DNA from: an uncultured candidate division Zixibacteria bacterium | GTDB taxonomy: Bacteria > Zixibacteria > MSB-5A5 > GN15 > FEB-12 | DNA length: 6,365 nt | Direction: 5' to 3' | NCBI GenBank assembly: GCA_913009765.1 | Contig: CAJVYT010000261.1 | Coordinates: 1-6,365 of the forward strand | Shown here: positions 1 through 6,365 of the stretch, piece after piece | Position numbering within the stretch: the stretch's first letter is position 1 | How the letters are laid out: every line of letters begins with the position of its first letter | Program-made: the position numbers and the translations under genes | Notes under the pieces: generated by a model | Seen by the model: only the letters and a program-made list of their open reading frames with translations | Database searches by the model: none | What the model was told of the DNA's origin: nothing

Positions 1-29
1 TGACAACAAAAAAAAATATGGGTTATAGT
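1..29 (+). promoter_or_regulatory. probable tRNA-Phe promoter
   Basis: TGACA at the very start of the window looks like a -35 element (TTGACA, with its first T just outside the window). TATAGT at 24-29 lies 18 nt further on as the -10. The tRNA begins 20 nt after the -10, a sensible distance. The call is limited because the -35 is cut by the window edge. Confidence 0.4.
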
Positions 30-48
30 TCTATCTGGTTTTTAAACA

Positions 49-124
49 GGGCAGTTAGCTCAGTCGGTAGAGCAGAGGCCTGAAAAGCCTCGTGTCCGCA
101 GTTCGATTCTGCGACTGCCCACCA
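49..124 (+). tRNA. tRNA-Phe (GAA)
   Basis: This is a complete 76-nt cloverleaf. The acceptor stem is GGGCAGT/ACTGCCC (49-55 with 114-120), the D stem GCTC/GAGC, the anticodon stem GAGGC/GCCTC with loop CTGAAAA (anticodon GAA, Phe), and the T stem CGCAG/CTGCG with loop TTCGATT. The discriminator A is followed by an encoded CCA. The integron integrase gene ends only 24 nt downstream on the opposite strand, so the tRNA marks the fixed flank of the integron. I see no second copy of the tRNA 3' end in the window, so there is no sign of an island using it as an attachment site. Confidence 0.96.
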
Positions 125-148
125 TTTATTTATACCATACGCACCTGA

Positions 149-1414
149 TTATTGTTTTCCCTGCAGTATATCAAGCGGGCTTTCAGGCGCGTTTGTCATA
201 TCTCTCATGACATGAGTGTAAATCATGGTTGTCTCAACATTTTTATGCCCCAGCAATTGCTGAATCTCCCTTATATTCACACCGTTCATAAGAAGATGAG
301 TTGCAAAGCTATGCCTGAGAGTGTGTACTGAAGCATGTTTTGCGATCCCGGACTTCTTTAGCGCATTATTCATGGAGATCTGAATAGCCTTATCACTCTT
401 ATGATGACGTCTTATCTTCCTGCTCCGGGGATCAACAGAGAGATTGGATGAAGGAAACACATATTGCCAGTGCCACTGTTTTGAAGCCTGGGGGTATTTG
501 CGGTCAAGGGCATCGGGCATATAGACTTCACCGTGCCCTGCAGTAAGGTCTTCTTCGTGCAATTCTTTTACTTTCTCCAGGTGCAGCTTTAATTGTGACT
601 TAACAGATTCAGGCAGCATTGTTGATCTGTCCTTGTCGCCCTTGGCGTTTCTGACAATTATCAGATTTGAGCCAAAATCAACGTCTTTTACCCTCAGGCG
701 TGCGAGCTCCATAAGCCGAAGTCCTGAACCATATATCAACTTAAGAATGAGAAGATTTTCGCCTTTAATATGTTTGAAAAGTTCTTGAACTTCATCGACA
801 GTAAACACCACCGGCAATCTCTGGCCCCGCTTTGCTCTTACTGTTTTGTTCAGGTCTCGAAGCTCTATCTTCAGCACATGACGAAAAAGGAATATCAGGG
901 CATTGAATGCCTGGTTCTGCGTAGATGCGGCAACCCTCTTTTTCAGGGCAAGATGGCTTAGATAATCCCTTACGTCAGCAGAGTCCAAACCGGTATGTAA
1001 ATCTTTCTTCTTTAAATTTACAGTATAATCATAGAACCTTTCAGTCCAGTCTATGTATGAAAGCTCTGTCCGGTATGCATAATGCTTAATACGTAAAGCC
1101 TCCCGCATTTCTTCAATGATTTTGGAAACATCAGAAGGGATTACCGTTTCTAATTCCTCACCATCTAAAAATTGATTTGCAAATACTTGAACGGCATCAT
1201 CCGCCTGTCTGATCTGCCAGTCGGCAATGTTATTTTGTGCCTTCAAATAATTCAAAAACTTCTGAACCTGCAGATCGCGACTGAGATTTCTGTTACTCTC
1301 TGAAAAAGCCAAAAATTTGCTTGCCCAATGGACATAAAACGTGATATGCTTTTCGTTAACAAGGTTCTTTGAACGCAGATATTTCTGGAATTCAGGTAAA
1401 CTATTATTTTTCAT
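149..1414 (-). CDS. intI: integron integrase (tyrosine recombinase), with N-terminal extension
   Basis: This 421-aa recombinase inserts and excises cassettes by attI x attC and attC x attC recombination. The tyrosine-recombinase residues are all visible: R233 (GLR), K261 (GDKDR), H364 and R367 (HTLRH), H390 (LLGH) and nucleophile Y399 (IYTHV). The stretch at about 283-345 ([27 protein letters not shown]) is the extra segment that sets IntI apart from XerC/D and binds the folded attC hairpin. The core-binding domain lies at about 95-190. Residues 1-90 are an additional helical segment absent from IntI1 (337 aa). The start is supported by a GAGAGGGA Shine-Dalgarno (minus strand, 1421-1428) 6 nt upstream. 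The gene is divergent from the cassettes and intact, so it is probably functional. Confidence 0.96.
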
Positions 1415-1454
1415 GACATGTCCCTCTCAAATGCTTAAAATGACAATAAACTCA

Positions 1455-1471
1455 GAAAAAACGAACTTCGT
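1455..1471 (+). repeat. attI repeat, distal copy
   Basis: The motif is G, six A, then CGAACTTCGT. Its end forms a near-palindrome ACGAA-C-TTCGT (1461-1471). It is the partner of 1576-1593. It could be an integrase accessory site or a repressor operator for the leftward intI promoter. It does not match the usual LexA boxes. Confidence 0.5.
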
Positions 1472-1499
1472 ATATCATGATAATAAGGAGCAATTACGA

Positions 1500-1541
1500 A
1501 TGTCAAGTGATCACGTTCCTATAAAAATTAAATGGTTATGA
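1500..1541 (+). CDS. 13-codon mini-ORF in the attI region
   Basis: An ATG at 1500 opens a 13-residue reading frame (MSSDHVPIKIKWL) ending in TGA at 1539-1541. A strong Shine-Dalgarno AAGGAG (1485-1490) lies 9 nt upstream. In class 1 integrons a short reading frame in attI1 (ORF-11) with a good Shine-Dalgarno is known to help translation of first cassettes that lack one. The first cassette here starts its gene at 1655 with only a weak purine-rich leader, so a similar role is possible. The peptide itself has no recognisable function, and translation is not proven. Confidence 0.35.
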   Translation: MSSDHVPIKIKWL

Positions 1542-1575
1542 CAGCGGGTATTTTTAGCGGAAATATTCAAAAGGC

Positions 1576-1593
1576 GAAAAAAACGAGTTTCGT
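1576..1593 (+). repeat. attI repeat, core-proximal copy
   Basis: The motif is G, seven A, then CGAGTTTCGT, matching the repeat at 1455-1471 apart from one extra A and two changed bases. ACGA-GTT-TCGT (1583-1593) keeps the inverted symmetry. It lies 10 nt upstream of the core GTTATAC, where attI accessory integrase sites are found in other integrons. Confidence 0.5.
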
Positions 1594-1654
1594 CTACTAA
1601 TATGTTATACATAAGACATAAGAATAGGCAAACAAGAGTACGTCATACCGGATT

Positions 1655-2863
1655 ATGACAAATAAAGACAAAATTAAATCCATAGCTCCGCTTCATTATC
1701 AATACTCTCGAGTGAGAAGTGATAGTGTTCCAGCAGAATATAAGCTGTTTTCGATTGAGCATAGATGTGATGAAACCAATGAATATGAAGTTGTTTTCTA
1801 TCATCGATTGATGATTAAAAACTATGGCCCGCCTGAAATCGAATATGATGAAGATTCAATTGTAAATCTTCCCGACGGCACAGTTAGTGCTATTGGAAGA
1901 GAATGGTATTACTTTATCAAGACAACCTCCGGCAATATTATTCGTGCTGGCACTGAAGACGTTCATACTCGGCTAAAAATAGATTTCGTTTGCTCTCAAA
2001 CAGCATCTGTGCCTATCGGTAAGCAGGAACAAGACGGGATCAAATTTGTTGATGCTTTATTGAGAGAGGCAAAGAGATTAAAAGGTCAGATATTTAACAT
2101 TAGAAAAGAGTTTGAAGCTGGTGGCAACACAAAGCTATCCTTGTTGAGTAATGTTTACTTGAGCAATTATCGGAGTGGTGAGCTAATGCTGAATTATTCT
2201 GATGCCAATGAACAGCATATTAGAGATGAAGTCTTAAAATATGACGCTCGAAATTCTTTGACAGATGAGCAAAAAGACCATATCGATAGATTTAGACCGG
2301 GGTTGGGCATGTACTATGCAGCTTCGATATCTTACTTTTTCATGGCGTTGGAAGGTTTTATTAATATCCTTTATTATGCATTTTTAAAAGATGAAATAAG
2401 ATCTGAGTTTTATGACCGGCAAAAATTAAATGAAAGATTAGACATCAGCACAAAAATATTATTAATGCCTTCGACATGCAAAGGTTTTAAGACTGATCAA
2501 AAAGCTTCCTTCTTTGCAGATTTGACTCGTTTGAAGAACTCTCGCAATTTTCTCTTTCATGCAAAGATTGCTGACTCATTGACAAGCGTCACGTTTGTCG
2601 AAAGCGGTTTCCTTTACACATGTGATCTTGACAAGAACAGAAAAGGAGTGTTGCCGTCACAAAAAACTAACCTTGTTATGACAGATGTTTTGGAGGTTAA
2701 AGCCACTATAGATTCTATTATCAGAGATATTATCGATATGCTAAATGATGATCTAAAACCGTTAGTGAAGCGTTTTGTTTTACACTCATTGGAAATTCCT
2801 TTTTGGTATGACAAAAGCGGAGCAATATATTTTGGCTCCAGGAATAAAAAAGAGGAAGTATAA
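1655..2863 (+). CDS. HEPN-motif protein, first cassette
   Basis: This 402-aa soluble protein of unknown specific function carries a HEPN-like C-terminal half (about 217-370). A hydrophobic helix (GMYYAASISYFFMALEGFINILYYAF) is followed by LKNSRNFLFHAKI, which holds the RX4H signature (R297, N298, H302) of HEPN ribonucleases, with the polar residue typically found after the Arg. Residues 20-120 look beta-rich, and 130-165 form a charged helix. HEPN proteins are commonly RNases in toxin-antitoxin, abortive-infection and CRISPR-linked systems, so an RNA-cleaving defence or toxin role is inferred, not shown. No separate antitoxin gene is in the cassette. ATG 1655 is the chosen start, with only a weak Shine-Dalgarno. 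The stop codon TAA overlaps the R'' end of the attC. First position next to attI normally means best expression and most recent capture. Confidence 0.8.
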   Translation: MTNKDKIKSIAPLHYQYSRVRSDSVPAEYKLFSIEHRCDETNEYEVVFYHRLMIKNYGPPEIEYDEDSIVNLPDGTVSAIGREWYYFIKTTSGNIIRAGTEDVHTRLKIDFVCSQTASVPIGKQEQDGIKFVDALLREAKRLKGQIFNIRKEFEAGGNTKLSLLSNVYLSNYRSGELMLNYSDANEQHIRDEVLKYDARNSLTDEQKDHIDRFRPGLGMYYAASISYFFMALEGFINILYYAFLKDEIRSEFYDRQKLNERLDISTKILLMPSTCKGFKTDQKASFFADLTRLKNSRNFLFHAKIADSLTSVTFVESGFLYTCDLDKNRKGVLPSQKTNLVMTDVLEVKATIDSIIRDIIDMLNDDLKPLVKRFVLHSLEIPFWYDKSGAIYFGSRNKKEEV

Positions 2864-2989
2864 CAACAACGTGGAGTTGAATGCAGACCAGCGGTATCTT
2901 TTTTAGGTTGCTGTAGTTTATGATTTGCAAATTGTCTTTTTGCACTTTAGAGTGCTTCATGGTCTGCATCACTCACGCAGGCGTTATAC
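2858..2989 (+). other. attC site of cassette 1 (132 bp)
   Basis: R'' GTATAAC (2858-2864) and R' GTTATAC (2983-2989) are exact complements. The arms ATGCAGACC (2881-2889) and GGTCTGCAT (2961-2969) pair perfectly. The inner-lower arm CGTGGAGT (2870-2877) pairs with ACTCACG (2971-2977), leaving one G bulged, as in other attC sites. The terminal loop is about 70 nt, similar to long VCR-like sites. It is closely related to the attC at 3939-4069. Confidence 0.93.
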
Positions 2990-3004
2990 AAACAAGGATG
3001 ATTT

Positions 3005-3373
3005 ATGATTTGTGAAAATTGTAATCAAGAAAAAGATAAGCATGATTTCTATTTTCTTGACGGTGGCTTAGGCTATTCAAATATGTTGATGCATTGGTGT
3101 AAAGAATGTACTCAAAAATATAATAAAGATAAAAGCACAAAATATAAATACACAGATGAACAATTATATCCGTTTTATTATGGTGCATTATCTGTAATTG
3201 AAGGTAGAAGCATTAATGAAACAGCAAATTTGATTCAAAATGGTATTGAAAAATCTTCGAATTATATGGGAATACAAAATATGCTTTTTTTAATTACTGA
3301 TGGTGATAAAGGTTTAAGTCAATATTCTAAACAACAAAAAGCCGTATTTGAAAAGCTTAATAAAAATGTATAA
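3005..3373 (+). CDS. small zinc-ribbon protein, second cassette
   Basis: This 122-aa protein of unknown function has an N-terminal zinc-ribbon, CENC...CKEC (C3, C6, C32, C35), with the final pair followed by QKYN. This pattern is seen in zinc ribbons that precede HNH nuclease or DNA-binding domains, but no HNH residues follow here. The rest is polar and mostly helical. ATG 3005 is preceded by AAGGA (2994-2998) with a 6-nt gap. An ATG at 2998 opens a five-codon frame only. The leader from the cassette junction is just 21 nt. The gene is strikingly AT-rich compared with intI, suggesting a different donor. It could be a nucleic-acid-binding protein or a small regulator. The stop codon lies in the attC R'' end. 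Confidence 0.75.
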   Translation: MICENCNQEKDKHDFYFLDGGLGYSNMLMHWCKECTQKYNKDKSTKYKYTDEQLYPFYYGALSVIEGRSINETANLIQNGIEKSSNYMGIQNMLFLITDGDKGLSQYSKQQKAVFEKLNKNV

Positions 3374-3497
3374 CAAAACAATGGAGTGGGATGCGGAATA
3401 GCAGTGCTCTTTTCAATATCGTTTGGTCGGCGTTAAAAATACGTTTTCTAATCATCATTTTGCCTATCATTCCGCACCCCTCATTTCATCGTTAGGG
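3368..3497 (+). other. attC site of cassette 2 (130 bp)
   Basis: R'' is GTATAAC (3368-3374) and R' is GTTAGGG (3491-3497), slightly off the GTTRRRY consensus at its last base. TGCGGAAT (3392-3399) pairs with ATTCCGCA (3469-3476). GGG (3388-3390) pairs with CCC (3477-3479), leaving A3391 bulged, and GAG (3384-3386) pairs with CTC (3480-3482). The arm sequences differ from those of the attC sites on either side. Confidence 0.88.
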
Positions 3498-3530
3498 AAT
3501 GGTAAAAACATCCACTATAGGAGGATCAAC

Positions 3531-3944
3531 ATGAAGTTAAAGATAGGTTTAGTATGGCTAGTCATAGCAACGTTCACCATTGGTTGTGCAGGCAGAGCAC
3601 CAAATCCCGTAATGATTCAACAGTACGGCGACGACAAGAAGACATGTCAGGCACTCGAGCAGGAGATGGTATTCATTCAGAGTGAAATACAGCGCCTCAT
3701 ACCTCAGACTGAAAAAACCGGAAAAAATGTAGTGCTTGGTGTTACTGGTTTCTTTTTGCTCGTACCGCTCTTATTTATGGATCTTAGCAAGGCCGAACAG
3801 ATGGAAGTAGCTGCCTATCGACAAAGATACAATCATCTATTAATTATTGCTGGTGATAAACAATGTGGTATTGAGGGACAACAGATTCCAGATTTCAGGC
3901 AACAAACAACACCTGATGCAGGCCAAAATGAAACAAAACCCTAA
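3531..3944 (+). CDS. small lipoprotein with internal hydrophobic segment, third cassette
   Basis: This 137-aa exported protein has an N-terminal signal (MKLKIGLVWLVIATFTIGC) with a lipobox-like TIGC; C19 is the likely lipidated cysteine, placing it in the envelope. The mature part has a charged region (PVMIQQYGDDKK), a coiled stretch at 38-58, a hydrophobic segment at 66-83 (NVVLGVTGFFLLVPLLFM), and a second helix with AYRQRYNHL. Two further cysteines (C39, C112) could pair. The longer reading frame from 3423 was rejected because its first 36 codons lie in the preceding attC, and a strong AGGAGG (3520-3525) precedes ATG 3531. Small lipoproteins of this kind are common integron-cassette cargo; the function is unknown. 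Confidence 0.82.
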   Translation: MKLKIGLVWLVIATFTIGCAGRAPNPVMIQQYGDDKKTCQALEQEMVFIQSEIQRLIPQTEKTGKNVVLGVTGFFLLVPLLFMDLSKAEQMEVAAYRQRYNHLLIIAGDKQCGIEGQQIPDFRQQTTPDAGQNETKP

Positions 3945-4069
3945 CAACAGAGTGCAGTGAATGCAGACCAGCGGTGACGGTTTGGCTTTTGTTTGGTTTA
4001 TGGTTTGCAAATTGTCTTTCAGCTTGATTATGAGTGTCATGGTCTGCATCACTGACTCAGGCGTTGTGT
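3939..4069 (+). other. attC site of cassette 3 (131 bp)
   Basis: R'' is CCCTAAC (3939-3945) and R' is GTTGTGT (4063-4069). ATGCAGACC (3961-3969) pairs with GGTCTGCAT (4041-4049). GAGT-G-CAGTG (3950-3959) pairs with CACTGACTC (4050-4058), with G3954 bulged. It shares the arms, the AGCGGT after the left arm and the internal TTTGCAAATTGTCTTT with the attC at 2858-2989, so the two form one attC family. Confidence 0.92.
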
Positions 4070-4188
4070 TTAAATTTTGATAAATCAATAACCTTATGAA
4101 CTGGGCAAAATAATACTTTAGCTTTAGCATCAACAAATAATGCTTGTTTCTTTGGATAACACAAAGGACATATAGAAAACTTGCTCAT
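4057..4188 (-). CDS. minus-strand mini zinc-ribbon protein, fourth cassette
   Basis: This 43-aa reading frame runs against the array (MSKFSICPLCYPKKQALFV...). CPLC (C7, C10) and CPVH (C28, H31), 17 residues apart, form a plausible CxxC...CxxH zinc site. The start is supported by GGAGGT on the minus strand (complement of 4193-4198) four bases before the ATG. The longer minus-strand frame from 4254 was rejected because it overlaps the divergent gene and lacks this Shine-Dalgarno. Its last two codons (AAC GCC) and TGA stop read into the core of the upstream attC, so the C-terminus depends on the neighbouring cassette. Reverse-oriented genes are unusual in cassettes and would need their own promoter. 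Function unknown; could be nucleic-acid-binding. Confidence 0.5.
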   Translation of the reverse strand: MSKFSICPLCYPKKQALFVDAKAKVLFCPVHKVIDLSKFKHNA

Positions 4189-4192
4189 CTTA

Positions 4193-4205
4193 ACCTCCGG
4201 GAGGT
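4193..4205. promoter_or_regulatory. palindromic Shine-Dalgarno shared by two divergent genes
   Basis: ACCTCC-G-GGAGGT is a perfect 13-bp palindrome around G4199. Read rightward it gives GGAGGT four bases before ATG 4210; read leftward it gives GGAGGT four bases before the minus-strand ATG at 4188. The two start codons are thus symmetric about the centre. In either transcript the adjacent ACCTCC is identical to the ribosomal anti-Shine-Dalgarno and could pair with, and partly mask, the Shine-Dalgarno. Confidence 0.65.
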
Positions 4206-4209
4206 AAAT

Positions 4210-4437
4210 ATGAAAGACGTTAATTGCCACGCATGTAGCAAAGTTATGTACCAAATAGCTCCGATGGGGAAAGACACTTGGGGAATAGCATCAAAAGAAG
4301 GCCCCATTTTCATCACAGAAAAAGGAACAGAATACATTAAATGTCCACATCCACATTGTGGAGTGTTGCACACAATGATTGAATCTGATAGTTCTGCTGG
4401 TGGCTCTGTTATCCAAATTATGGGGTTAAAGAAATAA
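4210..4437 (+). CDS. plus-strand mini zinc-ribbon protein, fourth cassette
   Basis: This 75-aa protein has CHAC (C6, C9) and CPHPHC (C45, C50) plus H47/H49/H54, a likely zinc ribbon. Between them lies a beta-like stretch (TWGIASKEGPIFITEKGTEYIKC). No family is recognised. ATG 4210 was chosen over the upstream 4144 start because GGGAGG sits just before it and because the extra 22 codons overlap the minus-strand gene. It ends 5 nt before the cassette's own attC, typical of cassette genes. Its divergent partner is also a small zinc-ribbon protein, so the pair might act together, but that is inference. Confidence 0.72.
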   Translation: MKDVNCHACSKVMYQIAPMGKDTWGIASKEGPIFITEKGTEYIKCPHPHCGVLHTMIESDSSAGGSVIQIMGLKK

Positions 4438-4442
4438 AAGCC

Positions 4443-4497
4443 ACACAACCAGTCACTACAGCCCATGCGTACCGCAGGGCTGAGTCCTACGTTATGT
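4443..4497 (+). other. attC site of cassette 4 (55 bp, short type)
   Basis: R'' is ACACAAC (4443-4449) and R' is GTTATGT (4491-4497). CAGCCC (4459-4464) pairs with GGGCTG (4477-4482), and TGCG (4466-4469) with CGCA (4473-4476) around a TAC loop, leaving A4465 bulged. ACT (4455-4457) pairs with AGT (4483-4485), with A4458 bulged. This is a compact hairpin with two extrahelical bases, unlike the roughly 130-bp sites around it. Confidence 0.9.
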
Positions 4498-4505
4498 ATT
4501 AATAA

Positions 4506-4518
4506 ACAAAAAGGCATG
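4506..4518 (+). repeat. direct repeat left of the structured RNA
   Basis: ACAAAAAGGCATG directly precedes the closing stem of the RNA candidate. A near-identical copy with two extra A lies at 4800-4814. The pair may be a target duplication from insertion, or a flank copied by rearrangement. Confidence 0.45.
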
Positions 4519-4778
4519 GTGCACTCAGCGAGGGGAATGCCCCTCCAAAGGAGGTGTTTCGCCGTGATAAATAAAATCACGACGTACCTGAGGAGTGGCA
4601 GGGTGTATTGTTTTAGTTGGCTCGAATACTTTGGGTGTTCAGACTGGTGAAAGCAAATACCCACTGCTCGAAGACCAAGAGACAATACGGCGGCGGCAGT
4701 CGTAGCGGCGAGCTTCGATTGATTTACCAGTCGATTAACCGGAACACGACGCCCCTCTGCCTCCCTCGCTGAGTGTAC
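4519..4778 (+). ncRNA. structured RNA candidate, possibly HEARO/omega-RNA-like, fifth cassette
   Basis: There is no convincing protein gene here but strong nested pairing. A 16-bp closing stem (4519-4534 with 4763-4778) contains one G4521-U4776 wobble, which favours a plus-strand RNA. Inside it are GGGG-AATG-CCCC (4532-4543, sharing a few bases with the closing stem), and a stem AGGT/ACCT (4552-4555 with 4586-4589) capped by CGTGAT/ATCACG (4563-4568 with 4576-4581). A long interrupted hairpin follows: GTATTGT/ACAATAC (4605-4611 with 4682-4688), TTGG/CCAA, TCGA/TCGA and TGGGT/ACCCA (4632-4636 with 4659-4663). Its loop GACTGGT (4642-4648) can pair with ACCAGTC (4726-4732) as a pseudoknot. GGC-A-GTCGT (4695-4703) pairs with ACGACGCC (4746-4753). 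Size and style recall HEARO RNAs (omega RNAs of IscB), but no IscB or HNH gene is present. The family assignment is a guess; the fold is seen. Confidence 0.55.
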
Positions 4779-4799
4779 GATACCGATATTTAAAGTCGA

Positions 4800-4814
4800 A
4801 CAAAAAAAGGCATG
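4800..4814 (+). repeat. direct repeat right of the structured RNA
   Basis: AC, seven A, then GGCATG, followed by AAG. It matches 4506-4518 apart from the A-run length. It sits 21 nt after the closing stem and 8 nt before the attC of the same cassette. Confidence 0.45.
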
Positions 4815-4822
4815 AAGAACCC

Positions 4823-4951
4823 ACATAACCAGACAATGAATCGGATGCGTGCCACAGGACTCTTTTTTGATTTCAGAAGTTTTTTGTTTGTTATTAGCTT
4901 TTCTCATTTTATCCTTCTTTCTGGCACGCACCGCTTATTTTTACGTTATAC
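4823..4951 (+). other. attC site of cassette 5 (129 bp)
   Basis: R'' is ACATAAC (4823-4829) and R' is GTTATAC (4945-4951). TGCGTGCCA (4846-4854) pairs with TGGCACGCA (4922-4930). CGG (4842-4844) pairs with CCG (4931-4933), leaving A4845 bulged. The long loop is T-rich. It closes the cassette holding the RNA candidate and shows that this gene-less segment is a genuine cassette. Confidence 0.9.
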
Positions 4952-4972
4952 GTCTGATTATTAATAAATGAA

Positions 4973-5338
4973 ATGACAAAAGATGCTGATTGGTTTGATA
5001 AAGGGTACGATAGAGTATCTCAGTTTTTTGAAAAAATTATAGATAATGATTTTGCACGTCAATGGTTTCTTTGGATCGAATGGGTTACGTTAACTGCTGC
5101 ACTTTGGGCTATCGCTGAAAAATCTAACTCACTTATCGTTCGTATCGTAGCAATATTTTCAGCAATTATAGTATTCTTTCGAGCATGGATTAGTGTTGAA
5201 AGATTTGTAATTAAAATATTACCCAAGGCTAAAGAATTAAGTAAAGGCATTATTTGGGGAGGTTCATTATTAGTGGCACTTATTCCTTTTGTGTTAATTC
5301 ATTTTTTAGCAGAAATATTTAAAAGTATACTTGAATAA
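4973..5338 (+). CDS. small three-helix membrane protein, sixth cassette
   Basis: This 121-aa protein of unknown function has three likely transmembrane helices: about 31-48 (WFLWIEWVTLTAALWAIA), 54-74 (LIVRIVAIFSAIIVFFRAWIS) and 92-115 (GIIWGGSLLVALIPFVLIHFLAEIF). They are preceded by a charged N-terminal helix of 30 residues that probably stays in the cytoplasm. There is no signal peptide and no recognised motif. No Shine-Dalgarno precedes ATG 4973. Instead, a two-codon frame ATG-AAA-TGA (4968-4976) overlaps the start in an ATGA arrangement, which could allow re-initiation. The gene starts only 22 nt after the preceding attC, so translation may depend on upstream initiation. Confidence 0.72.
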   Translation: MTKDADWFDKGYDRVSQFFEKIIDNDFARQWFLWIEWVTLTAALWAIAEKSNSLIVRIVAIFSAIIVFFRAWISVERFVIKILPKAKELSKGIIWGGSLLVALIPFVLIHFLAEIFKSILE

Positions 5339-5345
5339 AATGATC

Positions 5346-5473
5346 GTATAACCTCCCACTGGACTTGAACGAGCTACCTGCGAGAGCTTTTTTAAATTTG
5401 TTTGTAGTTAATATTTTATGGTTTATTTAAGCCTTTACAAATACACCGTTCGTCAGTCAGCGGGGCGTTAGCC
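5346..5473 (+). other. attC site of cassette 6 (128 bp), last recognisable
   Basis: R'' is GTATAAC (5346-5352) and R' is GTTAGCC (5467-5473), with one base off consensus. GAACG (5367-5371) pairs with CGTTC (5447-5451), GACT (5362-5365) with AGTC (5455-5458), and CCC (5355-5357) with GGG (5463-5465). Pairing is weaker than in the other sites but has the expected layout. No further attC is found downstream in the window. Confidence 0.78.
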
Positions 5474-5483
5474 CAATAATTAA

Positions 5484-5975
5484 ATGAAACAAGGATACAA
5501 CACACAGCTTACCCGTCAGATTGGCGAACATCTGGTAGTCGCTAAACTTGGACGACTTGGCATCCTCGCCACTCCATTCGCCGGCAATATCCCTGATTAT
5601 GACTTACTCGCTTCAGACCTCTCTGGTCATTCCTTACCTATTCAGGTAAAAACAATTAATGGACCTTCTTGGCAGTTTTCTGCCACTTCATTTCTTGATA
5701 TCAAATTTGACAGCGATAGGCAAGTCATCCAGGGGAAGAAGAAAGTATCCAATCCAAACCTTATATGTGTTTTCGTCTTTCTCAAGCCGGATGGGTATGA
5801 TGAATTTTTTATACTAACCGTAAAGGATTTACAGGAACATTTCCTTAAAAACTACAAAGGCGGCGTCAGGCCCAGAAACCCTAAATCTACCCATTGTGCT
5901 ATCTGGCCCAAGGAGCTTATGAAATATCGTAATAAATGGGAGTTGATAACCAGACATTTCAACGCCATAGAATAG
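5484..5975 (+). CDS. PD-(D/E)xK nuclease-like protein
   Basis: This 163-aa protein starts 10 nt after the last attC. The order E15 (GEHLVVAKL), D38-x-D40 (IPDYDLLASD), then Q54-x-K56 (LPIQVKT) matches the PD-(D/E)xK nuclease core (helix E, then D, then (E/Q)xK on the next strand). A further strand (LICVFVFL) and a GYDEFFILTVKDL segment follow, as in restriction-endonuclease-like folds. These proteins cut or bind DNA in restriction, repair or defence; the substrate here is unknown. There is no Shine-Dalgarno before ATG 5484, common for cassette genes read from an upstream promoter. No attC follows, so this may be a cassette that lost its attC, or the end of the array. Confidence is good for the gene, moderate for the fold. 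Confidence 0.78.
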   Translation: MKQGYNTQLTRQIGEHLVVAKLGRLGILATPFAGNIPDYDLLASDLSGHSLPIQVKTINGPSWQFSATSFLDIKFDSDRQVIQGKKKVSNPNLICVFVFLKPDGYDEFFILTVKDLQEHFLKNYKGGVRPRNPKSTHCAIWPKELMKYRNKWELITRHFNAIE

Positions 5976-5999
5976 ACCATCCCGTTATTTGTCCGGCCA

Positions 6000-6036
6000 T
6001 TGACATATCCATAATCAATACGTATACTATACGTAT
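6000..6036 (+). promoter_or_regulatory. toxin-antitoxin promoter with overlapping operator
   Basis: TTGACA (6000-6005) and TATACT (6023-6028) are separated by 17 nt, a near-ideal sigma-70-type promoter. The -10 lies within a 19-bp near-perfect palindrome, ATACGTATA-C-TATACGTAT (6018-6036). This is the layout expected for autorepression by the ribbon-helix-helix antitoxin encoded just downstream. Confidence 0.8.
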
Positions 6037-6054
6037 ATAGAAAGGAGGATTTCA

Positions 6055-6285
6055 ATGCAAAAAAAGTTGACCATAACCATAGATGAGGAAGTTTATGAAG
6101 GTCTTCATAAGACCATCGCCCCCCGCAAGATCAGCAAATTTGTTGAGGAATTGGTACGCCCACACGTAGTTCGCCCAAATCTGGAATTGGCATACTCCAA
6201 AATGTCAAAAGACAAAAAGAGAGAAGCAGAAGCCCTGGATTGGGCAGAAACAACTTTTAAGGACATAGCGCATGAAAAGAGGTGA
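6055..6285 (+). CDS. ribbon-helix-helix antitoxin, MazE-like
   Basis: This 76-aa antitoxin partners the MazF-like toxin that follows. The N-terminus KLTITIDEEVYEGLHK...ISKFVEELVRPHV (about 4-38) fits a ribbon-helix-helix DNA-binding domain: a beta strand that contacts the operator, then two helices. The charged C-terminal part (about 45-76) probably wraps the toxin. A strong AAAGGAGG (6041-6048) lies 6 nt before ATG 6055. The gene has its own promoter and palindromic operator (6000-6036), so expression is independent of the integron promoter and probably autorepressed. It overlaps the toxin gene by 14 nt, indicating translational coupling. Toxin-antitoxin modules are known to stabilise large cassette arrays; here the module lies beyond the last visible attC. 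Confidence 0.85.
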   Translation: MQKKLTITIDEEVYEGLHKTIAPRKISKFVEELVRPHVVRPNLELAYSKMSKDKKREAEALDWAETTFKDIAHEKR

Positions 6286-6365
6286 GGTCTGGTGGGTTAA
6301 TTTTGATCCCTCAGTCGGCGGAGAGATTAGGAAAAAACGTCCTGCCGTAATAGTTAGCAATGATG
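6272..6365 (+). CDS. MazF/PemK-type toxin, 5' end only
   Basis: The first 31 codons are visible before the window ends. MKRGEVWWVNFDPSVGGEI followed by RKKRPAVIVSND matches the MazF/PemK start: GEVWWVNFDP forms the first strand, the loop before RKKRP is usual, and RPAVIVSND carries the conserved Arg and Ser-Asn-Asp. MazF toxins cleave mRNA at short sequence motifs and are neutralised by the antitoxin encoded just upstream. ATG 6272 lies inside the antitoxin gene, in another frame, with AAGGA (6259-6263) 8 nt before it. Whether the gene is complete cannot be seen here. Confidence 0.88.
   Translation, partial: MKRGEVWWVNFDPSVGGEIRKKRPAVIVSND

Follow-up and report, generated by a model that had tools for sequence, protein, structure and literature searches.

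Integron cassettes without an ORF have so far been explained as promoters or small regulators in the parts of the literature consulted here. In Xanthomonas campestris, ORF-less cassettes are said to encode regulatory RNAs (excerpts of PMC8876359), and promoter-carrying cassettes without a gene are known from Vibrio superintegrons (excerpts of PMC11014356, one section heading of which describes such cassette promoters as not identifiable in silico). Disputed aminoglycoside riboswitches in integrons are a further subject of this literature (PMC7588185, PMC9410878). Among the listed titles and abstract openings of open-licence papers, we found no large structured RNA reported as an integron cassette. 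The locus described here shares an attC site, the lack of a protein gene and a proposed RNA product with the X. campestris cassettes; compared by description with the same excerpts, it differs in the large size of the putative RNA, its covariation-supported helices and its pseudoknot. Like the Vibrio promoter cassettes, as excerpted, it is gene-less and lies in a chromosomal array, whereas here no sigma-70-like promoter was found and a conserved fold is present. Elaborate architecture and kissing interactions link it to the large ornate RNAs OLE, ROOL and GOLLD (excerpts of PMC12286853), but the element is shorter and has no Rfam match. Our best reading of the sequence is a new structured-RNA family of approximately 270 nt, carried as a cassette at least here.

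The window, meaning the whole 6,365-nt stretch of DNA that was analysed, contains an integron comprising a tRNA-Phe, a minus-strand integrase and then plus-strand cassettes. The features that define the cassette of interest are:

49–124: tRNA-Phe, the sole ARAGORN find in the window
149–1414, minus strand: integron integrase IntI (TIGR02249 integrase_gron, 1.4e-123, 412 bits)
4440–4497: attC belonging to the upstream cassette and bounding the RNA cassette on its left (DNA fold of the bottom strand, z −3.40 at −13.2 kcal/mol)
4492–4945, plus strand: RNA cassette, crossover to crossover, between GTTATGT (4491–4497) and GTTATAC (4945–4951)
4819–4949, core on to 4951: the RNA cassette's own attC (bottom-strand fold, z −2.27, paired ends)

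Crossover at attC takes place after the G of GTTRRRY. The ends of the left attC, ACATAAC/GTTGTGT, are paired, and the inner stem of the right one is formed by GCGGTGCGTGCC and GGCACGCATCCG. Of the six proposed attC regions, five fold on the bottom strand into a long stem, their ends also paired (z −1.4 to −3.4), and the sixth, 5344–5474, shows no such fold (z −0.04). Flanked by attC sites and accompanied by an integron integrase, 4492–4945 has the make-up of an integron gene cassette, in agreement with the original prediction of a bona fide cassette.

Folding of 4490–4800 gave −119.4 kcal/mol for the plus strand (z −6.49) and −113.4 kcal/mol for the minus strand (z −6.56), which folds as well as the plus strand; neither value was matched by any of 100 shuffles. 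As background, 91 plus-strand segments of 270 nt across the 6,365-nt stretch, each with 40 shuffles, had a mean z of −0.54 (sd 1.14); these segments are too short for the element's 272 nt, and the two lowest (−3.5 at 4557 and −3.0 at 4423) overlap it only partly. The predicted architecture consists of a closing stem, P1, and three long arms joined by hardly any free linker:

4505–4518, plus strand: left copy of a direct repeat, AACAAAAAGGCATG (family D13), overlapping the outer P1 pairs
4513–4784, plus strand (presumed sense): conserved structured RNA element (z −6.5 and covariation in six relatives)
4519–4535, plus strand: 5′ arm of closing stem P1, with outer pairs from 4513; pairs with 4762–4778
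4538–4600, plus strand: branch A hairpin, refined register 4538–41/4597–600, 4543–46/4592–95, 4549–51/4587–89, 4554–58/4581–85 and 4564–68/4576–80
4605–4688, plus strand: branch B, a long interrupted stem with pseudoknot strand 1 (from the minimum-energy fold and pairing in relatives)
4642–4648, plus strand: pseudoknot strand 1, GACTGGT; pairs with 4726–4732
4689–4761, plus strand: branch C with pseudoknot strand 2 (76–86% of lettered cells paired)
4726–4732, plus strand: pseudoknot strand 2, ACCAGTC; pairs with 4642–4648
4762–4778, plus strand: 3′ arm of P1, with outer pairs to 4784 (93.8% of lettered cells paired)
4799–4814, plus strand: right copy of the direct repeat, AACAAAAAAAGGCATG, with two more A than the left copy

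P1 is 17 bp long, extended by four outer pairs, and contains G-U wobbles at 4521/4776 and 4535/4762; the closing stem and its wobble had thus been correctly predicted, with a length of 16 bp that is revised here. The inner pairing of branch C is the least certain part of the model, and an alternative hairpin within it (4690–94/4699–703) likewise fits the relatives. The element is flanked on both sides by the near-direct repeat AACAAAAA(AA)GGCATG, which also flanks a 22-nt inverted repeat (86%).

The relatives were reached through an antisense frame of 248 aa (4185–4931, minus strand) that is open through the element and has no Pfam match at E 0.1. A protein search with the antisense translation of 4512–4799 returned two predicted proteins besides the window's own, and a profile built from those returned four more; these relatives, P0002–P0007, matched at E 2.7e-46 to 3.8e-18; together with the protein of the window they make seven out of 4399 candidates with E up to 10. 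They come from sources labelled jgi, ena, ncbi and lgn, and none carries a precomputed Pfam domain. The longest contigs behind four of them measure 3.4 to 13 kb, against 1.1 kb for P0007 and 1.4 kb for P0003. The ORFs differ in their starts and ends, and similarity spans the element with little outside it. P0007 reads YWYRTLSEGG where the window reads YRYRTLSEGG in another frame, implying the same nucleotides across P1. With no common start or stop and one member in another frame, the relatives appear to be ORFs open by chance across a conserved element that does not code for protein. A scan of the relatives against NCBIfam gave no match, while Pfam, PHROGs and PADLOC gave weak matches in single relatives only (best E 0.023, 0.003 and 0.027, respectively); the match of P0002 to PHROG 33888 (E 0.003) found no support from tblastn in phages. 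That no reading frame here looks like a protein, as first proposed, agrees with these results, since the 248-aa frame, open as it is, behaves as a chance frame.

Covariation was assessed on these six relatives. They are known as amino acids only, so each residue was turned into a set of allowed bases and third codon positions stay mostly ambiguous. P0006 was cut after RYEVIFLI, the first residue of P0003 and P0005 was dropped, and for the first ten aligned residues of P0007 the shifted frame was used instead. The first test used the fold predicted before any relative was found, which is hence independent of them. Mean pairing was 0.579 over 515 cells, against 0.37–0.42 for slid partners and 0.570 for the best of 2000 shuffles (z 5.4). 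Among 32 cells with a certain two-sided change, 24 can still pair and eight cannot; 18 of the 24 pair with certainty, over 12 pairs, of which three lie in branch A, three in B and one in C, while the remaining five are P1 pairs with certain two-sided compensatory changes.

The refined structure, in which the register of branch A was adjusted, a local hairpin dropped and the pseudoknot added, was partly chosen on the same relatives; using certain bases only, it pairs 88.9% of 270 lettered cells, against 83.9 ± 1.0 in shuffles. Two-sided changes occur at 12 of 92 pairs (shuffles 5.8 ± 1.6) and in 17 cells (6.7 ± 2.0), and the covariation score is 0.074 (0.047 ± 0.005); none of 500 shuffles reached any of these four values. 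Slid versions of the structure gave 36.8–48.3% paired cells and 0–3 two-sided pairs. The count of ‘further pair types’ showed no excess over shuffles (140/500). By region, all seven two-sided changes in branch A (4549–4558/4581–4589) can pair; the lower part of branch B has 83.7% of lettered cells paired and 4632–4639/4656–4663 has 100%. Impossible cells number 4/90 in P1, 5/40 in the lower part of branch A (4538–4546/4592–4600), 8/60 in 4605–4614/4679–4688 of branch B, and 5/43 and 4/28 in 4695–4703/4746–4753 and 4689–4693/4757–4761 of branch C. Unbiased random back-translation of the relatives gave no consensus fold. Back-translation biased towards the window always recovered inner P1 and most of branch A but paired B and C differently; 42% of draws contained the pseudoknot. 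On back-translated bases, as opposed to DNA, the six relatives show compensatory changes on both sides of pairs in excess of the controls, the mark of a structured-RNA family. With matched mutations preserving the fold in these six distant relatives, a new family of structured RNA is the very probable identity of the element.

A 7-bp pseudoknot between 4642–4648 and 4726–4732 had been proposed from the window, where the complementarity is perfect, and it fits all six relatives. Pairing is possible in 42 of 42 back-translated cells of the six relatives, with U-G at 4648/4726 in five of the six in place of U-A. In the window's minimum-energy fold, a local hairpin (4715–4721/4728–4734) takes its place; this competitor is impossible at 4720/4729 in every relative, so that the pseudoknot fits six of six and the hairpin none. 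Two-sided covariation between the pseudoknot strands is absent, and the support is thus conservation plus wobble rather than proof.

Which strand is the sense strand is less clear. Determined G-U cells outnumber A-C cells by 15 to 12 in the refined helices and by 21 to 15 in the earlier ones, and two wobbles speak for the plus strand: the one in the pseudoknot, and G-U at 4637/4658, seen in three relatives. On this basis the plus strand is tentatively preferred, both strands folding equally well and the 15 to 12 balance being narrow. The earlier argument from a G-U wobble to a plus-strand RNA thus points in the right direction, resting on few wobble cells. No sigma-70-like promoter was found in 4380–5010 (shuffles give 1.0), nor was a local terminator. 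Within branches A and B (region 4547–4650, plus strand), an SD-like AAAGGAGG precedes a GTG-start frame of 28 codons (GTG at 4564), possibly a small peptide of a dual-function RNA.

Searches at the DNA level returned little. The element had no blastn match in plasmids, phages or E. coli, none in 230 genomes from the class of genome G001, and in eight integron-bearing genomes only matches of 16–25 nt in three of them (E 0.125 or worse). Across 80 integron loci, nhmmer gave three matches, with a best E of 0.22. A one-sequence covariance model (R1) found only the window itself in 81 sources and nothing in six genome sets (0/229, 0/40, 0/155, 0/285, 0/291 and 0/75). A second model (R2), built from the imputed relatives, was convincing only for the window in the 81 sources, with two others at E 4.6 and 4.8; in genome sets it matched 0/259, 0/198 and 1/188. 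The single match, on a contig (L212:102–247) of a genome (G1612) from the class of a Kiritimatiellota MAG, scored 25 bits (E 4e-4). Its GGCGGTCGCAG and TTTTGCCGATCGAACA resemble arm C and the rest does not; three of 11 modelled P1 pairs are broken, and only 11 bases stand in place of 85 model positions of arm B, so that we rejected it as a relative. One match of this kind is unsurprising given that 645 genomes were searched with R2. A six-frame search with A5 was negative in all 39 genomes (locus L055 left out). As these genome searches had no positive control, their emptiness shows little. In viral contigs, seven DNA patterns gave chance matches only, as judged by covariance model for all seven (best E 0.63) and for one of them by reading as well, and one protein-profile scan gave eight pattern matches, none of them a relative. 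The antisense frames had no tblastn match in plasmids and phages at E 1 and weak partial ones at E 10 (best E 0.2), and a 61-aa plus-strand frame used as a protein query had no match.

The window shows the element carried as a cassette, and one relative hints at the same. The 3′ flank of P0004 is compatible with window positions 4787–4828 at 31 of 42 positions, a value reached by four of 3000 shuffles, and the likeness reaches as far as the attC edge, the second direct repeat included. Of the nine flanks tested, all but that of P0004 were reached by 29 to 2727 of 3000 shuffles; the 5′ flank of P0007 is compatible with the left direct repeat at 25 of 36 positions (39/3000). The claim that the RNA is mobilised as a cassette is thus supported, as to its carriage, for the window, with an attC at either side, and for the relatives only as far as the P0004 flank.

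Among 4227 Rfam families searched at E up to 10 on both strands of 4480–4960, the sole match was LhrC, far under its gathering score; at loose thresholds, GNAS-AS1_3 was the only match besides tRNA and was again far under its gathering score. The models for HEARO (RF02033) and for group I and II introns were unmatched at E up to 10. Set aside were a tRNA or tmRNA, ARAGORN finding just the tRNA-Phe at 49–124, and a small inverted-repeat transposon, for which there is no target duplication beside the arms and no second copy was found. Of the two identities originally offered, an orphan HEARO/omega RNA finds no backing here, while a new class of cassette-borne RNA is supported by covariation of the fold in six relatives and by the lack of any matching family in Rfam.

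What such an RNA might do is a separate question. A trans-acting structural or particle RNA is probably the most economical reading, and the most likely one because the ends are tied off, the structure appears rigid and no gene is linked. In this reading, to which we give about even chances, the cassette would carry the gene for a free-standing RNA of approximately 270 nt with a four-way junction and a kiss between arms B and C. The plus strand would be transcribed from the array or by read-through; P1, at 17–21 bp, would join both ends and A, B and C would extend from it as arms, B and C kissing at their tips via the 7-bp pseudoknot, which would fix their geometry. The RNA would then associate with a protein of the host or of a mobile element and act in trans as the RNA component of the resulting particle; the integrase would move the cassette by its attC, and transcription would be supplied by the array. 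A broader proposal, that this kissing-loop junction RNA travels between bacteria as a protein-less integron cassette, much as genes do in ordinary cassettes, finds a host-supplied partner and possibly serves as defence cargo, is tentative, and we lean against it. A conserved, covarying RNA with tertiary structure as cargo would widen what integrons move and store, and would make a defined RNA available for testing. The way in which the relatives surfaced also indicates that RNA families missing from Rfam can come to light through ‘proteins’ predicted in public assemblies.

The main rival is a cis-acting leader or attenuator with its own small frame, tuning downstream cassettes as the structure opens and closes. 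Gene-less cassettes that drive downstream cassettes are documented (excerpts of PMC11014356), the SD-like AAAGGAGG ahead of a start-class codon lies inside branch A, and the first two bases of that codon fit ATG, GTG or TTG in all five relatives with data. However, a stop is forced at 4606 in P0002, the stop that ends the frame is missing in P0006 and P0007, and SD-like bases are certainly changed in P0002, P0003 and P0004. A complete attC also lies downstream, and the relatives' ORFs share no common downstream gene, all of which leaves a leader unlikely. The equal folding of both strands and the near balance of G-U and A-C cells (15 to 12), together with the resemblance of the 22-nt, 86% inverted repeat and near-direct repeat to a small element, could instead mean that the functional form is folded single-stranded DNA serving as a recombination, replication or transposition site. 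The long arms and kissing pseudoknot fit this poorly, the U-G at 4648/4726 in five of six relatives would be mismatched if read on the opposite strand, and no target-site duplication lies directly beside the inverted repeat; we consider a DNA site quite unlikely.

Less probable still are readings that borrow from known systems. HEARO/omega RNAs of IscB/IsrB are, like this element, large structured RNAs on mobile DNA, and standalone omega RNAs exist. A large junction RNA with a pseudoknot could be an orphan guide-type RNA, HEARO/omega-like or of another nuclease, with its protein elsewhere in the genome. This seems very unlikely given that the HEARO covariance model is unmatched, no guide segment was identified and no IscB/IsrB-type nuclease gene is present among the eight proteins of the window. 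An RNA of a defence-associated reverse transcriptase (DRT/retron type) parted from its enzyme strikes us as highly improbable. In its favour, residues 27–49 of P0006, adjoining the element relative, include YVRFVDDI, which we take to be reverse-transcriptase motif-C-like (PADLOC Drt3a, E 0.027), and P1 plus hairpins presumably resembles the retron a1/a2 layout. The Drt3a match, on the other hand, covers 23 residues at 11.9 bits and may be due to chance (six proteins against 5027 models), there is no PDB sequence match, and no reverse transcriptase is encoded among seven cassette and flank proteins of the window. A retron proper was rejected, as the AGC that we assume to be branch-point-like sits inside P1. 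DRT/retron non-coding RNAs are likewise structured and plausible defence cargo, but the ACACAC template carried by the DRT3 RNA (excerpts of PMC13174585) is absent from the element, and no reverse transcriptase was found in the window. Finally, a real antisense protein gene kept in six relatives, with the stems as a by-product, would explain why all six keep the frame open across most of the element and mostly free of indels (the exceptions being two insertions in P0006 and the frame change in P0007). The protein search, however, can return open-frame relatives only, termini differ among them, P0007 shifts frame, and two-sided compensatory changes occur in P1 arms more than 220 nt apart, which makes such a gene extremely improbable.

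Elsewhere in the integron, the best full-length relative of the integrase among the best 80 of 572 is 70% identical and comes from a Nitrospiraceae MAG (bin1476, L001); shorter segments, also among the best 80 of 572, are 75% and 77% identical in Thermodesulfovibrionia and Deltaproteobacteria MAGs (L016 and L078). Downstream of the array, 6055–6285 has a weak match to a MazE-type antitoxin (NF050104, E 0.00075, under its cut-off). The cassette next to the RNA cassette, 4973–5338, encodes a 121-aa protein with a sub-threshold match to SLATT_1 (E 0.044), which could possibly be a membrane effector.
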